A stretch of 64,000 nucleotides of DNA, taken from contig NZ_LUKE01000003.1 of assembly GCF_001592735.1 (NCBI RefSeq), positions 310,001-374,000 on the forward strand, in the 5' to 3' direction. Shown one piece after another: positions 1 to 64,000 of the stretch; within the stretch, counting starts at the first letter, position 1; the number at the start of each line of letters is the position of its first letter. The notes below the pieces were generated by a model. That model saw only the letters and a list, made by a program, of their open reading frames with translations. It made no database searches and had not been told where the DNA came from. Both the position numbers and the translations under genes were made by a program. Source of the stretch: Bdellovibrio bacteriovorus (GTDB taxonomy: Bacteria; Bdellovibrionota; Bdellovibrionia; Bdellovibrionales; Bdellovibrionaceae).

Positions 1-1611
1 TATTTGAGAATCATTAAATTCCGTCAAGAAAATCCAGGAAAAGAAGCTCCAGCATCTTTGCAGCAATCTTTCGTTCGCGCTCTTTTAGAACAGCGTTTTT
101 CGCAATTTAAAACAGATCGCGAAGCTTTAGGCGAGATCAAAATCGGTATCAACGAAAACCAATATATCGATCTCGTTGCTGATTTCCAACGCGATGTTGT
201 GGCAATTCATCCTTTCCGCAATGGTAACGGCCGCACCACAAGATTATTCATGAATTATCTTTTAACCAAAGAAGGCTTACCCCCAGTTCGCTTGGTGGAT
301 CCATTCTTAGACGTTCAAGTTTCACAAAAAGAATGGCGTGAATACGTTCATAAGGGTGTCGTGAATGAAGCGGACCTTCAGGCGGATATCGTAAGCCGTG
401 TTCGCCAAGGCTTAACCGTGGAATATTCTCCGGATCTGATCTATCCAGGCCTTCCGGATAAGGTTTCCATTTCGCAAAAAACTCAAGGGTCCGATAAAGA
501 AGTAAAAAACTATGCTCAAAGCAAAGTCGACGCTTCTCAATTTAACGCTTTTGTTAAGACCATGATGGAAGTTCATCCTGAACTTCGTCAAGAAATCAAA
601 AATGATCAATTACGTGCCATGTCTCGCCTGGCCGATCTTTTTGTAGAATATTATCGTTCCAAAACGGTTCGCTATGTTCATGAAAAAGATGGCGAGCGTG
701 AAATCGGACTGCGCTTTGTGGATCCCGACTTCGTGGACCTATTCGGTGTTAACCGCGCTTATTCTAAAGAACTTTGGGATATGAAAATAGACCGCTGGTA
801 TGACAAAGACATGTTGGTCTGGCGTGGTCTTTCTAATAAGCAAACAGAATACACAAACGAACAACTTTTAAACTATTTCCAAACTCCATCCACTCACTTG
901 CTTTCAAACAGCGCAGTTAAGGCTGTGCGCGAAGGCAAATCTGTGATTGAAGCGGCAAAAGCCGATTTCAACAAATACAACCGTGAACTTTTGAACGGAG
1001 ACGTGGTTCAAATGGCCGTGGATCATCACCGCACGGGACCTCTTTACGGGGACTCTTACGGTTACTCGACTTCGAAACGCGAAGTCGTAGGTAAAGCTTT
1101 CGCGATGGGCGCCATGGTTGTTGGAGAGTACGGAAAACACAATGACCCCGCCCTTCAAGCTCAGCTAAAATCACGCATCAATGTAGCGTCTTACCGCGCT
1201 TTAAAAGACGTCGATTTAGGCCGTTTAAAAGCTTTTGATCCAGATTTTTCTTACATCTATGGCCGCCAGGCGGAGGTCATGGGGATCGGTGGTACGGATG
1301 CCGATGCGATCGTTCTGATTCAAAGAATCGATGCTAAAGGTGATGTCACCCAAACACTTTTAAGAAATATCGATAAGCCCGATGAAATTCTGGTGATCGA
1401 CGGCCGTTATGTTCCGGGCGAAGGTCCCTTAGCGCCAGAGCGTATTACTCAGCGCTATAAACTTTCAAACCCGGGCGCTGATAAAGCTCAACAAGTAAAA
1501 CAAGCAGAAGATGTGCGCGGTGAGCGCGACGTCAGACCTCCAGAGCCGGTGCATAAGCCGGCTCCACAACCTGGATTTTTAAATAAAATAAAAGGCTGGA
1601 TTTTTGGATGA
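1..1611 (+). CDS. Fic domain plus ADP-ribosyltransferase-like protein (5' end outside window)
   Basis: The reading frame is already open at base 1, so the N-terminus is missing; the downstream paralogue shows that about 280 residues are absent. A Fic motif HPFRNGNGRTTR lies at residues 69-80 (numbering from the TTG at base 4); Fic enzymes transfer AMP or other phosphate-containing groups to Ser/Thr/Tyr. The residue usually Asp/Glu before GNGR is Asn here. The C-terminal half has the order expected of an ADP-ribosyltransferase fold: R274 in VWRGL, an STS motif at 355-357 followed by a KAFA segment, and QAE at 422-424 (QxE). Function of the double enzyme is inferred, not known. It overlaps the next gene by 4 bp (ATGA), so the two are likely co-translated. 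The last 40 residues are Pro- and charge-rich. Confidence 0.8.
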   Translation, partial: YLRIIKFRQENPGKEAPASLQQSFVRALLEQRFSQFKTDREALGEIKIGINENQYIDLVADFQRDVVAIHPFRNGNGRTTRLFMNYLLTKEGLPPVRLVDPFLDVQVSQKEWREYVHKGVVNEADLQADIVSRVRQGLTVEYSPDLIYPGLPDKVSISQKTQGSDKEVKNYAQSKVDASQFNAFVKTMMEVHPELRQEIKNDQLRAMSRLADLFVEYYRSKTVRYVHEKDGEREIGLRFVDPDFVDLFGVNRAYSKELWDMKIDRWYDKDMLVWRGLSNKQTEYTNEQLLNYFQTPSTHLLSNSAVKAVREGKSVIEAAKADFNKYNRELLNGDVVQMAVDHHRTGPLYGDSYGYSTSKREVVGKAFAMGAMVVGEYGKHNDPALQAQLKSRINVASYRALKDVDLGRLKAFDPDFSYIYGRQAEVMGIGGTDADAIVLIQRIDAKGDVTQTLLRNIDKPDEILVIDGRYVPGEGPLAPERITQRYKLSNPGADKAQQVKQAEDVRGERDVRPPEPVHKPAPQPGFLNKIKGWIFG

Positions 1612-3923
1612 TGCAAATGTTTCGTAAAACTTTAGGAATGTGGATAGTCCTTCTTATCGCGGCGACTCAAGCCCAAGCTGCGGTGATGTGTGATTATGTA
1701 TTTATAAACCCGACGGTCGCAGCCCGCCCTGTGGGCTTTGGATTGAGATCGGAGTCGGGACATATTACTCCGGTTGAGCTTGCTAAATTCCGCCAAACCA
1801 AAACGGAGCTGTGGCGCACTCTTGAAAAGTTGCCTGCAGAGCGCCGCAAAAACGTGGAGCATCTTTTAGCTTCTATCGAGTTTTTTGATTACACCCATCT
1901 TGCAGCGAAGCTCGTTCCTAATTTTTTATCAGGCGGTAAAGAAAGTTTTGATTTCACCAATCTTTACGACAGCACATACGCCTGGAGTGAGGTCAAAGGC
2001 GCCCCTTTTAAAGGATTTTTAAATGCGCGTGATAATTTCTTAAGAAAAGAAACACCGAAGGTTTCGGCGGATCTTTTATTAGAAATTCACAAGCGTGCGA
2101 TGATTGATGGCGTTGAAGGAATCAAGGCTGAACAATTGGGCTTATGGCGCAACGGACACTGGTTAGGAAACGCTTCTGGACAAACCGCTTTAAGCAAAAA
2201 AGAAATCGCAAATATTGATTCCAACCCGTATTTGCTTTTTGAAAAAAATCCGTTTGATTATTCTGCCGGTAATGGTCCGACACTTTTGTGGGAAAATGTC
2301 ACGGTCTGGGGTTCTTTGCGCGATATGAAGGCATCTGTGGATTACTCATCCCGCACCGCGGGATACATCCATTACCCGTTTGTGATTACACCAAAACAAG
2401 AGACCATTGACCTTATCAAAGATTCTCATCCACAGTTGTGGCAGAATATTCAAAACTATCGCGCAAAGTACGGAGTGAACTCTCGAGGCAAAGGTCCGGA
2501 TGGGCTTGAAGCGGCCTTCACAAAAGCATTGGTTGAAGCGCGTTTTGCCCGATATGAAAAAGATCGAGCGGAACTTGGCGAAGTTAAAATCGGCATTAAC
2601 GAAAATAAATACATCGACCTTATCGCCGACCTCCAGCGCGATCTTGTGGCGATTCATCCAGTCTTAAACGGCAATGGTCGCACGACAAGACTGTTGATGA
2701 ACTATCTTTTAACTAAAGAAGGCTTACCACCCGTTCGTCTAGTAGATCCTTTTTTAGATGTTCAAGTGTCACAACAAGAATGGCGCGAATATGTGCATAA
2801 AGGCGTGGTTAACAGCGCCAAACTTCAAGCCGACGTTTTATATCGTGTGCAAAATGGTCTAGTTGTTGAACATTCTCCTGAACTTATTTATCCAGGTATC
2901 GCCGCCACTGTGAATATTTCCATGCGCAAGCAAGGGTCTAAAACCACAGTCCAAAATTATGCGAAGGCCACCGTCGACGGGGCGCAATTTAATGCATTTA
3001 TTAAAGCCCAAATGGCCGCTCACCCAAATCTGCGCCAAGAGTTAGATAACAATCGTCTTCAAACCATGTCGCAGCTCAACGAGCTCTTTATGGAGTTTTA
3101 TCGCACTAAGACCGTACGCTATATCTTGGAAAAAGATGGAAAAGCCGAAGACGCGTCATTGCGCTTTGTCGACCCTGACTTTATTCAGACTTTCGGGATA
3201 AACCGTTCCGCCTCTAAAGAGCGTTGGCAGGCCAAGATAGATCGTTGGTATGATAAAGAGATGCTTGTATGGCGTGGACTTGCAAATAAACATTCACAAC
3301 CTAGCAATCAAGAGTTGTTAGAATACTTTAAGTCCCCGACCACGCATTTGGTATCTAATCGCGTTTTAAGTGCGGTTTACCGCGATCGCAAGCCGTTACT
3401 AGAGGCTATCAAGGAAGACTTTGAATTTTACAACCAAGAGCTTTTAAACGGTAAGATTATTGAAATGGCCGTTGATCATCACAGATCAGGTCCTCGTTAT
3501 GGCGACTCTTACGGATACTCGACCTCAAAGCGTGAAGTCGTAGGTAAAGCTTTTGCTATGGGTGCGATGGTTGTTGGAAAATACGGTGATCACACCAACA
3601 AAGAGGCGCAAAACATGCTGCAATCCCGTATTAATGTTGCTTCTTATCGCGCGATTAAAGACGTGGACTTAGGTCGCTTAAAAGCGATTGATCCTGAGTT
3701 TAGTTATATCTATGGCCGCCAGGCTGAAGTCATGGGTATTGGTGGGACGGATGCCGACGCCGTGATGCTGATTCAAAGAATTGATGCTAAAGGAAACGTG
3801 ATCGAGACATTCTTAAGAAATACTGAAAAACCCAGCGAGATTCTTTTAATCGAAGGTCGCTATGTGCCTAGCGAGGGCCCTCTCCCGCCAGGCAAAATCA
3901 AAGCTCGCTATTCTATTCTTTAA
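1608..3923 (+). CDS. exported Fic domain plus ADP-ribosyltransferase-like protein, paralogue of the preceding gene
   Basis: 771 residues. The N-terminus is a signal peptide (charged start, hydrophobic stretch, cleavage near AQA-AV at about residue 25), so the protein leaves the cytoplasm. The Fic domain spans about 150-420, with HPVLNGNGRTTR at 350-361. The catalytic His and GNGR loop are intact, but the usual Phe is Val and the Asp/Glu is Asn. The C-terminal domain has R556 (VWRGL), STS at 638-640 and QAE at 705-707, the R-S-E layout of ADP-ribosyltransferases. The two genes align along their whole shared length, so they arose by tandem duplication. In a predator an exported double modifier could act on prey targets; that is inference. 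The stop codon overlaps that of the convergent lipoprotein gene. Confidence 0.85.
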   Translation: MMQMFRKTLGMWIVLLIAATQAQAAVMCDYVFINPTVAARPVGFGLRSESGHITPVELAKFRQTKTELWRTLEKLPAERRKNVEHLLASIEFFDYTHLAAKLVPNFLSGGKESFDFTNLYDSTYAWSEVKGAPFKGFLNARDNFLRKETPKVSADLLLEIHKRAMIDGVEGIKAEQLGLWRNGHWLGNASGQTALSKKEIANIDSNPYLLFEKNPFDYSAGNGPTLLWENVTVWGSLRDMKASVDYSSRTAGYIHYPFVITPKQETIDLIKDSHPQLWQNIQNYRAKYGVNSRGKGPDGLEAAFTKALVEARFARYEKDRAELGEVKIGINENKYIDLIADLQRDLVAIHPVLNGNGRTTRLLMNYLLTKEGLPPVRLVDPFLDVQVSQQEWREYVHKGVVNSAKLQADVLYRVQNGLVVEHSPELIYPGIAATVNISMRKQGSKTTVQNYAKATVDGAQFNAFIKAQMAAHPNLRQELDNNRLQTMSQLNELFMEFYRTKTVRYILEKDGKAEDASLRFVDPDFIQTFGINRSASKERWQAKIDRWYDKEMLVWRGLANKHSQPSNQELLEYFKSPTTHLVSNRVLSAVYRDRKPLLEAIKEDFEFYNQELLNGKIIEMAVDHHRSGPRYGDSYGYSTSKREVVGKAFAMGAMVVGKYGDHTNKEAQNMLQSRINVASYRAIKDVDLGRLKAIDPEFSYIYGRQAEVMGIGGTDADAVMLIQRIDAKGNVIETFLRNTEKPSEILLIEGRYVPSEGPLPPGKIKARYSIL

Positions 3924-4330
3924 TCAACAGTCCATTCCTTGAAGCCCAATTTTACTGCGGCTTCAAGGTCTTTACGGTCAATTTCATAGACATTGTTTTG
4001 GCCCGTGGGAGATCCGCACACTTGAATGCGCATCATCCCATCGTTTTTGTTTGCGGCCGAATAGACCTTGATGTTCTTGAGCTCTTTTTGCATTTCAGCG
4101 ACGGGGATGGCTTTTCCCTGACCACATTGCAAAGACCCATCGGCTTTAAAAACTTTCACACGCTCTGTTTTAGCAGAAACCACACCCACCTCCGCGCCGG
4201 CAGCCGGGGCTGTTACGGCTGAGCTTGCTGTTGCGTTTGTATTCACGTCTTTTTTTTGCGAGCGGCAGTTTCCATGAGTGCACGCACCTAAAGTGAAAAT
4301 AAAAGGTAAAAGCAAAAGTGCTTTTCTCAT
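3920..4330 (-). CDS. small lipoprotein, function unknown
   Basis: 136 residues. A lipoprotein signal peptide ends in the lipobox LGAC (Cys at about 17), so it should be membrane anchored. An Ala/Thr-rich linker follows, then a small domain with two Cys (CGQG and VCGSPTG) that may form a disulfide. I recognise no family. It starts 10 bp after bamB on the same strand and is probably the last gene of the yfgM-bamB transcript. Its stop codon overlaps the stop of the convergent Fic-ART gene. Confidence 0.75.
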   Translation of the reverse strand: MRKALLLLPFIFTLGACTHGNCRSQKKDVNTNATASSAVTAPAAGAEVGVVSAKTERVKVFKADGSLQCGQGKAIPVAEMQKELKNIKVYSAANKNDGMMRIQVCGSPTGQNNVYEIDRKDLEAAVKLGFKEWTVD

Positions 4331-4340
4331 TTAAAACCTC

Positions 4341-5501
4341 CTAGAAAAACGACTGACGAACCCAACCGGCGTCGATCGCATAAAGATTGGCTTCGCCAGA
4401 AATAAAGTACACGCGATTGTTTTTCTCGTCCACTTGCGGAGTGGAAAGAATTCCACGACCAGGTTCAAAAGAACCCAATTCCGCACCCGAGTTTACGTCT
4501 AAGAAGCGCAAATGACCTTGAGATTCTCCAAACACCAAAGAACCTTTGTAAAGCTGTACTTGAGTCGCAATACCGTCAGCAATTTTGTAAGACCAAACTT
4601 TATCGCCGTTCGCTTTTTTCAAGGCCAAGACTTCACCATTTGAAGTGGGATAAATCAGCTTATCACCCACCAAGGTGACTCCACTGTAACCGCCACTTTC
4701 TACACGCCAAAGGACCTCGCCTTTTTCTGCAGAGATGCAGTAAAGCTTATCGTCATATCCTGCGACATAGATCATGCCATTATCTAAAACCGGGGTCGCA
4801 TCAATATCACGAAAGCGTTTGCTGCGATTTAACTGTTGATCCCAGATCACAGCCCCCGAGCTGGCATTCAGAGCCACTAGTGCGCCATCTGAAAAACCAA
4901 CATAAAGAACACCATTATTTAAGACAGCCTGGCTGCCTCCGCGAATCGAAAACTGCGACGTATCTTGTCGAGAGTAAAGCCACAACTGTCGACCTGAGGC
5001 CGCATCCAAGGCGTAAAAAACATTATTTCCCGCTAAGAAATAGATCACACCGTTATCTAATAATGGAGCGGCTAGGTTTTCAGATTTAGTAGGGAAAGAC
5101 CATTGCACAATGCCGGAGCTGGCTTCGATGGAATAAAACATTCCATCACTCGCCCCGACAAAAAGTCGGTCCTTCACGGAAGCTGCACTCGGCTCAACAC
5201 CATTAGGGATTTTCAAACGCCATTTTTCACGGCCGGATTCTTTTTGATAAGCCACAATTCCATCAAGACCATTGCCTTGAATGACCAGGTCACCCACCAT
5301 CAACGGACTCATGCGATTGATTTTACGGAAGCCTAGATTGTCTTGGGCCGTCGTTTGACGGATCCAAGCTGTCTTTACTTCGTAATGACGTTTGTTTTCG
5401 TTAAGAGAACTCCAGCGCTCCAGCGTACTGTGAACCGTCGTACATCCCGTGAGCGCTAAGAACAACGAACAGACCAATGAACTCAGAAGCAATGCCTTCA
5501 T
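4341..5501 (-). CDS. bamB: outer membrane protein assembly factor BamB
   Basis: 386 residues. The lipobox LTGC (Cys20) anchors the protein in the membrane. Seven PQQ-type blades can be read, each with a Gly-x-x-x-W core (for example REKWRLKIP, IVQWSFP, RQLWLYS, AVIWDQQ, EVLWRVE, DKVWSYK), which gives the eight-bladed propeller known for BamB of the BAM outer-membrane protein insertion machine. Its length matches the family (about 390). It lies 24 bp downstream of a YfgM-like gene, the same order as yfgM-bamB in gammaproteobacteria, which supports the name. Confidence 0.9.
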   Translation of the reverse strand: MKALLLSSLVCSLFLALTGCTTVHSTLERWSSLNENKRHYEVKTAWIRQTTAQDNLGFRKINRMSPLMVGDLVIQGNGLDGIVAYQKESGREKWRLKIPNGVEPSAASVKDRLFVGASDGMFYSIEASSGIVQWSFPTKSENLAAPLLDNGVIYFLAGNNVFYALDAASGRQLWLYSRQDTSQFSIRGGSQAVLNNGVLYVGFSDGALVALNASSGAVIWDQQLNRSKRFRDIDATPVLDNGMIYVAGYDDKLYCISAEKGEVLWRVESGGYSGVTLVGDKLIYPTSNGEVLALKKANGDKVWSYKIADGIATQVQLYKGSLVFGESQGHLRFLDVNSGAELGSFEPGRGILSTPQVDEKNNRVYFISGEANLYAIDAGWVRQSFF

Positions 5502-5525
5502 GAAGTCTCCTTAAAAAACCAGGAA

Positions 5526-6326
5526 CTACAGATTCTTTTTAGCTTTTAACAGACGTAAATACTTTTGCGCCTCACGAGAAGCGGCAAAGTTCGTCGTTGC
5601 GGGGTCTTGTTTACCGCTTAGCTCAGTATAGATTGTTTCAGCCTTCGCCAAATCATTCATAGATTCAAAACAAAGACCCATGCGCAATTTTGCTTCATCA
5701 TGAGCGAATGCCAAAGATTTCACTTTGGTGATATTTTCCCATTTTTCAACAGCGCCATTGCAATCATTTTTATTGGCAAGAACATTGCCCATTTGCATCC
5801 ATACTAACGACGTCAAAGCGTCGTCTTTATCTAGACCTTTTTCAACTTTTTGCAAAACCCCTAAGGCTTCGTCATTTTTTTTGTAGGTCAAATAGATGTC
5901 GCTCAAATTCAAAGCCGCCATTTGCGCGGCTTTACTGGAAGAGTCTTCGTTTAAGAAAGCTTCAAAACCCGCAATCACCGTTCCATAATCTGTTTGCATA
6001 TCACCAGAGGCTTTTTTACCTGTTGGTGTTGGAGCTTTTTTATCTTTGCTTTGTGCCGCTAAAAGTTCAGCACGAGCCGCTTCATCAAAACCGCGCTTTA
6101 CTTCGGTGTAGTTTTTCTCTAAAACGAAGTATTTTTCTTGCTGAGTCATTTCTTTTTTATTGCTGAAATAACCGAAAATCGAAATACCAACGCCCACCAC
6201 AACAAAAAGAGCCACGGCACCAATAACCATGTTTGAATGAGTGGTCGTCCAAATAAAACCTTGGCGCAGGGTTTTCGTTACTTGATCTGGTGATTTCACG
6301 TCTTCTTTTGTTAGCTTTGTCGTCAA
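5526..6326 (-). CDS. YfgM-like membrane-anchored tetratricopeptide protein
   Basis: 266 residues. There is a short cytoplasmic N-terminus, one transmembrane helix at about 33-53, and then a helical repeat region (TPR_21 type) facing the periplasm, with segments such as AAQMAALNLSDIYLTYKKND. YfgM in E. coli is a periplasmic chaperone-like partner of the Sec translocon. The identity rests on this architecture and on its position directly upstream of bamB. Confidence 0.75.
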   Translation of the reverse strand: MTTKLTKEDVKSPDQVTKTLRQGFIWTTTHSNMVIGAVALFVVVGVGISIFGYFSNKKEMTQQEKYFVLEKNYTEVKRGFDEAARAELLAAQSKDKKAPTPTGKKASGDMQTDYGTVIAGFEAFLNEDSSSKAAQMAALNLSDIYLTYKKNDEALGVLQKVEKGLDKDDALTSLVWMQMGNVLANKNDCNGAVEKWENITKVKSLAFAHDEAKLRMGLCFESMNDLAKAETIYTELSGKQDPATTNFAASREAQKYLRLLKAKKNL

Positions 6327-6443
6327 AGTGCTTCCTCGCTGTTGAACTTAAATCTTATTCAATACTTACAACCCAAAGATTGTTCTAAAGGCCCCGCCTT
6401 ATGTCAAGAAACCAGAGCTGTTAAAAATGAAACAACTCTCGGT

Positions 6444-6487
6444 AATAACGCGCAAAGCTGCCGACGCCGGCAACGAATCGCGTTATT
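6444..6487. repeat. nested inverted repeat (double hairpin)
   Basis: The outer arms AATAACGCG (6444-6452) and CGCGTTATT (6479-6487) are perfectly complementary. Inside them lies a second stem TGCCG (6459-6463) with CGGCA (6468-6472). It sits between the starts of two unrelated transcription units, just 3' of the VOC gene. There is no T-tract on either side, so it is not an ordinary intrinsic terminator. Confidence 0.6.
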
Positions 6488-6499
6488 CCCACTCCGCTT

Positions 6500-6982
6500 C
6501 TAAGAGCCCTTTCTAGCCGCATCGATTTTTGCCACATCAATTTTTTGCATGGTCATCATAGCTGCAAAGACTCTCTGAGCTTCAGCTCCGCCAGCCGCCA
6601 TGGCTTCCGTAAGTGTCTTCGGCGTGATTTGCCACGAAACACCCCACTTGTCTTTACACCATCCGCAATCACTTTCTTTACCGCCATTACCAACGATGGC
6701 GTTCCAATATCGGTCTGTTTCTTCTTGATTGTCCGTGGCAATTTGAAACGAGAAGGCTTCCGTCTGCTTAAAAGCATTGCCTCCATTAAGTCCTAGGCAA
6801 GGAATCCCACACACGGTGAACTCCACCGTAAGCACATCTCCTTTTTTTCCTGAGGGATAGTCCCCCGGGGCCCGATGCACGGCCGTGACGGCACTATTAG
6901 GAAAGACTTCACAGTAAAATCGAGCCGCCGCTTCAGCGTCTTTATCATACCAGATACAAATGGTGTTTTTAGCAATAGACAT
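6500..6982 (-). CDS. VOC superfamily protein, PhnB-like
   Basis: 160 residues. The pattern fits the PhnB/3-demethylubiquinone-9 methyltransferase-like branch of the vicinal-oxygen-chelate (glyoxalase) fold: CIWYDKDAEAAARFYCEVFP at the N-terminus, LGLNGG in the middle, and GWCKDKWGVSWQITP near the end. The actual substrate cannot be told. A good ribosome site (AGGAG) precedes the ATG. It appears to be a single-gene unit. Confidence 0.8.
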   Translation of the reverse strand: MSIAKNTICIWYDKDAEAAARFYCEVFPNSAVTAVHRAPGDYPSGKKGDVLTVEFTVCGIPCLGLNGGNAFKQTEAFSFQIATDNQEETDRYWNAIVGNGGKESDCGWCKDKWGVSWQITPKTLTEAMAAGGAEAQRVFAAMMTMQKIDVAKIDAARKGS

Positions 6983-7065
6983 AAGGAACTCCTCTTTGGG
7001 CTATCTTAAAAAGTTAACTTAAGATTAGAGTTCACAGCAAATGAGATTGTTCTGATCTACAGCAT

Positions 7066-7096
7066 AAAAAAACCCTGGAGTTCTCCAGGGTTTTTA
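7066..7096 (-). terminator. intrinsic terminator after the leucine dehydrogenase gene
   Basis: Stem CCCTGGAG/CTCCAGGG with a 2-nt loop, flanked by seven A on the left (T on the minus strand) and five T on the right. It can work in both directions; on the minus strand it ends the dehydrogenase transcript, about 70 bp past its stop codon. Confidence 0.8.
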
Positions 7097-7106
7097 AGTT
7101 GATAGG

Positions 7107-7162
7107 TGCTGCTTCAGCCTGCGCGCCCGAAGGCGCTTCGGCACTGCGGCCTGCCGGCCCGA
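7107..7162 (-). repeat. stop-codon-associated GC-rich hairpin element, copy 1
   Basis: On the minus strand this begins directly after the TAG of the dehydrogenase gene and ends in CTGAAGCAGCA. Its core is a hairpin GCGCC-TTCG-GGCGC (7123-7136). Two more copies are at 53658-53708 and 58813-58856, each directly after a stop codon and sharing the flanks, while the stem bases differ and still pair. Confidence 0.65.
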
Positions 7163-8278
7163 CTATCGATTGTGAACTTCTTTAAGCGTGGTGAACGCGC
7201 GAGAAGATTTGCCCGGATGGCGTTGTTTTAGGCGACCAATGGTGTTGATGCGCTCTTCGGCCAAACGGTCTGCCGCCGTGTGGGTGCCGATATTGTCGCG
7301 TTTGGCGATTTCGTAAACCTTAAGGATGTTATCAAAAACGCGTTTTGTTTTTTCAAAAGCACGTTCTGGAGAGTAACCTTCAAGCTCCACAAACACGTTC
7401 ATCAAACCACCGGCATTGATCACGTAATCCGGAGCATACAAAATGCCCAACTCTTTTAAATGATCGCCGTGACGAGCTTCCGCAAGGACGTTATTCGCGC
7501 CACCCGCGATAACTTTAGTTTTAAATTTAGAGATCGTTTGATCATTCACCACTGCACCCAATGCACAAGGAGCGAAAATATCCGACTCTACAGTTAAAAT
7601 TTCCTCTGGAGAAACCGCTTTAGCGCCGAATTGCTCAGCCACTTTTTTTGTGCGATTCATATCGATGTCCGCAACAGTCACGATCGCACCTTCTTCGTTT
7701 AAATAACGAACTAGATTCGAACCGACATTTCCTAGGCCTTGAACAGAAATACGCATGCCCTTTAAAGCCGCTGTGCCGAATTTTTCTTGAGCCGACGCCT
7801 TAATCCCCATTAAAACACCATGGGCTGTGTAGGGAGATGGATCCCCCGAGCCACCGAAGTCTTTAGGAATACCTGTCACCCATGGAGTTTCCATGTAGAT
7901 GTGTTCCATATCTTGAACGTTGGTACCCACGTCTTCCGCCGTGATGTATTTACCATTTAAAGAGTTTACGAATTGACCAAAAGCTCTAAAAAGACCTTCT
8001 GATTTTTGAGTTTTCGCATCGCCGATGATGACAGCTTTACCGCCACCCAAGTTTAAACCCGCTGCGGCGGCTTTATATGTCATCCCTTTAGATAAACGCA
8101 AAACGTCGACAAGAGCTTCGTCTTCGTTTTTATAGTTCCACATACGAGTTCCGCCCAAAGCAGGTCCCAAAGATGTATTATGAATCGCGATGATAGCTTT
8201 TAGACCGACGTGTGGATCGTTACAGAAAACGACTTGTTCATGGTCTCCGTGCTGAGAAATAACCTCGAAAGTTCCCAC
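7163..8278 (-). CDS. leucine dehydrogenase-like Glu/Leu/Phe/Val dehydrogenase
   Basis: 371 residues, the usual length for leucine dehydrogenases. The enzyme reversibly deaminates branched-chain amino acids with NAD. The N-terminal catalytic domain has GPALGGTRMW and GLNLGGGKA with the paired lysines K69 and K81. The Rossmann domain has GLGNVGSNL near residue 180. The start is GTG, preceded by AAAGGAG at the right distance. This fits an organism that feeds on amino acids taken from prey protein. Phenylalanine or valine dehydrogenase is an alternative specificity. Confidence 0.85.
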   Translation of the reverse strand: MGTFEVISQHGDHEQVVFCNDPHVGLKAIIAIHNTSLGPALGGTRMWNYKNEDEALVDVLRLSKGMTYKAAAAGLNLGGGKAVIIGDAKTQKSEGLFRAFGQFVNSLNGKYITAEDVGTNVQDMEHIYMETPWVTGIPKDFGGSGDPSPYTAHGVLMGIKASAQEKFGTAALKGMRISVQGLGNVGSNLVRYLNEEGAIVTVADIDMNRTKKVAEQFGAKAVSPEEILTVESDIFAPCALGAVVNDQTISKFKTKVIAGGANNVLAEARHGDHLKELGILYAPDYVINAGGLMNVFVELEGYSPERAFEKTKRVFDNILKVYEIAKRDNIGTHTAADRLAEERINTIGRLKQRHPGKSSRAFTTLKEVHNR

Positions 8279-8390
8279 TATTAGGCTCCTTTAAATTAGA
8301 TTGCCGAGAAATAATGGGCTCCCTGGAGTAAAAATACTAGGCTTAATGCGTTGAATAAGCCGCGGGGTATAAAATGCATTCAAAAAGAGC

Positions 8391-8425
8391 AAAAAAAGAG
8401 GGGAGACCTAAGCACTCCCCTCTTT
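8391..8425 (-). terminator. intrinsic terminator after argS
   Basis: Perfect 11-bp stem AAAGAGGGGAG (8395-8405) and CTCCCCTCTTT (8415-8425). On the minus strand it is followed by seven T. It lies 20 bp beyond the argS stop codon. Confidence 0.85.
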
Positions 8426-8444
8426 AAATAAAAACCAACTCAGA

Positions 8445-10190
8445 CTACATCTTTTCCGGCGCTGGGATTCCCAAGACAGCAAGACCTTCTTTAAGTGTTT
8501 TGCCGACAGCCTCGGCCAATGCCAGGCGAGCTTCTCTTACTTCCGTGTCTTTTTCCGTTCCGATCGGGCACTCGTGATAAAAGACGTTAAAGTTTTTGGC
8601 CATATCATAAAGATATCCGCAAATCGCGGCCGGCTTAAAGTTTTCTGCCGCTTGAGCTATCGCGGTATTCAATCCACCCATAGACTGCATCATCTGACGC
8701 TCTGACGAATGAGTTAAAAGCGCCCAATTCGGAGCTTTCGATGATCTCGCAAACTTGCGACCCAAGCTGGCAATGCGCGCATGGGAGTATTGAACGAAAG
8801 GTCCAGACTCGCCATCAAGTTTGAGCCACTCGTTCATATCAAAAACGATTTTTTTGTTCGTATCCATACGAAGCATGCCGTAAAAGATCGCACCTTTCGC
8901 GACTTGGCTGGCGACCGTTTCAATATCTTCTTTAGACCATTCATCTTTGTAACGGCTTAAGTAATTGGTTTTAACGTGATCTTCCATCTTATGCACAAGA
9001 TCTGAAAGGGGGACGATATTTCCTTTGCGCGAACTCATCGCACCATCAGGAAGTTCGACATAATTGTACTGCAGGTGGAAGCAATTCTTGGCTTGTTCAA
9101 AACCTAAGATTTCTAAGACGCGAAAGACTTGTTTGAAATGTAAAGCTTGGCGCATGTCGACGATGTAAACCGACTTTTCGATCTGCTTATCTTCGAATTT
9201 GTGCTTGGCTAGAAGTAAATCCTTAGTCGCGTAAAGACCGGTTCCATCGGATTTTAAAAGTAAACAGAATCCCAGATTCTCAGATTCTAAATTCTTCCCG
9301 ATCGCGCCTTCGGACATCTCAAGCTTTCCTTCAGCATAAAGTTGTTTCACCCATGCTGTTGAAGGAGCATCCATTTCGGATTCAAAATACCATTCATCAA
9401 ATTCAACATCGGCCCACTTATAGACCTTTTTCATCAAATCAATCGACCACTCGCGAGTCTCTTTCCAAAGATCATAATAAGGACCTTTTTCAGACTCGAG
9501 CTGCTTTAAAATCGCGGTCAACTCTTGGCGATTGATCTCTTCTTGAGGAGTTCCATTTTGATCTTCTAAAAGCAAATTGGCTTTAGAATACATTCTTCCC
9601 AACCACTCCCCTTTTCCGGTCTCAGGAACGGGTTCTTGGTTGTGCTTTTTCATATACCAAAGGCATTTCGCCACGTGCGTTCCCATATCACCCGGAAACG
9701 TCGAAGAAACAATGTCGCGTCCGGAATATCTAAGCATTCTAACGATCGCATCCCCCAGGCACAGGTTTCTCATATGGCCCACATGAAGTTCTTTGTGGGT
9801 GTTGGGTTGAGAGTATTCGATCATCGTTTTTGGAGCTTTTTCCACCAATGCTTTTTTGAAATAAGACCCATCAAGAATAGTCTTAACTACCAATTCACCA
9901 TGAGCTTGCGGCGTGAAAGTGATATTTAGATAAGGACCGGCCGCTTGCGCTTTCTCTATATAAGGAGAAGATGGGAAGTTCGCAGCAATTTCGCCAGCCA
10001 CTTGCGGAGGGCCTTTTTTAAGATTTTTAGCCAAGATAAAACAGCCAAAAGCCAGATCACCTAAGTGGGACTGCGGAGGATTCACTAAGGCCTTATAGAT
10101 TTCATCCTCTGAAAGTGTCGCGCCGATGTTTTTAATCGCCTCGGCGATCAAATTTGTAGCTAAAACTCGAAGTGCGTCGTGTTTAATCAT
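8445..10190 (-). CDS. argS: arginine--tRNA ligase
   Basis: 581 residues from the chosen ATG. It charges tRNA-Arg. The class I signature HVGH is in the segment PNTHKELHVGHMRN, and the second nucleotide-binding motif is AMSSRKGN (KMSKS-like). The DALR anticodon-binding domain forms the C-terminus. A start 33 bp further upstream is open but would read through the end of the HTH gene. The ATG at 10190 overlaps that gene's TGA by 4 bp (ATGA) and begins MIKHDALRV, typical for ArgS. Confidence 0.95.
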   Translation of the reverse strand: MIKHDALRVLATNLIAEAIKNIGATLSEDEIYKALVNPPQSHLGDLAFGCFILAKNLKKGPPQVAGEIAANFPSSPYIEKAQAAGPYLNITFTPQAHGELVVKTILDGSYFKKALVEKAPKTMIEYSQPNTHKELHVGHMRNLCLGDAIVRMLRYSGRDIVSSTFPGDMGTHVAKCLWYMKKHNQEPVPETGKGEWLGRMYSKANLLLEDQNGTPQEEINRQELTAILKQLESEKGPYYDLWKETREWSIDLMKKVYKWADVEFDEWYFESEMDAPSTAWVKQLYAEGKLEMSEGAIGKNLESENLGFCLLLKSDGTGLYATKDLLLAKHKFEDKQIEKSVYIVDMRQALHFKQVFRVLEILGFEQAKNCFHLQYNYVELPDGAMSSRKGNIVPLSDLVHKMEDHVKTNYLSRYKDEWSKEDIETVASQVAKGAIFYGMLRMDTNKKIVFDMNEWLKLDGESGPFVQYSHARIASLGRKFARSSKAPNWALLTHSSERQMMQSMGGLNTAIAQAAENFKPAAICGYLYDMAKNFNVFYHECPIGTEKDTEVREARLALAEAVGKTLKEGLAVLGIPAPEKM

Positions 10191-10777
10191 AGGCCTTTCC
10201 AAAACATGAACAGAATTCCCCAAGAAATCCCCAGGGAAAGAGTGAATATAATCGCATTCCGGTAAAATTTCAGGTCTTTTTTCATTCTTAAGAGTTCCTC
10301 ACGCAAAGAATCGCGTTCGGATGACAAATGATCTAATTTCAGAGCTAAAACGTTCAAATTCTGCTGTCTTTCTTGGCGTTCCATATCTAATTCGCGCAGT
10401 GCTTTTTGATGCAAGGCTTGCGGGTTAGATCCAATAAAGTATTGCGGCGTTAAACCGGGGATTTTTTCTTTTAAAGCCGAATACCACTGCAAAGCGCGCC
10501 AAATATGTGGGGGAGCTTCATCTCCATTTTTAGTCCAGCGAGTCCAAGTCGATGGATCAACCAATAAAAGCTGCGCCATTTTCCTTTGAGAAAGACCTAA
10601 AGAACCCCGAATTTCTTCTAAATTTCCGATCTGATTCTGGATGACTTGAACCTGGGCTTCATAATGCATCCTTAAAGACGTCTTTGAGCGGGCCTCCATA
10701 TCCCCTTCCAAAAACCCCTCGTTTGACGGCACCTTTTCAAGCCCTTCTTGGTCGGGACCTACGCTTTCAAACTCCAT
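10187..10777 (-). CDS. membrane-anchored helix-turn-helix protein
   Basis: 196 residues. An XRE-like HTH lies at about 50-85 (LGLSQRKMAQLLLVDPSTWT), followed by a charged coiled-coil region at about 120-170. A single C-terminal transmembrane helix (about 173-192) would tether it to the inner membrane. It is co-transcribed with argS (ATGA overlap). Two operator-like inverted repeats sit 28-65 bp upstream of its start, so it may repress itself. No named family is recognised. Confidence 0.7.
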   Translation of the reverse strand: MEFESVGPDQEGLEKVPSNEGFLEGDMEARSKTSLRMHYEAQVQVIQNQIGNLEEIRGSLGLSQRKMAQLLLVDPSTWTRWTKNGDEAPPHIWRALQWYSALKEKIPGLTPQYFIGSNPQALHQKALRELDMERQERQQNLNVLALKLDHLSSERDSLREELLRMKKDLKFYRNAIIFTLSLGISWGILFMFWKGL

Positions 10778-10804
10778 TCAAACCCCTCTGGACTATTGCT
10801 TTTC

Positions 10805-10842
10805 ACAACATTTATGTTGTTATTTACAATGTTTTACGTTGT
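10805..10842. promoter_or_regulatory. two operator-like inverted repeats upstream of the HTH gene
   Basis: Site 1, ACAACAT-TT-ATGTTGT (10805-10820), is perfect. Site 2, ACAATGT-TTT-ACGTTGT (10826-10842), has one mismatch between its arms. Both share the half-site ACAAyrT, and their centres are about 22 bp apart, two helical turns, on the same face of the DNA. This suits a dimeric regulator, most simply the adjacent HTH protein itself. Confidence 0.55.
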
Positions 10843-10950
10843 AGAATACATATATGGTTGTTCGGAAGGGTTTTTGAAGTCAAGCTAAGTCATTGAAACC
10901 CCAAAAGAATTCGCTCTAGGCACCCCTGATACCCCCTTTTTCGAATTCGA

Positions 10951-10976
10951 CTAAAGCTTATAGTCATAAGCTTTAG
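10951..10976. repeat. 26-bp palindrome with 11-bp perfect arms
   Basis: CTAAAGCTTAT (10951-10961), spacer AGTC, ATAAGCTTTAG (10966-10976). It lies in the 390-bp AT-rich gap before a tyrosine recombinase gene. A 9-bp direct repeat TTTAGTGTT begins at 10972 and again at 11002. The gap holds no other gene that I can see. It could be an operator or a recombinase core site; there is no T-tract, so a terminator is unlikely. Confidence 0.5.
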
Positions 10977-11167
10977 TGTTAAGTATATGTAATTATTGAC
11001 ATTTAGTGTTTGATATTTCTGACTCTTTGCTCTTGATGCGATGCAATATGAACACCTAGACCACGACTAAACAGAATATTTTTACCTATCACCTGTTTTG
11101 ATGCAACAGATTATTGTTTATGAACAAAGTCTCTTGTCATCTGGATCTGGACCCCACATCATAAATC

Positions 11168-11704
11168 ATGGCTTCTCGCTCACCTCAGTATCAGCTCAAT
11201 AAGAACAAATATTTGCTGCCACCCGAATCAGAAAGATTGCGAAAAATTCTCACAGATTTTGAGTTGAAAGATCCACGCAACTGTTTGCTTTTATCAGTCG
11301 CCTTGCGCACCGGAGCCCGGGCTCAAGAGGTTTTAAACATTCAACGCAGTGATTTGAACACCTACGATGAATCCATCTTTATTAGAGGCTTAAAGAACTC
11401 CAATGACCGGGAAATTCCCATTCATTCCCAAGTTTTTGAACGACTTCATAGATTCGCCGAAAAAGAAGGCGGAAATAAAGTCTTCGATATTTCCTACAAT
11501 CGCCTTTACCAAGTCTGGGAAATGTATCGCCCGGTCCCCAAGAAATTTCACTCCCTTCGCCACACCTTTGCGATCGAGCTTTATCAAAAGACCAAAGACA
11601 TTCGCTTGGTTCAAGTGGCCTTGGGGCATCGAAATATCGCCAACACCATGGTTTACGCTAACTACGTCTATTCCCAACAAGAACTGCGCAAACTCATTTT
11701 ATAG
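11168..11704 (+). CDS. short tyrosine recombinase, catalytic domain only
   Basis: 178 residues, about half a normal integrase. The whole catalytic set is present: R51 (TGARAQEV), K76, H128 and R131 (HSLRHTF), H154 (LGHRN) and the nucleophile Y163 (MVYANY). The N-terminal core-binding domain of Xer/Int proteins is missing, and there is no frame upstream that could supply it. It may act with another protein or as a stand-alone minimal recombinase. No clear Shine-Dalgarno precedes the ATG. No phage or element genes surround it. Confidence 0.8.
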   Translation: MASRSPQYQLNKNKYLLPPESERLRKILTDFELKDPRNCLLLSVALRTGARAQEVLNIQRSDLNTYDESIFIRGLKNSNDREIPIHSQVFERLHRFAEKEGGNKVFDISYNRLYQVWEMYRPVPKKFHSLRHTFAIELYQKTKDIRLVQVALGHRNIANTMVYANYVYSQQELRKLIL

Positions 11705-11804
11705 GCCTTTTAAGGGCCCAATAACGTCACATCGTCAGAATCATTACAGGCGAAATTATAAGCGGGGTCGTATATTATACGGCCCTTAAGCCTTAGGAGA
11801 ACGC

Positions 11805-12182
11805 ATGAAAAACATCTTACTTGTCGCTTTGATTTTAGGAACTAGTTTTGAGGCCTCTGCTTACTTCGTTCGTAAAAAAGAAACCGTCGAAATTCAAGTC
11901 AACGCGCGCGTTCAATACTTGGGCGAGTTGCGTGGTTTTTCGCAATTTCATTTAGACCATGTTCAGTTGTTACAAGCTCCGGCTGAAATTAATAAAGAAG
12001 CTTTGCAAGCTGGCTTAAATCACTGGCTCGGCGCCAGAGCAGATTATCGTCTTGGCTACAAAGCCTGCGGTGGCCAAGCTTTTTTAATCCTTAAACTAGA
12101 CAAGCGCGATCTTTCACCCGCGGGCGATGTTGAATATGAAGCCGTCGCTGACATTGAACTGATGCAATGTAAAAAGAAATGA
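11805..12182 (+). CDS. small secreted protein, unknown
   Basis: 125 residues. A signal peptide is cleaved near EASA-YF (about residue 19). The mature part of about 105 residues has two Cys (YKACGG, LMQCKKK) that could form one disulfide, and a basic C-terminus. A good ribosome site (TAGGAG) precedes the ATG. A small inverted repeat CGTATA-T-TATACG (11769-11781) lies in the promoter region. No family is recognised. Confidence 0.7.
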   Translation: MKNILLVALILGTSFEASAYFVRKKETVEIQVNARVQYLGELRGFSQFHLDHVQLLQAPAEINKEALQAGLNHWLGARADYRLGYKACGGQAFLILKLDKRDLSPAGDVEYEAVADIELMQCKKK

Positions 12183-12213
12183 AAAAAGCCCAGACGGAGT
12201 GGACATCTGGGCT
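12182..12213 (-). terminator. intrinsic terminator after the charged secreted protein gene
   Basis: Stem AGCCCAGA (12187-12194)/TCTGGGCT (12206-12213) followed on the minus strand by six T. It directly abuts the stop of the convergent plus-strand gene and ends the minus-strand transcript about 50 bp after its stop. Confidence 0.7.
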
Positions 12214-12261
12214 AGGGCGTTTGGGTTTTTGTGGGTATGGTACTTAAAGCTTAATCAAAAA

Positions 12262-12603
12262 TTATTCATCACCATTGCGAATTTCATTCGCCAAGCGATC
12301 AAATTGTTTTTCTTCTGAAGCACGGTGCATGCGACGTTCTTTTTTAAACGCAAGCATGTCCTTCTTCGTCGGAGCGTTATAAGAAGTTCCCGAATTTTCA
12401 ACAACCACGATGCGTTCACGTGGGTCTTTAAGGCGAGCTTCTTGAGTCTCTTCTTTGGCATCTTTTAAATTTGTTTTTACGGAAGTATGAAGTTCAGATT
12501 GAGCCTTAACATTATCGTTGATCATGGCATCGAAATCCGAAATTTTAGCAAAACTCACTGCAGGGATCAGAGTCATTACGGCGATTACAACTTGCTTTTT
12601 CAT
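12262..12603 (-). CDS. small exported, highly charged protein, unknown
   Basis: 113 residues. A signal peptide is cleaved near SFA-KI (about residue 19). The mature part is hydrophilic and rich in Lys/Arg/Glu, helical in character, with no Cys. Strong ribosome site AAGGAG. A near-consensus sigma-54 promoter lies 31 bp upstream of the ATG, which suggests control by an enhancer-binding protein. I recognise no family. Confidence 0.7.
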   Translation of the reverse strand: MKKQVVIAVMTLIPAVSFAKISDFDAMINDNVKAQSELHTSVKTNLKDAKEETQEARLKDPRERIVVVENSGTSYNAPTKKDMLAFKKERRMHRASEEKQFDRLANEIRNGDE

Positions 12604-12633
12604 ACTTCACTCCTTGGCTATACAAGGCTATAA

Positions 12634-12649
12634 AGCAAGGGTGATGCCA
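12634..12649 (-). promoter_or_regulatory. sigma-54-like promoter of the charged exported protein gene
   Basis: Minus strand TGGCATCACCCTTGCT fits TGGCACR-N4-TTGCW with the invariant GG and GC exactly 10 nt apart. A transcript would start about 20 bp before the ATG. The sequence around it (TAGGCC upstream, TTATAGCCT downstream) is shared with the site at 29268-29283. Confidence 0.6.
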
Positions 12650-12746
12650 CCCCAAAGCAGGCCTATTTGAACTGAAAGCGCCTACTTACGCAAAGTCCTG
12701 ACAAGTGTCTAACTAATGGTAGGCAATTCTCAAAGTGAGACTAAAG

Positions 12747-13109
12747 CTATTCAAGCTCAGTGCATTTTATTCTTTTAGAAAGAACGAAAGTGCGTTGTGA
12801 GTAATTCGCTGATTCCAAAACACCCTTATCTGAAAAATTCAAAGTAAGGCGAGCTGAAACGGGACCATCCGACCCCGTCACGGTGATCAGGCGCTGACCT
12901 TTTTTTACAGATTCAGAAAAGGACTTAGCATCAACCAGGAAACCGTAAGCCACACCATCACCCGCAAAAGAGATAAGATCTTGATCTAGCTCCATACGAA
13001 TAGAACACTTGCCGTTAGATCCCGTTTTACCTTCTAAAATCTCAACAGCCAAAGCCGTCGAAGAGGCCGCCAAAATAAAGGTCAAAGCGGTTAGCACGAA
13101 CTTTTTCAT
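12747..13109 (-). CDS. small secreted protein, unknown
   Basis: 120 residues. A signal peptide is cleaved near ALA-VE (about residue 22). The mature part reads as a small beta-rich domain with two Cys (GKCSIRM, RIKCTEL) that could be bridged. No family is recognised. The gene is separate from the preceding one (about 140 bp gap), so probably has its own promoter. Confidence 0.65.
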   Translation of the reverse strand: MKKFVLTALTFILAASSTALAVEILEGKTGSNGKCSIRMELDQDLISFAGDGVAYGFLVDAKSFSESVKKGQRLITVTGSDGPVSARLTLNFSDKGVLESANYSQRTFVLSKRIKCTELE

Positions 13110-13307
13110 ATCATCTCCAAGGGCCCGTCTTCGTCATTGATCTTGCAATTCCTACAAGAAAATCAGCTTAAAAGGCCCTAAAGGGGTTTAAAAACGATCA
13201 GATAAGCAATTAGCAAGGCCTATGCCCGTTTGTTTAAGTTTCCACCTTGATGGGATGAGGGTTTTTGGAATAGTGTCGGGCCCATAAAAATTGGGAACTA
13301 AAAAATT

Positions 13308-13919
13308 ATGATTCAATCTCTTTTTCCGACGTCTGTTTATTTCGCTCCATTAGCCAGCAAAGATAAAAGCCTCAATAGCGATCTTAAAAAAGAGGCTCTG
13401 ACATACGCGCGCATCGACGAAGAAGGCCAAGCCTGGTCCGCTAAGAATTATCCCGGTGGTTACACGTCCTACGGATCTATCGCGCAGTTAAATCAAGCGT
13501 CCACGACCTTTGAGATTTTAGAAAAAGAAATCAACAAGCACGTTCGCAAGTTTGTAAAACATCTTGAGATGGATATTGATCCCAAAGAACTTAAAATGAC
13601 GTCATGCTGGGTGAACGTGATGCCGACCAACGTGATCCACACGATGCATTTACATCCCTTGTCGGTGATCAGCGGGACCTATTATGTGCAAACACCGAAA
13701 AACTCTTCGGCGATTAAGTTTGAAGATCCGCGTTTAGACAGCTTTATGGCCTCGCCACCGCGCAAACATAACGCCAAGGTGGCAAATCAAAGGCATCACT
13801 CCTTGCAGCCTCAGGAAGGTCACGTGGTGCTTTTTGAATCTTGGCTTCGCCATGAGGTCCCGGCCAACCAAGCCGACAAAGAGCGTATTAGCATCAGCTT
13901 TAATTACGGATGGGTTTAA
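13308..13919 (+). CDS. 2OG-Fe(II) oxygenase-like protein (TIGR02466 type)
   Basis: 203 residues. The layout matches the TIGR02466 group of putative 2-oxoglutarate/iron oxygenases: HTMHLHP at 111-117 supplies metal-binding histidines, ISGTYYVQ follows, and the distal His182 (LRHEVPA) and Arg193 (KERISISFNY) match the second iron ligand and the 2-oxoglutarate-binding Arg. The substrate is unknown. It stands alone, with a weak ribosome site GGGAAC. Confidence 0.75.
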   Translation: MIQSLFPTSVYFAPLASKDKSLNSDLKKEALTYARIDEEGQAWSAKNYPGGYTSYGSIAQLNQASTTFEILEKEINKHVRKFVKHLEMDIDPKELKMTSCWVNVMPTNVIHTMHLHPLSVISGTYYVQTPKNSSAIKFEDPRLDSFMASPPRKHNAKVANQRHHSLQPQEGHVVLFESWLRHEVPANQADKERISISFNYGWV

Positions 13920-13935
13920 AAGCCCTTAAAGAAGG

Positions 13936-14682
13936 CTACCAAGCGTAGCCTATTTTTCCACCTACACTGAATTGACCCGATTCATCAGACCTGTCCCAGT
14001 TTATTTTGGTCATAGATGCTTCGGCTCCGAAATCGACTCCCCGTTTGCAAGAGGTCAACCCTAAAGAGATCGACTGATGAACACCCTTATCTTCATAAGG
14101 CCCAAAGGTCGTACCAGCATCGCGCACATTGGTTTTCACTTCATGGACATTGTACACATACGAAAGATAAGGAACGATCTCTGCCAAGCGATAACCCACG
14201 CTTAATGCGGCCTGCTTCGTCGTGATTTCGGATTTGGCTGAATCATAACCCGCGTTTCCAGAAACATTGGTGGATTGTTCATTCGTGCCATAGCCTAATT
14301 GCCCTGCCGCCACCCATTGATCCGGTGTCAGGCCATGGTTTAAGAACTGCCAACGCAAACCCCAAGTTCCAACACTGTAAAAAGCTTCTAAACTGGGAAT
14401 GATTCCTAAACTGCCATTCATACCCAGATTATTTACAAACGTCAGATCACTGGTATCTATGTTTTCATTAATTAGCACTTTATCGCGACGCGGAGGGTTT
14501 GAGGTGAAGTCATTAATGACGGTGACATTTGTCACGCCCGTCGCTGCCACCGAAACATGTCCGCCCCAAGTATTTTCGGCCGTGACCGGCACCGCAAAAT
14601 GGTTGTTAGCAAATTTAAGGTTGTGAGAGCAAGAACAAAGAATAAGGCTGACGACGGTAAAAATAATTTTATTTGTGTTCAT
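13936..14682 (-). CDS. outer-membrane beta-barrel-like lipoprotein
   Basis: 248 residues. A lipoprotein signal ends in LCSC (Cys at 18 or so). The remainder is made of alternating aromatic/polar strands (for example AFYSVGTWGLRWQF, AALSVGYRLAEIVPYLSYVYNV, FSVGGKIGYAW) and ends in an aromatic residue, as barrels inserted by BAM do. The role is unknown. It is convergent with the oxygenase gene. Confidence 0.6.
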   Translation of the reverse strand: MNTNKIIFTVVSLILCSCSHNLKFANNHFAVPVTAENTWGGHVSVAATGVTNVTVINDFTSNPPRRDKVLINENIDTSDLTFVNNLGMNGSLGIIPSLEAFYSVGTWGLRWQFLNHGLTPDQWVAAGQLGYGTNEQSTNVSGNAGYDSAKSEITTKQAALSVGYRLAEIVPYLSYVYNVHEVKTNVRDAGTTFGPYEDKGVHQSISLGLTSCKRGVDFGAEASMTKINWDRSDESGQFSVGGKIGYAW

Positions 14683-14768
14683 ATTAAAAGCCTCTCAAGG
14701 CGCGGCAAAATAAGCAATGCCTTGAAACAATATTTCTTTGGGCCTATCGTAAATAAAAGGATTTCCGC

Positions 14769-15512
14769 TTGAAGACAAACACCGCCATTCACATTCGAGA
14801 TGTTTCAAAAGCTTTTGCTTCTGAAAAACTGTTTCAAAGCTTGGATCTTGAAATTGACACGGGTGAATTCGTGACTCTTCTTGGGTCATCAGGTTGCGGA
14901 AAAACCACCGTATTGCGCATGCTCGCGGGTCTTGATTCGCCAACCAGCGGGCAGATCCATATCCCAGACCCTTTGAAACAATCCACGAGCTATGTGTTTC
15001 AAGATGCCAACTTGTTACCTTGGAAAACTGTCACAGAAAATGTGGCACTTCCGTTTCAAGTGGGATCATTAAAAGATAAATATTCTGTTACACAAATTCA
15101 GGAGATCTCACGAAATGCTTTAGCCAAAGTTCATTTAGAAAAGGCTGCGCACTTATTTCCCCATGAACTTTCTGGCGGCATGAAGATGCGCGTGTCACTG
15201 GCACGTGCTATAGCGACTTCGCCAAAGCTTCTTTTGATGGATGAGCCTTTTGCGGCTTTAGATGAAGTCACGCGTTTTGAAATGCAAAATCAACTTTTAG
15301 AGTTGTGGCAGACCGAAAAAATGACCATCGTTTTTGTCACTCACTCGTTGTTTGAAGCCGCTTATCTTTCCCAACGCGTGGTCTTGATGAAAAAATCAGG
15401 ATCCATTAACCAAATAAAGCTCGATCTACCGGAAAAACGCGATGAAAAACTGCGCACCTCAGAAAAGATGATTCATATCGTGCAAGACCTTTCCGAAAGG
15501 TTTCGCGCATGA
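14769..15512 (+). CDS. ABC transporter ATP-binding protein (NMT1/ThiZ/SsuB type)
   Basis: 247 residues. Walker A GSSGCGKTT is at about 38-46, the signature LSGGMKMRVSLARA at about 135, Walker B LLLMDEP follows, then the D-loop ALD and the switch His in FVTHS. The start is TTG at 14769, preceded by AAAAGG; no in-frame ATG gives a full N-terminus. It is the first gene of an importer operon; the next ORF overlaps by 4 bp. The subfamily moves nitrate, sulfonates, taurine or thiamine precursors; the partner binding protein favours the last. Confidence 0.85.
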   Translation: MKTNTAIHIRDVSKAFASEKLFQSLDLEIDTGEFVTLLGSSGCGKTTVLRMLAGLDSPTSGQIHIPDPLKQSTSYVFQDANLLPWKTVTENVALPFQVGSLKDKYSVTQIQEISRNALAKVHLEKAAHLFPHELSGGMKMRVSLARAIATSPKLLLMDEPFAALDEVTRFEMQNQLLELWQTEKMTIVFVTHSLFEAAYLSQRVVLMKKSGSINQIKLDLPEKRDEKLRTSEKMIHIVQDLSERFRA

Positions 15513-16264
15513 AAAAACATCTTCCGGCGTTTGTCTTTTTTATTGTGATCACCGCAAGTTTAGAGATTTTAGTCCAAACCGGAATTTTTAATTCAAGCCT
15601 GATCCCCGCACCTAGCCAGATAGTCGAGGTTTTAAAAGAAATGCACACGGACTTTCAATCTGCGTTTCTTGAAAGCTTTCTTAATGTTCTGATTGGATTC
15701 ATTCTTAGCGTTATTGCCGGCATCTTTATTGCGTGCGTGTTTTCATTGTCTGATATCTTACGGCGAGCCATTTTACCTTTTGCGATTTTCTTTCAAACGG
15801 TTCCTATTATTGCGATTGCTCCGCTCTTGGTGATTTATTTTGGTTTCGGCGCGTCCACCGTGATTGCTTCAAGCTTTATTGTTTCTATTTTTCCCATGAT
15901 CGCAAATACACTTTTAGGTCTAGAAAGCACGCAGCCTTCGCAAAGAGATCTGTTTTCTATCTATAAAGCCACACCCTGGGAAAGCCTGTGGCATCTAAAA
16001 CTGCCTTCGGCATTTAATTCAATTTACGCCGGACTTAAAGTTTCAGCAGGCCTAGCCATCATTGGTGCTGTTGCCGGAGAGTTTGTGGCTGGGGGCGGAT
16101 TAGGGGCGTTGATTGATTCAGCACGCACCCAACAGCGCGTGGACATTGTCTTTGCGGCTTTATTGCTATTATCTTTAATGGGACTTATTTTAATGGGCTC
16201 ATTGGCTTTAATAAGAGCGTCATTGCTCAAGTTGCGTCCATGGACTTTTACAGAGGAAATATAA
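15509..16264 (+). CDS. ABC transporter permease (NMT1/ThiX type)
   Basis: 251 residues with about six transmembrane helices. The EAA loop that contacts the ATPase is recognisable in the segment KATPWESLWHLKLPSAF. It overlaps the ATPase gene (ATGA) and is followed 2 bp later by the binding-protein gene, so the three form one importer. Confidence 0.85.
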   Translation: MKKHLPAFVFFIVITASLEILVQTGIFNSSLIPAPSQIVEVLKEMHTDFQSAFLESFLNVLIGFILSVIAGIFIACVFSLSDILRRAILPFAIFFQTVPIIAIAPLLVIYFGFGASTVIASSFIVSIFPMIANTLLGLESTQPSQRDLFSIYKATPWESLWHLKLPSAFNSIYAGLKVSAGLAIIGAVAGEFVAGGGLGALIDSARTQQRVDIVFAALLLLSLMGLILMGSLALIRASLLKLRPWTFTEEI

Positions 16265-16265
16265 G

Positions 16266-17219
16266 ATGAAATTTTTAAACGTCATTTTCGCGGTTCTTCT
16301 TTCGTGTGGATTATTAAATTTCGCTAAAGCAGCTGTGCCCACTTTCACACCTGTCACTCTTGCTCTTAATTGGAAAGCCGAGCCCGAGTTCGGTGGCTTT
16401 TACGCAGGTCAGATTTTAAACCATTACAGAGATCAAGGGTTGGATGTAAAAATTCAAGAAGGCGGCAGCGGAACTCCGACCATACAAATGCTTGCGAGCG
16501 GAAAACTTGATTTTGCCATCGTCAGTGCTGATGAAATCATCATTTCTCAAGATAGAAACAAAAATAACAAGGTCATTGCCTTATTTGCGACCTACCAAAA
16601 ATCTCCATACATCATTATGACTCACGCGGAACGTAATTTTAAAAGCCTTAAAGATGTGTGGACGTCCGAAGGTATTCTTTCAATGCAGTCGGGCCTTCCC
16701 TATTACAAATTTTTACTGAACAAATGGGGCAAACCCAAAGCGAAGATCGTTCCTTACCTGGGCGGCGTCGGCAACTTCGTGAACGATAAGACATTTTCTC
16801 AGCAAGGATTCATAAGTACCGAGCCGGTATCAGCTGAAAGAGCAGGCGCAAAGACCAAAAACTTTATTATCGCCGACGAAGGTTTTAATCCGTACCTGGT
16901 GATCCTTGCCACAACTGAAAAAACACTTAAAGAAAAGCCCGAGTTAGTTAAAAAATTAATTCAAGGCACTCGCAATGGGTGGCAAGCCTACTTAAACAGT
17001 CCTGAGGCGACAAACAAACATATGGCGCAAATCAACAAAGCTTTGGATTTTGAAACCTTTCAAAAAGGCGCGAGTCTGCAAAAAGATTTGATCATAACGA
17101 CAAAGAATGAAGCTTTGGGATCGATGACCAAAGAACGTTGGGAAGCTTTATCTCAGCAGATTTTTGAACTGAAGCTCATTAAAAACAAACCTAACTCAGC
17201 GGAGAGCTACTTCCGCTAA
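16266..17219 (+). CDS. ABC transporter substrate-binding protein, NMT1/THI5-like
   Basis: 317 residues. A signal peptide is cleaved near KAA-VP (about residue 23). The mature start LALNWKAEPEFGGFYAG matches the NMT1/ThiY pattern (LxWxPNxxHxGxY), and QEGGSGTPTIQMLASGKLDFAI is the phosphate/pyrimidine-binding region. ThiY-type proteins bind formyl-aminopyrimidine or HMP, precursors of thiamine. No TPP riboswitch was found upstream of the operon, so the substrate remains an inference; riboflavin or sulfonates are alternatives. Confidence 0.8.
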   Translation: MKFLNVIFAVLLSCGLLNFAKAAVPTFTPVTLALNWKAEPEFGGFYAGQILNHYRDQGLDVKIQEGGSGTPTIQMLASGKLDFAIVSADEIIISQDRNKNNKVIALFATYQKSPYIIMTHAERNFKSLKDVWTSEGILSMQSGLPYYKFLLNKWGKPKAKIVPYLGGVGNFVNDKTFSQQGFISTEPVSAERAGAKTKNFIIADEGFNPYLVILATTEKTLKEKPELVKKLIQGTRNGWQAYLNSPEATNKHMAQINKALDFETFQKGASLQKDLIITTKNEALGSMTKERWEALSQQIFELKLIKNKPNSAESYFR

Positions 17220-17234
17220 GTTAGTAACAAAATA

Positions 17235-17777
17235 TTAAAGAACAGATAATTTCTCTTTAACCGCGGCCACCAGAAGTCTTTGCTTATTAATTTTCTTTAA
17301 AAGCTTATCAACCTGATCGCGGGTGACAACGTAGCCTTTGCGTTCATGCTTAGCAAACGAACCGACGGTTACCGCCACAAGAAACGCCGCCAGACTCACG
17401 TTAACAGCGATTTCGCCAGCGCGATAACTATGCCCCTGAATTAAACGTGATAGTAAGTAACTGAGCACACTAGTACCTAGGGCGATCGTCGTTCCCGCCG
17501 CCAAAGGAATATAGACTTTTTCCTCTTCTTTTAAGTTCTCCTGTGCATAAGCCAGGCGGATCGCATCCTCTTCAAGCATCTTTTCTAAAGTGGATAAGAG
17601 CGCATTCTTTTCGTCTAGGGTTAATGTACTTAATGATTCAGCTGTTTGCTCATCAGAAAGCCCGCTAAAGATTCGCGAAAGATCTCTCGGGCCTTCTGAT
17701 TTTGCAAATGCGGGGGCCGCGGCTTGCATGGTCATGCAAAGGATCAATGCGGATAAAACGCTTTTTCTCATTTTCAT
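17235..17777 (-). CDS. exported membrane protein, unknown
   Basis: 180 residues. A signal peptide is cleaved near AFA-KS. The mature part has an acidic helical segment (LSTLTLDEKNALLSTLEKMLEED), two transmembrane helices at about 90-145, and a basic C-terminal helix. No family is recognised. It follows the next gene upstream by 13 bp, so both are probably one transcript. Confidence 0.65.
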   Translation of the reverse strand: MKMRKSVLSALILCMTMQAAAPAFAKSEGPRDLSRIFSGLSDEQTAESLSTLTLDEKNALLSTLEKMLEEDAIRLAYAQENLKEEEKVYIPLAAGTTIALGTSVLSYLLSRLIQGHSYRAGEIAVNVSLAAFLVAVTVGSFAKHERKGYVVTRDQVDKLLKKINKQRLLVAAVKEKLSVL

Positions 17778-17790
17778 GGTTTATTCCTTT

Positions 17791-18762
17791 TTAGTTAATC
17801 ATTTCCTTAAATTCGATATTTTGTTCTTTAAGTGTTTTAATTTCATTTAACGAAAGATCCTTTTCGCTTTCAGTCAACGTGGGATCTCGCAGTCGCTCTT
17901 CATGCTGTATGATGAGTTCGTTGTTGGCCTCAGTTAGGATATCCACCAGTGCCAGATTCGTTGCATCCAGTTGACTGCTTAAGCCCTCGACCTTTGCTTT
18001 ATTTAATTCTTCCGGCATCTGAAAAAACAGATACTCTATAAATATGATGACCAGAGCGGCGTTAAAAACCTTTACGCCCACAGTGTAAGCAAGATTCGAA
18101 TCCACTTTTTTTAGCACATCCTTGGGAAGACTTTGGGGGTCTAAAGTCAGGCGCTGAATTTCTTCAGCGGTAAATTTCCTTTTAAGGCCCGGTAAATAGG
18201 TGGGCAGAAATACAGGACGCCCCAAAGTAGCAAGACTTGCGATATTCATCGCCATGTGTGCGCCACCCCACATAGACACAGATCGCAAATTTGAAGGCTC
18301 AGAAAATGTTTGAAGATATTTTTCAACACGCGAAGGATCTCTTAATAGTCCATTTGACTCTAACAAAGATTTTAGATCTTTTAAAAAGGCGCGCGAAGAA
18401 ACTTCCCCTAATACTTGCGCTCTGCGGGCGGCATGAATGTTTAATGTTAAAAGATTTTTTATTTGCAGCGAATGGGCCTCTGATAAAGACACAATCTGGC
18501 GACTGAGTTTTGCAATTTGAACTTCAGACAAGTTTTCATAGCGAGCCAGTTTTACCAGTCGCTTTTCAAAACTGCGTGCTTGGCTTTTATTAAACCAATT
18601 CACATGCTGCTGGACCGATGGATCTCGCAAGGCTTCTCGAACGGTCGAAGTTGCAAAGATAGACTGACAGCGCGGCGCTAGGCCGTGAGCCATATCCATC
18701 CCAAAAAAGCTTAAGGCCATTCCTAAAGCCAAAAACTTTGATTTTCTTAAACCGTTAAACAT
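17791..18762 (-). CDS. exported protein with C-terminal membrane segment, unknown
   Basis: 323 residues. A signal peptide is cleaved near AHG-LA (about residue 27). The mature part is mostly alpha-helical with one hydrophobic helix near 225-245 (VFNAALVIIFIEYLFF) and a Glu/Leu-rich C-terminal coiled-coil. No family is recognised. It is the first gene of a two-gene unit with another exported membrane protein. Confidence 0.65.
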   Translation of the reverse strand: MFNGLRKSKFLALGMALSFFGMDMAHGLAPRCQSIFATSTVREALRDPSVQQHVNWFNKSQARSFEKRLVKLARYENLSEVQIAKLSRQIVSLSEAHSLQIKNLLTLNIHAARRAQVLGEVSSRAFLKDLKSLLESNGLLRDPSRVEKYLQTFSEPSNLRSVSMWGGAHMAMNIASLATLGRPVFLPTYLPGLKRKFTAEEIQRLTLDPQSLPKDVLKKVDSNLAYTVGVKVFNAALVIIFIEYLFFQMPEELNKAKVEGLSSQLDATNLALVDILTEANNELIIQHEERLRDPTLTESEKDLSLNEIKTLKEQNIEFKEMIN

Positions 18763-18902
18763 GAGTCTTCTCCACCTTAATAATTTTAGGCAAAGATCGA
18801 ACCCTCCCTCCCCCCTTTAAAACGGTTTTGAGAGCTTCAAATACCCTCTGAAGCCAATAAGGCTGCACAGGCGACCAATTCATGAACACCTGTTTCCACC
18901 CC

Positions 18903-18931
18903 TTGACCTGGTGCCCCAAATCGGATAGACA
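18903..18931 (+). promoter_or_regulatory. sigma-70-like promoter of the yceD-rpmF-fab operon
   Basis: TTGACC (18903-18908), 17-bp spacer, TAGACA (18926-18931), 27 bp before the first gene. The -35 box matches 5 of 6 bases, the -10 box is weak. Confidence 0.4.
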
Positions 18932-18958
18932 TGACGGTCTTTTCCCAAGGGTAAAACT

Positions 18959-19513
18959 ATGAAAATCAATTTAAATGAAATCCCCGAACAAGGGCGCGAA
19001 TACAAGTTTGACCGCTCTGAAAAAGAGCTAACTCCTTGTTTAGACGATCTTATTAAAGGCGCGGCTTACACCACAGAATTTACTATTCGCCCACTCAATA
19101 GCCGTGATTTTGAGATGAAGGGTTGGATTAAAACCCAAACTCCTGAGATTTGCTCTCGCTGTGGGGCGGACTTTCAGTTCCAAGTGAACGCCAAATTCCA
19201 TGAATTCTTACTTCCAAAAATGGATCAACCTCGCAATAGCCGCTATAGCCACGTCAATCACGTGAGCGATCTTCCTGTGGATGGTCCAGAAATGACCGAA
19301 TACGAGGGAACCGAGTTTGATCTTGGGGAATACTTACATGAAGTGATCGCTCTTGCTGCGCCTTTTAATGTGGCACATCCACAAGATGGCAGCGTTGAGT
19401 GCCGAATTTATGAAAATCCCGAAGGCGGACAGGGCTTTAGCGTGAATAAAGATATTCCGCTGGAAAAGCCAGAGAGTCCTTTTGCGGCTCTTAAGAATTT
19501 AAAAATCAATTAA
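18959..19513 (+). CDS. DUF177 / YceD-like protein
   Basis: 184 residues. It has the family's CSRCG (CxxC) in SRCGADFQF, with a second Cys late in the protein (SVECRIYE), and the acidic middle region before EFDLGEYLHEVIALAAP. It lies directly upstream of rpmF, the usual place for yceD. The family is linked to 23S rRNA accumulation or processing; the molecular function is not settled. Confidence 0.85.
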   Translation: MKINLNEIPEQGREYKFDRSEKELTPCLDDLIKGAAYTTEFTIRPLNSRDFEMKGWIKTQTPEICSRCGADFQFQVNAKFHEFLLPKMDQPRNSRYSHVNHVSDLPVDGPEMTEYEGTEFDLGEYLHEVIALAAPFNVAHPQDGSVECRIYENPEGGQGFSVNKDIPLEKPESPFAALKNLKIN

Positions 19514-19629
19514 AGTGTTGATTTTTATCAGACTTTAGTTAATTTTACGTGCTTTGATTAAAATTGAACTCTGCAGAAGACGAAAGTCACTAAAAAACGT
19601 CCCTGCAAATTGCTATAAAGAGGTTTGAA

Positions 19630-19815
19630 ATGCCAACTCCTAAGAAGAAAACATCTCGTTCTAAACGTGATATGCGCCGTTCACACGACGGCTTGACTGC
19701 CCCAGCTGTTGCTGTAGAAAAAAAGACTGGCGAATTAGTTCGTCCACACCGCGCATCTAAAGGTGCAGACGGCGCTCTTTACTACAAAGGCAAACAAATC
19801 AGCGCAGCGAAATAA
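19630..19815 (+). CDS. rpmF: 50S ribosomal protein L32
   Basis: 61 residues. The start [20 protein letters not shown] is typical L32. The zinc-binding Cys pairs present in some L32 are absent (C-minus form). A good ribosome site (AGAGG) precedes the ATG. It follows yceD and precedes fabH; the commonly intervening plsX is absent. Confidence 0.95.
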
Positions 19816-19853
19816 GCTGCTGCTTGAATACATCTAACAGACAGGTTGAGGCT

Positions 19854-20849
19854 ATGGCAGGGATGTTTCGCTCTCGAGTTGCAGGGATTGGCTCGTATCT
19901 TCCAGAAAAAGTTCTTTCGAACTTTGACTTGGAAAAGATGGTCGAGACTTCCGATTCATGGATCGTAGAACGAACAGGTATTGAGCGTCGCCATATCGCC
20001 GCTCCCGACCAAGCCACCTCAGACCTCTGTTTACAAGCATCTTTAAGAGCCATTGAAGATGCTAAAATCACCGTTAACGACATTGATATGATTATCGTGG
20101 GAACCGTCACAGGGGATCACCCAATGCCTTCCACCGCTTGTTACTTACAAAGTAAATTGGGCGCTCGGAAGGTTTTTGCTTTTGACGTCAATGCCGCTTG
20201 TTCGGGCTTTTTGTACGGTCTTTCTATCGCCGATCAATTCATTCGCACTGGCATGTATAAAAATATCCTTGTATGTGGGGCTGAAGTTTTAAGCCGTTAC
20301 ATGAACTACAAAGATCGCGAAACATGCATCCTTTTTGGCGATGGCGCCGGAGCATGGATTGTTACTCGCGCCAATCCGGGCGACACTCAAATTATTGAAA
20401 GCTCACACCTTCATGCCGATGGCGATCTGACGGAGCTTTTGACTTTACCAGCGGGTGGAAGCCGTATTCCGCAATCTCATGAAGCCGTTGAAAAAGGTTT
20501 GAATTACATGACCATGAAGGGCCGTGAGATTTTCAAAAATGCTGTCCGCACAATGGCTCAATGCTGTGAAGAGGCCTTAGCGGCAAATAATTTATCTATG
20601 GACCAAGTGGACTGGGTTGTTCCACACCAAGCCAATAAACGAATCATTGAAGCCGTCGCGGGACAATTCGATTTCCCCATGGAACGCGTGATTGTTTATG
20701 TGCAAGAGACTGGCAACACCTCTGCAGCTTCGATTCCACTTGCCTTCGATTGGGCTGTTAAAACTGGAAAAATCAAACGTGGTCAGACTATTTTGCTGAC
20801 GGCCTTTGGTGCTGGTTTAACTTCCGGCAGCCTTTTAATGAGGTATTAA
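19854..20849 (+). CDS. fabH: beta-ketoacyl-ACP synthase III
   Basis: 331 residues from the chosen ATG. It condenses acetyl-CoA with malonyl-ACP to begin fatty-acid chains. The active-site Cys is in VNAACSGFLYG, the His in PHQANKR and the Asn in ETGNTSAAS. A TTG 30 bp upstream is in frame, but the ATG at 19854 has a GTTGAGG site and gives a normal N-terminus (MAGMFRSRVAGIGSYLPE). Confidence 0.93.
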   Translation: MAGMFRSRVAGIGSYLPEKVLSNFDLEKMVETSDSWIVERTGIERRHIAAPDQATSDLCLQASLRAIEDAKITVNDIDMIIVGTVTGDHPMPSTACYLQSKLGARKVFAFDVNAACSGFLYGLSIADQFIRTGMYKNILVCGAEVLSRYMNYKDRETCILFGDGAGAWIVTRANPGDTQIIESSHLHADGDLTELLTLPAGGSRIPQSHEAVEKGLNYMTMKGREIFKNAVRTMAQCCEEALAANNLSMDQVDWVVPHQANKRIIEAVAGQFDFPMERVIVYVQETGNTSAASIPLAFDWAVKTGKIKRGQTILLTAFGAGLTSGSLLMRY

Positions 20850-20852
20850 AAT

Positions 20853-21830
20853 ATGTTTACACTCGCATTCCCTGGACAAGGCAGCCAACAACCTGGCATG
20901 GGCCGGTTTTTATTCGATAATTTTGGTATCGCCAAAGAAACTTTCGAAGAAGGATCTGAGGCCTTAAAACAAGATATGAAAAAGCTGTGCTTTGAAGGCA
21001 GCGAAGCTGATCTTGCCTTGACGGAAAATACTCAACCTGCACTGTTGCTTGTTTCTACAGCGACGCAAAGAGTTCTGAATAAAGAATTCAATATCAAGGT
21101 TCAATCAGCAGCCGGTCACTCGATTGGTGAATATGCAGCATTAGTCGCCGCAGGCGTAACTCGCTTTGATGAATCCATGCGCGCCGTACGCACGCGTGGC
21201 CAAGCCATGCAATCAGCTGTTCCTGTCGGTAAAGGCGGAATGGTGGCGATGTTAGGACTTGAACCGGATCAAGTAGAAACGCTTTGCCAATGGGTTGTTA
21301 AAAATTCTGGCGCGGGTCCGTTGTCTGCAGCTAACTTCAATTCTCCGGGTCAAATTGTGATCTCTGGATCACAAAATGCGATCAACTGGATGAAAGATAA
21401 CTTTAAACCTGAAGCTGTCTGGGGAGCGGATGCTCCGAAACGCGCAAAAATGATTCCTCTGTCGGTTTCCGCTCCATTTCACTGTGAAATGATGAAGCCT
21501 GCAGAAGACAAAATGCGCGAAGTCTTGACCGCGATGGAGTTTAAAACGGCTGCCTTCCCTATTGTTCAAAACTTCCACGCCAAACTTGAAACCGACGGTT
21601 CTGTTTTGCGTGAAAACTTGATTCGTCAGGTTTCTGCTCCGGTGCGTTGGACGCAAAGTATGGAAGTTTTAAAGAGCCAAGGTCATTCGCAAATTATTGA
21701 GTGTGGCGCCGGGAAAGTCGTTCAGGGCTTGCTTAAAAAGATCGACGGTGAATTTTTCAAAGTCTTCACAACAACTAGCATGGAAGATATTAAAACCATT
21801 GAAGATTTTTTGAAGGCTTCGAGTCATTGA
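20853..21830 (+). CDS. fabD: malonyl-CoA:ACP transacylase
   Basis: 325 residues. The serine hydrolase-like nucleophile is in GHSIGEYAA, the start FPGQGSQQPGMG is diagnostic, and a conserved His is in SAPFHCEMM. It makes malonyl-ACP. It begins 3 bp after fabH and so is translationally coupled. Confidence 0.95.
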   Translation: MFTLAFPGQGSQQPGMGRFLFDNFGIAKETFEEGSEALKQDMKKLCFEGSEADLALTENTQPALLLVSTATQRVLNKEFNIKVQSAAGHSIGEYAALVAAGVTRFDESMRAVRTRGQAMQSAVPVGKGGMVAMLGLEPDQVETLCQWVVKNSGAGPLSAANFNSPGQIVISGSQNAINWMKDNFKPEAVWGADAPKRAKMIPLSVSAPFHCEMMKPAEDKMREVLTAMEFKTAAFPIVQNFHAKLETDGSVLRENLIRQVSAPVRWTQSMEVLKSQGHSQIIECGAGKVVQGLLKKIDGEFFKVFTTTSMEDIKTIEDFLKASSH

Positions 21831-21896
21831 AAATTTCTTGAGCTTTAATTCAAGTTCAGCCACAGTGTGCTGAAAAGGAAACAGTAAGGAACCCTA

Positions 21897-22646
21897 ATGG
21901 CAAATAAGTCTCTTCAAGGCAAAAAGATCGTAGTCACTGGCGGAAGCCGTGGCATTGGTGCTTCTATTGTGAAGTTGCTGGCCGATGAAGGTGCTCAAGT
22001 GGCGTTTACTTACTCGTCTCGCGAAGAATCCGCTCAACAGGTCGCTCACCAACTCAGTGGCGAAGGTCATTTTTATATTAAGATGGATATTGCCAACGAA
22101 GCTTCCGTAAACGAAGCCGTGGATCATATCTTAGAAAAATGGCCTGACATTGACGGTGTTGTGAATAATGCCGGGATCACTAAGGATCAACTTTTAATTC
22201 GCATGAAAGCCGAAGATTTTGATTCTGTGATCAACACCAACTTGCGCGGGACCTTCTTGGTTACCAAAGCTTTCACCAAACCTATGATGAAAGCGCGCAA
22301 AGGTTCGATTGTTAATATTACTTCTATTATCGGTGAAACTGGAAATGCGGGACAAGCAAACTACGCGGCTTCGAAAGCTGGGACTATTGCGTTTGCAAAG
22401 TCAGTGGCTTTAGAACTGGCTTCTCGCAACGTGCGCGTGAATAACGTGGCACCTGGCTTTATCGGCACAGAGATGACCGAGGTGCTTTCAGAAGACGTGA
22501 AGGCTAAAATGATGGAGCGCATTCCATTAGCTAAAATCGGCGAAGGACAGGATGTTGCGCAGGCCGTAAGATTTTTATTGAGTGATGAATCTAAATATAT
22601 CACTGGTCACACGCTAGATGTGAACGGTGGTATGCATATGAATTAG
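21897..22646 (+). CDS. fabG: 3-oxoacyl-ACP reductase
   Basis: 249 residues. Short-chain dehydrogenase with TGGSRGIG for NADPH, NNAG, Ser in NITSIIGETGN and the YAASK catalytic pair. Its position between fabD and acpP fixes its role as the ketoreductase of fatty-acid synthesis. Confidence 0.94.
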   Translation: MANKSLQGKKIVVTGGSRGIGASIVKLLADEGAQVAFTYSSREESAQQVAHQLSGEGHFYIKMDIANEASVNEAVDHILEKWPDIDGVVNNAGITKDQLLIRMKAEDFDSVINTNLRGTFLVTKAFTKPMMKARKGSIVNITSIIGETGNAGQANYAASKAGTIAFAKSVALELASRNVRVNNVAPGFIGTEMTEVLSEDVKAKMMERIPLAKIGEGQDVAQAVRFLLSDESKYITGHTLDVNGGMHMN

Positions 22647-22697
22647 TTTTTAAAATTGCAGGAGATTTGAATTATGATGAATGAATTAGGAGGCCAC

Positions 22698-22934
22698 ATG
22701 GCAATTCACCCAAAAGTTAAAGATATTATCGTTGAACAACTTGGCGTAGATCCAGATAAAGTTAAAGCGGAAGCTTCTTTCATCGACGATCTAGGCGCAG
22801 ACAGCCTTGATATCGTTGAGCTAGTCATGGCTATGGAAGAAGAGTTCGATCTTGAAATCCCAGACGAAGACGCTGAAAAGCTTAAAACTGTTCAAGACGT
22901 TGCTTCTTACCTAGAAAAAAAAGGTAAAGCGTAG
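22698..22934 (+). CDS. acpP: acyl carrier protein
   Basis: 78 residues, strongly acidic. The phosphopantetheine Ser is in [16 protein letters not shown]. The ATG at 22698 has a near-perfect site (AGGAGG, 4 nt spacing) and gives the usual N-terminus [16 protein letters not shown]. An in-frame ATG pair at 22674, with its own AGGAG upstream, would add eight residues; it is the less likely start. Confidence 0.95.
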
Positions 22935-22939
22935 GCTTT

Positions 22940-24214
22940 ATGACCTCCCGCTTTGAACGTCCGTCTAAACCTCAAAGAAGAGTTGTTGTCACTGGCGTGG
23001 GCGCCGTCACTCCCCTTGGTAATTCTATCGAGGAGAGCTGGCAAAATGCCCTAGCTGGAAAATCCGGGATCGCGAAGATCACGAAATTTGACACGACAGG
23101 ATTTGATGTGACTTTTGCTGGTGAAGTGAAAGGCTTTCAAGCCGATCAATACATCGAGAAAAAAGAGCAAAAGAAGATGGACGAGTTCATTCACTATTCC
23201 ATCGCAGCTTCAAAAATGGCTATTGATATGGCCAAATTGGAGCTGACCGATGAAGTGAAAAACCAAACGGGAGTTATTATCGGCGTTGGTATCGGCGGTC
23301 TTTCAAATATCGAAGAGACCTCGATCAAAATGAAAGAGCGTGGACCTGGTCGTATCAGCCCGTTCTTCATCCCTTCTGTCATCACCAACTTGGCAGCAGG
23401 ACAAGTCACTATTTCTTTAGGACTTAAAGGCCCCAATTATTCTGTTACATCGGCTTGCGCTTCGGGTGTTCACTCGATCGGTGATGCTGTTCGCTATATT
23501 CGCGATGGCGACACGGATGTGATGTTAGCTGGAGGTGCTGAAAGCACGATCTGCGGACTTGCCGTGGGTGGTTTTGCAGCGATGCGCGCCCTTTCAACTC
23601 GCAACGAGGCTCCCGAAAAAGCCAGCCGTCCTTGGGATAAAGACCGTGATGGTTTTGTCTTAGGTGAAGGGGCTGCGGTTCTTGTCTTAGAATCTTTAGA
23701 ACATGCTGAAAAGCGTGGCGCTAAAATCTTATGCGAAGTCACAGGTTATGGTGTTTCTTCCGATGCCTATCACATGACATCTCCTGCGCCCGAAGGTGCC
23801 GGCGGATATCAAGCGATGGCCATGGCGTTGAAAGACTCTGGTCTTCAAGCTTCAGAAATTAATTATATCAATGCTCACGGAACAAGCACGCCGGTGGGTG
23901 ACGGACTTGAATCAATGGCCATCAAACGCCTTATGGGTGATGCCGCGAAAAAAGTCTGGGTTTCTAGTACGAAATCAATGACAGGTCACGCTTTGGGTGC
24001 GGCCGGAGCAATCGAATCGGCATTTTGCGTGATGGCAATTCGCGATCAAAAAGTTCCGCCAACAATCAACTTAGAAAATCCAAGTGAAGATTGTGACTTG
24101 GACTATGTTCCTCACAAAATGCGTGAAGGAAAAATCGATAACGTTTTAAACAACAGTTTCGGTTTCGGCGGCACAAACGCCAGTATGATCTTTTCAAAAT
24201 ATATTAAGGGATAA
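22940..24214 (+). CDS. fabF: beta-ketoacyl-ACP synthase II
   Basis: 424 residues. The nucleophile is in TSACASGVHSIGDA, the two catalytic His are in NAHGTSTPVGD and TGHALGAAGA. Elongating condensing enzyme. It starts 5 bp after acpP. A ten-residue basic extension precedes the usual RRVVVTG start. Confidence 0.94.
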   Translation: MTSRFERPSKPQRRVVVTGVGAVTPLGNSIEESWQNALAGKSGIAKITKFDTTGFDVTFAGEVKGFQADQYIEKKEQKKMDEFIHYSIAASKMAIDMAKLELTDEVKNQTGVIIGVGIGGLSNIEETSIKMKERGPGRISPFFIPSVITNLAAGQVTISLGLKGPNYSVTSACASGVHSIGDAVRYIRDGDTDVMLAGGAESTICGLAVGGFAAMRALSTRNEAPEKASRPWDKDRDGFVLGEGAAVLVLESLEHAEKRGAKILCEVTGYGVSSDAYHMTSPAPEGAGGYQAMAMALKDSGLQASEINYINAHGTSTPVGDGLESMAIKRLMGDAAKKVWVSSTKSMTGHALGAAGAIESAFCVMAIRDQKVPPTINLENPSEDCDLDYVPHKMREGKIDNVLNNSFGFGGTNASMIFSKYIKG

Positions 24215-24219
24215 AAAGA

Positions 24220-24696
24220 ATGAGAATCTATGTCGGTTGCGATCACGCTGGGTTGGAATTAAAACTTAAAGTGATGGCAGCTCTGCCAGACATCGACTGG
24301 CAAGACATGGGCACTCACTCCCCTGACTCGACCGATTATCCTGATTACGCCAATAAAGTCTGTGAAAAGATCACGGAAGAAGAACTTTCCAATAAAAAAC
24401 ACAACATCATTGACCCTTTAGACGGAAAAGCTCTAGGTCTTCTTATCTGTGGCTCGGGCCAAGGTATGGCCATCAGAGCAAATCGCTTTTCGAATGTTCG
24501 TGCAGCACTTTGCTGGAATGAAGACATCGCCAGACTGTCTCGCCAACACAACAACGCCAACATCCTGTGCCTGGGACAAAGATTTGTTCCGCCTGATGCG
24601 GCTTTAAAAATACTTAAAGTATTTCTTGAAACAAAATTCGAAGGCGGCCGCCATCAGAATAGAGTGAATAAACTTTCAAACGACACTGGTTGTTGA
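24220..24696 (+). CDS. rpiB: ribose-5-phosphate isomerase B
   Basis: 158 residues. CDHAG at the start, the Cys base in ICGSGQGMAIRANR and ALCWNEDIARLSRQHNNANIL are characteristic. It interconverts ribose-5-P and ribulose-5-P. An extra segment of about 20 residues (TEEELSNKKHNIIDPLDGKA) precedes the active-site Cys strand, not usual for RpiB. The order fabF-rpiB-glyA suggests one transcript feeding lipid and nucleotide/one-carbon metabolism. Confidence 0.92.
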   Translation: MRIYVGCDHAGLELKLKVMAALPDIDWQDMGTHSPDSTDYPDYANKVCEKITEEELSNKKHNIIDPLDGKALGLLICGSGQGMAIRANRFSNVRAALCWNEDIARLSRQHNNANILCLGQRFVPPDAALKILKVFLETKFEGGRHQNRVNKLSNDTGC

Positions 24697-24722
24697 GACT
24701 TCGCTTTTTAAACATTTAAAGG

Positions 24723-24767
24723 AATACTTCTAAGAACCCGCACCAAGCATCCACGCTTAGGAGTATT
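24723..24767 (+). promoter_or_regulatory. Shine-Dalgarno-masking hairpin before glyA
   Basis: AATACTTCTAAG (24723-24734) pairs with CTTAGGAGTATT (24756-24767) over 12 positions, one a G-U pair, with a 21-nt loop. The 3' arm contains AGGAG (24759-24763), and the ATG follows 1 nt after the stem, so the folded RNA would hide the ribosome site. Confidence 0.6.
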
Positions 24768-24768
24768 T

Positions 24769-26016
24769 ATGCATTCTACGTCTTTACCGTTATCCGAAGT
24801 CGATTCTGAAATTTTCACCGCGATTCAAAAAGAGTCCCAGAGACAACAATACGGTCTAGAAATGATCGCTTCTGAAAACTACACATCACGTGCGGTGATG
24901 GAAGCTCAAGGTTCCATTTTAACAAACAAATACGCCGAAGGTTACCCGAACAAACGTTATTACGGCGGCTGCGTGAACGTAGACACGGTTGAAACCTTGG
25001 CCATTGAACGCGCTAAAAAACTATTCAATGTTCATTACGCCAACGTTCAGCCCCATTCTGGTTCGCAAGCAAATATGGCCGTCTACCTCGCAGCTTGCAA
25101 AGCGGGCGACACTATCTTGGGTATGGACCTTTCTCACGGGGGACATTTAACTCACGGCTCGCCAGTGAATTTTAGCGGCATGCTATTTAAAGCGGCTTCT
25201 TATAAACTGGATACAGAAACAGGTCGCATTAATTACGACACCATCCGCGCCACGGCCAAAGAAACCAAGCCTTCGCTAATTATTGCTGGCTACAGCGCTT
25301 ACCCGCGCACTTTGGATTTTGCCAAGTTTAAAGAAATCGCGGATGAAGTCGGCGCGCAACTGCTTGTCGACATGGCTCACTTTGCGGGCCTTGTTGCGAC
25401 GGGACATCATCCGTCACCGGCGGGCTTAGCCGATTACATCACCACAACCACTCACAAAACATTACGTGGTCCTCGTGGCGGGATGATTCTGACAAATTCA
25501 GAGGAAAAAGCCAAAGTCATGAACTCGCGCATTTTCCCGGGCATTCAAGGGGGACCTCTTGAACACGTGATCGCGGGCAAGGCCGTGGCTTTCGGCGAGG
25601 CTTTAAAACCGGAATTTAAAAAATACAGCGAAAACGTGATTAAGAATGCCAAGGTTTTAGCAGAAGAGATGCTGTCTTTGGGATTTAAACTTGTCACGGG
25701 TGGTACCGACAACCATTTGATTTTGGTTGATTTAAGTGATCGCGAAATCACTGGCAAACTTGCTGAGACTTCCCTTGATGAAGCCGGCATCACCGTGAAT
25801 AAAAACACCGTTCCCAATGAAAAGCGTTCGCCATTTGTGACAAGCGGTGTACGTATTGGGACACCTGCATTGACAACTCGCGGGATGGGTCCGACAGAAA
25901 TGAAGCAAATTGCCAAATGGATTTCACAAGTTCTAACGAACCCTGAAGATGCTGCTTTAAAAGGCAAAATCCACGAGGACGTAAAACAATTATGTAAAGG
26001 CTTTCCTCTGTATTAA
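24769..26016 (+). CDS. glyA: serine hydroxymethyltransferase
   Basis: 415 residues. The PLP lysine is in [14 protein letters not shown]; the segments [15 protein letters not shown] and [14 protein letters not shown] are invariant in the family. It turns serine and tetrahydrofolate into glycine and methylene-THF. Its ribosome site lies in the hairpin described at 24723-24767. Confidence 0.96.
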
Positions 26017-26018
26017 GC

Positions 26019-26056
26019 AGACGAATTCTGGCCAAAAGTAAGACCAGAATTCGTCT
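26019..26056 (+). terminator. hairpin after glyA
   Basis: Perfect 13-bp stem AGACGAATTCTGG (26019-26031)/CCAGAATTCGTCT (26044-26056). The T-tract (TATTTTT) comes only about 12 nt later, so it may instead be an mRNA 3'-end stabiliser. Confidence 0.5.
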
Positions 26057-26073
26057 CTAATATGTCGTATTTT

Positions 26074-26116
26074 TAAGCCCTCGATTTGAATTTAACACTT
26101 TGGATTCGAGGGCTTA
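26074..26116 (+). terminator. second hairpin between glyA and the LytM gene
   Basis: TAAGCCCTCGA (26074-26084) pairs perfectly with TCGAGGGCTTA (26106-26116), loop 21 nt. It lies just upstream of the TATAAT box of the next gene, with its 3' arm inside the -35/-10 spacer. It may end read-through from glyA or bind a regulator. Confidence 0.4.
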
Positions 26117-26121
26117 TTAAG

Positions 26122-26127
26122 TATAAT
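26122..26127 (+). promoter_or_regulatory. consensus -10 box implying a leaderless mRNA
   Basis: TATAAT at 26122-26127, 16 bp after TTGGAT (26100-26105). The +1 position would be the A of the ATG at 26134. No Shine-Dalgarno sequence stands before that ATG. Confidence 0.45.
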
Positions 26128-26133
26128 CAAAGC

Positions 26134-26703
26134 ATGACAGCAGGATGGACAACGTTTGCACGCATTGCCGGAAGTATTTTTTTAGTAGGGATTTTAGGTT
26201 CCTGTGCGACCTATCATACTCCCCTTTCGCGTGAATACACCTCGACGGGAGCCACCGCAAAACGTTCTGTCGCTTATGACAGCAACCCCGCCGTGATCCA
26301 AGAAGAAATGATGACCTTTGATTGGCCGGTAGACCGGGCGCGCATGACGCGTGGGTTTTTACCTAAAAAACGCCGTCCTCATTTGGGCATCGACTTAGCG
26401 GCTCCGAAAGGAACGCCGATTTTAGCTTCGCAAGCCGGTACCGTCATCTATGCGGGTCGCGAGTTTCGTGGTTACGGCAAAATGGTTTTGATTGAATCCG
26501 GAAATGGCTTTGCCACTTTATATGCCCACTTTGATAAAATCCTTGTTGCTGAAGGACAGAAAGTTCGCCAAGGCGAAGTGATCGGCGCCATGGGCCGCAC
26601 CGGCCGCGCGACGGGCGTCCATTTGCACTTTGAAGTTCGTAAAAACCGTGGGCCCATTGACCCACTTCCGTTGCTTCCACAGATCTCAACGGCGGGACGT
26701 TAA
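26134..26703 (+). CDS. LytM/M23 endopeptidase-like lipoprotein
   Basis: 189 residues from the chosen ATG. A lipoprotein signal ends in LGSC. The M23 fold carries HLGID (first zinc His and Asp), YAHF and HLHFE (final His pair), so the zinc site is complete and the enzyme may cut peptide cross-links in peptidoglycan. The in-frame TTG at 26086 is rejected because it would add 16 residues before the signal peptide and lies in a hairpin. It resembles NlpD/EnvC-type proteins but has no LysM domain. Confidence 0.85.
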   Translation: MTAGWTTFARIAGSIFLVGILGSCATYHTPLSREYTSTGATAKRSVAYDSNPAVIQEEMMTFDWPVDRARMTRGFLPKKRRPHLGIDLAAPKGTPILASQAGTVIYAGREFRGYGKMVLIESGNGFATLYAHFDKILVAEGQKVRQGEVIGAMGRTGRATGVHLHFEVRKNRGPIDPLPLLPQISTAGR

Positions 26704-26804
26704 AACTAGCCTCGTCGTCGGTTTTAAAACTCATGACAGCCTCAATGTCCTCACTTAGCCTTTTTAAGTAGTACGAAAAAGTACACCGCTTTAAGGAGGC
26801 TTTT

Positions 26805-27254
26805 ATGCTTTTATCATTTCGTCAGACTTTGATTGGTTGCGCTGTCGCCCTTTCGACAGCTTTCACCGCGGCTCAGGCGGACGTCACAGGCCTGTGGCAA
26901 GGTTACGGGTCTTGGACTTATGACGGCTCTTCTATACCTTGCTTATTGACGATCCGCTTTGAAGAAAACCAAACTCACGTGCGCCGCCATAAAGGCCAAT
27001 TGCAATGCGATGTTTTAACCATGCACTCTGACCCCTTGATGTGGCAAAAAAATGGCTCTGAGCTTCTTTTAGAAGGCGAAATGGCAGGCTCTTGGAGTGA
27101 GAACGGAATTAAAACTGAAGAGCTGGCCGGAGATAATATTAAAGTTAGCACCGATCTTAACGCCGCGACCGGCGAATACCACGAAGTTTGGTCTAGAGTT
27201 TCTGATGGCGCGATCTTTTATGATATCCGCGCGAACTTGAAAAGATCTAAGTAA
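26805..27254 (+). CDS. small secreted protein, unknown
   Basis: 149 residues. A signal peptide is cleaved near AQA-DV (about residue 25). The mature part begins VTGLWQGYGSW and alternates short strands in the way of small lipocalin-like or DUF-type beta domains; two Cys may pair (IPCLLTI, LQCDVL). No family is assigned. A strong ribosome site AAGGAGG precedes the ATG. Confidence 0.65.
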   Translation: MLLSFRQTLIGCAVALSTAFTAAQADVTGLWQGYGSWTYDGSSIPCLLTIRFEENQTHVRRHKGQLQCDVLTMHSDPLMWQKNGSELLLEGEMAGSWSENGIKTEELAGDNIKVSTDLNAATGEYHEVWSRVSDGAIFYDIRANLKRSK

Positions 27255-27276
27255 GATCGCTCTGAATTTAAAAATA

Positions 27277-27307
27277 AAAAAGCCCACGTTTTTGCGTGGG
27301 CTTTTTC
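27277..27307. terminator. bidirectional intrinsic terminator
   Basis: Stem AGCCCACG (27282-27289)/CGTGGGCT (27296-27303) with A-tract on the left and T-tract on the right. It serves the secreted-protein gene on the plus strand and the barrel gene on the minus strand. Confidence 0.85.
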
Positions 27308-27328
27308 GTTTCTTAATTTCGTAAGAAA

Positions 27329-28309
27329 TTAGAATACGTTGATAGTCGCGTTAACACCTACGTTGGTAGTGTCCGCTTTCATGTACTCAGGAGCGAATTG
27401 GAAGTTCGGGTACAAGTAGAAATCACGAGCAACCGCGATACCAAGACCTACTGATTGAGTCCACATATTGTGATAGAAAGAGTCAGCAGCATCGTCACGA
27501 TAGTGATCGAAAGTCGCTGGACGGAATACCGTTCTGAAAGAATAAGTATCGTTGAATGCATACTCTACGAATGGGTATACACCCAAAGTGTAGTCTGTAC
27601 GGCCACCTTCTACATTAGAAAGTGTGTCATCAGAGTTAGGGCCGTCACCGAAGAAACCGTAGTCAAGAGTGACTGCGATACCTGGTTGCCAGTTTGTATT
27701 TGGGATTTCACCCAAGATAGTCCAACCGAAGCTTGTAGAAGCAACATAGTTTGCTTCAGTGTACGCGGGACGAGTTTCCCAGCTGCCAGAAGCACTTACG
27801 TTTTGTTGCAAGCCCATTGCGCGGAAAGAACGTGACCAAGAAGCGTATGGATTCGATACGTAGGCTTTTCTTGCGCTGTTTTGGTTTGTAGTTTCTTCGA
27901 TAGAGTTATGAAGCGGAGTCAAGATAGACACGCCCGTACCCAAACGAACTGAATCACGCTTAGACAAACGATAAGCAACTGCAACGTCTGCTGCGAATAC
28001 TGTGCTTGAATCTTTGCTTGCTACGCCGGCGTAGTTAGGACGTACTTTACCCATTGGATCTTCAAGGCTGCCACCGTTATAAACTAGGTCAGCAGAGACA
28101 GACCAAAGAGATTTAGAACCAGATTCCGCACGCATTTTTGCGTTCGTGATCTCTTCGTCAAGGTCGCCCCCAACTTTTTCTTCAGACTTTTGCACGTCTG
28201 ATACTTTTACTGTGCTTGTGTTTGCGTTTTGGTTTTCTTCTTGCGCGTGTGCCGCTGTAGTAACCAAAGACCCCGCCAAAATCAGTGATAATAGAACTTG
28301 TTGTTTCAC
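27329..28309 (-). CDS. outer-membrane beta-barrel protein, unknown
   Basis: 326 residues. A signal peptide is cleaved near AHA-QE. An acidic N-terminal segment of about 45 residues is followed by about 12 amphipathic strands (for example SVSADLVYNGG, PGIAVTLDYGFFGDG, TLGVYPFVEYAFND) and a terminal Phe. It probably is an abundant porin-like protein. The start is preceded by a 120-nt leader and a perfect-looking sigma-54 promoter. Confidence 0.75.
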   Translation of the reverse strand: MKQQVLLSLILAGSLVTTAAHAQEENQNANTSTVKVSDVQKSEEKVGGDLDEEITNAKMRAESGSKSLWSVSADLVYNGGSLEDPMGKVRPNYAGVASKDSSTVFAADVAVAYRLSKRDSVRLGTGVSILTPLHNSIEETTNQNSARKAYVSNPYASWSRSFRAMGLQQNVSASGSWETRPAYTEANYVASTSFGWTILGEIPNTNWQPGIAVTLDYGFFGDGPNSDDTLSNVEGGRTDYTLGVYPFVEYAFNDTYSFRTVFRPATFDHYRDDAADSFYHNMWTQSVGLGIAVARDFYLYPNFQFAPEYMKADTTNVGVNATINVF

Positions 28310-28442
28310 TGTTTTCCCTTTCGTTTTTTGTTTAAAAAATCCCCAAAATTAAATTCAAAATTTCATAATCACGGCTCGCTTTTTTGAGACCATGAGTCAT
28401 TTACATTCAGTAGTCCCAATTTGGGCCTGCCTGGACGTAATG

Positions 28443-28458
28443 AGCAAGTAAGGTGCCA
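28443..28458 (-). promoter_or_regulatory. sigma-54-like promoter of the OM barrel gene
   Basis: Minus strand TGGCACCTTACTTGCT matches TGGCACR-N4-TTGCW at every position except R, with exact GG-N10-GC spacing. The start site would be near 28432, leaving an AT-rich leader of about 120 nt. The 310-bp gap here holds only this site and the hairpin at 28589-28609. Confidence 0.65.
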
Positions 28459-28588
28459 CGACTTTGGTTGCGTATCAACACCAATTCCTGACGAAATCTT
28501 GTTTTAATCTAGCTTATATTCGATTTGGGAATAATTTTTAGTAAATTTGCGCCGCGCGATAGCAGAGCATAGGAAGGGAGCCTAGGAA

Positions 28589-28609
28589 CCGGTGTACTTT
28601 TTACACCGG
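28589..28609 (-). terminator. hairpin after the lipoprotein gene
   Basis: CCGGTGTA (28589-28596)/TACACCGG (28602-28609), 5-nt loop, 15 bp after the stop codon of the minus-strand gene. There is no T-tract, so it may be a 3' stabiliser rather than a true terminator. Confidence 0.45.
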
Positions 28610-28623
28610 CTCCTCGTTGAAAA

Positions 28624-29226
28624 CTACTTGATATAGGTGCCTGAAGTGGCGTTGCCGTTCAGGTATCCGACCATGACTGTTCCATCATACATGTCAGCAC
28701 TTGTCCATGCGTTCGCACGAACCAACGGCAAAGCTCTTTCTGCTTTTAGTTTTGCGTAACGATCTAGACTTGTCGTGGACACCTCAAAATATTTGCGAAC
28801 GCCTTCTTGGATCACCAACTTATTGTCTTTATATGCATTCACTAAAACGTAATAAGCCGTGCAGTTCGCATTGGCGCATACGGCCGCCGCATCAATTCTG
28901 ACGTTATTACCCACATTCATCGTGCCCGTTCTTAGTTCCAAAGCCGCGTGGCGTGTGGTGAGGGAAAATTGATAATTATTAATAGCAACCACGGAAGTCA
29001 TGACTTTTTCAGAACCGTTAAGGGCTCTATCAATCTTGACGATATCGATATCAATACCTTCACCAAGAGCAACTTGGTCAGCGGCCGCCGTTTCTTCAAC
29101 GTTCGTCGCTTCCGCACCCATCTTGTTGGTTTTGTACTTTGCAGCGAAATCAGAATCTTTCTTCGCGCAAGCTGATAAAGCCAAAGCAGCGATAAGAACT
29201 GCGGTAAATGGTTTAAATGATTTCAT
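28624..29226 (-). CDS. lipoprotein, unknown
   Basis: 200 residues. A lipoprotein signal ends in LSAC. The mature part has an Ala/Glu-rich linker and then a domain of about 140 residues with paired Cys (CANANC). No family is recognised. The promoter at 29268-29283 looks like a sigma-54 site. Confidence 0.7.
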   Translation of the reverse strand: MKSFKPFTAVLIAALALSACAKKDSDFAAKYKTNKMGAEATNVEETAAADQVALGEGIDIDIVKIDRALNGSEKVMTSVVAINNYQFSLTTRHAALELRTGTMNVGNNVRIDAAAVCANANCTAYYVLVNAYKDNKLVIQEGVRKYFEVSTTSLDRYAKLKAERALPLVRANAWTSADMYDGTVMVGYLNGNATSGTYIK

Positions 29227-29267
29227 AACAAAGCCTCCATAAATAAAAGATCTACACGAGGCTATAA

Positions 29268-29283
29268 TGCAAGGTCTTGGCCA
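29268..29283 (-). promoter_or_regulatory. sigma-54-like promoter of the lipoprotein gene
   Basis: Minus strand TGGCCAAGACCTTGCA, with GG and GC 10 nt apart and intact TTGCA. The start site would be about 30 bp before the ATG. Downstream it shares TTATAGCCT with the site at 12634-12649. Confidence 0.6.
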
Positions 29284-29410
29284 GACAGCAGATGGGCCTA
29301 AATCATGGAATCATTTAGCGATTCTCATTCTGAGACAAGGGACGCTAAATCCACCACGCCACGGCGGTGACATTTTTAGAACCAGATAGCGAAAACATTG
29401 AACAGTCTTG

Positions 29411-29442
29411 AAAAATAAAAAACCCCGCTTTTAAGGCGGGGT
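29411..29442 (-). terminator. intrinsic terminator after the YceI gene
   Basis: Stem ACCCCGC (29422-29428)/GCGGGGT (29436-29442), followed on the minus strand by TTTTTATTTTT. It lies about 26 bp after the stop. Confidence 0.85.
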
Positions 29443-29467
29443 CTTATAAAAAAGTTCTTAATCAAAA

Positions 29468-30061
29468 CTATTTTTTAGCGACTAGATTCAATTCAAGTTC
29501 AAACTTGTCATTGATGATTTTATCGCCCGCAAGTTCTTTAAAGAAGTTGCCAGAGCCGTATTTCAGACCCCATTTTGTGCGATCAACTTCAACTTTGCCG
29601 GTGCCGGTGATTGTGTTTTTGTCTACTTTCACCGTCGCTGGAAATTCAACCGGGTGAGTGCCACCGATCATCGTTAAATCACCTTTTACGATCACTTCGT
29701 CTTTGGCTTTGCCTGGTTTTACACTTGTGATTTTGAAGGTCGATGTTGGGTATTTTGATACGTTAAAAAAATCTTCGCTAGAAAGATGACCAACCAATTT
29801 CTTTTGGTAATCAGCACTGTCTTTCAAATCCTCATTTGTGATCGTTGTCATATCAACTACAACAGTTCCCGCGGTGATTTGATTTTTCTTATCCGTGGTG
29901 ACTTCGCCTTCTTTAACGGCAATGTGACCATTATGAGCACTTCCCATTTTCTTAGTGCCCTTCCAAGCAATTTTACTTGCTTGAGCATCGATTTTATAAA
30001 CATCAGCCATTGCTGCCGAAGCTGCTACCGTTAATAGCGCGCTTAATACGTACTTCATCAT
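29468..30061 (-). CDS. YceI family periplasmic protein
   Basis: 197 residues. A signal peptide is cleaved near AMA-DV. The YceI barrel is recognisable by the start VYKIDAQASKIAWKG, the GHLSSEDFFNVSKYPTSTFK segment, and the ending DRTKWGLKYGS...IINDKFELELNL. Family members bind polyisoprenoid or other long lipids in the periplasm. The function here is inferred from that. Two adjacent Met are possible starts. Confidence 0.9.
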   Translation of the reverse strand: MMKYVLSALLTVAASAAMADVYKIDAQASKIAWKGTKKMGSAHNGHIAVKEGEVTTDKKNQITAGTVVVDMTTITNEDLKDSADYQKKLVGHLSSEDFFNVSKYPTSTFKITSVKPGKAKDEVIVKGDLTMIGGTHPVEFPATVKVDKNTITGTGKVEVDRTKWGLKYGSGNFFKELAGDKIINDKFELELNLVAKK

Positions 30062-30102
30062 TTTGATTTCTCCTTCAAAGATGTCTCATCTTCGCGTTTT
30101 TT

Positions 30103-30118
30103 TGCAAACGATCAACCA
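30103..30118 (-). promoter_or_regulatory. possible sigma-54-like promoter of the YceI gene
   Basis: Minus strand TGGTTGATCGTTTGCA: the GG and GC are 10 nt apart and TTGCA is intact, but three less-conserved bases of the -24 box differ. Confidence 0.4.
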
Positions 30119-30175
30119 TAAAAACTATTTCTTAACACGCTTCATAGCGCAAGCTTCGACATGCAGAATTAAACT

Positions 30176-30204
30176 TTGATCTGTGTGCAGGATCTTACTA
30201 TGCT
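30176..30204 (+). promoter_or_regulatory. sigma-70-like promoter of the patatin gene
   Basis: TTGATC (30176-30181), 17-bp spacer, TATGCT (30199-30204); 23 bp before the chosen ATG. Confidence 0.4.
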
Positions 30205-30226
30205 TATAAAGCCTAAAGGAGATTCT

Positions 30227-31405
30227 ATGTCCCTTGGTCTTGTCTTATCTGGAGGAGGAGCTCGCGCGGCTTATCAAGCTGGCGTTTTAGCTGCCATTGG
30301 CGAACTTTGCCAAGAAATGCAAATCGACAATCCGATCAGCTACTATACAGGTTTGAGTGCCGGCGCTATCAATGCCGCTTTTATTTGTTCGTCCCCTGAA
30401 GGAAGTTTTATTCAGGCAACTAAGAATTTAGAACATCTTTGGTCCAACGTCCAAACCGAGCAAGTTTATATCAGTGATGTGGTTTCACTTTCTATGGGAG
30501 GCCTGCAGTGGATGTTTGATCTTTCCTTGGGGGGACTCGTTAAAAAATCACCCCATCGCTCGCTGTTAGACACGGCTCCTTTAAAAAGTTTTTTAGAGAA
30601 ACATTGTGATTTTAGTAATATCGACAAGAATATCTCTGCCGGAATGTTTCAAGCCTTGGGGGTGACAGCGATGGATTATCATAGCAGCGCCACCGTGACA
30701 TTCCTGCAGTCTCATAACGGCATAAGCCCTTGGCGCCGAGTTCGTCGCCGAGCCGAGAGTGCAAAGATCACGGCCGATCACGTTTTAGCATCCGCGGCGA
30801 TTCCCATTTTGTTTCCTCCGGTGGCGCTTGATACGCGATATTTTGGGGATGGCTGTGTCCGCAATCAATCGCCTTGCGGTCCGGCTATCTATTTGGGTTC
30901 AGATCGATTGATAGCTATCGGCGTGCGAAAAAAACAAGACATGTGCTATGCCGCTCCCGAGGTGAGACCTAGCGATCCTCCTTCGGTGGGTCGCATCGCG
31001 AATGTTCTTCTTAACGCCGTGATGATGGACGGGATGGAGATTGATATCGAACGCCTGCAAAGAATTAACGAAAATCTGGCTAAGCTTGGCGATATCAAAG
31101 CGCCACATTTAACGGTGCGCCCGATTGATGCCCTTTGGATTTCGCCATCACGAGAACTTTCAGAGCTGGCTTCAAAAAAATCCACGGAACTACCCCCGAT
31201 GATTCGCTATTTGTTAAAAGGTCTCGGCAGTCTTCAGGATGTTTCGGAAATTTCAAGCTTTCTGCTTTTTGATTCTTCCTACAGCAAGGCTTTGATTGAA
31301 CTGGGATATGAAGACGGACGAAATGCCAAAGAGGCTTTGCGAAAACTTTTAGAAGATGAAGTTCGCCAAAAACTCTTGCAAAAACAGCCCTCAACCCAAA
31401 ACTAA
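30227..31405 (+). CDS. patatin-like phospholipase
   Basis: 392 residues from the chosen ATG, which has AAAGGAG 5 nt before it. The oxyanion loop SGGGARAAYQAG, the nucleophile elbow GLSAG and the Asp of FGDGCVRN form the Ser-Asp dyad of patatins. It would hydrolyse lipid acyl chains. There is no signal peptide, so it acts in the cytoplasm or is exported another way. The codons between 30176 and 30227 are a poor coding match. Its stop overlaps the kup stop. Confidence 0.85.
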   Translation: MSLGLVLSGGGARAAYQAGVLAAIGELCQEMQIDNPISYYTGLSAGAINAAFICSSPEGSFIQATKNLEHLWSNVQTEQVYISDVVSLSMGGLQWMFDLSLGGLVKKSPHRSLLDTAPLKSFLEKHCDFSNIDKNISAGMFQALGVTAMDYHSSATVTFLQSHNGISPWRRVRRRAESAKITADHVLASAAIPILFPPVALDTRYFGDGCVRNQSPCGPAIYLGSDRLIAIGVRKKQDMCYAAPEVRPSDPPSVGRIANVLLNAVMMDGMEIDIERLQRINENLAKLGDIKAPHLTVRPIDALWISPSRELSELASKKSTELPPMIRYLLKGLGSLQDVSEISSFLLFDSSYSKALIELGYEDGRNAKEALRKLLEDEVRQKLLQKQPSTQN

Positions 31406-33276
31406 ATTTCGACTTGAATTCCCACTTCGATCACTTGATTGGGTGGGATGCGGAAAAAGGCCGTGGGTCGCTCTGCATTTTTAGACATCACCGCAAACAG
31501 TCGTTCACGCCAGTGGAACATACGCGGTTCGTTGGCGCGTTCAGGGGCCGGGCCATTTTTGCTAGCGATGATGGTTTCACGTCCCAAAACGAAAGTCGTC
31601 TCGCTGACGCTGAAATTGATATCACGCTGACGACAAGCCTCTAAGATATGTTTCATCTTAGGGATTTCCATAAACCCATAGTAAGCCAGAATACGGTACA
31701 TATTCGGGATCACTTCTTGAATTGATATGCGATCCTTCTTAGATACAAAAGGAACTTCACGCGTTTGAATTGTTAAAATGGCCACGCGCTGATGCAAAAC
31801 TTTATTGTGCTTTAAATTATGCAACAGCGGTGCTGGCACACCCCAAGGATCCCCCGTCATGTATATCGCAGTCCCTGGTACGCGAAACGGAGGCTCGCGC
31901 AAAAGCTTTAAGCAGAAATCTTCAATCGGCATTGAGCGCTCTTTAAGACGACGGAACAAAATCTGACGACCTTTTTGCCATGTCGTCATTAACAGATAAA
32001 TCACCGCCCCAATCGCTAACGGCACCCAACCACCGTGTGTGATCTTACGAACGTTCGCCGAAAAAAACGCCATATCAATAACAAAAAAAGTTCCGAAAAT
32101 CGAGGACGCCTTTAACAAACTCCAATTCCATTTTTGGCGGGCGACTTCATAAGCAAGAATGGTGGTGATGACCATGGTCGCGGTCACGGCAATCCCGTAA
32201 GCGGCGGCCAAGTTGGTAGAGCTTTTAAACGTTAGCACCAGCCAGACAACTCCAATGAAAAGAGCCCAATTCACGGCAGGCACATAGATCTGACCAATTT
32301 CTCGACTGGAAGTGTGAACAATGGCAATGCGCGGACAAAAACCCAACTGTATTGCCTGCCGAGTGATGGAAAAAACTCCAGAGATTAAGGCTTGAGAGGC
32401 AATCACGGTCGCCATCGTCGAGAGACAGACCATCGGCAACAGGGCCCATTTAGGAGCTAAAAGATAAAATGGATTAGAAACAGCCTCAGGGTGATTTAAA
32501 AGCAAAGCCCCTTGTCCAAAATAATTTAATACTAAAGCCGGAAGAGCGATAAAAAACCACGCCAAGCGAATCGGTCGTTTACCGAAATGTCCCATATCTG
32601 CATAAAGAGCTTCCCCGCCCGTAACTACCAGCACCACCGAACCCAATACAAGAAAGCCATGCCATCCATTGTTAAGGAAAAACTCGACCGCATGACTGGG
32701 AAATAAAGCTTCAAAGACATGCAGATTTTCAATCATGCCATGGACCCCAAGAGCCCCCAGCACCGTGAACCAAATCAATATGATGGGTCCAAAGACGATC
32801 CCTATTTTCCCCGTCCCATATTTTTGCATCAAGAAAATCGCGTTAATAACAAAAATGGTCAGCGGAATAATGAAAGGCTCAAACTTAGGTGCTACTAAAG
32901 TGAGACCTTCCATGGCGGATAAGACCGAAATGGCGGGCGTGATAACACCATCGCCGTAAAGGACCGCGGCCCCAAAAAGTCCTAAGATCGTCATCGCCCA
33001 ACGGCGATTGGTGCCATCTTTACTGCCCTGACTGCGCACGGCGAGCGCCATCAAAGAAAGAATACCACCTTCGCCTTTATTATCCGCGCGCATGACAAAG
33101 GCCATGTACTTTACACAGATAACAATAATCATCGTCCAGAAAATAAGAGAAAGAATTCCTAAGATATTTGATTCGTTGGGAACAAGACCGTACTCACCAA
33201 AACACTCTCTCAAAGCATAAAGAGGACTGGTACCGATGTCCCCGAAAACCACTCCCAAGGCCCCCAAAGAGAGCAT
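31402..33276 (-). CDS. kup: Kup-type potassium transporter
   Basis: 624 residues from the first ATG. The family signature VVFGDIGTSPLYALRE lies at the very start, followed by about 12 membrane helices and a cytoplasmic C-terminal domain ending FFRIPPNQVIEVGIQVEI. It imports K+ with protons. The frame stays open upstream for another 19 codons that look like a normal Kup N-terminus (FFIDKSGHNQQGNTLL) but contain no ATG, GTG or TTG, so the real start is uncertain. Confidence 0.92.
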   Translation of the reverse strand: MLSLGALGVVFGDIGTSPLYALRECFGEYGLVPNESNILGILSLIFWTMIIVICVKYMAFVMRADNKGEGGILSLMALAVRSQGSKDGTNRRWAMTILGLFGAAVLYGDGVITPAISVLSAMEGLTLVAPKFEPFIIPLTIFVINAIFLMQKYGTGKIGIVFGPIILIWFTVLGALGVHGMIENLHVFEALFPSHAVEFFLNNGWHGFLVLGSVVLVVTGGEALYADMGHFGKRPIRLAWFFIALPALVLNYFGQGALLLNHPEAVSNPFYLLAPKWALLPMVCLSTMATVIASQALISGVFSITRQAIQLGFCPRIAIVHTSSREIGQIYVPAVNWALFIGVVWLVLTFKSSTNLAAAYGIAVTATMVITTILAYEVARQKWNWSLLKASSIFGTFFVIDMAFFSANVRKITHGGWVPLAIGAVIYLLMTTWQKGRQILFRRLKERSMPIEDFCLKLLREPPFRVPGTAIYMTGDPWGVPAPLLHNLKHNKVLHQRVAILTIQTREVPFVSKKDRISIQEVIPNMYRILAYYGFMEIPKMKHILEACRQRDINFSVSETTFVLGRETIIASKNGPAPERANEPRMFHWRERLFAVMSKNAERPTAFFRIPPNQVIEVGIQVEI

Positions 33277-33393
33277 TAATAGGGTGTTACCTTGTTGGTT
33301 GTGTCCTGACTTGTCGATAAAAAACCGTCCTGCCTATCAAGCTGGAATTCTTTAAACTGGTGCTATCATTTGAACAAGACTTGAGTTTAGTGA

Positions 33394-33420
33394 AAAACCC
33401 AGGCCTTGTCAGCAAGGCCT
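33394..33420 (-). terminator. hairpin in the kup/reductase gap
   Basis: AGGCCTTG (33401-33408)/CAAGGCCT (33413-33420), 4-nt loop, followed on the minus strand by GGG then TTTTT. It could end the FMN reductase transcript before kup. The 326-bp gap otherwise holds only the doubtful small ORF at 33497. Confidence 0.45.
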
Positions 33421-33496
33421 CAAGAGTGTTGACGCGTGGGGTAAATTACAGGAAGTTCAGTTGCTTTCTTTTTGGGCTGTTTGAGATCCTAGAGGC

Positions 33497-33637
33497 ATGA
33501 AACCGAATTCGATTTTTAAATCAAAGTGGTTCTTAGCCGTCGTCATCCTAGCCGGTCTTTTTTACTTCGAAACAAAGGTCAGCGCACAGCTCAAGCTGCG
33601 CCCTATTTCGGCGCCAGCTGAAGCTTCTTTGCGATAA
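33497..33637 (+). CDS. possible 46-residue membrane/secreted peptide
   Basis: ATG at 33497 opens a frame with a basic N-terminus (MKPNSIFKSKW), a hydrophobic segment (FLAVVILAGLFYF) and a plausible signal cleavage after VSA. It overlaps the 3' end of the opposite-strand reductase gene by 35 bp. The ribosome site is poor (AGAGG too close to the ATG). It may be chance. Confidence 0.25.
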   Translation: MKPNSIFKSKWFLAVVILAGLFYFETKVSAQLKLRPISAPAEASLR

Positions 33638-34193
33638 AGGAGTTGGCATCAAGTCCCGCCCCGGACAAAGCTTGCGTAAACTTTTGAAAGCCCTGAGCTT
33701 GCTTAATAAGCAGGCTCTTCGCTGTCGCATCGATGACTTGGCCATCGGCGTCTACGCTTTTGTGAACATTCATTAAGAACACTCGCTCTGGAAAAATAAA
33801 GGCGTTGCGATACCCGAAGACCCCTTGCAGGTGTTCCACCGGACGCAAACCACCCCACATAATCCCCAAGCCCACAAAACACACCGGACGGTATTCGAAG
33901 GAATCTGGAAACTTCATGTGATCGATGAAGTATTTTAAAATACCAGGCATAGATCCGTTGTATTCCGGACTCACCACGATCAGTCCGTCGCTGCTTAATA
34001 CTTTTTGCAAGTAAGGAGTGATTCCTTCGCTTGGAGTTCCATAAAGCAAATCACCATGAAGATGTTTTTTTAGTTCTTGTAAATCCATAATCTCTACATC
34101 TTCACCCAGATCTTTGTAGATGCTTTGAATGAACTTCGAAATTTTTAATGTATTGGAACCCGGTCGATCCGTTCCCGAGATGATGTATTTCAT
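33603..34193 (-). CDS. NADPH-dependent FMN reductase-like flavoprotein
   Basis: 196 residues. Flavodoxin-like fold with the first FMN loop SGTDRPGSNT and the diagnostic SPEYNGSMPG segment. Members reduce FMN, quinones, azo dyes or chromate. Start ATG with AGGAG upstream. A single gene. Confidence 0.85.
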   Translation of the reverse strand: MKYIISGTDRPGSNTLKISKFIQSIYKDLGEDVEIMDLQELKKHLHGDLLYGTPSEGITPYLQKVLSSDGLIVVSPEYNGSMPGILKYFIDHMKFPDSFEYRPVCFVGLGIMWGGLRPVEHLQGVFGYRNAFIFPERVFLMNVHKSVDADGQVIDATAKSLLIKQAQGFQKFTQALSGAGLDANSFIAKKLQLAPK

Positions 34194-34273
34194 TTTTCTT
34201 AATTCTCCTAGACAGTGGGTATACAGTTCGCTGTAATAAAGCTCAAGCTAGAATTATCGGACACCCCGGAGGC

Positions 34274-34978
34274 ATGATGTCGCAGTCCAAGATCTGGTTC
34301 ATTTTAAGCGAAGGTCAAACCACCGGCCCCTTTGAACCTGACGAGGTGGAACAACATTTACCTTCAGCCAAAGAACCGCAAGTCTGGGGGCGCGGGCATT
34401 CCGAATGGATGCAACCAGCAAAATGGCGTCAGACTTTACGCGAAGCTGGTCATGTAACGGGTTCTTCCGGCCCTACTCCCGAAAAACCTCAAGGTCTATG
34501 GCGCGTCCGCGTTCATGGCGAAGAAAAAACACCCCTGCGCTATGCCGAGCTTGTCACTTATCTTAAAAATTTTTCAGATTTAAGTGCGATCGATGTCTTC
34601 CCCGAGGCTGGCGATACCTGGAAAGAAGTGTTCGCTATTCCTCGATTGGTGGAAGAATTAGGAATCAGCCGGCGCTCTCACCCTCGAGTTCCGATCGTGG
34701 GTACTTTGACTTTTGAAATCCCTCAAGGTGAGCAATCTTGCCGAGTGATCTCTATCAGCGAAGGCGGGATTGGAATCAACGATGCGCAAGGAATGCATAT
34801 TGGCAGCCAATTTCGCGGGACCCTGACAAGTCCAAATCTTTATGTGACCATTGATTGCATGTTTGAAGCCGTTTACATTGGCGCTGATGGTTACGCGGGT
34901 CTAAGATTTTTAGATATCACCGACGAACTCAAAAGCTCGGTCATTGAATACGTAAATAAATTTGCCGTGCATCAATGA
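34274..34978 (+). CDS. GYF-domain plus PilZ protein (c-di-GMP receptor candidate)
   Basis: 234 residues. Two GYF_2-like modules (IWFILSEGQTTGPFEPDEVE at about 6-25, and a second at about 77-125) precede a PilZ domain from about 130. The c-di-GMP motif RxxxR is present (RSHPR), while the second motif [DN]xSxxG reads SISEGG with Ser in place of Asp/Asn. It would sense c-di-GMP in the cytoplasm. It overlaps the OM barrel gene by 4 bp (ATGA), an unusual partner. Confidence 0.8.
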   Translation: MMSQSKIWFILSEGQTTGPFEPDEVEQHLPSAKEPQVWGRGHSEWMQPAKWRQTLREAGHVTGSSGPTPEKPQGLWRVRVHGEEKTPLRYAELVTYLKNFSDLSAIDVFPEAGDTWKEVFAIPRLVEELGISRRSHPRVPIVGTLTFEIPQGEQSCRVISISEGGIGINDAQGMHIGSQFRGTLTSPNLYVTIDCMFEAVYIGADGYAGLRFLDITDELKSSVIEYVNKFAVHQ

Positions 34979-36279
34979 GGTACGGCTTTTATCTTCTTTT
35001 GTTTTTATTTTCCTTTCAAGCTGAAGCCAAACGCTCCACCGAATGGGCCCTACACATCGATACAAAATTGGAAGCACGCTATTTTCCACAAGATTATGGC
35101 GAAGACACGAATAACGAAAATTTCCGTCTGGAATTACAGCCCAATTATAAGTGGACTTATTTAGATTCGATAAGATTCTACTTGAAGCCTGATTATGTTA
35201 CGGACCCTGGCAATAAATCAGAAAGCGAAAGAAATTATTTTGATTTTACCGAAGCCTATTTGCGCTACAAAGGTGACACGATCTCTTTACAAGCCGGCTA
35301 CGCTCTTTATTCTTGGGGCGTGACCGATGGATACAACCCTATTGATATCGTTAATTCCAAACAATACTTTGACCCTTTACAATCGCGAAAGATGGGAGCT
35401 TTGTCTTTAAGCTATTCGCAAAGTTTTGAAACTTGGGATTATGATCTGATTTATATTCCGCAAAACAAAGGTGCCATATTGCCCGGTGAAAACAGTCGCT
35501 GGTTGCCTCGAGAAATTTTTATTCCGGAAACTCCGGATAACGACATTGTTTTACTTTTGCCGGAAACTCTTCGCTATCGTTTTGGTGCACGCGAAAATTT
35601 GAACGACGCTTTAGACAACAATATTGCCGCCCGCATTCAATGGCGGGGTTTTGTTGATCTGGGCCTTTACTATTACGACGGGGTGGCTTCATTTCCTTTA
35701 GTGAAACCACAAGTTACCGGCAGCGTGGTGCAAGTCTCGCCAAAAACCGTGGTTTCAGTCGATCCAGACGTGTTCTTAAAAACCCAGAACTATCGCCTGC
35801 GCCAAGGCGCTATTTCAATGGTAAGAAACCAATGGGATTTGCTGTTTAAACTGGCGGCCACTTACCAACAAAGCATTGGTGATGATTCTTACTTGCCCGG
35901 CTGGATGCAAGAAACGGTGCTGGCGATGGAAAAGAATTTTCAATTTGGTTCAGACGGAATGCTCATTGCGGTTTTACAGAAGTCCTTTATTTCTTCTGAA
36001 AAAAGTAATGATTCAAATCTTTCTACCACCGAGATCTTTCGCGATTCATGGATGTTAGGCGGTCGTCTGTCTTGGTCTGAGGTGTGGTCGGCTTCTTTGT
36101 TAGGCTTATTAGAAACTCGCCATAATAGCAATTACAGCGAATTTGGAATTGGTCGCCGCCTTGGTGACGCTTGGAATTTGAATATTTCAGCAAGATTGAT
36201 TTCAGGAGACGCCCAAAATCCCTTAGGCGTTTATGAAAAAAATGACTCTTATTCTTTATCGCTGTCGCGATCTTTTTAA
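34975..36279 (+). CDS. outer-membrane beta-barrel protein (DUF1302-like)
   Basis: 434 residues. A signal peptide is cleaved near AEA-KR. Strand-rich throughout; the segment SWGVTDGYNPIDIVN resembles the W-G-x-x-D-x-x-NP motif of DUF1302-type barrels that accompany MMPL transporters. It ends SLSLSRSF with the terminal Phe. It is translationally coupled to the PilZ protein and convergent with the next gene, sharing stop-codon bases. Confidence 0.65.
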   Translation: MRYGFYLLLFLFSFQAEAKRSTEWALHIDTKLEARYFPQDYGEDTNNENFRLELQPNYKWTYLDSIRFYLKPDYVTDPGNKSESERNYFDFTEAYLRYKGDTISLQAGYALYSWGVTDGYNPIDIVNSKQYFDPLQSRKMGALSLSYSQSFETWDYDLIYIPQNKGAILPGENSRWLPREIFIPETPDNDIVLLLPETLRYRFGARENLNDALDNNIAARIQWRGFVDLGLYYYDGVASFPLVKPQVTGSVVQVSPKTVVSVDPDVFLKTQNYRLRQGAISMVRNQWDLLFKLAATYQQSIGDDSYLPGWMQETVLAMEKNFQFGSDGMLIAVLQKSFISSEKSNDSNLSTTEIFRDSWMLGGRLSWSEVWSASLLGLLETRHNSNYSEFGIGRRLGDAWNLNISARLISGDAQNPLGVYEKNDSYSLSLSRSF

Positions 36280-37790
36280 TTGCTAAGATCTAAAACCAAA
36301 TCTTGAGATCCCGTCACGCGCGCGGACTTCACTTTTAAGGCCAAACCATCCGCCACCGGAATACTTGGCAACACAGTTGTAATCTTTTGTCCCGTGATCG
36401 CTTCAATAATGCGACTCTGAATCGTACTTGATGAAAAACTTTTTGAAACACGATTTTTAGCCAAATAATTCTGATTCCACTGCGCATTCAAACTTAAGGC
36501 CGGAGTCCCTAAATCAGCCGTCACAACACCGTTTTGCACTTGCAGTTTGATATTTGCCTTCATCGGCACAGTGAAATCCATAAATGGAGCCAGCTTGCCA
36601 TTTTGTGGGGACTGCATTTGCGTGTAGATGTTTCCTTGCATTTGATAACTTAAACCCTGACCTTGGATGTTTAAATTTTTATTTGAGTACACATCAAAAC
36701 GAAAGACCGAAGTCTTAGGATACTTCATCAATTCGGGCCACACGAAAAACTGCAAAAAACGCGAACGCATCAACGACACAAAGCCTGAAATTTTATCGGA
36801 GTTAAACTGATGCATCCATGTGTTCGGCGCGTAAGCCCGTTTCATCACTTCTTTTAAAAAGTCTTTGGGCAATCTTAATGACGCCAAACCACCATTAGAG
36901 CTGGATTCACCAGATAGCGTAAGCACCTTCACGTCACTGTTTGGCGCACGATTAAAGTCGACCAAAAAATGACCGCTGACTTTAGCCCCACTAGAACCTA
37001 GATCTTTTAATTGATCCACGGTCATTGTCACCTTAATATCGGGGCGAGATATCACGAGCTGCTTACTGCCAGAAAAATCAAATTGCACTTTATCAAGTTC
37101 AGCTTGCACTGAGGCACGTAAAAATTCTTTATGAGGAGCTACAAAACTTTCAGAGTCTTGCGCCATCTTTTGAATTTCCTCTTTTAAGATCGCATCAAAA
37201 CCTTGAGCCCCCGCGCATTGCATCGAGGCCACCACCCAAGCATCGGGTGCCCAGCCTAGACGGACCGACTGAATTTCACCACCAGCGGTCGACGAACCCA
37301 CATTTGGAGTTAAAATAACGGCGAAGTCCCCCGCACCCGCTTTCATTTGCAGTTGCACTTGTTTACACTGAGCTTGCAGGCGAAAGCGGCCCACGATGCC
37401 GCCGACTTCACGCTCTACAATATGGTCCACGCTCACTTCACCAATCGTAAGAAGTGCTTGAAGATTCATTGAGGAAAGCTCTAAAGCGGTTTTTGAATCT
37501 TGCAACGCAGGCTTTTTTAATTGCGTTTTGATTTGCAGAAAAATGTCATTAATTTGGACAGGGATTTCTCCTTGTGCGACGACGACTTGATTAGGAAATT
37601 GCCAGTTTTTCGAGAATTCTTTATTCACAAAACTCGTCCACTTTTGGTTGATCAAGTTTTGCTGAAACTGTTTAGGTAGGACCAGTTCATATTCAGTTTT
37701 TATTTGCGATTTCGCAAAACCGTGTGAAGATAAAAGAGTCACTAGCGCACTCAACACGAGTTTCGTAAAATTACTTCTTTGATTTGTCAT
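36276..37790 (-). CDS. large exported protein, possible lipid-binding role
   Basis: 504 residues from the second ATG (37790); the first (37805) adds five residues. Signal peptide cleaved near GFA-KS. The mature part is beta-rich with few Cys. Its ending (TTVLPSIPVADGLALKVKSA) recalls the closing segment of TULIP/BPI lipid-binding proteins, but I cannot confirm homology. It lies between a DUF1302-like barrel and an MMPL-LolA gene. Confidence 0.6.
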   Translation of the reverse strand: MTNQRSNFTKLVLSALVTLLSSHGFAKSQIKTEYELVLPKQFQQNLINQKWTSFVNKEFSKNWQFPNQVVVAQGEIPVQINDIFLQIKTQLKKPALQDSKTALELSSMNLQALLTIGEVSVDHIVEREVGGIVGRFRLQAQCKQVQLQMKAGAGDFAVILTPNVGSSTAGGEIQSVRLGWAPDAWVVASMQCAGAQGFDAILKEEIQKMAQDSESFVAPHKEFLRASVQAELDKVQFDFSGSKQLVISRPDIKVTMTVDQLKDLGSSGAKVSGHFLVDFNRAPNSDVKVLTLSGESSSNGGLASLRLPKDFLKEVMKRAYAPNTWMHQFNSDKISGFVSLMRSRFLQFFVWPELMKYPKTSVFRFDVYSNKNLNIQGQGLSYQMQGNIYTQMQSPQNGKLAPFMDFTVPMKANIKLQVQNGVVTADLGTPALSLNAQWNQNYLAKNRVSKSFSSSTIQSRIIEAITGQKITTVLPSIPVADGLALKVKSARVTGSQDLVLDLSN

Positions 37791-37877
37791 CGTTTGTCCC
37801 ATCATGTTTTTAGATTACGGCTAGTTGATACTTTTCTAAAGTACTAAACGTTAAGAGCACCGAAAGAAGACAACTGC

Positions 37878-40800
37878 ATGAATATTTCAAATTTCGTCAA
37901 AAGAATATCCATCTCTAGCCTATTATTTGTTTTTGCTCTGACTCTAGCGAGCCTTTTTGTACTGCCTAAGTTGCAAACTCAATACAGCCTTAAGCAATTC
38001 CTTCCTCAAGATAACCCGCTGCTGAAAAAAGACGATAACACGCGACAAATCTTTCAATTGGCTGATTCACAGCCGTTTATTATTACAGCAAAACTGTCTA
38101 ATGAAGGCGAGACCTGGTTTGAAAAAAAGAAGATCGAAAAACTAGAAAGACTCACAGATCTTTTAAAAAACTTTCCCGGCGTGAAAGGCACGCTGAGCTT
38201 GGCTAACATCCAAGGTGCGATAGATAAAAACGAAGGACTTAGCGTTGGTCCAGTTCTTAAAAACCTTCCGCCAAGTGCGTGGGCTCAAGAAACCTTGAGC
38301 AACCCCCTTATTTCCCCGACCTTGATTTCAAAAGATGCGCAAACCGCGTCGGTGATCGTAAATATTCAATCATTAGAGTCTCATGAACTTTCTCAATTGC
38401 GCGAAAATTTGGAAGTCACGGCCAAAGCGTCTTTGCCTTTCTCTCAAGTTGAAATCGGTGGAACTCCGGCCGTCCAAACGGACGTCGGTGTTTTATTAAA
38501 GACCGAGATTCGCAATTTTGTGGTTTTAGGCTTTGTGGCTTGTTTTCTCGTTTTAGCTTTGATCTTTTCTAATTGGTCTCCGCTTATTATGGCGTTCATC
38601 ATTATTCTTTGCGCCAATATTCTTGTCCTCGCAGCAATGGCTTTAGCCGGATATCCGTTTTCCGTTTTATCCAGCACGATTCCCATTTTAACGACCGTGG
38701 ATGTGGTCTCCCTTTTAATTCACACTTTGTTACGCGTGACCGAGGAACGAAAAAATCAACCTCACTTAAGTCATGCCGAAGTGGTGAACTATACTTTTAA
38801 AGCTTTACTGGGACCGAATCTTTTTGCCTCCACCACCACGATGATTGGCTTTTTAGCTTTACTCACCGTGAAAGTTCCGTTGATCCGCGATTACGGAGTG
38901 ACTGCAGCGGCCGCGATCATTTTAGGCTGGGTCGTAACAACCTTGATGATTTTCCCCTTGCTACATTTTATGCCGGAGCCACGCGCGCGTGAGTGGGCAT
39001 GGAAAAAAGCACGCTGGGCGCTATACCTATTTCGCAGATCTGGAGTATGGGCCTTTCTTATTATTTTGATTTGTTCTGGCTTAGCCCTTAAAGGACAAAG
39101 TCTTTCTTGGTCCGCTCGACTTTTTGATGACTTGCCCACAAATCACCAAGTGCGTCTTTCAACCGAGCGTATTGATAAGGAGCTAGGCGGGATGATTCCT
39201 CTAGATATCCAAATCAAAGGCAAGAATGAAGCTTGGAATGATCCAAAACTCTTGGCCCAGCTTGATCAGCTTTCAACGGATCTGCGTGGCTATCAAGGCG
39301 TGGGCAGCGTCGTCGCATTGCCCGACTTAGTCGCCGCGGCTAATATCCATCACTCGCGCTTACCCGCAAGTCGATCCTCGACAGCCGAGATTTTCTTTTT
39401 GTATTCACTTTCTGACAACAGTCCTTTAAAGAATTTCTTAAATGCGGACTCTTCCAACACTCGGGTCTCCGTAAGAACACAAGACTTACCCGGCAATGAG
39501 TTAGAGGCTTTGGTTAAGAAAATAACCGCCCAGGCTTCCGCGCGCTTCCCTGATATGCAAGTGGAAGTCACCGGGATGGGATCAACGATTCACCATCTTA
39601 ACAACGAACTTTCTCACGAATTGATTTTTGGATTCTGGCAGTCTATGGCCGCAATCTGTTTGGTTTTAATGGTCGTGTTTCGTTCTTTACGTTGGGCTTT
39701 GGTGGCTTGTATTCCCAATTTAGTCCCACCCGCGGCATTATTAGGTTTTTTAGCCGTTTCAGAAACACCGATCAAACCCAGTGTGGCGATTATTTTTTCC
39801 ATCGCGTTAGGATTGGCGTTTAACAATACGGTTTATCTTTTAGAACGGCTGCGTTCGATTCAAAAAAGATCGGGGGCCCGGGACCTTGAAATTGAAAAAA
39901 CCATGTGGCGAGAGGGCAACCCTTGTTTGATTTCCAGCATGACGTTGCTAGCGGGATTTTCTGTATTTATGGCCTCTTACTTCGCTATGAATCGCATTTT
40001 TGGTTTCTACATGTTACTTTCGATGCTGGCGGGCCTGGTAGGTGACCTTGTTCTTTTACCAACCTTGCTAAAAAGTTGTCCTTGGCTGTTAACGTCTGTG
40101 ACTTGGAAAAAGGAGAGAATTATGGCAACGACATCGGCTCTATTATTGGCTATCTTCGTTTCGTTTTCACCGACCCCAGCCTATGCGGCGTTGCCCACCC
40201 CACAACAGGTTGGTCAGGAAATGTCGTCTCGCTTAAGCGCTAAGGATGAACAGTTCTCGGTGAAAATGAAAATTATTGAGGCCGATGGTTCTAGTAAAGA
40301 ACGACAGATGCGTATTTCTCGCTTAAGTCCTTCAAAAAAAGAACACTATATGATGGTGCGCATGATGAAACCCCAAGATCTTAACGGCACGGGTTTGTTA
40401 GCAACCCTCAAAGGCGATCAAGAGGAAAAATGGATTTATCTCCCCTCGTCTAAACAAACTCGCCGCTTAACGGGCGAAAGTGGTCAGGGTGGCATCTTGG
40501 GGTCTGAACTTTCGACGGAAGACTTTGATTTTAATCGCAGTGAAGGCGCGCAAACGGCGGTGAAAAAAGAAATTGAAATCAAGGGTAAAAAGTATTTCGT
40601 TCTGGAAAGTGATGTCTCTGGGACTTCGGCAAACTATTCTAAGGTCGTCAGCTATGTTTCTGCTTCTGATTATTTACCAATGAAGGCTGAATGCTATGAC
40701 AAACAAGGTAAACTTTTAAAAGTGATTGATATCACCGGACATAAGAAAGTGGCGGCAAATAAATGGCGCGCCAGCAAGATCACGATCAAGAACGTGCAGA

Positions 40801-40895
40801 ACAAGCGTGCTACAGAAATCACTATGTCTGATGTAAAAATCGATCAAGGCTTGAGCGCAAACAAATTTACCCCTAAAGCGCTGGCCGAAGAGTAG
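37878..40895 (+). CDS. MMPL/RND transporter fused to a LolA-like domain
   Basis: 1005 residues. Residues 1-740 form an RND exporter of the MMPL type: one N-terminal helix, a periplasmic domain, five helices (about 210-370), then the repeat of that plan with helices at about 590-740. From residue 749 (MATTSALLLAIF...PAYAA) a second signal-peptide-like segment leads to a LolA_like domain (DLNGTGLLATL, EKWIYLPSSKQTRRL, GSELSTEDFDF). The internal Met at 40122 has a strong ribosome site, so a separate periplasmic protein may also be made. Such pairs move lipids or lipoproteins across the envelope. Confidence 0.8.
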   Translation: MNISNFVKRISISSLLFVFALTLASLFVLPKLQTQYSLKQFLPQDNPLLKKDDNTRQIFQLADSQPFIITAKLSNEGETWFEKKKIEKLERLTDLLKNFPGVKGTLSLANIQGAIDKNEGLSVGPVLKNLPPSAWAQETLSNPLISPTLISKDAQTASVIVNIQSLESHELSQLRENLEVTAKASLPFSQVEIGGTPAVQTDVGVLLKTEIRNFVVLGFVACFLVLALIFSNWSPLIMAFIIILCANILVLAAMALAGYPFSVLSSTIPILTTVDVVSLLIHTLLRVTEERKNQPHLSHAEVVNYTFKALLGPNLFASTTTMIGFLALLTVKVPLIRDYGVTAAAAIILGWVVTTLMIFPLLHFMPEPRAREWAWKKARWALYLFRRSGVWAFLIILICSGLALKGQSLSWSARLFDDLPTNHQVRLSTERIDKELGGMIPLDIQIKGKNEAWNDPKLLAQLDQLSTDLRGYQGVGSVVALPDLVAAANIHHSRLPASRSSTAEIFFLYSLSDNSPLKNFLNADSSNTRVSVRTQDLPGNELEALVKKITAQASARFPDMQVEVTGMGSTIHHLNNELSHELIFGFWQSMAAICLVLMVVFRSLRWALVACIPNLVPPAALLGFLAVSETPIKPSVAIIFSIALGLAFNNTVYLLERLRSIQKRSGARDLEIEKTMWREGNPCLISSMTLLAGFSVFMASYFAMNRIFGFYMLLSMLAGLVGDLVLLPTLLKSCPWLLTSVTWKKERIMATTSALLLAIFVSFSPTPAYAALPTPQQVGQEMSSRLSAKDEQFSVKMKIIEADGSSKERQMRISRLSPSKKEHYMMVRMMKPQDLNGTGLLATLKGDQEEKWIYLPSSKQTRRLTGESGQGGILGSELSTEDFDFNRSEGAQTAVKKEIEIKGKKYFVLESDVSGTSANYSKVVSYVSASDYLPMKAECYDKQGKLLKVIDITGHKKVAANKWRASKITIKNVQNKRATEITMSDVKIDQGLSANKFTPKALAEE
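40122..40895 (+). CDS. possible independently translated LolA-like periplasmic protein (in-frame within the MMPL ORF)
   Basis: AAAGGAGAG lies 5 nt before the in-frame ATG at 40122. Translation from here gives 257 residues: a normal signal peptide (cleavage near AYA-AL), then the LolA_like domain. In other bacteria the MMPL transporter and LolA_like protein are usually separate adjacent genes. Either a genuine fusion, a nested gene, or both. Confidence 0.5.
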   Translation: MATTSALLLAIFVSFSPTPAYAALPTPQQVGQEMSSRLSAKDEQFSVKMKIIEADGSSKERQMRISRLSPSKKEHYMMVRMMKPQDLNGTGLLATLKGDQEEKWIYLPSSKQTRRLTGESGQGGILGSELSTEDFDFNRSEGAQTAVKKEIEIKGKKYFVLESDVSGTSANYSKVVSYVSASDYLPMKAECYDKQGKLLKVIDITGHKKVAANKWRASKITIKNVQNKRATEITMSDVKIDQGLSANKFTPKALAEE

Positions 40896-40911
40896 GTATT
40901 TCGCGCGGGCG

Positions 40912-41511
40912 CTACAGCCGACAAAGCCAGACGGTGGCGCCGCCGGCGGATTTATCTTCTACATCTAGCGCCACCACCCTAAATCCCGCATCGGTTAAAA
41001 TCTGTCTATACTCATGCTGAGATAAAGACGCATGATAAAGATTTTCGCCATAGTTTTCTCCCCAGGCTTCGCCGTGGGCCGGGCCTGAAGTAAATAATAA
41101 ACTTCCTTGAGGATTTAAAACTTGCGCCAGCTTGGGCAGAAGTTTTCGCTGGTCATCATAAGGCAAATGAAACGAGCTGTGCCACATGATAATTCCGTCA
41201 AATTTTTCAGAAAGATTCAAATCGCGCATATCTTGCACTTCCGGATTTATTGAAGGCACATACTTTTTAGCCAACTCGATCATCTTTTGGCTGCCATCAA
41301 TTCCTTTGACACTAAAACCTTGGCTTAAAATATAGGACGCGATCGGTCTCCCCGAACCACACCCTAAATCCAAAATTTTTCCTTCTTTTTTAACTTGAGC
41401 CAGGAATCGATCTAAATGCTTTTTTTCCATGCGCAGATCTTGGGCGCGCTCGGAATCAAACCATTCACCTATTTTATTATATAAGCCGTAAACTTGCTCC
41501 TTGGTGCTCAC
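40912..41511 (-). CDS. class I SAM-dependent methyltransferase
   Basis: 199 residues. Motif I ILDLGCGSGRP binds S-adenosylmethionine; GIDGSQKMIELAKK is the second strand acid; MWHSSFHLPYDDQ follows. The substrate is unknown. Downstream of a solute-binding protein gene by 10 bp and probably co-transcribed with it. Confidence 0.8.
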   Translation of the reverse strand: MSTKEQVYGLYNKIGEWFDSERAQDLRMEKKHLDRFLAQVKKEGKILDLGCGSGRPIASYILSQGFSVKGIDGSQKMIELAKKYVPSINPEVQDMRDLNLSEKFDGIIMWHSSFHLPYDDQRKLLPKLAQVLNPQGSLLFTSGPAHGEAWGENYGENLYHASLSQHEYRQILTDAGFRVVALDVEDKSAGGATVWLCRL

Positions 41512-41521
41512 AAATCAGTCC

Positions 41522-42262
41522 TCAATTTTTAGTGGCAAAAAGGCGATCTAAAGAACCGTCTTTTTTCATTTCATTTAAAGTTTTATCAAAAAGATCTCTT
41601 AAAGCCGCTCCTTGTGCTGAATTTTCAAAGGCAAAATGAATAGACTTTGAAGATAGCTTACTCGCTTTATCAAATTCGATATTAGTAAAACCGCTTTCTT
41701 GAAGCGCTTTTATTCCGGAACGCTCCTCAACAACAAAAGCATCAATTAAACCATCCCCCAATTTTTTCATATTAATAAAATCATCATCTGCATATTCCAC
41801 GCGGATTTTTTTATTATTTAAAATTTCGGGATCATAAAAATATCTAAACGTCAGACCGACCTTTTTACCTTCAAGATCCTTAATACTGGTCAAACGCTTG
41901 TCTTTTCTAAAAAACACATAGTCGTTTTTAGTATAAAAGGGCGTCGTCGCGATCATGTTCTTTGAAAGCGACATAATATGTGCCGGAAAATATCCATGCA
42001 CCTTACTGCTTGAAAAAGACATCAAAGCTTGCCCCGCAGATTGCACCGAAACTCCGATGTCTTTTTTATTCCGCTTACCAATTTCACGCACCAGTTCAAC
42101 AAAAAGACCTTTATCCTTACTCTCAACCATTAAAGGAATCGTCCAAGTAACCAGTTCAATTTTCGCGGGATACACAGAATTAGCAACAGCGGTACGAGCT
42201 TGAGCTTCGTATAAGACAAGAAAAAATCCCAGAGAGTATGCAATCAGAAAGTTCCAGCGCAT
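41522..42262 (-). CDS. periplasmic solute-binding protein, family 3-like
   Basis: 246 residues. A signal peptide is cleaved near AQA-RT. The two-lobed SBP_bac_3 pattern shows in SIKDLEGKKVGLTFRYFY, GLIDAFVVEERSGIKAL and the C-terminal LFDKTLNEMKKDGSLDRLF. No transporter genes adjoin, so it may be an orphan binding or sensing protein. The ligand is probably amino-acid-like, but that is inference. Confidence 0.75.
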   Translation of the reverse strand: MRWNFLIAYSLGFFLVLYEAQARTAVANSVYPAKIELVTWTIPLMVESKDKGLFVELVREIGKRNKKDIGVSVQSAGQALMSFSSSKVHGYFPAHIMSLSKNMIATTPFYTKNDYVFFRKDKRLTSIKDLEGKKVGLTFRYFYDPEILNNKKIRVEYADDDFINMKKLGDGLIDAFVVEERSGIKALQESGFTNIEFDKASKLSSKSIHFAFENSAQGAALRDLFDKTLNEMKKDGSLDRLFATKN

Positions 42263-42293
42263 TAATCTAGTAAATGTTTAATACGCTCATTTT

Positions 42294-43052
42294 TCAAGAT
42301 CTTTTTTCAACACCCTTAAGACCTAAGGTGGAGTTGCGCTTACCTTGAAATCCTCGCTGCACCAAGGCTTCAAAACCTGTCGCTCGCAATGCCGATTTTA
42401 AACTCACGCGACAAGCATAAGTTGAGAAAATTGAAATCGGCGCGGCGGCGACACTTAAAAATCGAGTGAGAAATTCTTCTTCCCACAAGAGTGGATTGGT
42501 TTTGGAACTAAAAGCATCATACATGATCCCATGATACTGAGTGCTTAAGACAAAATTGGAGGTAAGCTCACTATTAATGACTGATTCCGTCGCAAAGAGC
42601 GGACGTAATTTCATTTTCAATTCGTCAACACTCAAATCAGTCCCACTGATCACCGACTTGGCCATCCATTCATAAGTCTGCCAAACATCCGCATCTAAAT
42701 TTTCGGAATGATTATAAAGCCAATTCCAAAAATAGCTTCGCAACTCTGGCACCGCTTCATAACTGGTGATCAAACCGATTTCTTTTTTTGCCAAAAGAGC
42801 TTCACGTGCAATCGCAAGCTCAATATACCCCATCCCTAAACCCAGAACAAAAAAGTGAGGTGAATCTTGCACCGCCAAGACATGCGCGGCCCCTTTTCCG
42901 TAAATAAGCAGGGTCTCGGCCCACGCGCCCCCGGAATGATGCATGGACTCTCCTCGGTATTTCGTGGGATCTACCGACTCTAAGAGGCGTAAAGTGGGAC
43001 TTCCATCCGCTGTGGTTTCGATTTCAAATCCAATTTCAGCCCAAGACTTCAT
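42294..43052 (-). CDS. mnmD: MnmD-like tRNA methyltransferase (DUF752)
   Basis: 252 residues. The conserved blocks PTLRLLES, GESMHHSGGAWAET, LGLGMGYIELA, HGIMYDAFSSKTNPLLW, STYACRVSLKSAL and GFQGKRNSTLG define the methyltransferase half of MnmC, which methylates the wobble uridine side chain in tRNA. The oxidase half found in E. coli is absent, so it is the stand-alone form. It starts divergently from the radical SAM gene. Confidence 0.85.
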   Translation of the reverse strand: MKSWAEIGFEIETTADGSPTLRLLESVDPTKYRGESMHHSGGAWAETLLIYGKGAAHVLAVQDSPHFFVLGLGMGYIELAIAREALLAKKEIGLITSYEAVPELRSYFWNWLYNHSENLDADVWQTYEWMAKSVISGTDLSVDELKMKLRPLFATESVINSELTSNFVLSTQYHGIMYDAFSSKTNPLLWEEEFLTRFLSVAAAPISIFSTYACRVSLKSALRATGFEALVQRGFQGKRNSTLGLKGVEKRS

Positions 43053-43091
43053 TTGATTGACTTCCTGCGATGTAAAACGATAAAAAGCGCC

Positions 43092-44099
43092 ATGGAAAAA
43101 GGCTGGCTAGGACTTCCCTACCATACAATCAGTGAACACTACAATAAACTCTTCGGCGAGAAGGTTTACAAGATCCCCGTTTCGGTTGTCGATGACTGTC
43201 CGAATCGCCGTGGATTAAAAGGCATGCAGACGTGTGTGTTCTGTGATGTGTGGGGTTCGGCCGCGAACGCTGAAAGCCTGTCCATGGAGTTGCGTGCGCA
43301 GATTGAAAAGTATCATCAACAAGTCAGCGATCGCTATAAAGCCAAAGCTTTCCTTATTTACTTCCAAGCCTACACCAATACCTTCACCAAGGTTTCAGCC
43401 CTTCGCCACAATTTTGATGTGGCCCTGTCTTATCCATGGGTGAAAGGCTTTACGTTAGGCACGAGGCCCGACTGCCTCTCGAAGGCCGTCTTAGACATGT
43501 GGCAAGAATATCACGAAAAATCTTTCGTGGCCGTGGAGCTCGGCGTGCAAAGCTTCTTTAATGATGAATTAGAATTTATGCGTCGAGGACACACGGCCGA
43601 AGCATCGATTGAAGCCATCCACAAAATCGCTGAGACTACCGATGTGGATTTAGGGATTCATCTGATCTTTGGAAATCCCGGCGAAACCGATGAGCGCATT
43701 ATTCGCACGGCCGAGATTGTAAACACTTTGCCGATCACGAACGTGAAGTTGCACAACATGCATGTCCTAAAAAACACTCCGCTAGAAGGCATGTATCTTC
43801 GTGGGGAATTCACGCCAATGGATCGGGATACTTATTGCCGTCGTGTTGAATTGTTTTTGCAGCACTTATCTCCCAAATTTGCTCTGCATCGCTTAGCCGC
43901 ATATTCTTCTCGGTGGGATGAACTGGTTGCGCCAGAATGGACGAAGGATAAAATGGGCACGCACCAGTACATCATTGACTATTTGCGGGCTCAAAAATCC
44001 TATCAATCCCAACTTTTTCGTGCCGATTCACCCTCGGACCTGGAAGCGCAAAGCTTTTTGCAGAAAAAATCTCGTCCACTTGCCGTCCCACATGCTTAG
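43092..44099 (+). CDS. radical SAM protein, TIGR01212/YhcC family
   Basis: 335 residues from the chosen ATG. The cluster motif is CPNRRGLKGMQTCVFC with the extra spacing typical of this family; GTRPDCL and ELGVQS follow, as in Elp3-like radical SAM folds. The target is unknown. A TTG at 43053 is in frame but has no support; the ATG gives the family start MEKGWLGLPYHTISEHY. Confidence 0.85.
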   Translation: MEKGWLGLPYHTISEHYNKLFGEKVYKIPVSVVDDCPNRRGLKGMQTCVFCDVWGSAANAESLSMELRAQIEKYHQQVSDRYKAKAFLIYFQAYTNTFTKVSALRHNFDVALSYPWVKGFTLGTRPDCLSKAVLDMWQEYHEKSFVAVELGVQSFFNDELEFMRRGHTAEASIEAIHKIAETTDVDLGIHLIFGNPGETDERIIRTAEIVNTLPITNVKLHNMHVLKNTPLEGMYLRGEFTPMDRDTYCRRVELFLQHLSPKFALHRLAAYSSRWDELVAPEWTKDKMGTHQYIIDYLRAQKSYQSQLFRADSPSDLEAQSFLQKKSRPLAVPHA

Positions 44100-44345
44100 T
44101 TTTTGCACAATTTAAGAACGTGTAAGATCACTACAGAGAAAATACCTTTCAAAACAGCTTAAAACAGACTTTTTGAACTAGACTTTGGTTTTGAGAGGTA
44201 AAATAACAAGACATTGCCCTTTTTGTTCGCAACGAATTGAAGTCAAGTAGAAGAGATTTCTGCTTAAATGATGGGCAACGTCACAAAAAACTTAGCGTTA
44301 TTTTAAAAAATATTCTTGCAACTAATTTGAAAGAACTTCAAAGTT

Positions 44346-44490
44346 GGAACTGAGACCGATACCCGCCTTATGGACAAGGCACCCGGAAACAACCCCTAGA
44401 TCTAGTGGACCTCGAAAGAGAGTTTGTCAGATGAAAGGGCAACGACAGGGAGGGATCATGGGGTTTTTTAACCTCTCGACCTTTAGCTAG
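44346..44490 (+). ncRNA. structured nrdA leader or small RNA with terminator and leader peptide
   Basis: A hairpin GCCTT-ATGGAC-AAGGC (44365-44380) is followed by arms 44391-44402 (AACCCC..GATC) and 44454-44465 (GATC..GGGGTT) that pair and run into six T (44464-44469), a terminator form. Between them are CTC-GAAA-GAG and TTGTC..GACA hairpins. A strong ribosome site (GGGAGG) inside the 3' arm leads to an 11-codon ORF at 44458-44490 (MGFFNLSTFS) whose ATG and GGG codons are the stem bases. It matches no riboswitch class I know. This fills most of the 514-bp gap before nrdA. Confidence 0.45.
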
Positions 44491-44580
44491 GACAGCTGTT
44501 TAGTCTCCAATTCAAGCACATTTTTATATTTAACCACGTCTGGATTTTTGCGAGGGGCAAGAAACCAGCGGGGATTTTTT

Positions 44581-44600
44581 TGCCTCAGCGGAACGAGGCA
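44581..44600 (+). promoter_or_regulatory. hairpin abutting the nrdA ribosome site
   Basis: TGCCTC (44581-44586)/GAGGCA (44595-44600), 8-nt loop, directly followed by GAGGGG and the nrdA ATG at 44614. It could position or limit ribosome access. Confidence 0.4.
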
Positions 44601-44613
44601 GAGGGGATACATC

Positions 44614-47034
44614 ATGTTGGAAACAACAGCTCACATTATGCGAGTGAAGAAGAGAGATGGAACACTTGAACCGGTCGACGTGACAAAGATCGTTGAACGT
44701 GTTACCAGAAACTGCCAAGGATTAACTCAAGTAGATCCATTGCGTGTTGCTACTAAAGCTATCAGCGGTCTTTACGATGGCGCGACGACAAATGAATTGG
44801 ATAATCTTTGTATCCAAACGGCTTCCCTATTGATTGGCGAAGAGCCAGAATATTCTCGTTTGGCAGCCCGTCTTCTGGCTATCTATATAGATGAAGAAGT
44901 TCGTTCACAAAAAATCCAATCTTTCGCGGATTCTGTCAGCTTTGGCTACACTCACGGCCTTCTTTCAGAAAAAACCTTCAAGTTCGTCGAAGCTCATAAA
45001 GCCGCTTTGTGCGCTGCTATTGAGCCTTACCGCACCGATCGTTTTGAGTACTTCGGACTTAGAACTGTTTACGACCGTTATCTTTTGAAAAACCCATCTT
45101 CACGCCAGGTATTTGAAACTCCTCAATACTTCTTTATGCGTGTGGCTTGTGGTTTGGCCGAAAACGTGGATGAGGCTATCGAATTCTATCGTTTGATTTC
45201 TTCTCACGACTACATCGCCTCAACTCCGACATTATTCAACTCAGGCACTCTTCGTCCGCAAATGTCATCTTGCTATCTTTTAGATTCTCCCGGCGATGAT
45301 CTAAAAGCGATCTATGACAAATATTCAGACATCGCTTTATTGTCTAAATTTGCGGGTGGTATCGGTGTGGCCTACTCTCGCGTTCGTTCCCGCGGCTCAT
45401 TGATCAAAGGAACAAACGGTCACTCTAACGGTATCATTCCTTGGCTAAAAACTATGGATTCGTCTGTAGCGGCAGTGAATCAAGGTGGTAAACGTAAAGG
45501 CGCAGCCTGCGTATATCTAGAAACATGGCATGCGGACATCGAGGAGTTCCTTGAACTTCGCGACAACACGGGTGATGAAGCAAAACGCACTCACAACTTA
45601 AATCTTGCAAACTGGGTTCCTGATTTGTTCATGAAGCGCGTCGAAGCTGACGCGATGTGGTCTTTATTTGACCCACGTGTTGTGCCTCATTTCGTAGACA
45701 CTTTTGGACCTGAGTTTGAAGCCGCTTTCATCGAAGCCGAGAACAAAAAACTTTATGTTAAACAAATCAAAGCTCGTGATTTGTACTCGCGCATGATGAA
45801 AACTTTGGCACAAACCGGTAACGGCTGGATGACATTTAAAGATGCATCGAACATGAAATCCAACCAAACAGGCGAAGCTGGAAACGTGATCCATCTTTCA
45901 AACCTTTGTACTGAAATCCTTGAAGTCACTTCAAATTCAGAAACGGCTGTTTGTAACTTGGGTTCTGTGAACTTAGGTCGTCATATTGAAAATGGACAAT
46001 TCAATTTTGAAAAATTGGCTCGTTCGGTTCGTACTGCGGTGAAATATTTGGATCGTGTTGTTGATATCAACTTCTACCCTATCCAAACAGCTCAAGATTC
46101 TAATCACAAATGGCGTCCCGTGGGTTTGGGTGTGATGGGTCTTCAGGATGCTTTCTTCCAATTGAAACTTCCTTTTGATTCAGCAGCGGCTCGTGATTTG
46201 TCAGCAAAAATCCAGGAAGAGATCTACTACAATGCGCTAGTGACTTCTTGCGAATTAGCTGAAAAATACGGACCTCATGGCGCTTATGAGCAAACTCGTG
46301 CCGCAAAAGGTTTATTGCAATACGATCTTTGGGGCGTAACTCCGTCTCAACCAGAACGTTTTGAAAAACTAAAAGAACGTATTAAAAAACATGGGTTGAG
46401 AAACTCTTTGATGATCGCGATCGCCCCAACAGCAACAATTGCTTCTATCGTGGGTTGCTATGAAGCGACAGAACCTCAAGTAAGTAACTTGTTTAAACGC
46501 GAAACTCTTTCTGGAGAGTTCATGCAAATCAATAAGTACTTGGTTTCTGACTTGAAGTCTTTGGGTCTATGGAACGAAGAAGTTCGCAATGAAATCAAAC
46601 TTCAAGATGGGTCCATCCAAGACGTTGATGTCATTCCTCAGCAATTGAAAGAATTGTACCGCACTGTTTGGGAAATCCCGATGAAGTCTTTGATCGACAT
46701 GGCCGCCGATCGTGGTGCTTTCATTGACCAATCAGCTTCTTTGAACTTGTTCATGGAAAGCCCGACTATCGGTAAAGTATCTTCTATGTACATGTATGCA
46801 TGGAAACGTGGTGTAAAAACGACTTACTACCTTCGTTCTCGTCCCGCGACGAAAATCCAAAAAACGACGACAACTCGTAGCACTCAAGGCACGGGCCTGT
46901 TAGCCGCTGAAGGAAATACCATGGATGCAGCACCAGCCGTAACTGCGGAAGCCGCTCCTAAGAAAACTTACACTGATGCAGAAGTCATTGCTTGCTCGCT
47001 TGAAAATCCAGAAGCTTGCGAAGCGTGCCAATAG
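44614..47034 (+). CDS. nrdA: class Ia ribonucleotide reductase, large subunit
   Basis: 806 residues from the ATG with AGAGGGG upstream. An ATP-cone lies at the N-terminus (MRVKKRDGTLEPVDVTKI). Catalytic features: SSCYLL and AVCNLGSVNL (the redox Cys pair), NLCTEI (Cys/Glu radical site), MYAWKRGVKTTYYLRSRP (radical-transfer Tyr pair) and the C-terminal CEACQ thiols. It reduces ribonucleotides for DNA synthesis. The earlier in-frame TTG at 44548 would include the leader hairpin and is rejected. Confidence 0.96.
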   Translation: MLETTAHIMRVKKRDGTLEPVDVTKIVERVTRNCQGLTQVDPLRVATKAISGLYDGATTNELDNLCIQTASLLIGEEPEYSRLAARLLAIYIDEEVRSQKIQSFADSVSFGYTHGLLSEKTFKFVEAHKAALCAAIEPYRTDRFEYFGLRTVYDRYLLKNPSSRQVFETPQYFFMRVACGLAENVDEAIEFYRLISSHDYIASTPTLFNSGTLRPQMSSCYLLDSPGDDLKAIYDKYSDIALLSKFAGGIGVAYSRVRSRGSLIKGTNGHSNGIIPWLKTMDSSVAAVNQGGKRKGAACVYLETWHADIEEFLELRDNTGDEAKRTHNLNLANWVPDLFMKRVEADAMWSLFDPRVVPHFVDTFGPEFEAAFIEAENKKLYVKQIKARDLYSRMMKTLAQTGNGWMTFKDASNMKSNQTGEAGNVIHLSNLCTEILEVTSNSETAVCNLGSVNLGRHIENGQFNFEKLARSVRTAVKYLDRVVDINFYPIQTAQDSNHKWRPVGLGVMGLQDAFFQLKLPFDSAAARDLSAKIQEEIYYNALVTSCELAEKYGPHGAYEQTRAAKGLLQYDLWGVTPSQPERFEKLKERIKKHGLRNSLMIAIAPTATIASIVGCYEATEPQVSNLFKRETLSGEFMQINKYLVSDLKSLGLWNEEVRNEIKLQDGSIQDVDVIPQQLKELYRTVWEIPMKSLIDMAADRGAFIDQSASLNLFMESPTIGKVSSMYMYAWKRGVKTTYYLRSRPATKIQKTTTTRSTQGTGLLAAEGNTMDAAPAVTAEAAPKKTYTDAEVIACSLENPEACEACQ

Positions 47035-47056
47035 TAGATAGAGAAAAGAGTATTTT

Positions 47057-48055
47057 ATGATTTTAGATCCAGGTTTTGACCTTACTTTACGCCCGATGAA
47101 ATACCCTGTGTTGTACGAAATGTACAAAAACGGGATCAAAAACACATGGACTGTGGATGAAGTTGACTTCTCTACAGACCTTGTGGACCTGCACACAAAG
47201 TTGACTGCGGCCGAGAGACATTTGATTTCTCGCCTGGTTGCTTTCTTTGCCACAGGGGACTCTATCGTGGGGAACAATCTCGTATTGAACTTGTACAAGC
47301 ACGTGAACTCTCCCGAGGGTCGCATGTACTTGTCTCGTCAGCTTTATGAAGAAGCTTTGCACGTTCAATTCTATCTGACGCTTTTGGATACTTACATTCC
47401 AAATCCAGATGAACGCGCGGAAGCTTTCGCCGCGATTGAAAACATTCCTTCAATCAAAAAGAAAGCCGATTTCTGCTTTAAATGGATTGATTCCATCAAC
47501 AACCTAGACACTCTTCAAACCAAAGAAGATCGTCGTCGTTTCTTGATGAACTTGATCTGTTTTGCTACTTGCGTGGAAGGTTTATTTTTCTATGCCGCTT
47601 TTGCTTACGTGTATTTCTTGCGTTCAAAAGGTTTGTTGGCAGGTCTTGCCTCTGGCACAAACTGGGTGTTCCGTGATGAATCCATGCACATGGCTTTTGC
47701 GATCGAAGTTATCAAAACGGCTCGCAAAGAAGAACCAGATCTTTTCAATTCTCAAATGGAAGACATGGTTACGCAAATGCTTGAAGACGCGATCGAGTGT
47801 GAGATGGAATTTGCAAATGACGTGCTTCAATTGGGTGTTGCGGGTCTTTCAGCTAAAGATATGCGTCAGTACTTAGAGTACTGCGCTGATCAGCGTCTTG
47901 AGACTTTAAACATTGCTCCTCGTTACAACGTGAAAAATCCATTCTCGTTCATGGAGCTTCAAGACATGCAAGAGCTTGCAAACTTCTTTGAACGCCGCGT
48001 ATCTGCCTACCAAGTCGGTGTCTCAGGTGCTGTGGCCTTTGACGAAACGTTCTAG
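47057..48055 (+). CDS. nrdB: class Ia ribonucleotide reductase, small subunit
   Basis: 332 residues. The di-iron ligands are all visible: D68 (GDSIVGNN), E99 and H102 (YEEALHVQFY), then Glu in VEGLFF and Glu/His in RDESMHM. The radical Tyr is Y106, four residues after the His, so it is a normal tyrosyl-radical protein. It follows nrdA by 22 bp. Confidence 0.95.
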   Translation: MILDPGFDLTLRPMKYPVLYEMYKNGIKNTWTVDEVDFSTDLVDLHTKLTAAERHLISRLVAFFATGDSIVGNNLVLNLYKHVNSPEGRMYLSRQLYEEALHVQFYLTLLDTYIPNPDERAEAFAAIENIPSIKKKADFCFKWIDSINNLDTLQTKEDRRRFLMNLICFATCVEGLFFYAAFAYVYFLRSKGLLAGLASGTNWVFRDESMHMAFAIEVIKTARKEEPDLFNSQMEDMVTQMLEDAIECEMEFANDVLQLGVAGLSAKDMRQYLEYCADQRLETLNIAPRYNVKNPFSFMELQDMQELANFFERRVSAYQVGVSGAVAFDETF

Positions 48056-48071
48056 TTGATAGATCACGACT

Positions 48072-49031
48072 TTGAAGAACACGGTTCTATGGGTTTTGTT
48101 TTTTCTAGTCTGCATGGGGGTAGGATTTCTTCACGGAGTCCTACCCGAAGGCCTATCTCGGACTTATATTCAAACCCCGACCCAAATCCAAGTTCTCACC
48201 ACAGACGAAATTCTTTTTCCTGCCGACGTAAGGATGAAAATTGAGTCCGAACTGCATGTTCGTTTTTCGGTCGTGGTCACCCGCGATTGGGATTCTATTT
48301 TAGCTCACGTGGTTTCAAGTCCCGGGGTTGATCTTTTATTTTTACCTTCATTCTGGGCTCGCACTTTAGGAAGCCAGCATCTTTTAGCCGACGTTTCTTC
48401 CCTAAAATCTCGCGTGGCTTCTGATTTTATCGGAGATTCAGCCAAAGGAGATTTTCAGTTCTTGCCTTTTTATTGGATGAAAACATCCATCGTGGGGCCA
48501 CTGAACGAACCTTTTGATCAGTTTTTACAGAATAAAAAAGAAAATGTGCTTTTCCTTTTAGCGGATGAAGATTTAATCCTGCGCCATTTTCAGATTTGGA
48601 AAGAACAGGGAATTTTTGAAAGCATCTCACAAAAGAAAATCCTGACCTTGCAGTTAGATCAAATCCTCACCGAAGATGCACGCTTAGGCGCGGTTGAAGG
48701 ACCTCTTTTACAAGAGCCCGCAAAGTCAGGCCCGCATCGCGCTCTGCTTAATGCTCTTCTTATTTGGGGTGCGGCCATCCCCGCCTCTAGTTCTCAAAAA
48801 GCTTTAGCGTTGGATGTTTTAGATCTTTTAACCAGCGTTGAATATCAACAGCGCGATCTTTTAAAGACGCCCTTTAACAGCGCTTTAAGCGCCGTGAACG
48901 CCAATCAGATCCCCCTGCAAAGACGAGCAGAGGCTGTCCGCAATCTGCAACTTAAAGATACGATTATTTTGGAAAGAAAAAATAAAGACGCAAAGACTCA
49001 GCTGCGCAATGATTTTAACTTTATCTTGTAA
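48072..49031 (+). CDS. exported solute-binding-protein-like, unknown ligand
   Basis: 319 residues, TTG start (48072). The N-terminus has a membrane/signal segment (VLWVLFFLVCMGVGFLHGVL). The body has the plan of extracellular solute-binding proteins (VLTTDEILFPADVRMKIESE; VDLLFLPSFWARTLG; a helical C-terminus). It lies 16 bp after nrdB and may be read from the same RNA. Not assigned to a transporter. It overlaps the convergent lipoprotein gene by 11 bp. Confidence 0.6.
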   Translation: MKNTVLWVLFFLVCMGVGFLHGVLPEGLSRTYIQTPTQIQVLTTDEILFPADVRMKIESELHVRFSVVVTRDWDSILAHVVSSPGVDLLFLPSFWARTLGSQHLLADVSSLKSRVASDFIGDSAKGDFQFLPFYWMKTSIVGPLNEPFDQFLQNKKENVLFLLADEDLILRHFQIWKEQGIFESISQKKILTLQLDQILTEDARLGAVEGPLLQEPAKSGPHRALLNALLIWGAAIPASSSQKALALDVLDLLTSVEYQQRDLLKTPFNSALSAVNANQIPLQRRAEAVRNLQLKDTIILERKNKDAKTQLRNDFNFIL

Positions 49032-49506
49032 AGTTTAGGACTGCGGCCCCTTGGTTTTCGTTCAAGACCAGAGCACTAAGACCATCATAAGCTTCTAAAG
49101 AAACACGCACGGAATGCCCGCCAGCCCCCATCCCGCTTACATTTAAACTAAAATTAAAACGACCATTGCGACATTGCGCTTCGTTAGCAACAACCGATGC
49201 CGCCGTCACGTCAGTAATAACTAATTGGAAACCATTTTCCCGGGCAATAATACGATGTTTTCCGTAAGTAGATGTATAACACTCTCCACTGACTTCAAGC
49301 TTGGTTCCGGTCACCGCCGGACCAATGCTTGCGGTATCCAGCTTCAAATAAAGCTCTTCCGCCTTCGGCGTTTTATCCACCGTCAACGATGAGTTATCAT
49401 CTTTTTTATCACTTAAAAGGGAATTGTCAGACATCGGGGAACAGGCCGCCATTGCGAGACCCAAAAAAGACGTCATCACCACGAATTTAAGATTTGAAGC
49501 TTTCAT
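49021..49506 (-). CDS. lipoprotein, unknown
   Basis: 161 residues from the ATG at 49506, which is preceded by GGGGGA. A lipoprotein signal ends in MAAC. A Ser/Asp/Lys linker is followed by a small beta-rich domain with two Cys (GECYTS, AQCRNG). No family is recognised. The ORF extends seven codons upstream but without a ribosome site. Confidence 0.7.
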   Translation of the reverse strand: MKASNLKFVVMTSFLGLAMAACSPMSDNSLLSDKKDDNSSLTVDKTPKAEELYLKLDTASIGPAVTGTKLEVSGECYTSTYGKHRIIARENGFQLVITDVTAASVVANEAQCRNGRFNFSLNVSGMGAGGHSVRVSLEAYDGLSALVLNENQGAAVLNFTR

Positions 49507-49569
49507 AGTTCCCCCATCTATTATCATAAATGAACGGGCTAAGGCCTGAAACGATATTCTTGTCCCTGT

Positions 49570-50469
49570 CTAGTTTTGAGACGCCGAAAACCTTTGAACC
49601 ACCCTTTGCTCCAGAATGAGAGGATCTATAAAAAGGAAATACGTGGAAAGCATGGCCGTCGCAAATGGACCTAGACCCATGAAGATTCCAATCCCGGCAT
49701 GAAAAAAGACCCCCATTAAAAGCCACGCATAACGGGTCTTTTTAAACGCCACCATCACCGGAAAATAGATTTCAAAAAGGATGGTTAAAAAAGCAAGAAT
49801 CGGAATGATCCAAGGAACATGGCGCATGAACGAAAAATCCAACGTCGTCATTTGGGGATTTCCCAAAACGCTCCATAAGGCGGTTCCATCCCACCAACTG
49901 GCCCCTTTGAGCTTTTCCCATCCCGTGTAAGCGTATATCACGCAAATCTGCACTTGCATCATCCGAATCATCATGGCACTTAACGAATCCGACATTCGCA
50001 CAACCGGCTTTTTGCGAATCAGATTTACCACACTTAGGCGCGCACAACTTTGCGTGAACATCATGTAAAACATAAACAGAGTTAAAATAATATCCGCACC
50101 GAAATTCACGGTGAAGTTTCTTTGCAAAAAACCCATCGCCAAAACCCAGGTGATGATCATTAAAATACGACCACCGATCCCTAAGGTAAGTAAAAATAAA
50201 AATACCACAAATGCCAAATGCAGGGGGAAAACCCAAGCATCCGACCAAAATGTCCAAGAAAAAGCCGGACGATAATAATCCGGAATCGCTTGCCACGCCT
50301 GATCGCGCGTCACCCAGTTTTCATCAGAATAATATTTCAAGGCCAGCATGCGATAGGCATAAAGATAAAACATGGTTCCGCACAAAATAATGCGCATAAA
50401 CCCCAGACCTAAAAGATTTTGCGGCGAAAACCAGAATGCATCCCAACGCGCCCACAGCTTTTTAATCAT
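49570..50469 (-). CDS. HTTM-domain membrane protein
   Basis: 299 residues, about seven to eight transmembrane helices. The plan matches HTTM (horizontally transferred transmembrane, vitamin K-dependent carboxylase-like) proteins: FSPQNLLGLGFMRI at the start, NFGADIILTLFMFYMM, YAYTGWEKLKGASWWDGTALW and FHAGIGIFMGLGPF. The enzyme activity of bacterial members is not settled. It overlaps its partner gene by 4 bp (ATGA). Confidence 0.8.
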   Translation of the reverse strand: MIKKLWARWDAFWFSPQNLLGLGFMRIILCGTMFYLYAYRMLALKYYSDENWVTRDQAWQAIPDYYRPAFSWTFWSDAWVFPLHLAFVVFLFLLTLGIGGRILMIITWVLAMGFLQRNFTVNFGADIILTLFMFYMMFTQSCARLSVVNLIRKKPVVRMSDSLSAMMIRMMQVQICVIYAYTGWEKLKGASWWDGTALWSVLGNPQMTTLDFSFMRHVPWIIPILAFLTILFEIYFPVMVAFKKTRYAWLLMGVFFHAGIGIFMGLGPFATAMLSTYFLFIDPLILEQRVVQRFSASQN

Positions 50470-51026
50470 AAAAGCTCCTCATCGCGTGAACCGCAAGAGA
50501 TGTCTTCTTTAGCGTACTCAATACGCTCTGAAAGATCCGCTAAAGACATTTCCGGCAGCTTTACGACTTTGTCCAAGGGGGGCACTGTTTCGATAATAAT
50601 GCGCGCATTCACTTGAGAAGCCCCCGGATATTGACGGCACAGCCATGGACCAAAAACCACGCGCAGACGCTTTGGACTTAATGCCATATAGCGAGTCGCA
50701 TACAGATCACGCTTACGAACCGGATCATGAACAGGAAGATTTTTTTCTGGTGGGAAATAACCCTCCACGGGATCACGCGGTTCCCCTTCACCTTGGGCCG
50801 GATGGGGAAAATAAACCGTGTATTCAATATAAAGAGTATGCGCAGGATCGGGCGAGAAGAAATCCCACCCGGCACTTAAGCCCACGGCCCCTGCATAAGG
50901 AGTGATATATCGCGACATCGATCGCCCAAGATAAGAACCTATATTGGGCATGATCAACATTACAACTATATTATAAACAATCCACAGACTTAAAAGAACT
51001 TTAAGTAGTAGTTTCGCCTTCTTCAT
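50466..51026 (-). CDS. membrane-anchored partner of the HTTM protein, unknown
   Basis: 186 residues. One N-terminal membrane helix (LLKVLLSLWIVYNIVVMLIM), then a soluble domain with AGWDFFSPDPAHTLYIEYTVYF, a form seen next to HTTM genes. It overlaps scpB by 26 bp and the HTTM gene by 4 bp, so three unlike genes are read as one RNA. Confidence 0.65.
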   Translation of the reverse strand: MKKAKLLLKVLLSLWIVYNIVVMLIMPNIGSYLGRSMSRYITPYAGAVGLSAGWDFFSPDPAHTLYIEYTVYFPHPAQGEGEPRDPVEGYFPPEKNLPVHDPVRKRDLYATRYMALSPKRLRVVFGPWLCRQYPGASQVNARIIIETVPPLDKVVKLPEMSLADLSERIEYAKEDISCGSRDEELL

Positions 51027-52596
51027 CGATTTCGTCCGCCTCGCCGAAGAAAGGCAACTCGTCGTCGTCTGAAGATTCGTCGTCCGCTAACAAGGGCGAA
51101 CTGTCGTCAGAAGCATCTTCAAGGTCTTCGTCATTATCGAAGGCCTCAAGAGCATCTGCTAATTCCTCAGAAACTTCACCGTCGTCATCGTTTCCAGCGA
51201 CTTCCATGGTTTCTTCTTCATCATCCGACATAGCGGCTTCAGCTGCCGCGAGCTCTTGCTCTAAAGACTCTTCTTCAGAGGTTGCTGCTTCAGCTCCGTC
51301 AACTTGCGCTGCTTCAACTCCGGCGACCGCGTCGCCTGCGTTCTGCGGCCGCTGGCCCATAAATGCCGCTTTTTTCTCAGCGGCGATAGCTACAAGTGTT
51401 GTTCCCGCAGCTAAAGCTTCGTCGTATTTTTTCAACCAATTGGCATCACGTGTAGAAACCGGTTCCCCGAATGCCAAGGCATCACGGATGTTTTGCGCTT
51501 TTTCTTGATCACGTTTTTCAGCTTGGCGACGTTTTTCTTCTTCAAAGAAGTTTGAAGTGGTGGTGATTTCTTCCAATTGCTCTTGGATTTTCATCAGCTC
51601 TTCTTCACCTTGAGAGTAAGAAGTCACGACTTCTTGAGACAATGAATCTGTCAAAGAAGCTAATTTCGGTTTTTCTTCGGCTTGCTCTTCATCGATACCT
51701 TCAGGCAACAATTCGTCGATTTGTGACAATGTTGGAAGTTCTTTGATAGAACGAAGACCAAAGATTTCTAAGAACTTTTTAGTTGTTCCGTATTGCATTG
51801 GACGACCTGGAAGGTCTGATTTGCCCTCAAAGCAAACCAAGTTTTTTTCCATCAAAGCACGAAGCAAATGTCCTGATTCGACGCCACGGATCTCATCAAC
51901 TTCAAATTTTACCGTTGGCTGTTTGTAAGCCACGATAGAAAGAACTTCTAACGCTGGACCTGAAAGCTTGAACTGACGCGCTTTCAAAGTGCGTTTTAGG
52001 AAGTCCATATTGTCAATTTTAGTACGTAACTGGAATCCACCTGGAACTTCTTCCAAGGTAACCCCACGACGACCCCCCGCATATTCAACCGCCAACTGAT
52101 CCAAAGTACGACGAAGGTGGTTGGTCTTAATATTTGTGCCTTTAAAAAGTAACTTTAAAGACGCCATGCTTACAGGACGGTCGCTGGCAAAAAGAACGCT
52201 TTCAACGATACTTTCTAAGCGTTCGTCTTCAACGAATTCGATTTCTTCAATTTCTGCAGAATCAAAACCATCAAGCTCAGTACCTTCAAGGGACACTTCG
52301 TCTTCTTCAGACATTTCCATTTCTTCGGTTTCTGATTCATCACCTTCTGGCAAGAAACCTTCAGACTCTTCCTCTTCCTGCAAGAAAATAGAAGTTTCAG
52401 ATTCAATACCGTCTTCAAAAGAAACTTCTTCGTTTTCGATTTCTGTTTCCATGATTGATTCAGCAATAACCTCATCCGCACTTTCGGCTTCTGAGGTTTC
52501 AACGGCAACATCGGTATTTTCAGTCACTTCCGCCACTGACTCAAGAACTTCTGTTTCTTCAACTTGTGATGATTTTTTACCTTTTTTTCTTGCCAT
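51001..52596 (-). CDS. scpB: segregation and condensation protein B with long acidic extensions
   Basis: 531 residues, more than twice the family's usual 180-200. The winged-helix core is at about 125-305: ESIVESVLFASDRPVS, GPALEVLSIVAYKQPTV, PGRPMQYGTTKKFLEIFGL. An N-terminal tail of about 125 and a C-terminal tail of about 210 residues are dominated by Glu, Asp, Ser and Ala. ScpB joins ScpA and SMC to compact DNA. It starts 8 bp after scpA. Confidence 0.9.
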   Translation of the reverse strand: MARKKGKKSSQVEETEVLESVAEVTENTDVAVETSEAESADEVIAESIMETEIENEEVSFEDGIESETSIFLQEEEESEGFLPEGDESETEEMEMSEEDEVSLEGTELDGFDSAEIEEIEFVEDERLESIVESVLFASDRPVSMASLKLLFKGTNIKTNHLRRTLDQLAVEYAGGRRGVTLEEVPGGFQLRTKIDNMDFLKRTLKARQFKLSGPALEVLSIVAYKQPTVKFEVDEIRGVESGHLLRALMEKNLVCFEGKSDLPGRPMQYGTTKKFLEIFGLRSIKELPTLSQIDELLPEGIDEEQAEEKPKLASLTDSLSQEVVTSYSQGEEELMKIQEQLEEITTTSNFFEEEKRRQAEKRDQEKAQNIRDALAFGEPVSTRDANWLKKYDEALAAGTTLVAIAAEKKAAFMGQRPQNAGDAVAGVEAAQVDGAEAATSEEESLEQELAAAEAAMSDDEEETMEVAGNDDDGEVSEELADALEAFDNDEDLEDASDDSSPLLADDESSDDDELPFFGEADEIDEEGETTT

Positions 52597-52604
52597 AGTC
52601 CCCT

Positions 52605-53633
52605 CTACACTTCGCTCACATCATCTTTAAAGAGTTCATTTTCCATCGCTAAGATCTCGTCATCCGACGCGATCTCGAGATCAAGGCCAGCAAGTTCTTC
52701 ATTGAACTCAAGACCTTCGGCGACTTCGGCTCCCAATTCCATTTGTAGAGGCTGTTCTTCCGTCACTGCATCAGCTTGCGCATCTTGCGCCTCACTGCCA
52801 TCTGCTATTATATCTTCATCTAAATCGACTTTTTGAGTCGCTTGCATCATTTGCGCAGCCACTTCATCGGCGCGCATAGAATCATACTCTTCCACACGTG
52901 CTAGGACGTCGGTTTCGATCGGTTTTTTGGTATCAACCCAAATATCCGCATAAACTTCAGTTTGGTAAAGGCTCACAAAGCCCATTTTACCAAGTTCTAA
53001 CAACGACAAAAAGGTGATCAAGGCCTGGCGAGCACGCTCTTCAGTGGCACTGACAAGATCCATCATGGTGACTCTTTGACCCACAACCAGACGGTCTTTG
53101 AACTCTAAGATGCGGCTAGCAATCGACTGAGCTTTTGCGGCCACTTCGTGGACTTTCTTTTTCATGCTACGCAAAGCTTTGCGATAGCTTGAAATCAAAG
53201 AAAACAAAGCGTTGTCTTCTAAGATAATTTCTTCTTCTTTTTCGTGAAGAGATTCGCGCGTCCCGCGCAACCAAACATCACGACCCACCAAAGGACGGTC
53301 GTAAAGAAGTTTCGCGGCTTCTTGGTATTTTTGATATTCTAATAGTTTTTGAACAAGTTCCTTACGTGGATCTTCCGCTTCAACCACTTCGCCGTTTTCA
53401 TCGTATTGCGGTAACAGCATGCGGGATTTAATTTGAATCAACGTTGAAGCCATGGCGATAAATTCGCCCGCCACTTCAAGATCCAGCTCTTTCATAAGCT
53501 TGATGTATTCAAGGTATTGCTTCGTGATCTCATGGATTTTGATATCCATGATGTCCATCTCTTCCTTGCGGATAAGATATAATAGAAGACCTAAAGGACC
53601 TTCAAATTTCGGCAACTGGACCGTAATACTCAT
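52605..53633 (-). CDS. scpA: segregation and condensation protein A
   Basis: 342 residues. The kleisin start FEGPLGLLLYLIRKEEMDI and MASTLIQIKSRMLLPQ are diagnostic, and the C-terminal winged helix has RARQALITFLSLLELGKMGFV. An acidic tail of about 80 residues follows, longer than usual. It bridges the SMC heads. Upstream lies a site-2 protease gene, a common neighbour of scpAB. Confidence 0.93.
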   Translation of the reverse strand: MSITVQLPKFEGPLGLLLYLIRKEEMDIMDIKIHEITKQYLEYIKLMKELDLEVAGEFIAMASTLIQIKSRMLLPQYDENGEVVEAEDPRKELVQKLLEYQKYQEAAKLLYDRPLVGRDVWLRGTRESLHEKEEEIILEDNALFSLISSYRKALRSMKKKVHEVAAKAQSIASRILEFKDRLVVGQRVTMMDLVSATEERARQALITFLSLLELGKMGFVSLYQTEVYADIWVDTKKPIETDVLARVEEYDSMRADEVAAQMMQATQKVDLDEDIIADGSEAQDAQADAVTEEQPLQMELGAEVAEGLEFNEELAGLDLEIASDDEILAMENELFKDDVSEV

Positions 53634-53657
53634 TATGAAACTTCCCCCTCAAAACGT

Positions 53658-53708
53658 ACTGCTTCAGCTTCGCGACCCGAGGTCGCTGCGCTCTGCGGCC
53701 TCTCGGCC
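53658..53708 (-). repeat. stop-codon-associated GC-rich hairpin element, copy 2
   Basis: Begins right after the TAG of the protease gene on the minus strand, ends in CTGAAGCAGTA. Core hairpin GCGACC-TCG-GGTCGC (53672-53686). It lies within the protease-scpA gap and has no T-tract. Confidence 0.65.
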
Positions 53709-54371
53709 CTAAACCCCAAAGCCTTGCAAAGCCAAGGCAATCAGATGATTGCTTCCCCAAAAAACTGGAATTGCAAGAACACTTAAAGCCCCAGTAAAAA
53801 CCAATGCCATCAAAACCATACTGCTAATATGTTCGTTTTGCTCTAGCTTATAATTCCATTGCGCCGGTAAAAAGCGCGCCAAAACCTTCCCACCATCCAA
53901 CGGATGCATAGGCAGGATATTGAAAACGGCTAAGAACATATTTGTCACAATAAAAGTCTGCAAAATTTTAATTAAACCTTCAGCATAAGTGCTTGTGCTA
54001 TAAAACTTAGCGACAACCGCGATACCGATAGCGCCGACGATGGCCAAAAGAATATTCGAAAGAGGACCGGCAATCGCAATCCAGAACATATCGACACGAG
54101 GATTCTTTAAATTGCGAGAATTCACCGGCACAGGCTTCGCCCAGCCGAAAAAAATTGGACTGGAAAACACAATGGCCGCGATGGGTAAAATCAAAGTCCC
54201 TAAAATATCCATATGAACAACGGGGTTCATGGTCAGGCGGCCCATTTGCTCTGCCGTGTTATCTCCACGAAGCTTTGCAACAAAGCCATGCGCGAACTCG
54301 TGAAAACAAAGTGCAAAAAGGAACGGAATAAAATAAATGCCTATCTTGGCGCCAATCTCTACGATATCCAT
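53709..54371 (-). CDS. site-2 protease family protein (M50B)
   Basis: 220 residues, about six membrane helices. Zinc ligands HEFAH (residues 24-28) and the third ligand Asp in HPLDGGK; NPVVHMD is also conserved. Intramembrane metalloprotease; the substrate is unknown. Next to scpAB, as in many bacteria. Confidence 0.88.
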   Translation of the reverse strand: MDIVEIGAKIGIYFIPFLFALCFHEFAHGFVAKLRGDNTAEQMGRLTMNPVVHMDILGTLILPIAAIVFSSPIFFGWAKPVPVNSRNLKNPRVDMFWIAIAGPLSNILLAIVGAIGIAVVAKFYSTSTYAEGLIKILQTFIVTNMFLAVFNILPMHPLDGGKVLARFLPAQWNYKLEQNEHISSMVLMALVFTGALSVLAIPVFWGSNHLIALALQGFGV

Positions 54372-54491
54372 ACAACCTCAACGCTAAATCACGCCTAGAC
54401 CCTTGTCTAGTGTGTCGAATCATTTGCTTAACTAAAGTGCACTCAGCATAACACAGGTTGTTAAGAGAAAAGCTCCTGTCTTTCCCAACTC

Positions 54492-54520
54492 TTGAATAAA
54501 TCCGCCAGAGAAGCTAATTT
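54492..54520 (+). promoter_or_regulatory. possible sigma-70 promoter of the acyl-CoA dehydrogenase gene
   Basis: TTGAAT (54492-54497), 17-bp spacer, TAATTT (54515-54520). An inverted repeat CTAGAC-CCTT-GTCTAG lies upstream at 54395-54410 and could be an operator. Confidence 0.3.
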
Positions 54521-54563
54521 CTAGCCCACGTAATTTTATAGTATTAATAAAAATGGAGAGCCC

Positions 54564-55730
54564 ATGTCTGACGTTAATCACGCACGTCCTGCCCTAACCA
54601 CCCTATCCGAAGATGAAGTCGCCTTCCGCGATGCGGTTCGCTCTTTTGCTGAATCTGAAATCAAACCTCATGTGACACACATGGACGAAAAAGCGGAGAT
54701 GAATAAAGACATCCTTAAAAAGCTTTTCGAAATGGGTTTGATGGGTATTGAAACGCCGGAAAAATACGGCGGCGCGGGCTCAACGTTCACCATGGCTTGC
54801 TTAGCGGTTGAAGAAATCGGTCGCGTGGATGGATCCGTTTCCGTTCTTGTAGACGTTCAAAACACTTTGACGACAAATGCATTCCTAAAATGGGGAACTG
54901 AAGCCCAAAAAGAAAAATACCTAGGCGCAATGGCGACAAAATGGGTGGGCGCTTACGCTCTTTCTGAATCCTCATCTGGATCTGATGCTTTTGCTTTGAA
55001 ATTAAAAGCGGAAGATAAAGGTGATAAATGGGTTTTAAACGGTTCAAAACTTTGGATTACAAACGGTAACGAGGCCGACGTTTTCATCTGTTTTGCAAAC
55101 ATCGATCAAGCTAAAGGATACAAAGGTATCACGGCATTTATCGTTGAAAAATCATTCAAAGGTTTCAAAGTTGGCAAAAAAGAAGACAAGCTAGGTATCC
55201 GCGCGTCTTCGACTTGCGAATTGTTATTTGAAAACTGCGAAGTGCCAAAAGAAAATGTTTTGGGCGAGGTCGGCAAAGGCTACAAGATCGCGATTGAAAC
55301 ATTAAACGAAGGTCGTATCGGTATCGGCGCGCAAATGATCGGTATTGCTCAGGGCGCTTACGAAGCGGCCTTAAATTACGTTAAAGGTCGTGAACAATTC
55401 GGAAAACCCATTGCTCACTTCCAAGGCGTGCAATTTCAATTGGCAGAAATGCGTACAGAACTAGAAGCTGCTCGTTTGATGGTTTACAATGCCGCTCGTC
55501 TTAAAGACGCCGGTCTTGATTTCATCGAATCCGCTGCAATGGCTAAGCTTTATTCTTCTCGTGCGGCAGAAAAAATCACTTCTAAAGCGATTGATCTTTT
55601 CGGCGGTAATGGATTTACGAAAGAATACCCTGTGGAAAAATTCTGGCGCGATGCTAAAATCGGTCAGATCTATGAAGGAACGACCAATATGCAATTGCAA
55701 ACAATTGCAAAAATGGAGCTAGATAAGTAG
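54564..55730 (+). CDS. acyl-CoA dehydrogenase, short/branched-chain type
   Basis: 388 residues. FAD enzyme that forms the alpha-beta double bond of acyl-CoA. ALSESSSGSDAFALK and WITNGNEADVFICF bind flavin and substrate; the catalytic Glu is in IYEGTTNMQLQ, the position of short- and branched-chain enzymes. With a leucine dehydrogenase in the window it fits branched-chain amino-acid breakdown. Confidence 0.92.
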   Translation: MSDVNHARPALTTLSEDEVAFRDAVRSFAESEIKPHVTHMDEKAEMNKDILKKLFEMGLMGIETPEKYGGAGSTFTMACLAVEEIGRVDGSVSVLVDVQNTLTTNAFLKWGTEAQKEKYLGAMATKWVGAYALSESSSGSDAFALKLKAEDKGDKWVLNGSKLWITNGNEADVFICFANIDQAKGYKGITAFIVEKSFKGFKVGKKEDKLGIRASSTCELLFENCEVPKENVLGEVGKGYKIAIETLNEGRIGIGAQMIGIAQGAYEAALNYVKGREQFGKPIAHFQGVQFQLAEMRTELEAARLMVYNAARLKDAGLDFIESAAMAKLYSSRAAEKITSKAIDLFGGNGFTKEYPVEKFWRDAKIGQIYEGTTNMQLQTIAKMELDK

Positions 55731-55757
55731 TTAGCTCCTTTACGTTTGAATTTTACG

Positions 55758-55797
55758 GGCATAAGATCAATTTATGAAACTGATCTTATGCCTTTTT
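55758..55797 (+). terminator. perfect terminator hairpin that holds the next gene's start codon in its loop
   Basis: GGCATAAGATCA (55758-55769) pairs perfectly with TGATCTTATGCC (55781-55792), then TTTTT. The 11-nt loop contains the ATG (55774) of the OppA-like gene, and the 3' arm is its codons 3 to 7. It ends the dehydrogenase transcript 28 bp after its stop. Confidence 0.75.
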
Positions 55798-57237
55798 CTT
55801 TTATTAAGCTCTTCGATTTCTTTAGCCCAAGAAAAAGTATTTCGCCTGCATCTATCCAACGAACCCGGTGGTTTAGATCCTCACAAACAGCGCACGTCGA
55901 CTTCAAGTTATTTATTGGGAAACCTTTATCGCAATATCTACACCTTTGATGATCAAAAGGGCCTGGTGCCTGACTTAGGTTCGTGCAAAAAAGAAAAAAA
56001 GAAGTTCCTGATTTGCACTTTAAAAAAAGACCTTCAATGGAGTGATGGAACACCTCTCACTGCCGCCGATTTTTTACGTTCTTACTTACGCATCCTAGAC
56101 CCGAAAACGGGATCGCCACGGGCAGATCTTTTATTTCCCATTAAGAACGCACAACAAATTTACGAAGGCACAGCTCAAAAAGAATCTTTCGGTGTCACCG
56201 TTACAACCCCCACGACATTTAAAATCGAATTCACCGACGAGGCAGGAAAATTTGAACACGACCTGGCAAACTTTCTCACCGCCCCCGTAAGCCCGGATTT
56301 AAAAAGCTATTCGGGTCCTTACAAATTAAAAGAATGGCAAAAAGCGCAGAAAATCGTCTTAGAGAAAAATCCCCATTACCACGCCGGCCACAAAGATCGT
56401 CCTCATCTAGAATTTCTATTTATCGAAGAAGATACTGTGGCTTTGCAGCTTTATGAAAAGAATCAATTGCAGTTTTTACGTCGCCTGCCGACGCTATTTA
56501 TTCCACAATTTAAATCCAGAAAAGATTTTCACTGGGTTCCAGTGATAAGATTTGATTACATCGGCTTTGGTCCGGAACTTAAAGATCAAGAAGAGCTACG
56601 CAAAGCTTTTACTTACTCTTTGAACTACGTGGAATTACAAAAGATTTTTTCTTCTGAAGGACGCCCCGGTTGTATTGGGCTTCCGAACTCCTGGTTTCCG
56701 ACGAAAGCACCCTGCTTTGATTTTGATCTTAAGAAAGTTCCTAAAACTCAAAGCACCAAAACTTACACCATGATGTTTTCAGGGCTAGGTGGCGAAGACC
56801 ATAAAAGAGCCACCGAATGGCTGCAAGATCAGTGGAAGAAAAATGCAGGTTTAAAAACTCATCTCGAGCTTAAAGAAAATAAAATCTATCTGCAGACTTT
56901 ACGCTCCTCACCTCCCCCGCTTTTCCGTAAAGGCGGCGCCCCGGATCGGCCGACTTGTTATTCGGCCTTACAAACTTTTTCTGAAAAAAGTGGCGAAAAT
57001 TTTATTGGTTTAAAATCCCCGGTCTACGAAAAGGTTTTAAGTCAATTAGCTAAAGCCAAAAATGAAACCGAAAAGAAACGGCTTTGTCTAGAGGGCATCA
57101 ACCACCTCATGAACAATCACCTATTGATTCCACTAGGAGCCATTCAATTTTCCATCCTAGTTAAGACCGACTGGGCAGGATGGAAATTGAATCAATTAAA
57201 TCAGCTGGACTTGTCCGAGCTGCACTTTCAGCCATAA
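55774..57237 (+). CDS. OppA-like extracellular solute-binding protein (family 5)
   Basis: 487 residues. A signal peptide is cleaved near SLA-QE. SBP_bac_5 features: NEPGGLDPHKQ, LKKDLQWSDGTPLTAADFLRSYLRILDPKTGS, PYKLKEWQKAQKIVLEKNPHY. Such proteins feed oligopeptide importers or act in murein peptide recycling (MppA). No permease genes are adjacent. No Shine-Dalgarno precedes the ATG, which is inside a terminator loop. Confidence 0.85.
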   Translation: MKLILCLFLLLSSSISLAQEKVFRLHLSNEPGGLDPHKQRTSTSSYLLGNLYRNIYTFDDQKGLVPDLGSCKKEKKKFLICTLKKDLQWSDGTPLTAADFLRSYLRILDPKTGSPRADLLFPIKNAQQIYEGTAQKESFGVTVTTPTTFKIEFTDEAGKFEHDLANFLTAPVSPDLKSYSGPYKLKEWQKAQKIVLEKNPHYHAGHKDRPHLEFLFIEEDTVALQLYEKNQLQFLRRLPTLFIPQFKSRKDFHWVPVIRFDYIGFGPELKDQEELRKAFTYSLNYVELQKIFSSEGRPGCIGLPNSWFPTKAPCFDFDLKKVPKTQSTKTYTMMFSGLGGEDHKRATEWLQDQWKKNAGLKTHLELKENKIYLQTLRSSPPPLFRKGGAPDRPTCYSALQTFSEKSGENFIGLKSPVYEKVLSQLAKAKNETEKKRLCLEGINHLMNNHLLIPLGAIQFSILVKTDWAGWKLNQLNQLDLSELHFQP

Positions 57238-57248
57238 AATAAAACCCT

Positions 57249-58454
57249 ATGACATTTGAAACGCAGTCCGTTGATATCCTTAAAGATCAAATCATTTTTA
57301 CTGAAGGCGACGACGGCGACTGCGCCTATATTATCGAAAAAGGCCGCGTCCTTATTTTTGTCACTAAAGACAAAGAAGAAATTCCTTTAAACATCTTAGG
57401 AGAAGGTGAAATCTTTGGCGAGATGGCGCTGATTGATACCCATGCCCGCTCTGCTTCCGTTCGTGCCCTAGAGGATGTGCGTCTTGCCATCGTGACGAAA
57501 CAACAAGTTTTAGAACGCGTTTCCACGGCCGATAAAGTCGTACAGCTTTTGATGCGTGTTTTGTTAAAACGTTTACGTCGCAAAAACATCTTAGTCACGG
57601 GTGGTAAGCCCCTCCCTGAAGATGCCGAGTTTTATGACCTTGAAGGCGGCGAAGAGGGAACCCAGAGTGCCTTGGATCAAATCAAACTTGAAAATCAAAT
57701 CTTCCAAGCCTTTCAAAATCGTGAATTTGAATTGTTTTATCAGCCCATCGTAAATCTTAAAACCAAACAAATCACGGGCTGCGAAGCCCTTTTGCGTTGG
57801 AACAGTCCTTTGCATGGCTTGGTGTCCCCGAATTTATTTATTGATGTTATTGAAAACTCTTCGATGGTGATTCCGATTGGTCATTGGATTATCAATCAGG
57901 CCCTCAAGGACTTGCGCACCATTCAAGATCAGCTGCGCTTAAATAAAAAAGATCGCATGGCCGACGAGTTTATGATGAGCATTAATATCTCAGGCCGTCA
58001 GTTCACCCATTCAGATTTTATTAGCAACCTTGAAGACTTGCGCGAAAAGCATGATGTGCAGACTCATAATATTAAACTTGAAATGACCGAAAGAATTATG
58101 ATGGATGGGGCTATCGCCTTAGACGTTTTAAATCAATGTCGAACCCAAGGTTATGCGATTTCTATTGATGATTTCGGCACGGGCTTTTCTGGTTTGCAAT
58201 ACCTCACCCAAATGCCGATCAGTTTCTTAAAGATCGATCGTTCATTTGTTATGAAAATCATGTCGGATCCAAAATCCAAAGCGGTGGTGAGCTCGATCAT
58301 CCATTTGGCCCACGCCATGGATATCGAAGTCATCGCCGAAGGCATTGAACAAAACGAAGAGTGCCTGGTTTTAGAAACTCTGGGGGCTCGTTACGGCCAA
58401 GGGTATTTGTTTTCAAAACCCGTGGACATGGGCCGCTTCCTTAAACTCATTTAA
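57249..58454 (+). CDS. cyclic nucleotide-binding domain plus EAL phosphodiesterase
   Basis: 401 residues. A cNMP-binding domain (about 10-115) with the phosphate cassette GEIFGEMALIDTHARSASVRA is joined to an EAL domain (about 155-400). The EAL set is complete: CEALLRW, NIS, LEMTERI, DDFGTGFSGLQYL, KIDRSF, AEGIE, GQGYLFSKP, so it should cleave c-di-GMP. cAMP (or another ligand) would control the activity. It begins 11 bp after the OppA-like gene with no clear ribosome site. Confidence 0.9.
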   Translation: MTFETQSVDILKDQIIFTEGDDGDCAYIIEKGRVLIFVTKDKEEIPLNILGEGEIFGEMALIDTHARSASVRALEDVRLAIVTKQQVLERVSTADKVVQLLMRVLLKRLRRKNILVTGGKPLPEDAEFYDLEGGEEGTQSALDQIKLENQIFQAFQNREFELFYQPIVNLKTKQITGCEALLRWNSPLHGLVSPNLFIDVIENSSMVIPIGHWIINQALKDLRTIQDQLRLNKKDRMADEFMMSINISGRQFTHSDFISNLEDLREKHDVQTHNIKLEMTERIMMDGAIALDVLNQCRTQGYAISIDDFGTGFSGLQYLTQMPISFLKIDRSFVMKIMSDPKSKAVVSSIIHLAHAMDIEVIAEGIEQNEECLVLETLGARYGQGYLFSKPVDMGRFLKLI

Positions 58455-58516
58455 TCGCTTATAAACCGTCTCATTTCAAGAAAACCCCCACAAAAGTCGA
58501 GAAAGGCTCTAAGGGC

Positions 58517-58543
58517 TTAAGTCCGTATTTTTACCTCCGATAA
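58517..58543 (+). promoter_or_regulatory. sigma-28 (FliA)-like promoter of the small Cys/His protein gene
   Basis: TTAAGTCC (58517-58524), 11-bp spacer, TCCGATAA (58536-58543), against consensus TAAAGTTT-N11-GCCGATAA (5/8 and 7/8). The start site would be about 40 bp before the ATG. Confidence 0.45.
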
Positions 58544-58590
58544 GTCTTATGTCTTAGGACATTCAACCAGCTTTGACGGAGGTCAACAAC

Positions 58591-58812
58591 ATGGCTGACA
58601 AAAAATTCGAAAAACAAATCCCTAACAACGTAGTTTCTTTGGAATCTGCAAAGTGCTGCGGTGAGGGCTGCAAAAAGAAATCTGAAAAAGCCGGTTTCTG
58701 TGCAGAGCACTTCGACTGGTTTAAAGCTGGTTTGATCACTAAAGAAGGCATGAAAGCTTCTGATTTTGATAAAAAGTATTATCACTATACAGCTGCTAAA
58801 AAAGCGGCGTAA
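58591..58812 (+). CDS. small Cys/His protein, possible zinc knuckle
   Basis: 73 residues from the ATG with GGAGG eight nt upstream. The core CCGEGCKKKSEKAGFCAEHF offers Cys/Cys/Cys/His, enough to bind one zinc ion, followed by DWFKAGLI. A basic C-terminus. Cytoplasmic. The family is unknown to me. The ORF runs six codons further upstream, across the ribosome site. Confidence 0.7.
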   Translation: MADKKFEKQIPNNVVSLESAKCCGEGCKKKSEKAGFCAEHFDWFKAGLITKEGMKASDFDKKYYHYTAAKKAA

Positions 58813-58856
58813 GCCGGCAGTGTGTAGCGGGCTCGGCCCGCGAAACTGGAGCAGCA
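58813..58856 (+). repeat. stop-codon-associated GC-rich hairpin element, copy 3
   Basis: Begins directly after the TAA, ends CTGGAGCAGCA. Core hairpin GCGGGC-TCG-GCCCGC (58827-58841). A normal terminator follows at once. Confidence 0.65.
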
Positions 58857-58889
58857 AGAAGCCAGGCACGCACCTGGCTTCTTTTTTTT
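58857..58889 (+). terminator. intrinsic terminator after the small Cys/His protein gene
   Basis: Stem AGAAGCCAGG (58857-58866)/CCTGGCTTCT (58873-58882) followed by seven more T. Confidence 0.9.
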
Positions 58890-58977
58890 AGGGAATCACT
58901 CCCCAACAGGCAATAAACAGAGCCATCCCCACAATAAAGTATTTGGCCCCTATAGAAAACGCTTCGCGCATGGACAT
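58888..58977 (-). CDS. possible 29-residue membrane micropeptide
   Basis: ATG at 58977 with TAGGA five nt upstream; the product has a basic/polar start (MSMREAFSIGAKY) and a hydrophobic helix (FIVGMALFIACWGVIP). The TAA lies in the A-tract opposite the neighbouring terminator. Too short for gene finders; coding is only suggested by the ribosome site and the helix. Confidence 0.35.
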   Translation of the reverse strand: MSMREAFSIGAKYFIVGMALFIACWGVIP

Positions 58978-58988
58978 GACTTCCTATC

Positions 58989-59004
58989 GGGCAAGTCTTT
59001 TGCT
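58989..59004 (+). promoter_or_regulatory. possible sigma-54-like promoter of the SDR operon
   Basis: GGGCAAGTCTTTTGCT: GG and GC spaced by 10 nt, TTGCT intact; the first T of the -24 box is G. 38 bp before the SDR start. Confidence 0.35.
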
Positions 59005-59041
59005 AGATTGAGTCCAGCCAGACTTAAAGCGGAGGTTTCCT

Positions 59042-59788
59042 ATGAAAAAAGCAGCTCTTATCACCGGTGCCAGCAGTGGGATTGGCGCGGCCACCGCGAT
59101 TGAATTTGCTAAGAATGGCTATTTTGTCTATTTGATGGGCCGAGATAAAGACCGTTTGGCCGAAGTCGCCCTCCAGTGTCGCAGTGGTGCGACCCTTCTT
59201 TCTTGTGAGCTGACCGACACAAAAGCTTTAGACAAACGCTTAAACGATATGATGAATATCAATATTCATCGCGTGGAAGTGGTTGTGAATAATGCCGGCA
59301 TTTATAAGCCCGGCTCCGTGGAAGGCGACACCGACGAAATTTGGTCCCAGCATTTTCAAACAAATCTTTTAGCGCCCGTTCATATTGTGCGCACACTGTT
59401 TCCGTATTTTAAAAAACACGGTGGCGGCAGCATCGTGAACGTGTCTTCCACTTTGGGTGTGAGCCCGGTTGCGAACACCGGTGCTTATTCTGCGCTAAAA
59501 GCAGCAATGATTAATTGGACTCAGACCCTGGCTCTTGAAGGCGGACCGCACAAGATTCGCGCAAACTGTGTTTGCCCAGGTATTGTCGACACCCCCATCC
59601 ACTCATTCCATGGTTTGCCAGAGACTGAAAAAACCAAAACGCTTTCTCAGATGGCAAGCCTGCAACCGCTAGGACGTATTGGTACGCCTCAAGATGTTGC
59701 AAACAGCATTTACTTCTTAGGCTCAGACCTCTCAGCTTGGACGACGGGTGCGAGCTTGTCTATCGATGGCGGGATCAATCTCGCATGA
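59042..59788 (+). CDS. short-chain dehydrogenase/reductase
   Basis: 248 residues. TGASSGIG (cofactor), NNAGIY, catalytic Ser in NVSSTLG, and YSALK (Tyr-Ser-Ala-Leu-Lys). The substrate is unknown. Start ATG with GGAGG. First gene of a four-gene overlapping unit. Confidence 0.88.
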   Translation: MKKAALITGASSGIGAATAIEFAKNGYFVYLMGRDKDRLAEVALQCRSGATLLSCELTDTKALDKRLNDMMNINIHRVEVVVNNAGIYKPGSVEGDTDEIWSQHFQTNLLAPVHIVRTLFPYFKKHGGGSIVNVSSTLGVSPVANTGAYSALKAAMINWTQTLALEGGPHKIRANCVCPGIVDTPIHSFHGLPETEKTKTLSQMASLQPLGRIGTPQDVANSIYFLGSDLSAWTTGASLSIDGGINLA

Positions 59789-60174
59789 TGCTGACACTTT
59801 CGGTGCCTTTTAGCAGTGCTCACCTTTATCACCAACCGCAATGGAGTGATGAAAAAAACCGCCAGGTTTTCGGGCGTTGTTTTACCAAGCACGGCCATGG
59901 GCATAACTATGTTTTAGAAACCAAGTTTTATGTTACATCGGCGAGCTGTTTAGATGATGAAACCCGCTATCGTAAAATCTTAAACCAACTGGTTGCGGTG
60001 TTGGACCATGAACACCTTAACTTTGTGATCCCCGAGTTCAAAGAAAAGATCCCAACGACAGAAAATATTGCGCTTTATTTTCTGGAAAAGCTAAAATCAG
60101 AAGTGCCCTTAGAAGTTCTTCACTCTGTAAAACTTTACGAGACCGAGACTTTATGGACGGAGATCCTATTATGA
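59785..60174 (+). CDS. queD: 6-carboxytetrahydropterin synthase (QueD/PTPS family)
   Basis: 129 residues from the ATG that overlaps the SDR stop. The zinc ligands are His in SSAHLYH and the HGHGHNY pair; the catalytic Cys is in [19 protein letters not shown] and [10 protein letters not shown] match the family. QueD makes the queuosine precursor; a pterin synthase role is an alternative, since the adjacent SDR recalls sepiapterin-type reductases. Confidence 0.85.
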
Positions 60175-60905
60175 GTGATGAAGAAAAAGTACGACTTTCC
60201 AAACTGATGGCCGAACGCGGACTTTGTTCACGCCGTGAAGCAGATGATTACATCGCACGCGGATTGGTTTTGGTCGATGGTGTTAAAATCGATCAATTAG
60301 GAACCAAGGTCGATCGCAATGTGCGTATCACGCTGGAAGCCCAGGCCTTAAAGCAACAAAAACGTCTGGTCACCATCATGCTTAATAAGCCGGTGGGTTG
60401 GGTCTCTGCTCAACCCGAACCTCCTTATCAGCCTGCGGTGAAACTGATCATTCCGCAAAATCAGTGGGGCGAGTCTTCTCAACGTTTAAAACAAGAACAT
60501 TTTGAGGGTTTGGCTGTTACGGGTCGCTTGGATATCGACTCTCAAGGTTTATTGCTTTTCACTCAAGATGGCCGTATCGCTAAAAAAATCATCGGGGAAG
60601 ATTCATCCATTGAAAAAGAATATCTGGTGCGCGTGGAAGGAAAACTTCCGGCGGATAAGTTAAAACTTTTAAATCACGGTTTAGAGTTAGACGGCAAAGC
60701 CTTAAAGCCCGCGAAAGTGGAATGGCTGAATGAAGATCAATTGCGTTTTGTTCTTAAAGAAGGAAAAAAACGTCAGATCCGTCGCATGTGTGAACTTGTG
60801 GGCTTGCGCGTGACCGGGCTAAAACGTGTGCGCGTAGGAAATTTGAAATTAGGAAAGCTTCCCGAGGGCCAATGGCGTTTCGTGGAAGAGGATGAGAGCA
60901 TTTAA
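60171..60905 (+). CDS. RluB/E/F-family pseudouridine synthase (RluF-like)
   Basis: 244 residues. An S4 RNA-binding domain ([19 protein letters not shown]) precedes the catalytic domain with the Asp in [14 protein letters not shown] and [16 protein letters not shown] near the end. It modifies 23S rRNA; similarity in spacing favours RluF (position 2604), not proven. It overlaps queD (ATGA) and shares TAATG with the next gene. Confidence 0.85.
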
Positions 60906-61927
60906 TGTTTCGGTTTTCTATTGGCATCGTTCTTTTTTTTGTTTCTTTAACCGCTTTAGCTCAACAGCAAAAACCGCAAGAGCCACCGGCACCCAAAACC
61001 TACGGGGAATCTTTCACCGTTTTTGTCGATAATGATTCCCGCAATGTCGGCGGTCCCAATGCCGACCAAGGGTATACCAATGGTTTGCGTTTTGCTTATG
61101 TCTGGGGCGAAGATCAACAACCCGAGTGGATGCCGGATATTCCGGGATTTAAAGACGCTCGCTCTAATTATGGAATCTCCTTAGCGCAGCAGATCTACAC
61201 CCCTGACGATACTCAGCGCACGGATTTGATTCCCGATGACCGTCCTTATGCAGGTTATCTTTATGTGGGACTGACAGCGGTTTCTAGAACTAAGACACAA
61301 TACCACTCTTGGGAATTAGACATCGGCGTGGTGGGTCCGTCGGCCATGGGTGAAAAAGTTCAAAATAATTTCCATGATTGGATTCAAAATCCGCGTGCTC
61401 AAGGGTGGGAACACCAGCTTAAAGACGAACCTACTTTGGAGCTCTCTTACATTCAAAAATTACGTTTTTACGAACAAGAAAGTATGTGGTCCGGTCGCTA
61501 TTTCGATGTCATCCCTGAAGGGGGCGCTGAAATTGGGAACGTAAAAATTGATGCGCACATGGGGGCGATGGTTCGTTTTGGTTTGCGTCTGCCCGATGAC
61601 TTTGGTCCTTCCAATTTAAGTTCTGTCGGTGGCGACGCCTTGGATTTAAAATTCGGCAACGTAGATCTGCCATGGCGAGCTTACGGCTTCATGGGCGTGC
61701 GCGGGCGCGCGGTGATTCGCAATATTTTCTTAGACGGAAATACTTTTAAAGACAGCCATCGCGTTAAGAAATATCCGTTTATCGGTGAAACTGAAATCGG
61801 TTATGCCATTCAAGTTTCGCACTGGGTTTATTCGTGGAGATTTATCACGCTCACACCCGAGTTTGAAGAAAACAGCGAGTTTGATAGTTATGCTTCGCTC
61901 GCACTTTCTTATGTTCGGAATTTTTAA
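60905..61927 (+). CDS. LpxR-like lipid A deacylase family barrel
   Basis: 340 residues. A signal peptide is cleaved near ALA-QQ. The DUF2219/LpxR signature is clear: FTVFVDNDSRNVGGP, ADQGYTNGLRFAY, DDRPYAGYLYVG, and FHDWI with the catalytic His candidate. LpxR removes the 3'-acyloxyacyl chain of lipid A in the outer membrane. It ends in Phe as barrels do. Last gene of the SDR unit; its stop overlaps the convergent stop. Confidence 0.85.
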   Translation: MFRFSIGIVLFFVSLTALAQQQKPQEPPAPKTYGESFTVFVDNDSRNVGGPNADQGYTNGLRFAYVWGEDQQPEWMPDIPGFKDARSNYGISLAQQIYTPDDTQRTDLIPDDRPYAGYLYVGLTAVSRTKTQYHSWELDIGVVGPSAMGEKVQNNFHDWIQNPRAQGWEHQLKDEPTLELSYIQKLRFYEQESMWSGRYFDVIPEGGAEIGNVKIDAHMGAMVRFGLRLPDDFGPSNLSSVGGDALDLKFGNVDLPWRAYGFMGVRGRAVIRNIFLDGNTFKDSHRVKKYPFIGETEIGYAIQVSHWVYSWRFITLTPEFEENSEFDSYASLALSYVRNF

Positions 61928-62547
61928 AGAGAGCTAGTCGCCCGTCTTTGCGAAGGTAAAACTTGAGCCTTCTCTAAGAGCTTATAAAACTGTCTGCCGA
62001 AAGTAATCGAAACAAAGAACAACACCCAAAAGCTGGCATTCCCGAAAATAAGCCTAATAATCAAGGAACTTTCAAGGTCCGTGGAAAATCCTAGCCACAG
62101 ATAAAAAGCCCCTTTAATCACGAAATACAACGTCCAAAGAAATGTCATAACTTTAAAGAAAAAGGTTTTGTCTTCGGATTGAAAATCAGACGAGATGCGG
62201 TTTTGTTGTTCCGCGAATTCCTGAATCAACGGCTTTCCTGAAAACAGACTGTATCCAAAGAAAAAGGCCGTGATCAAACTAGACACACCCGCTTCCATTT
62301 TAAAGAAGAAGGCATTTCCCAACCACAGATCTAAAACACCAAACCCGCAGGTCATTAAAACGGAAAACTTAAAAAACCGAGTGATAGGTTTCTTACGAAC
62401 CAAATGGACGGCAATTTCTAAACTTGAATAAACAAGCGAAGTAATAAGAGCGGTTTTAAAATCATAGAATCGATTTACGCCATAAAACACAATCAAAGGA
62501 CCGAAGTTTAAAAATAGAAATTTTAATATTTCTTTAAACTTCTGCAT
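61924..62547 (-). CDS. YciB/septation protein A-like membrane protein
   Basis: 207 residues, five to six membrane helices. NFGPLIVFYGVNRFYDFKTA, KKPITRFFKFSVLMTCGFG and GKPLIQEF resemble the YciB (IspZ) family of inner-membrane proteins linked to cell envelope growth. The match is partial; a more distant VC0807-like family is possible. It lies 5 bp after the DUF455 gene. Confidence 0.65.
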   Translation of the reverse strand: MQKFKEILKFLFLNFGPLIVFYGVNRFYDFKTALITSLVYSSLEIAVHLVRKKPITRFFKFSVLMTCGFGVLDLWLGNAFFFKMEAGVSSLITAFFFGYSLFSGKPLIQEFAEQQNRISSDFQSEDKTFFFKVMTFLWTLYFVIKGAFYLWLGFSTDLESSLIIRLIFGNASFWVLFFVSITFGRQFYKLLEKAQVLPSQRRATSSL

Positions 62548-62552
62548 GTTCT

Positions 62553-63347
62553 TTACGCCATTCGCTCTGAGGTCGGCTTTAAGAAATCTAAGCGCAAGTT
62601 CTCGTAATACTCGATCTCTTGTTCGGTAAAGCCCGCCTTCAGACGCAAAACTTTATTTAAAGGCTCAATACGTTTTGGCAAACGCACACGCAGATCATCC
62701 ATGCGCTTTGCAAAGTCGGTATTGGGATCGATTTTTTCCATCTCACAAATACGGCGATACCATTGTGATCCAAAGTCCACGTGCCCGATTTCTTCAAAAT
62801 TAATTTGTTTTACAATCGTCTGGATATTGCCTTTGGCAGAAGTACCTTCCAAACGGCGAATAAGCGTGTCACCGGCATCAAGACCACTGCCTTCTAAGTA
62901 CCGATGCACGATCAAGATACGATCAAGCAAACTGTCCTCAGCACTCACCGCGCGCCACAAGGCCATATGAATCGGCCAGTCACCCCATTTAAAGCCCAAG
63001 GCATCAATCCCCTCGACACACATGCGTAAGTGATCGGCCTCTTGAATGGTGACGGAAGCTAATTGTTCGCGGAACTCTAACGGAGCATGAGGAAACTCTG
63101 CCAATGTGCGTAATCCAAGCTCCATAGCTTGAAGTTCGATATTGGCAAGGTCATGAAGCATGCGCGCCTGGCCCTCGGGGGTCGAAAAACCCTTTTTCGG
63201 GGGGTGAAATTTGGGATGCAGAACTTCAGCATCGCGGGCAGGCTCTTCGGGAACGGTAAAACGACTGCTTAATTTTAAGGCGTCCCCACAGGATTGTTCG
63301 ATATTTTTGATCTTTTCCCAGATATCGGGGGTGGAAAAACTAAGCAT
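62553..63347 (-). CDS. DUF455 ferritin-like protein
   Basis: 264 residues from the chosen ATG. ARMLHDLANIELQAMELGL and REQLASVTIQEADHLRMC have the Glu/His spacing of a di-iron four-helix bundle; INFEEIGHVDFGSQWY gives the second ExxH. The open frame continues 120 bp upstream but would cross the yebC start; the ATG at 63347 follows AAAGGGGG. The function is unknown. Confidence 0.8.
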   Translation of the reverse strand: MLSFSTPDIWEKIKNIEQSCGDALKLSSRFTVPEEPARDAEVLHPKFHPPKKGFSTPEGQARMLHDLANIELQAMELGLRTLAEFPHAPLEFREQLASVTIQEADHLRMCVEGIDALGFKWGDWPIHMALWRAVSAEDSLLDRILIVHRYLEGSGLDAGDTLIRRLEGTSAKGNIQTIVKQINFEEIGHVDFGSQWYRRICEMEKIDPNTDFAKRMDDLRVRLPKRIEPLNKVLRLKAGFTEQEIEYYENLRLDFLKPTSERMA

Positions 63348-63410
63348 GCCCCCTTTTACATCCCGCACCTGAGGTTGCCAATAGATTCCCTTTTTGGTGG
63401 AATAGATTTT

Positions 63411-64000
63411 ATGGGAAAATCTTGGAAAAACGCAGGCAAAGTAGAGAAGGCTCAACAAAAGGGCCAAATATTCACCAAATTAGCGCGCGAGATCGCGGTT
63501 GCAGCAAAAGCTGGCGGCCCTGACCCCGCGGCGAATGCCCGTCTGCGTTTAGCCATTGATGCGGCTAAAAAAGTATCCTGCCCGAATGACACGATTGAAC
63601 GCGCCATTAAAAAAGGTGCGGGTCTTTTGGACGACGGCAAAGTCATCGAAGAGATCACGTATGAAGGCTACGGTCCTCACGGCGTGGGCGTGATCGTAGA
63701 ATGCCAAACAGATAATAAACACAGAACGGCTCCGGATATGCGCCATGCTTTTAAATCTCATGAAGGCAATATGGGCGAGGTGGGATCCGTGGCGTGGATG
63801 TTTGAACACGTGGGCCTTATCGAAGGAACTAAAGAAGGCAGCTTTGATCCCGATGAAGAAGCGATCGAAGGTGGTGCTAATGAAGTTTCTAAGAACGAGG
63901 ATGGTTCTTATGAGTTCTATACGAATTCTTCAGATCTTGATGCCGTTCGCGAGGCGTTGACAAAACGTGGTTGGAAAATCACGAAAGGTGAACTGTCTTT
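63411..64000 (+). CDS. yebC: YebC/PmpR family protein (3' end outside window)
   Basis: At least 196 residues, cut by the window end. The start MGKSWKNAGKVEKAQQKG, DPAANARLRLAIDAAKK, PNDTIERAIKKGAG and EITYEGYGPHGVGVIVE are the family hallmarks. It acts as a DNA-binding regulator or, in newer work, helps ribosomes through proline stretches. It is divergent from the DUF455 gene with 63 bp between starts. Confidence 0.95.
   Translation, partial: MGKSWKNAGKVEKAQQKGQIFTKLAREIAVAAKAGGPDPAANARLRLAIDAAKKVSCPNDTIERAIKKGAGLLDDGKVIEEITYEGYGPHGVGVIVECQTDNKHRTAPDMRHAFKSHEGNMGEVGSVAWMFEHVGLIEGTKEGSFDPDEEAIEGGANEVSKNEDGSYEFYTNSSDLDAVREALTKRGWKITKGELS

Follow-up and report, generated by a model that had tools for sequence, protein, structure and literature searches.

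A conserved translation start inside the unbroken MMPL-LolA-like frame of Bdellovibrio bacteriovorus suggests two routes to one secreted carrier

Within a 64,000-nucleotide stretch of the Bdellovibrio bacteriovorus genome (hereafter the window), a gene that joins an MMPL transporter to a LolA-like carrier in one uninterrupted frame contains a second translation start which, judged from its conservation, is very likely real and selected. We hypothesize, and hold it to be reasonably probable on comparative grounds, that this gene yields a long precursor and a short pre-carrier, both of which signal peptidase I converts by cleavage into one and the same soluble LolA-like protein. Translation from 37878 would, as the sequence itself dictates, have to run on to a 1005-residue precursor composed of MMPL transporter, signal-peptide segment and LolA-like domain, and translation from 40122, on the selected internal ribosome-binding site (RBS), would make a pre-carrier of 257 residues, as the nucleotide-level conservation implies. 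The same signal peptide would direct the LolA-like domain to the periplasm in both products, signal peptidase I would cleave each of them after Ala770, as the conserved site suggests, and both routes would end in an identical soluble carrier of 235 residues. The precursor would then provide carrier and transporter in equal number, and the internal start additional copies of the carrier; to judge from the families concerned, the carrier probably accepts a lipid or lipoprotein at the transporter and conveys it in the direction of the outer membrane.

The fusion ORF occupies 37878..40895 on the + strand. The ORF list and the translation both confirmed the two lengths given in an earlier note on this DNA, namely one continuous, stop-free frame of 1005 residues and a 257-residue product from the internal ATG. 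No stop codon separates the MMPL and LolA-like parts, so the locus is not an overlapping, translationally coupled gene pair. The transporter part (37878..40088, + strand; residues ~1-737) belongs to the MMPL family by its Pfam match to PF03176 (95.7 bits, cut-off 20.5). Its best NCBIfam match, TIGR00921 (HAE3 RND), reached 179 bits and thus stayed below the cut-off of 351.9; the part is related to the HAE3 RND subfamily but is not a member by this model. Its assignment as an MMPL/HAE3-type RND transporter also draws on the structural model and on Foldseek matches to MmpL and HpnN. At the other end, Pfam placed LolA_like PF17131 at residues 822-1003 of the fusion, and the short form scored 147.5 bits against a cut-off of 30, which makes it a member of that family; canonical LolA, PF03548, was not among the Pfam families found in the fusion at E 0.01. 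In phmmer, the 257-residue product matched solved LolA-like structures (3bk5, E 3.3e-27), and the predicted mature carrier of 235 residues corresponds to 40188..40892 (+ strand).

The internal ATG (40122..40124, + strand; Met749) does stand in frame behind the Shine-Dalgarno (SD) motif AAAGGAG, as the earlier note had described, but the gap is 6 nt rather than 5 nt, the motif lying at 40109..40115 (+ strand), where it partly encodes K744-K745-E746. Taken from the single sequence alone, this SD-ATG site is not significant: a 464-kb sample of this genome has 2421 internal in-frame ATGs, and 60 of them (2.5%, or about one per six ORFs) reach an anti-SD energy of -8.8 kcal/mol or better. Its significance comes instead from conservation and from recurrence in other lineages. 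The background rate is what speaks for an SD-like string that merely happens to precede some unremarkable Met within a working fusion protein; conservation at the level of codons within the genus and junction-specific enrichment elsewhere make such a coincidence very improbable.

The genus comparison covered 21 homologues, i.e. the window gene and L035-L054. The Met749 ATG was present in all 21, and the codons of the SD were fixed to a degree not seen elsewhere in the gene. The Lys codon that supplies AAGG was AAG in 20/20 cases against a gene-wide AAG usage of 0.303, and the Glu codon was GAG in 20/21 against a usage of 0.298, the sole exception being a GAA in L047 that leaves AAGGA intact. 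The single Lys-to-Arg change, in L048, uses the rare codon CGG and thereby retains GGGAG. The two SD columns are the most extreme among 35 Lys and 21 Glu columns, the next most biased reaching 0.62 (Lys) and 0.71 (Glu); by rank only, the probability of first place in both lists is 1/35 x 1/21, or ~0.0014, and in size, too, both values stand far apart from the others. The mean anti-SD energy at Met749 over the 21 genomes was -8.8 kcal/mol (weakest -5.8), the lowest among 14 conserved Met columns, of which the next had -5.1. In a homologue from a neighbouring genus (L055), AAGGAG and the ATG are retained despite a 3-codon insertion just upstream; within the genus, L056 has lost both. From these alignments, we consider it highly probable that the internal RBS is under nucleotide-level selection in the genus and, with only slightly less assurance, that it is used for initiation. 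With a conserved in-frame internal start that has its own RBS, the gene shows the sequence features of a dual-product gene with internal initiation.

Two other devices that could have operated around the start were considered and dropped. RNAalifold gave no sign of a conserved hairpin covering the SD: its energies were no better than those of codon-column shuffles, and the window's own RNA fold was no more stable than shuffled sequence (z 1.10). An internal promoter was sought for sigma-70 only, with no + strand site near the junction and a total number of sites at shuffle level. As a separate observation, synonymous conservation is raised at 40038..40085 (+ strand), 40-85 nt upstream of the internal start; this stretch, with a genus consensus that includes GATTTGATTCTT, holds the five-codon windows with the gene's highest excess codon identity in the genus.

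Internal starts also recur in other fused lineages. We counted as strong any ATG whose SD had an energy of -7 or better within 23 codons up to the signal-peptide core, with the expectation taken from gene bodies. In the order, 30 fused genes belonging to other genera and families contained 7 such ATGs before the signal peptide (0.5 expected), and 18 fused genes from across the phylum contained 11 (0.6 expected), distributed over 10 of the 18. The phylum set was analysed twice, since the automatically chosen hydrophobic core was TM12 in several genes (giving a count of 7) and a fixed distance to the carrier domain gave the 11. For all 48 fused genes together, 18 were found where 1.06 were expected (Fisher p 3e-15, with relatedness ignored). 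Several starts of the phylum set open MK-type signal peptides behind GGAGGAAAT or AAAGGAGATAAA. A strong internal start is absent from 24 of the 30 order genes and 8 of the 18 phylum genes; these and L056 indicate that it is not essential everywhere. In L126, L131, L132 and L133, which belong to other families, classical starts (GGAGGAAATATGAAA and the like) stand before MK-type signal peptides inside the MMPL frame, and these genes may be better experimental models than the window gene.

The segment that follows Met749 (residues 749-770; 40122..40187, + strand) was called a textbook signal peptide in the earlier note, and the hydrophobic core and the AYA|A site bear this out in part. Its N-terminus is less orthodox: there is no Lys or Arg in the first 12 residues of the short form in any of the 21 genomes, which is unusual for a signal peptide, and the charged KKER lies upstream of the Met, the five residues preceding it carrying a net charge of +2. 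A few signal peptides without an early Lys or Arg were seen elsewhere in this genome by a crude rule rather than by SignalP. Either the long form carries the more complete signal, or the KKEK residues arise as a side effect of the SD, and the data fit both readings. Signal peptidase I is predicted to cut after Ala770 within an AxA-like motif. Ala at -1 was conserved in 23/23 sequences (the genus alignment with L055 and L056) within an otherwise variable segment, and an AxA-like motif followed the segment in 52 of 53 fused proteins, compared with 191 of 420 transporter transmembrane (TM) segments; the sole miss, L056, reflects a misplaced core, and SNA is present there. The motif occurs in fused genes devoid of an internal start as well, and this points to processing of the long form, too. 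On this evidence, it is likely that the short form is secreted and cut, and somewhat less securely, though still on the side of probability, that the long form is cut too.

The conserved cleavage motif also bears on the idea, put forward in the earlier note, of a tethered and a soluble product, in which the long form would keep the segment as a 13th transmembrane anchor with the LolA domain attached and the internal start would make the free form. This idea shares the internal-start evidence with the explanation we favour, and the net +2 ahead of the segment in the long form is as expected for an inner-membrane anchor. Set against it are the signal peptidase motif, a hydropathy lower than that of transporter TM segments (mean best 19-residue value 1.70 vs 2.22), split relatives that have no tether, and the AlphaFold model, in which residues 741-773 have pLDDT < 50 and form no helix, although a signal peptide and a linker would both be expected to give such low pLDDT at a junction, and cleavage is not proved by it. 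Of the earlier proposal, the dual product is well supported at the sequence level by an RBS and ATG that are conserved and recur in fused lineages, but the tethered form is probably wrong and we regard a tethered and soluble pair as unlikely.

It is conceivable, too, that the internal start is unused, that the carrier arises by signal peptidase cleavage only, and that the SD-like codons serve, e.g., a translational pause at the junction. The cleavage motif of fused relatives without an internal start would fit, as would the position upstream of the Met of the charged residues that a signal peptide needs. A pause, however, has no need of an ATG, and within the genus SD, spacing and ATG are conserved together, while SD-ATG pairs recur at the junction elsewhere, some with classical MK-type signal peptides; we therefore rate this reading as improbable, more so than the tethered pair.

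A homologue was present in 38 of the 66 genomes of the family. Wherever it occurs in the genus, the carrier lies inside a frame of about 1015-1066 codons, or 894 at a contig end; in G004 and G013, which also belong to the genus, transporter and carrier are both absent. Other families of the phylum have frames of such length as well, and each of the 8 phylum-level genes tested with Pfam contained both domains. The earlier note had also considered that the MMPL stop codon might have disappeared recently, or that a sequencing error might have merged two genes, and had proposed looking in close relatives for a stop just before the ATG; sequences from the genus, as well as most homologues from the order, have the same unbroken junction. 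Separate-gene relatives inside and outside the phylum are what such an event could appeal to, yet the shared frame leaves it next to no probability. By these comparisons the fusion is ancient, and recent stop loss and sequencing error are rejected.

In a tree of the carrier domain, in which several inner branches are weak, the split genes are nested among fused ones. Two of the split relatives, L093 and L094, have a carrier ATG that either overlaps the stop of MMPL (AAAATGACA) or sits in the last MMPL codons, and both thus show the layout of a coupled overlapping pair, the first stop coinciding with the second start or lying close to it. Four annotated loci from outside the phylum (in Haliovirga, Prevotella, Sulfitobacter and Pseudoalteromonas) keep the MMPL and carrier genes apart: the spacing is 290, 11 or 12 nt in three of them, and in the fourth the genes overlap by 4 nt. 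The simplest path suggested by these arrangements is that an overlapping operon lost its stop in frame and its downstream start stayed, and regain of the internal start in places is possible. Extended to the phylum, this would describe a stopless operon of Bdellovibrionota-type genomes, in which MMPL and LolA-like parts have long shared one frame, the RBS and start of the carrier have been kept or regained in many lineages, and a single gene supplements the fixed 1:1 supply from the precursor with further, adjustable amounts of that secreted carrier; we think that this generalization could as well prove wrong as right.

The putative function of the gene is the export of a lipid or lipoprotein to the outer membrane. 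A probable outer membrane barrel protein (34975..36279, + strand) is a possible partner by synteny; it has weak local similarity to DUF1302 proteins and, in Pfam, only a sub-threshold Wzi match. Between it and the fusion lies a divergently transcribed protein of 509 residues (36276..37805, - strand) with a signal-peptide-like N-terminus and no Pfam family. Both are conserved beside the fusion in the genus and may be partners in the same export path. On the other side, an ORF that looks methyltransferase-like by eye (40912-41511, - strand) adjoins the fusion in the window; in L031, L048 and L049 it was not found at that place, and the fusion is followed there by the homologue of 41522-42262. 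The same genome has a separate canonical LolA (a PF03548 protein), so the fusion carrier is not the cell's only LolA-type protein.

Both internal in-frame starts and prokaryotic polyproteins are known, and the fusion is a variant of these kinds. FbcH, the cytochrome b/c1 protein of Bradyrhizobium japonicum, is reportedly a prokaryotic polyprotein whose internal signal sequence is a substrate of signal peptidase. Like it, the fusion joins a multispanning membrane protein in frame to a periplasmic partner, two proteins with an internal signal peptide and a signal peptidase site, cleavage in the fusion being predicted by motif; FbcH belongs to an electron-transport complex, and the conserved internal RBS and start are the extra feature of the fusion. 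In-frame internal initiation occurs in infB and other bacterial genes. Another example is clpA (listed in the references of PMC11005335). Genes of this type share with the fusion one frame, two starts each with an RBS, and a long and a short product with a common C-terminus. Unlike theirs, the short product of the fusion comprises an entire secreted partner domain, complete with signal peptide, and its two routes should give the same mature carrier after cleavage. The same two families stand side by side in Haliovirga, Prevotella, Sulfitobacter and Pseudoalteromonas, where a stop and a separate start replace the single frame of the window gene; a DUF1302 gene adjoins the pair in two of the four, Haliovirga and Prevotella. 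MmpL3/4/5 and HpnN share the transporter fold (Foldseek E 1.8e-21 to MSMEG_3496 and 9.7e-16 to HpnN) at ~11-14% identity and, judged by the titles of their entries, have no fused LolA-like carrier. We found no paper on MMPL-LolA fusions in the open-access library searched.

If the proposed scheme is true, the gene would offer a clear and testable example of a translation start that selection has preserved within an uninterrupted coding sequence, with a second product that is a secreted partner protein and not a shortened version of the first. It would also suggest that what is annotated in the phylum as an MMPL-LolA fusion is the precursor of two proteins, and that annotation may in general overlook starts within fused genes.
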